Positions 1 to 6,211 of a DNA stretch of 6,211 nt are shown here, piece after piece. The position numbers and the translations under genes were made by a program. The notes under the pieces were generated by a model, which saw only the letters and a program-made list of their open reading frames with translations, did no database searches and had not been told where the DNA came from. How positions within the stretch are numbered: position 1 is the stretch's first letter; each line of letters opens with the position of its first letter. The DNA lies in contig RFHZ01000434.1 in NCBI GenBank assembly GCA_003696125.1, forward strand, positions 1 to 6,211, written 5' to 3'. Origin of the DNA: Nitrospinota bacterium. GTDB taxonomy: Bacteria > Tectomicrobia > Entotheonellia > J063.

Positions 1-261
1 AGGGGGCTCTCCACTCTCGGTGGTACGCAGTTTGTACGATCCGAGGGTGAAATCGCGGGGACGCGGGTCCAGATAGTCGGCCACCGGGCCATTCCCATCC
101 CCTTCCAATCCGTGACAGAACCAGCACCGCCTTTGATAAATCTCTTCTCCCCTGGCCACATTCTCCGGACTCTCCGGGGGCTTTGTCTGGGCCAGGGTCA
201 TCCCTGCCAGGAGCAGGGAGAGGAGGAGAGCGCAACCCCCAAGCCGTGACAAGCGCTTCAT
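1..261 (-). CDS. Secreted monohaem cytochrome c, C-terminus beyond left edge
   Basis: Reading leftward from the ATG at 261 the frame stays open for 87 codons to the window edge, so the gene is partial. Residues 1-24 form a Sec signal peptide (MKRLSR, then a leucine-rich core, likely cleavage after TLA). A CWFCH haem c site lies at residues 46-50, followed by GDGNGP and a PRPRDFT segment, the usual start of small class I cytochromes c found beside oxidase and reductase modules. The axial Met is not in the window. The start is supported by GGAG (270-273) 8 nt upstream. The ATG overlaps the stop of the upstream cytochrome gene as ATGA (258-261), implying translational coupling and the same operon. 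By family it should be a periplasmic electron shuttle; its exact partner, presumably the bd-like protein encoded upstream, is inferred from position only. Confidence 0.9.
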   Translation of the reverse strand, partial: MKRLSRLGGCALLLSLLLAGMTLAQTKPPESPENVARGEEIYQRRCWFCHGLEGDGNGPVADYLDPRPRDFTLGSYKLRTTESGEPP

Positions 262-1055
262 GGTGACTTCTCCGGTTTGCGCGGTTCTACGCCAGCCGTA
301 TCGTACTCGGCCAGGATGATCTTCCAGATCTCTTCGTCGCTGAGTTCCCCTTTCCAGGAGGGCATGGCCGAATCCCAGGGACTCGCCTCAGGGGGCAATC
401 CTATCCCCCCCTCCTTGATTCGCCAGACGAGGTAAGCCTCTACCAGGGTGGCAATGGTACCCGGGTCACGGAAGTTGGCCGGCTTCAACCGGAATCCCCA
501 GCCCATGGGACCATCCCCCCCGGCGGTCGTACCATGACAGGGACGGCAGTTCTTCTGGTAGAGCACCGCCCCCTCCTCCAGCACCTTGCCCTCTTTTATT
601 GTCCCATCCGGATTCCGAAACGGATTGGTCAACCGCTCGAAAGCGCCTGGAATGGTGGGATGCTGGATACGCAGGGCGGTCGGACTCCCTACCGATGGCC
701 TGACCTGCAGGTAGACCAGGCCTCCCACGATCAGAGGCACCACAAGGAGGCAGAGGAGCCGGGCCCCCCTGGCCCATAGCGACCACCTTCCCTCCAGATC
801 CCCTCGCAGCACGGTCTGGAGCGGTCGGGTAAACTCGGCCAGCTTCTCGTCACTCGTCGAGACATAGACCAAAGCCCCGACAATGGCCAGAATCATGAAC
901 ATGGCCATGAGGGTCCTGGGTACAGGGATCCAGCGATCCGAGCCGGTCACGACCATGGTCAGAGCCGGGAATCCATACGCCAGCAGGAGATAGACCAGGA
1001 CCAGGGAGAGGAGGGTAGACCAGAACAGGGGAACTCTCAACCGAACCTGTGCCAT
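258..1055 (-). CDS. Membrane-anchored monohaem cytochrome c (three TM helices plus C-terminal haem domain)
   Basis: This 265-residue protein has three hydrophobic helices (about residues 8-29, 47-65 and 100-118), with a charged cytoplasmic-type segment between helices 2 and 3 (SDEKLAEFTRP). A cytochrome c domain spans about 155-252. The haem motif is CRPCH at 170-174, followed by GDGPMGWGF; the likely sixth ligand is Met231 in SAMPSW, and the final helix is LSDEEIWKII. The start follows GAGGAG (1067-1072 on the complement), which overlaps the stop codon of the upstream gene and sits 11 nt from the ATG. The gene lies 16 bp after the bd-like fusion gene and overlaps the next cytochrome by 4 bp, so all three should be co-transcribed. 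Inferred role: a tethered electron carrier, or a subunit of the same membrane complex. One TM anchor would be enough for tethering; three suggest that it packs against the large partner. Confidence 0.9.
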   Translation of the reverse strand: MAQVRLRVPLFWSTLLSLVLVYLLLAYGFPALTMVVTGSDRWIPVPRTLMAMFMILAIVGALVYVSTSDEKLAEFTRPLQTVLRGDLEGRWSLWARGARLLCLLVVPLIVGGLVYLQVRPSVGSPTALRIQHPTIPGAFERLTNPFRNPDGTIKEGKVLEEGAVLYQKNCRPCHGTTAGGDGPMGWGFRLKPANFRDPGTIATLVEAYLVWRIKEGGIGLPPEASPWDSAMPSWKGELSDEEIWKIILAEYDTAGVEPRKPEKSP

Positions 1056-1071
1056 CGCTCATGCTGCTCCT

Positions 1072-4000
1072 CTACTTCAAGGTCAAAAGAAAGGCCAGCA
1101 GATCGTGCAGATCCTGCACCGTCAACCGCTGGCTAAAGTTGTCCGGCATGGGGGAGCGCTCCTGTTTACCCCGCTCCACCACCACCGCCTTGGCGATCTT
1201 TTGCACCTGCCCCTGGGCATCGACCACCTCGATGGTGGTCTCATCCTCGGCCTTTACCGTTCCGGTGATGACACGACCGTCTTGCAGGGTAAGGGAGGTT
1301 ACGGTAAAGCCGTAGCCTGGAACAACCACCTTACTCGGCTCTAAGATCGATTCCAGGATATACTGGGGAGACTGGATGGCAGCGATCTTGGTCAGTTCAG
1401 GACCGACCATCCCTCCCTGCTCTCCCACCTTATGGCAGACGGCACAACCGGCCGGACCACCCAGATCGAAGAAGAGCCTCTTTCCTCGCTCTGGATCACC
1501 TGACAAGTAGGGTTTCCAGGCCTCGACCACCCGGGTCTCGGTCGTAGGAGTCGTCGCTTTCAGTTGTTGAAAGAAGGGGGAGGCGTCGATCGCCTTCCCA
1601 TCCACCGTACCTCCCTGGCTCTGGAGGTAGAGGACAACGGCCTTGATCTCTTCGGGTTTCAGGGCGATAGGAGGTTTCCAGATCACCGGCATGATGTTGT
1701 TATAGCCCTGGACCACGTAAGCTCCAGGCTCCACCAGCGATTCGAGCAGGTAATCGGTGGCGGTAAAGGGCTTGCCTGTCTGCCCTGCCCGCTCCCTGGC
1801 TCGCTCCACACTCCGCGCACCGATGGGCAGGTGTAGCGGTCCGGTCTCCCCCAGGTTCGGCCCCCGGATGGCGCTCCCCCGGCCACCGATGCTGTGGCAG
1901 GTGTAACAGTTCCCTTTCCCCCAGAAGAGTGCTTCCCCGGCTGCCGGCGTTACCGCCTCACCAGCCACACGACCTCCCGCGCCTCGGGACGCTTCTCCTG
2001 AGATGCGGGTTAAGACCTCCCCCAGGTAGGCAAAGGCCAGGACGACGACAACCGTAAAGATGACAACTCCCAGGAAGGAGCGATGGGTCCCTCCCTGCTC
2101 TGGTGTCGCATTTCCCAATCCTCCCCGGACAGGAAGAGGGGTAGGTGAAGGAGATCTATGCTCCCCCAGCCCACTCAGCCAGAAGACAAAGGCGATGGAG
2201 CCGAGGAAGAGGAGGACGATCCCTCCCACCACCCTGGTCATGTAGGCCATGGTCGGGGTATAGGCTTCGGGAGAGGTATCCTGCATGATCGCATAGACAT
2301 GCCAGTCCTCCCGAAGCCCGGAGCGGATGTACCCCATGAGTCCCATGAGGATCACGACGGTGACACAGAGCAGAACAAGCACATACTGCGAGCGGGCCGG
2401 CATCTTCCCCCATTGAATCCCCCCCACCACCTCTGCCCCTTGAAAGAGGAAGATGTCGATGAAGGTGTTGACCACCAGGCAGGAGATGACCAGCAAAAAC
2501 TGGGTGACAGCGATGTTGCGGAGGAAGGGATTGGCCTTCTCCATGATGACGAACCCATAGATTCCCAGGGCAAAGACGGCACTGGTTACGGTCACGGCAA
2601 AGAGGAGTCCCTGGCCGAGGAGGCCACGGTCACGAAAGGTCAACCAGATGGCCACAAAGATGGTGATGATCTCCAGAATGAGGAGCAGGCCGGGGAAGAG
2701 AAAATAGCGGGCCTTATCCGGGCTCAGCTCCAGAGTTGCCGGGTCCAGGGTGAAGAGGGAGTAGGCATAGGCTCCCAGGAAGAGGAGACACACTCCTCCC
2801 ACCACAAGGAGCACCACCCGGGCCGGGGTTCCCTGTTCGGCAAAGGGACGTGGTCGTCCCTTGTTCGCCCGCCGGTACAGGAGGAAGCTGAAGAAGGTGG
2901 AGAGGATGATGAAGTTCACCACCGCGTTCTTGGCCGACATCAACCCGAGCCACTTCAGCACCGGGTGGTACTGGCCGCCGATGGCGAGCTGCTCGGCAGC
3001 ACTCAGGGGGAGGTTGTGGGGAGTGAGCCAGACGGCAAAGCAGATCAGGAGGATCAGGTTGATATACTTGATGTACTTCAGATAGCGCTCTGCACCGGCT
3101 ATTCGTCCCATACCGATCCAGAGGTAGTAGTTGGCCCCGATGAAGAGGATACCGATGAGGATGGCCTGGATGATGAAGGTCCAGGAGAAGGCTCCCCCCA
3201 TCATGTTGTTTCCCATGACCGGAGAGGCGCTGTAGACCTCGCGTCCCAGATAGTACCCGGCAAAGGGAAGCGGGATGAGGGCAGCGATGGCCACGAAGTT
3301 CCCCACATATCCCATCCAGTCGTAGTGCGCCTTTTCCGTCTCGCTTGTGGCCCCCAGGAACCTGACCGCCGCGTACGCACCGGCGATCAGGCCGCCAAAG
3401 GCGATATTGGCGATAAAGCGGTGAATGGCCAGGGGAATCCAGAGGGGATTGGCCACCGCGGCCCAGGTGCTGCCGAGAAAGGCCCCTGTCTCCTGGTCAA
3501 CACCGGCCGGGCTCATCATGAAGCTGGCCCAGGAATTGGCAATCAGCATCAGCACGGTTCCCCACACATTCAGGAGGATCCCCAAGAAGATATGGAATCC
3601 TTTCCCCTTCTCCTGCAGTCTGTCCCAGGAGTAGTAGTAGAGATAGAGGGTAAAGCCCTCGGCAAAGAAGAGGAGTGCGTACACATAGTAAGATTTATGG
3701 AAGATCTGAGTGAGGTATCCCATGAATTTGGGATAGAGGCCAAAGAGGGTGAAGGCCAACAGCCCTCCTAAGGCTGCCGTGGTGGAGAAGGCGGCCAGGA
3801 GAAGCCTGGTGAACTCCCGTGCCAGGCGGTCGTACTTGGGATCTCCGGTCCGCTTCCCGATGTACTCTACGATGACGGCAAAGAGAGGGACACCTAAGAC
3901 AAAGGCGGCGTACATCAGGTGGAGCTCGGCCACGATCCAGACGACCAGGCGGGGATTCAGGCCGAAAAAGGACCGGTAAGCCTCCCCCCCTTCCTGCGCA

Positions 4001-4110
4001 AAAAGGAGGGAGGGGAAGAGCAGGAGAGAGAGGATGAGGCACCCCTTTCCCCAGTCCAGGCAGCCTCCCCTGCTTTTCGGGATCTCTTGGGATCGTCTTC
4101 TCCGCTTCAT
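1072..4110 (-). CDS. Cytochrome bd oxidase subunit I-like protein fused to two cytochrome c domains
   Basis: This is a 1012-residue protein when read from ATG 4110. Residues 1-38 look like a signal peptide (MKRRRR, hydrophobic core, cleavage near LFAQ). About 15-16 membrane helices follow (about 55-700). The first part resembles CydA: His64 in AELHLMY matches the position of E. coli His19, a WDRL motif lies at 162-165, ANSWASFMMSPAG at 191-203, and His230 in IHRFIAN matches His186. The CydA quinol-loop motif (QPxKLAAxE) is not seen. Two haem c domains follow: CYTCH at 735-739 with candidate ligand Met807 (NIMP), and CAVCH at 889-893 with Met988 (SPMPDN). The second domain fits the Planctomycete/Verrucomicrobium-type haem-binding domain (TIGR02603). 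The frame extends to a TTG at 4206, but that codon abuts GAGG without spacing and lies at the predicted transcription start. The ATG at 4110 gives a proper signal peptide but has a weak Shine-Dalgarno; GTG at 4131, 11 nt after AGAGGTG, is an alternative. It is probably a terminal oxidase or a related membrane redox enzyme accepting electrons from cytochrome c; oxygen reduction is unproven. Confidence 0.88.
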   Translation of the reverse strand: MKRRRRSQEIPKSRGGCLDWGKGCLILSLLLFPSLLFAQEGGEAYRSFFGLNPRLVVWIVAELHLMYAAFVLGVPLFAVIVEYIGKRTGDPKYDRLAREFTRLLLAAFSTTAALGGLLAFTLFGLYPKFMGYLTQIFHKSYYVYALLFFAEGFTLYLYYYSWDRLQEKGKGFHIFLGILLNVWGTVLMLIANSWASFMMSPAGVDQETGAFLGSTWAAVANPLWIPLAIHRFIANIAFGGLIAGAYAAVRFLGATSETEKAHYDWMGYVGNFVAIAALIPLPFAGYYLGREVYSASPVMGNNMMGGAFSWTFIIQAILIGILFIGANYYLWIGMGRIAGAERYLKYIKYINLILLICFAVWLTPHNLPLSAAEQLAIGGQYHPVLKWLGLMSAKNAVVNFIILSTFFSFLLYRRANKGRPRPFAEQGTPARVVLLVVGGVCLLFLGAYAYSLFTLDPATLELSPDKARYFLFPGLLLILEIITIFVAIWLTFRDRGLLGQGLLFAVTVTSAVFALGIYGFVIMEKANPFLRNIAVTQFLLVISCLVVNTFIDIFLFQGAEVVGGIQWGKMPARSQYVLVLLCVTVVILMGLMGYIRSGLREDWHVYAIMQDTSPEAYTPTMAYMTRVVGGIVLLFLGSIAFVFWLSGLGEHRSPSPTPLPVRGGLGNATPEQGGTHRSFLGVVIFTVVVVLAFAYLGEVLTRISGEASRGAGGRVAGEAVTPAAGEALFWGKGNCYTCHSIGGRGSAIRGPNLGETGPLHLPIGARSVERARERAGQTGKPFTATDYLLESLVEPGAYVVQGYNNIMPVIWKPPIALKPEEIKAVVLYLQSQGGTVDGKAIDASPFFQQLKATTPTTETRVVEAWKPYLSGDPERGKRLFFDLGGPAGCAVCHKVGEQGGMVGPELTKIAAIQSPQYILESILEPSKVVVPGYGFTVTSLTLQDGRVITGTVKAEDETTIEVVDAQGQVQKIAKAVVVERGKQERSPMPDNFSQRLTVQDLHDLLAFLLTLK
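2105..2165. repeat. Possible dispersed-repeat remnant inside the bd-like gene
   Basis: The linker between the last two membrane helices reads SPSPTPLPVRGGLGN in the protein. On the coding strand the DNA is a C/T-rich arm (CACCTACCCCTCTTCC) followed by a G-rich arm (GGGGAGGATTGGG). This pattern and its Ser-Pro-rich translation are typical of small dispersed palindromic elements common in high-GC genomes, which occasionally insert in frame into coding sequence. Only one copy is visible, the palindrome is imperfect, and the boundaries are approximate, so this remains an inference. Confidence 0.35.
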
Positions 4111-4211
4111 GGCTCTACCGGAAAAGATCACGCCTGGATTTTCACCTCTCCGACACGTGGGGGCTCGGAGGAATCTCCAGCACACAGGGATGGAGACGCA
4201 ATCCAACCTCC

Positions 4212-4239
4212 ATTTTACTCTTCACTCCCATCCTGTCAA
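4212..4239 (-). promoter_or_regulatory. Sigma-70 promoter of the bd-like oxidase operon
   Basis: On the minus strand a perfect -35 box TTGACA (complement of 4234-4239) is followed after 16 bp by TAAAAT (complement of 4212-4217). Transcription would start near 4205, leaving a leader of about 95 nt before the ATG at 4110. An 11-bp inverted repeat, CAAATGATTTG (4237-4247), overlaps the outer edge of the -35 box and could be an operator. The leader contains a short hairpin with arms CTCCGA (4148-4153) and TCGGAG (4165-4170). Confidence 0.6.
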
Positions 4240-4273
4240 ATGATTTGTTAAGGATGGCTCTCTCTTTTTTTTC

Positions 4274-4303
4274 TTGACACGGAAGAGAGAAGAGACCTAT
4301 AAT
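4274..4303 (+). promoter_or_regulatory. Consensus sigma-70 promoter facing right
   Basis: TTGACA (4274-4279) and TATAAT (4298-4303) both match the sigma-70 consensus perfectly, with an 18-bp spacer. The start site would be near 4310. It is divergent from the oxidase-operon promoter, with 34 bp between the two -35 boxes; that gap contains a T8 tract (4265-4272). The first convincing plus-strand gene begins 417 nt downstream, so this promoter either gives a long leader or drives a separate short transcript. Confidence 0.65.
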
Positions 4304-4586
4304 GCCAGCCACCTTCTTGGCAGTGGAAAAACGAGGAAGACAGTCTGCACATAATGAGTGACCTATGAGTCTTGCCATCTTTCCTGCCTGTCAGAAGCGC
4401 ATTTACTACCGGTCGTCCCTGCCTGTTCACTCCTTGCTCCTCTCCTTTCTCTTGCAAGAGATTTTCTGCCTTCCTCTGCATCATACCCCAGCCATCCAGA
4501 TCTATGAGACAGGGGAAAAACGAGATAGGCGCTGAAACACCAGGATCATAAGACAAACCCAAATCAAGAATACTCTCATGTTGACC
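4304..4586 (+). other. Transcribed-looking region without a convincing gene
   Basis: This stretch lies downstream of the perfect plus-strand promoter and upstream of the Fnr-type operator. No tRNA, rRNA or recognisable riboswitch is apparent. It holds a 56-codon reading frame (4365-4535, starting MSLAIFPACQ, with a short hydrophobic stretch around residues 19-38) that lacks a good Shine-Dalgarno. That start overlaps, as ATGA, the stop of a 4-codon mini-ORF at 4354-4368. An 11-bp direct repeat GGAAAAACGAG occurs at 4325-4335 and 4514-4524. The region may be an extended leader, a small RNA, or a small-protein gene; none is established. Confidence 0.35.
4448..4461. repeat. Perfect 14-bp palindrome, possible operator
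   Basis: TCTCTTGCAAGAGA is a perfect palindrome without a loop, so it suits a dimeric protein better than an RNA terminator, although TTTT follows directly. It lies about 140 nt after the predicted start of the rightward consensus promoter and 140 nt before the Fnr-type operator. Confidence 0.35.
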
Positions 4587-4616
4587 GGAATTCCTTGATC
4601 TGGGTCAAGGAATTCC
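4587..4616. repeat. Perfect 12-bp inverted repeat enclosing the Crp/Fnr-type box
   Basis: The arms are GGAATTCCTTGA (4587-4598) and TCAAGGAATTCC (4605-4616), separated by TCTGGG. The outer part of each arm is itself the palindrome GGAATTCC, and the two copies are 22 bp apart, close to two helical turns. No T-run follows on either strand, so it is not a typical intrinsic terminator. A further half-site, TTGACC (4581-4586), lies immediately to the left. Confidence 0.9.
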
Positions 4617-4636
4617 CCAAAAGAGAGGAGTATTAT
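4595..4636 (+). promoter_or_regulatory. Crp/Fnr-family class II promoter for the copper protein gene
   Basis: The box TTGAT-CTGG-GTCAA (4595-4608) differs by one base from the Fnr/DNR consensus TTGAT-N4-ATCAA. Its centre is 4601.5. A TATTAT -10 box occupies 4631-4636, which predicts a start near 4643; the operator centre is then exactly -41.5, the standard class II activation position, replacing a -35 box. The leader would be about 84 nt. The regulator could be an Fnr, DNR/NnrR or HcpR-like protein, so oxygen, NO or redox control is inferred rather than shown. Confidence 0.65.
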
Positions 4637-4649
4637 GGAGGAAAAGAGG

Positions 4650-4687
4650 CCAGTGTTCCCTCTTGTGGGCAGAAAGAGGGAGTCTGG
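4650..4687 (+). promoter_or_regulatory. Leader stem-loop upstream of the copper protein gene
   Basis: TCCCTCTT (4657-4664) pairs perfectly with AAGAGGGA (4674-4681) across a 9-nt loop, and CCAG (4650-4653) pairs with CTGG (4684-4687) outside a small internal loop. It begins a few bases after the predicted start site at 4643 and ends 27 nt before the Shine-Dalgarno. No U-run follows, so a terminator is unlikely; message stabilisation or translational control is possible. The left arm could alternatively pair weakly with the Shine-Dalgarno (CCCTC with GAGGG). Confidence 0.45.
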
Positions 4688-4714
4688 GGAGGAGATTCAT
4701 CGTTCCCAGGAGAA

Positions 4715-4720
4715 AGGAGG
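4715..4720 (+). promoter_or_regulatory. Shine-Dalgarno deciding the start at 4727
   Basis: AGGAGG lies 6 nt upstream of the ATG at 4727. It decides against the longer reading frame from TTG 4595, which would start inside the Fnr-type operator and upstream of the predicted transcript. Confidence 0.85.
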
Positions 4721-4726
4721 GTGCTT

Positions 4727-5464
4727 ATGAGATATGTCTTGGTCGGGATCTTACTGTTTATGCTTCCCTGGAACGGGTGGGCTTACAAAGAGGTGGCGGT
4801 CACGAATGGGGCCACCCTCACCGGGAAGGTCCTGTTCCAGGGGACCCCTCCCGCCCCCAAGCAGGTGGTTATCAACAAGAACCCTGAGGTGTGCGGCACC
4901 GGGTACCGGGAGCTGCAGGAGGTCAAGGTCACACCAGAAGGGGGGCTGCAGGAGGTGGTGGTCTTTCTGGAAAAGGTAAAGCAGGGCAAGCCATGGCCTG
5001 CACCTCCTGATAACGGGTACCTGATCGATCAAAAGAACTGCGCGTTTCGTCCTTACCTCCAGGTGGTGCCCAAAAAGGCAAAGCTGGTGATCGTCAACAG
5101 TGATCCGGTCCTCCACAACATCCATACTTATGAGTTGATCAAAAGAGCACGGCGTACCCTGTTTAACTTTGGCCAGCCTACCCAGGGGATGAAGACAACC
5201 AAACGTCTCAAGACGCGCCGGGGAAACGTGGTACGGGTGGAGTGTGATGCGCACAACTTCATGCTGGCCTGGATCTTTGTCGCCGATAACCCGTACTACG
5301 CCGTGGTGGATGAGCAGGGAGAGTTCACCATCACGGACATCCCTCCGGGCACGTACCGGGTGAAGGCCTGGCATCCCTTTCTCGGCTTCCAGAAGGCACA
5401 GAAAGTCACCCTTGCCGCCCAGGGGAAAGCAGAGGTGAACTTTACGTATCAGGCCAAGGAATGA
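4727..5464 (+). CDS. Secreted cupredoxin-like protein with C-terminal carboxypeptidase-regulatory-like domain
   Basis: The 245-residue product begins with a signal peptide (MRYVLVGILLFMLPWNGWA, likely cleaved after Ala19). Residues about 28-185 form a beta-rich, cupredoxin-like region. Candidate type 1 copper ligands are His130 or His133 (DPVLHNIH), Cys173 and His176 (CDAH), and Met179. Residues about 189-240 (YYAVVDEQGEFTITDIPPGTYRVKAWH) are a typical carboxypeptidase-regulatory-like beta sandwich. Proteins of this architecture are often annotated as methylamine utilisation proteins or plastocyanin-like proteins and occur beside cytochromes and MauG-type peroxidases. Two further cysteines (56 and 105) may form a disulphide after export. 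The likely role is periplasmic electron transfer or copper handling; no enzymatic activity is evident. It is the first gene of the rightward unit, under the Fnr-type promoter. Confidence 0.85.
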   Translation: MRYVLVGILLFMLPWNGWAYKEVAVTNGATLTGKVLFQGTPPAPKQVVINKNPEVCGTGYRELQEVKVTPEGGLQEVVVFLEKVKQGKPWPAPPDNGYLIDQKNCAFRPYLQVVPKKAKLVIVNSDPVLHNIHTYELIKRARRTLFNFGQPTQGMKTTKRLKTRRGNVVRVECDAHNFMLAWIFVADNPYYAVVDEQGEFTITDIPPGTYRVKAWHPFLGFQKAQKVTLAAQGKAEVNFTYQAKE

Positions 5465-5591
5465 GACGCATTGCGCTTTCAGCCGTCAGTCGTGATCCCA
5501 GGAGGCCTCATAGGGAGCAACACGGAACACAACCGCCTCCTCAAGAGGAGTGCTGATAGCTGGAAGCCTTCATAAAGGAGGTGAACACGGT
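5465..5591 (+). promoter_or_regulatory. Spacer with strong Shine-Dalgarno before the peroxidase gene
   Basis: This 127-bp gap contains no clear promoter or terminator, so the two plus-strand genes are probably co-transcribed. AGGAGGTGA (5576-5584) is a near-perfect anti-16S match 7 nt before the ATG at 5592. Inverted repeats are present: CTCCTC/GAGGAG (5537-5542 and 5545-5550), and GGAGGC (5501-5506) with GCCTCC (5535-5540). Confidence 0.6.
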
Positions 5592-6211
5592 ATGCAGAAG
5601 AACGGGGTCGTAGCAAACAAGAGATGGACACTGCTCGGACTGGTGGTGGTCCTGCTCCTCTTCCCTCTTCTGGTTTCTGCTGCCAGCAGGTACCCGGCCA
5701 TCGGTCCCCTTCCCCCCCGCAAGGCTCCTGATCCCAAAGCGGTGGAGATGGGGAGACGGCTCTTCTTTGATTCCCGCCTCTCCGGAGACGGGGCGATCCG
5801 GTGTGCAGACTGCCATAACCCCCAGAAGGGATGGGGAGACGGGCAGCCTCTCTCCATGGCTTATCCGGGAACCAGCTATTTCCGGAATGCACCCACCCTG
5901 CTCAATACCGTCTATAAAGACGGCTTCAGCGACGTCGGCTGGGGATGGGATGGAAGGATGGGCGCGAATCTGAACGACGTCATGCGCGATCAGATCACCG
6001 AGACGACCATCATGAACATGGACATGCGGATCATGCACGAGCGCATGAAGCAGGATCCGGTCTACGTGCAGATGTGCCAGGAGGTGTACGGCGGAGAGTG
6101 CAGCTCGGGGAAGGCACGCAAGGCGCTGGTAGCTTTCCTCGAAACCCTCGTCTCCACCGATACGCCGTTCGATAAAGGAACCCTCTCTGCCGAGGCGCAA
6201 AAGGGGAAGGA
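5592..6211 (+). CDS. Dihaem cytochrome c peroxidase / MauG-family protein, truncated by right edge
   Basis: The reading frame is open from ATG 5592 to the window end (206 codons plus two bases), so the C-terminal half is missing. Residues 1-31 form a signal peptide or anchor (a basic start, then a hydrophobic stretch ending in VSAA). The family signature is clear: RLFFDSRLSGDGAIRC, the first haem site CADCH at 71-75, then RNAPTLLNT at 98-106 and WGWDGR at 117-122. The second CxxCH expected in this family should lie beyond the edge, as the last residues (SAEAQKGK) resemble the run-in to it. Family members reduce hydrogen peroxide or oxidise partner proteins in the periplasm, taking electrons from cytochrome c or cupredoxins. 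A methionine-rich stretch (141-152) is unusual. Its position after the cupredoxin-like gene suggests that protein as a donor or substrate; this is inference. Confidence 0.9.
   Translation, partial: MQKNGVVANKRWTLLGLVVVLLLFPLLVSAASRYPAIGPLPPRKAPDPKAVEMGRRLFFDSRLSGDGAIRCADCHNPQKGWGDGQPLSMAYPGTSYFRNAPTLLNTVYKDGFSDVGWGWDGRMGANLNDVMRDQITETTIMNMDMRIMHERMKQDPVYVQMCQEVYGGECSSGKARKALVAFLETLVSTDTPFDKGTLSAEAQKGK

Follow-up and report, generated by a model that had tools for sequence, protein, structure and literature searches.

The window analysed here, 6,211 bp long, is an entire contig (C768) of a draft MAG (4.18 Mb, 990 contigs, 94.8% complete, 8.0% contaminated). Positions 1072-4110 of its minus strand form one uninterrupted frame of 1012 codons, in which a CydA-like core is joined to a dihaem cytochrome c. 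Further redox genes lie on both sides. The features are as follows.

1-261, minus strand: start of a membrane c-type cytochrome with a haem b domain ("alternative NxrC"), truncated where the contig ends (PF00034; full-length counterpart in relative locus L008)
258-1055, minus strand: membrane-anchored monohaem cytochrome c, a module member (PF13442, E 2.8e-11; homologue in 77 relative loci)
1072-4110, minus strand: fused gene, CydA-like (bd-like/OR-N type) core plus dihaem cytochrome c, 1012 aa (single open frame; PF01654, PF00034 and TIGR02603)
1084-1500, minus strand: second predicted c-type haem domain (TIGR02603 type), residues 871-1009, with CXXCH at 889-893 and axial Met M988
1585-1950, minus strand: first predicted c-type haem domain (PF00034), residues 721-842, with CXXCH at 735-739 and axial Met M807
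2077-2163, minus strand: fusion linker, residues 650-678, in which the second gene's start codon is lost and TTG at codon 665 is the only in-frame option (codon listing against L008)
2146-3993, minus strand: predicted CydA fold spanning residues 40-655, with about 15 transmembrane helices (AlphaFold2 model; structural match to 7ose_A)
2293-2325, minus strand: motif RSGLREDWHVY, residues 596-606, equivalent to CydA (E)GRQPWxVYG, with R448 kept, E445 absent and a new invariant H604 (profile alignment; column counts)
2566-3273, minus strand: insertion of about 5-6 transmembrane helices, residues ~280-515, occupying the Q-loop position (profile-profile alignment gap and model helix list; edges approximate)
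3217-3951, minus strand: N-terminal CydA part (PF01654) with conserved H64 (H19), E151 (E107), H173 (H126) and H230 (H186), and Y144 in the E99 position (columns counted in 91 relatives)
3997-4110, minus strand: N-terminal signal-peptide-like helix, residues 1-38 (hydrophobic segment 20-38, then FAQEGG)
4730-5464, plus strand: secreted cupredoxin-like protein with a carboxypeptidase-regulatory-like domain, a divergent neighbour (PF13620, E 9.5e-8; copper-type motif CDAHNFM; homologue in 53 relative loci)
5550-6211, plus strand: dihaem peroxidase of MauG/CCP (IdrP-like) type, truncated where the contig ends (PF03150, E 3.4e-34)

The fused gene encodes a single chain with a CydA-like part and two c-type haem domains. 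The open frame and the profile searches agree: PF01654 (Cyt_bd_oxida_I) matches residues 54-298 (E 1.6e-25), PF00034 (Cytochrom_C) matches twice (E 5e-16; both Pfam) and TIGR02603 matches residues 871-1009 (E 4.4e-36; NCBIfam). A frame of 1012 codons with these matches excludes a chance origin. It also upholds the first-pass annotation, which had proposed this one-chain architecture and looked to a CydA profile match to support it. Both c domains are predicted to be complete class I c-type domains with His/Met ligation, as C735, C738, H739 and M807 in the first and C889, C892, H893 and M988 in the second are invariant (54/54 rows each). The signal-peptide-like helix is missing from relatives or very divergent in them.

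The core resembles CydA along its whole length. An AlphaFold2 model built from an alignment of 91 relatives over residues 40-660 reached a mean pLDDT of 89.0 and a pTM of 0.89, and its best ten Foldseek matches were all CydA chains (10/10). Using VIA-align, model residues 8-611 matched E. coli bd-II CydA (7ose_A) with Z 35.8 over 351 residues (rmsd 3.5). The next family after CydA was alternative complex III (ACIII; Z ~22), and resemblance to the PsrC fold gave Z 15.6. A profile-profile alignment with 14 canonical CydA sequences covered E. coli CydA 1-508 (probability 99.7, E 4.6e-26). The N-terminal half was paired with CydA 1-230, and the last helices were paired with the region from ~391 on, where RxDWHxYGxMRDTS aligned with the canonical GRQPWxVYGxLRT. 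Since the structure match and this independent alignment both span the chain, residues 40-655 can be read as wholly CydA. A second model, of residues 40-1012, gave pLDDT 80.8 and pTM 0.74 from an alignment with both parts in eleven rows.

The extra helices are predicted to lie within the CydA fold. The first-pass annotation had ended CydA near residue 430, followed by a second bundle, perhaps CydB-like or unrelated, and had raised the question of whether helices 10-15 pack as CydB does. Instead, model and alignment place the additional helices at the Q-loop position, ahead of the last CydA helices, where they would stand in for the quinol loop, with no CydB domain in the chain. If they were a CydB-like domain, the protein would be a one-chain CydA-CydB enzyme, and weak structural matches to CydB chains do occur. 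Such matches are expected, however, because CydA and CydB have a common fold. The CydA match is far stronger and whole-chain, the last helices carry the CydA motif RxDWHxYG, and a Pfam search of the 1012-aa protein found no PF02322 (CydB) match at E<=1. We consider this reading extremely unlikely, and a CydB-like second half was rejected on the PF02322 result, the structure match and the profile alignment. What survives of the earlier idea that a single polypeptide combines several modules is a bd-type core without a quinol site plus attached c haems; the bundle after CydA does not.

The source genome encodes other terminal oxidases. The earlier remark that the window holds no CydB gene is literally true of a single 6.2-kb contig; a canonical cydA-cydB pair lies on contig C420, and the sole PF02322 gene found adjoins that canonical cydA. 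Haem-copper oxidase subunit I fragments are also present. Thus, the genome is not dependent on the fused protein for oxygen respiration. We found no second paralogue of the bd-like core in this genome. A search of a plasmid collection for the fused protein returned no close relatives, the matches being canonical CydA and PVC-type haem fragments only.

Very probably, the gene arose naturally by the in-frame joining of two subunits that are normally encoded apart within a known respiratory module. We fetched 79 relative loci, and in nearly all that hold both parts the core and the dihaem cytochrome c are separate adjacent genes. The exceptions are the window and a Scalindua locus (L012), besides loci too short or fragmented to judge. 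The one-chain layout is therefore a local variant and not the family norm. At 82% identity L008 is the nearest relative, and its two genes overlap by 4 bp (ATGA). The ATG of its second gene aligns with ACC in the window, where no stop separates the two parts and the only alternative in-frame start before the helix is TTG at codon 665. The Scalindua junction likewise has no ATG. The tree pairs the window protein with unfused L008 (support 100) and the Scalindua protein with unfused L010 (support 97); as each fusion has an unfused sister, the two arose independently.

A sequencing or assembly error in an ordinary two-gene pair could produce the same appearance. The source is a draft MAG of 990 contigs with 8% contamination, and with a 4-bp overlap such as that in L008 one wrong base could join the frames. 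The loss of the start codon at the junction disfavours a single-base error, since the second gene has no ATG left and the TTG alone remains in frame, and a second fusion without an ATG, that of Scalindua, also speaks against an artefact. We regard such an error as very unlikely. Two other candidates were rejected. The linker is proline-rich and resembled an inserted palindromic repeat; as a dispersed repeat it was dismissed, as neither a 31-base pattern (3 mismatches) nor a 106-base stretch recurred significantly in the genome. An apparent third fusion in another relative (L046, 1397-4636) turned out to be an alternative reading frame overlying the core gene.

By anatomy and neighbourhood, we assign the core to the published "bd-like" or OR-N proteins of nitrite oxidoreductase (NXR) clusters in anammox bacteria, Nitrospira and Nitrospina. 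A conspicuous bd-like oxidase is common to Nitrospina, Nitrospira and Kuenenia, with a matching gene set (PMC3578206), and bd-like_3/4 of N. moscoviensis have a matching gene set as well (PMC6606698). Such proteins have been classed as OR-N and as putatively cytochrome c-oxidising (PMC10839748; PMC12342949). The window matches this family cluster in its mono- and dihaem cytochrome c, alternative NxrC and cupredoxin-like protein. The monohaem cytochrome has three hydrophobic helices in relatives. The full-length alternative NxrC of L008 has 528 aa, two cytochrome c domains, an EB_dh domain (PF09459, E 5.4e-24) and a TIGR03477 match (E 4.8e-29), and homologues of this EB_dh protein occur in 65 relative loci. 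The tree groups the core with relatives from Nitrospirota and anammox bacteria in a single clade. This bears out the family link to bd-like oxidases of Nitrospirota that had been suggested at first reading; neither an in vitro activity of any member nor a purified family member was found in the open-licence literature.

Compared with the NXR-cluster bd-like oxidases of Nitrospina gracilis, Ca. Kuenenia and Nitrospira (PMC3578206, PMC6606698), the window protein has the same CydA-like N-terminal half with haem ligands, helices in place of the Q-loop, no quinol residues, a similar helix number (~14 in that family) and the same neighbours. There are two differences: core and dihaem cytochrome are separate in those clusters and fused here, and those clusters adjoin NXR, whereas the window gene would, from in silico evidence, adjoin an Idr-type molybdenum enzyme.

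An association with Idr-type genes recurs among the relatives. Upstream sequence of more than 6 kb is available for 37 loci within the same core clade. In 24 of them, large-subunit genes of the arsenite-oxidase superfamily lie close to the module, mostly accompanied by a Rieske small subunit and dihaem peroxidases. The large subunit at one of the relative loci (L031) shares 50-54% identity with three homologues from plasmids, against 26-29% with the arsenite-oxidase group. One of the plasmid homologues (Azonexus) sits in a peroxidase-peroxidase-small-large gene order, the order known for iodate reduction (PMC8692401).

The window itself probably borders such a cluster. Contig C314 of the same genome starts inside a peroxidase and continues with a second peroxidase, a TIGR02694 gene (E 7.3e-37) and the start of a TIGR02693 gene (E 8.3e-57). 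This order fits an idr cluster: two peroxidases, Rieske small subunit, Mo large subunit. The C314 peroxidase resumes ~23 residues after the window peroxidase stops (numbered on the peroxidase of L053), and GC content is 58.3% for the window contig and 58.6% for C314. No exact overlap of at least 12 bases was found between the window end and C314, so that continuity is judged from the ~23-residue gap in the peroxidase alignment. We infer that the two contigs are probably neighbours, the window peroxidase gene continuing on C314 into an Idr-type cluster, and that the molybdenum enzyme encoded next door is probably of Idr type. The iodate reductase cluster idrP1P2BA of Pseudomonas SCT and Denitromonas (PMC8692401) has the same two dihaem peroxidases, Rieske subunit and Mo subunit as this probable neighbour. 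The surroundings of described idr clusters are reported to be poorly conserved (PMC8692401), and the open-licence literature yielded no bd-like module next to them. The link between the bd-like module and Idr-type clusters is apparently new.

The core retains some haem-ligand and proton-channel residues of canonical CydA and lacks others. In canonical bd, His ligates haem d, Glu ligates b595, and His and Met ligate b558 (PMC8951039). We counted conservation over 91 alignment rows of relatives, with 14 rows for the canonical comparison. Besides its fold, the window protein has in common with canonical CydAB the equivalents of H19 (H64, in 90/91), H186 (H230, in 91/91), E107 and H126 (E151 and H173, in 90-91 of 91) and R448 (R600). 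It differs from CydAB in the absence of the Q-loop residues, E445, M393, E99 and CydB, and in its added c haems. The place of E99 is taken by tyrosine in every row (91/91; Y144 here) and that of W441 by glycine. M393 corresponds to L539, in a variable, mostly leucine column. E445 corresponds, at an ungapped position, to S597, in a helix that here has neither an acidic residue nor a histidine. Equivalents of the quinol-loop residues K252 and E257 are absent from the profile alignment, where the canonical rows have K and E in 14/14. Histidines 262, 382 and 604 are newly invariant, and histidine 365 nearly so. As H64 and H230 are retained, two haem sites are plausible; the third is without its known ligand. 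With no conserved counterpart of E445 and M393 and with tyrosine throughout in place of E99, neither the number of haems nor the oxygen site is certain.

These features suggest a route for electrons through the module. Electrons would leave a periplasmic molybdenum enzyme, probably an Idr-type enzyme here and nitrite oxidoreductase in anammox bacteria, and would pass via the alternative NxrC and either the cupredoxin-like protein or the monohaem cytochrome to the two attached c haems. Entry through these c haems is likely. From there they would move to the b-type haems of the core, which, less surely, may reduce oxygen with cytoplasmic protons, as proposed for OR-N enzymes. Taken whole, this explanation of a fused bd-like module with c-haem input and an oxygen step has, in our judgement, an even chance of being right. 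The single paralogue in the genome would count against it. The OR-N family of the cytochrome bd superfamily (Murali et al. 2021, as presented in PMC10839748 and PMC12342949) is alike in its putative cytochrome c oxidation and absent quinol site; the published OR-N1/N2 pairs, as described there, act as CydAA', and the source genome shows one copy only.

Oxygen is slightly favoured as the final acceptor, at a little under an even chance, with quinone as the main rival. Membership of the superfamily would support oxygen, as would the E107 and H126 equivalents leading toward the H19-ligated haem. The loss of E445, M393 and E99 would oppose it, and so do the frequency of the family in genomes of anammox bacteria, which are anaerobes, and the Idr-type neighbour, neither of which calls for an oxygen reductase.

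The same losses can be read as signs of a quinone-linked electron-transfer complex, which would exchange electrons between high-potential c haems and the quinone pool. The c haems would be fed by nitrite oxidoreductase or would feed an Idr-type enzyme, and proton motive force would drive or conserve the step. This role has been proposed for NXR-linked bd-like proteins (Luecker 2013, PMC3578206; Mundinger 2019, PMC6606698). It is also consistent with the association with Idr-type genes and with anammox genomes in which NxrC- and NxrB-type genes lie just downstream of the module (TIGR03477 and TIGR03478, respectively, at the anammox-type locus L025). The fold resemblance to the quinone-active ACIII subunits and PsrC points the same way, although that to ACIII is weak evidence, being at the level of fold and perhaps true of canonical CydA too. 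Against a quinone link, every known bd quinol-site residue is missing, no other quinone site was identified, and the proton-channel residues toward the H19-ligated haem are retained. We judge it a real possibility, if clearly not the probable one. A bolder form is rather doubtful: that a bd scaffold has become a redox complex linking cytochrome c and quinone, a complex III of a new kind and not an oxygen reductase, which serves nitrite oxidoreductase and Idr-type Mo enzymes by swapping the donor or acceptor alone.

Reduction of another small molecule by the core, such as NO, peroxide or an iodine species, is unlikely. The invariant tyrosine at the E99 position and the adjoining dihaem peroxidases and Idr-type genes would fit it, but these neighbours are separate enzymes.

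Proteins of the bd-like family occupy an end or branch point in the energy metabolism of nitrite oxidisers and of anammox bacteria. A natural fusion reveals the cytochrome that partners the core and offers one gene to express, making it easier to test whether the protein is an oxygen reductase or a quinone complex. The Idr-type link in 24/37 loci suggests that the module serves periplasmic molybdenum enzymes in general, as an adaptor, and is not special to nitrite oxidation. The fused form is unusual for a known family, and the Idr-type link is apparently undescribed.

Non-canonical bd-like proteins in multi-gene redox complexes have also been described as TO_1 to TO_4 of Ca. Manganitrophaceae (PMC9040806). 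Unlike the window locus, TO_2 carries MrpD-like subunits, and the TO complexes have no reported fusion. The relatives fetched in this study include two Troglogloeales loci, L014 and L064.

Molybdenum enzyme genes of the arsenite-oxidase superfamily (Idr/Aio-type) frequently neighbor the bd-like module. Among the 37 core-clade loci with enough upstream sequence, 24 have such genes adjoining it (L031 and L042 included). We found no description of Idr/Aio-type genes beside a bd-like module in the open-licence papers that we read. In the Nitrospinota genome itself, the MauG/CCP peroxidase gene at window positions 5550-6211 seems to continue, after a gap of ~70 bp, on contig C314 (L134, 1-3193). 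Past the end of this gene, C314 encodes another peroxidase, then the Rieske small subunit and the molybdenum large subunit of an Idr/Aio-type enzyme.

In many loci, the bd-like core has a paralogue, which comes with a dihaem cytochrome c of its own (22/36 loci with enough downstream sequence, e.g., L029, L030, L031, and L042). This pairing suggests a core-core' heterodimer. A search of the Nitrospinota genome for a second core copy found none.

In canonical CydA, the glutamate E99 lies close to haem d; its place corresponds to residue 144 of the fused protein (window 3679-3681), which is a tyrosine in all 91 aligned relatives. Furthermore, four histidines outside the canonical ligand set (residues 262, 365, 382, and 604) are invariant or nearly so. 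These additional histidines could be ligands of further b haems or of copper.

Other proteins are encoded near the module. The divergent secreted protein at window positions 4730-5464 has both a carboxypeptidase-regulatory-like domain and a copper motif of the cupredoxin-like kind (CDAHNFM); it is a possible electron carrier of the module. Upstream of the module in L008, the nearest unfused relative, lies a 478-amino-acid protein (1547-2983) that matches nothing in Pfam or NCBIfam and carries a single CXXCH close to the N-terminus. This protein, which has similar counterparts in L029 and L037, is possibly a cytochrome of the porin type.

Elsewhere, contigs C188 and C749 of the Nitrospinota genome (L106 and L105) encode two further enzymes, both accompanied by a pentahaem protein: an ActB fusion resembling that of alternative complex III, and an ArrA/PhsA-like enzyme. 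Thus, the genome encodes several other respiratory branches.
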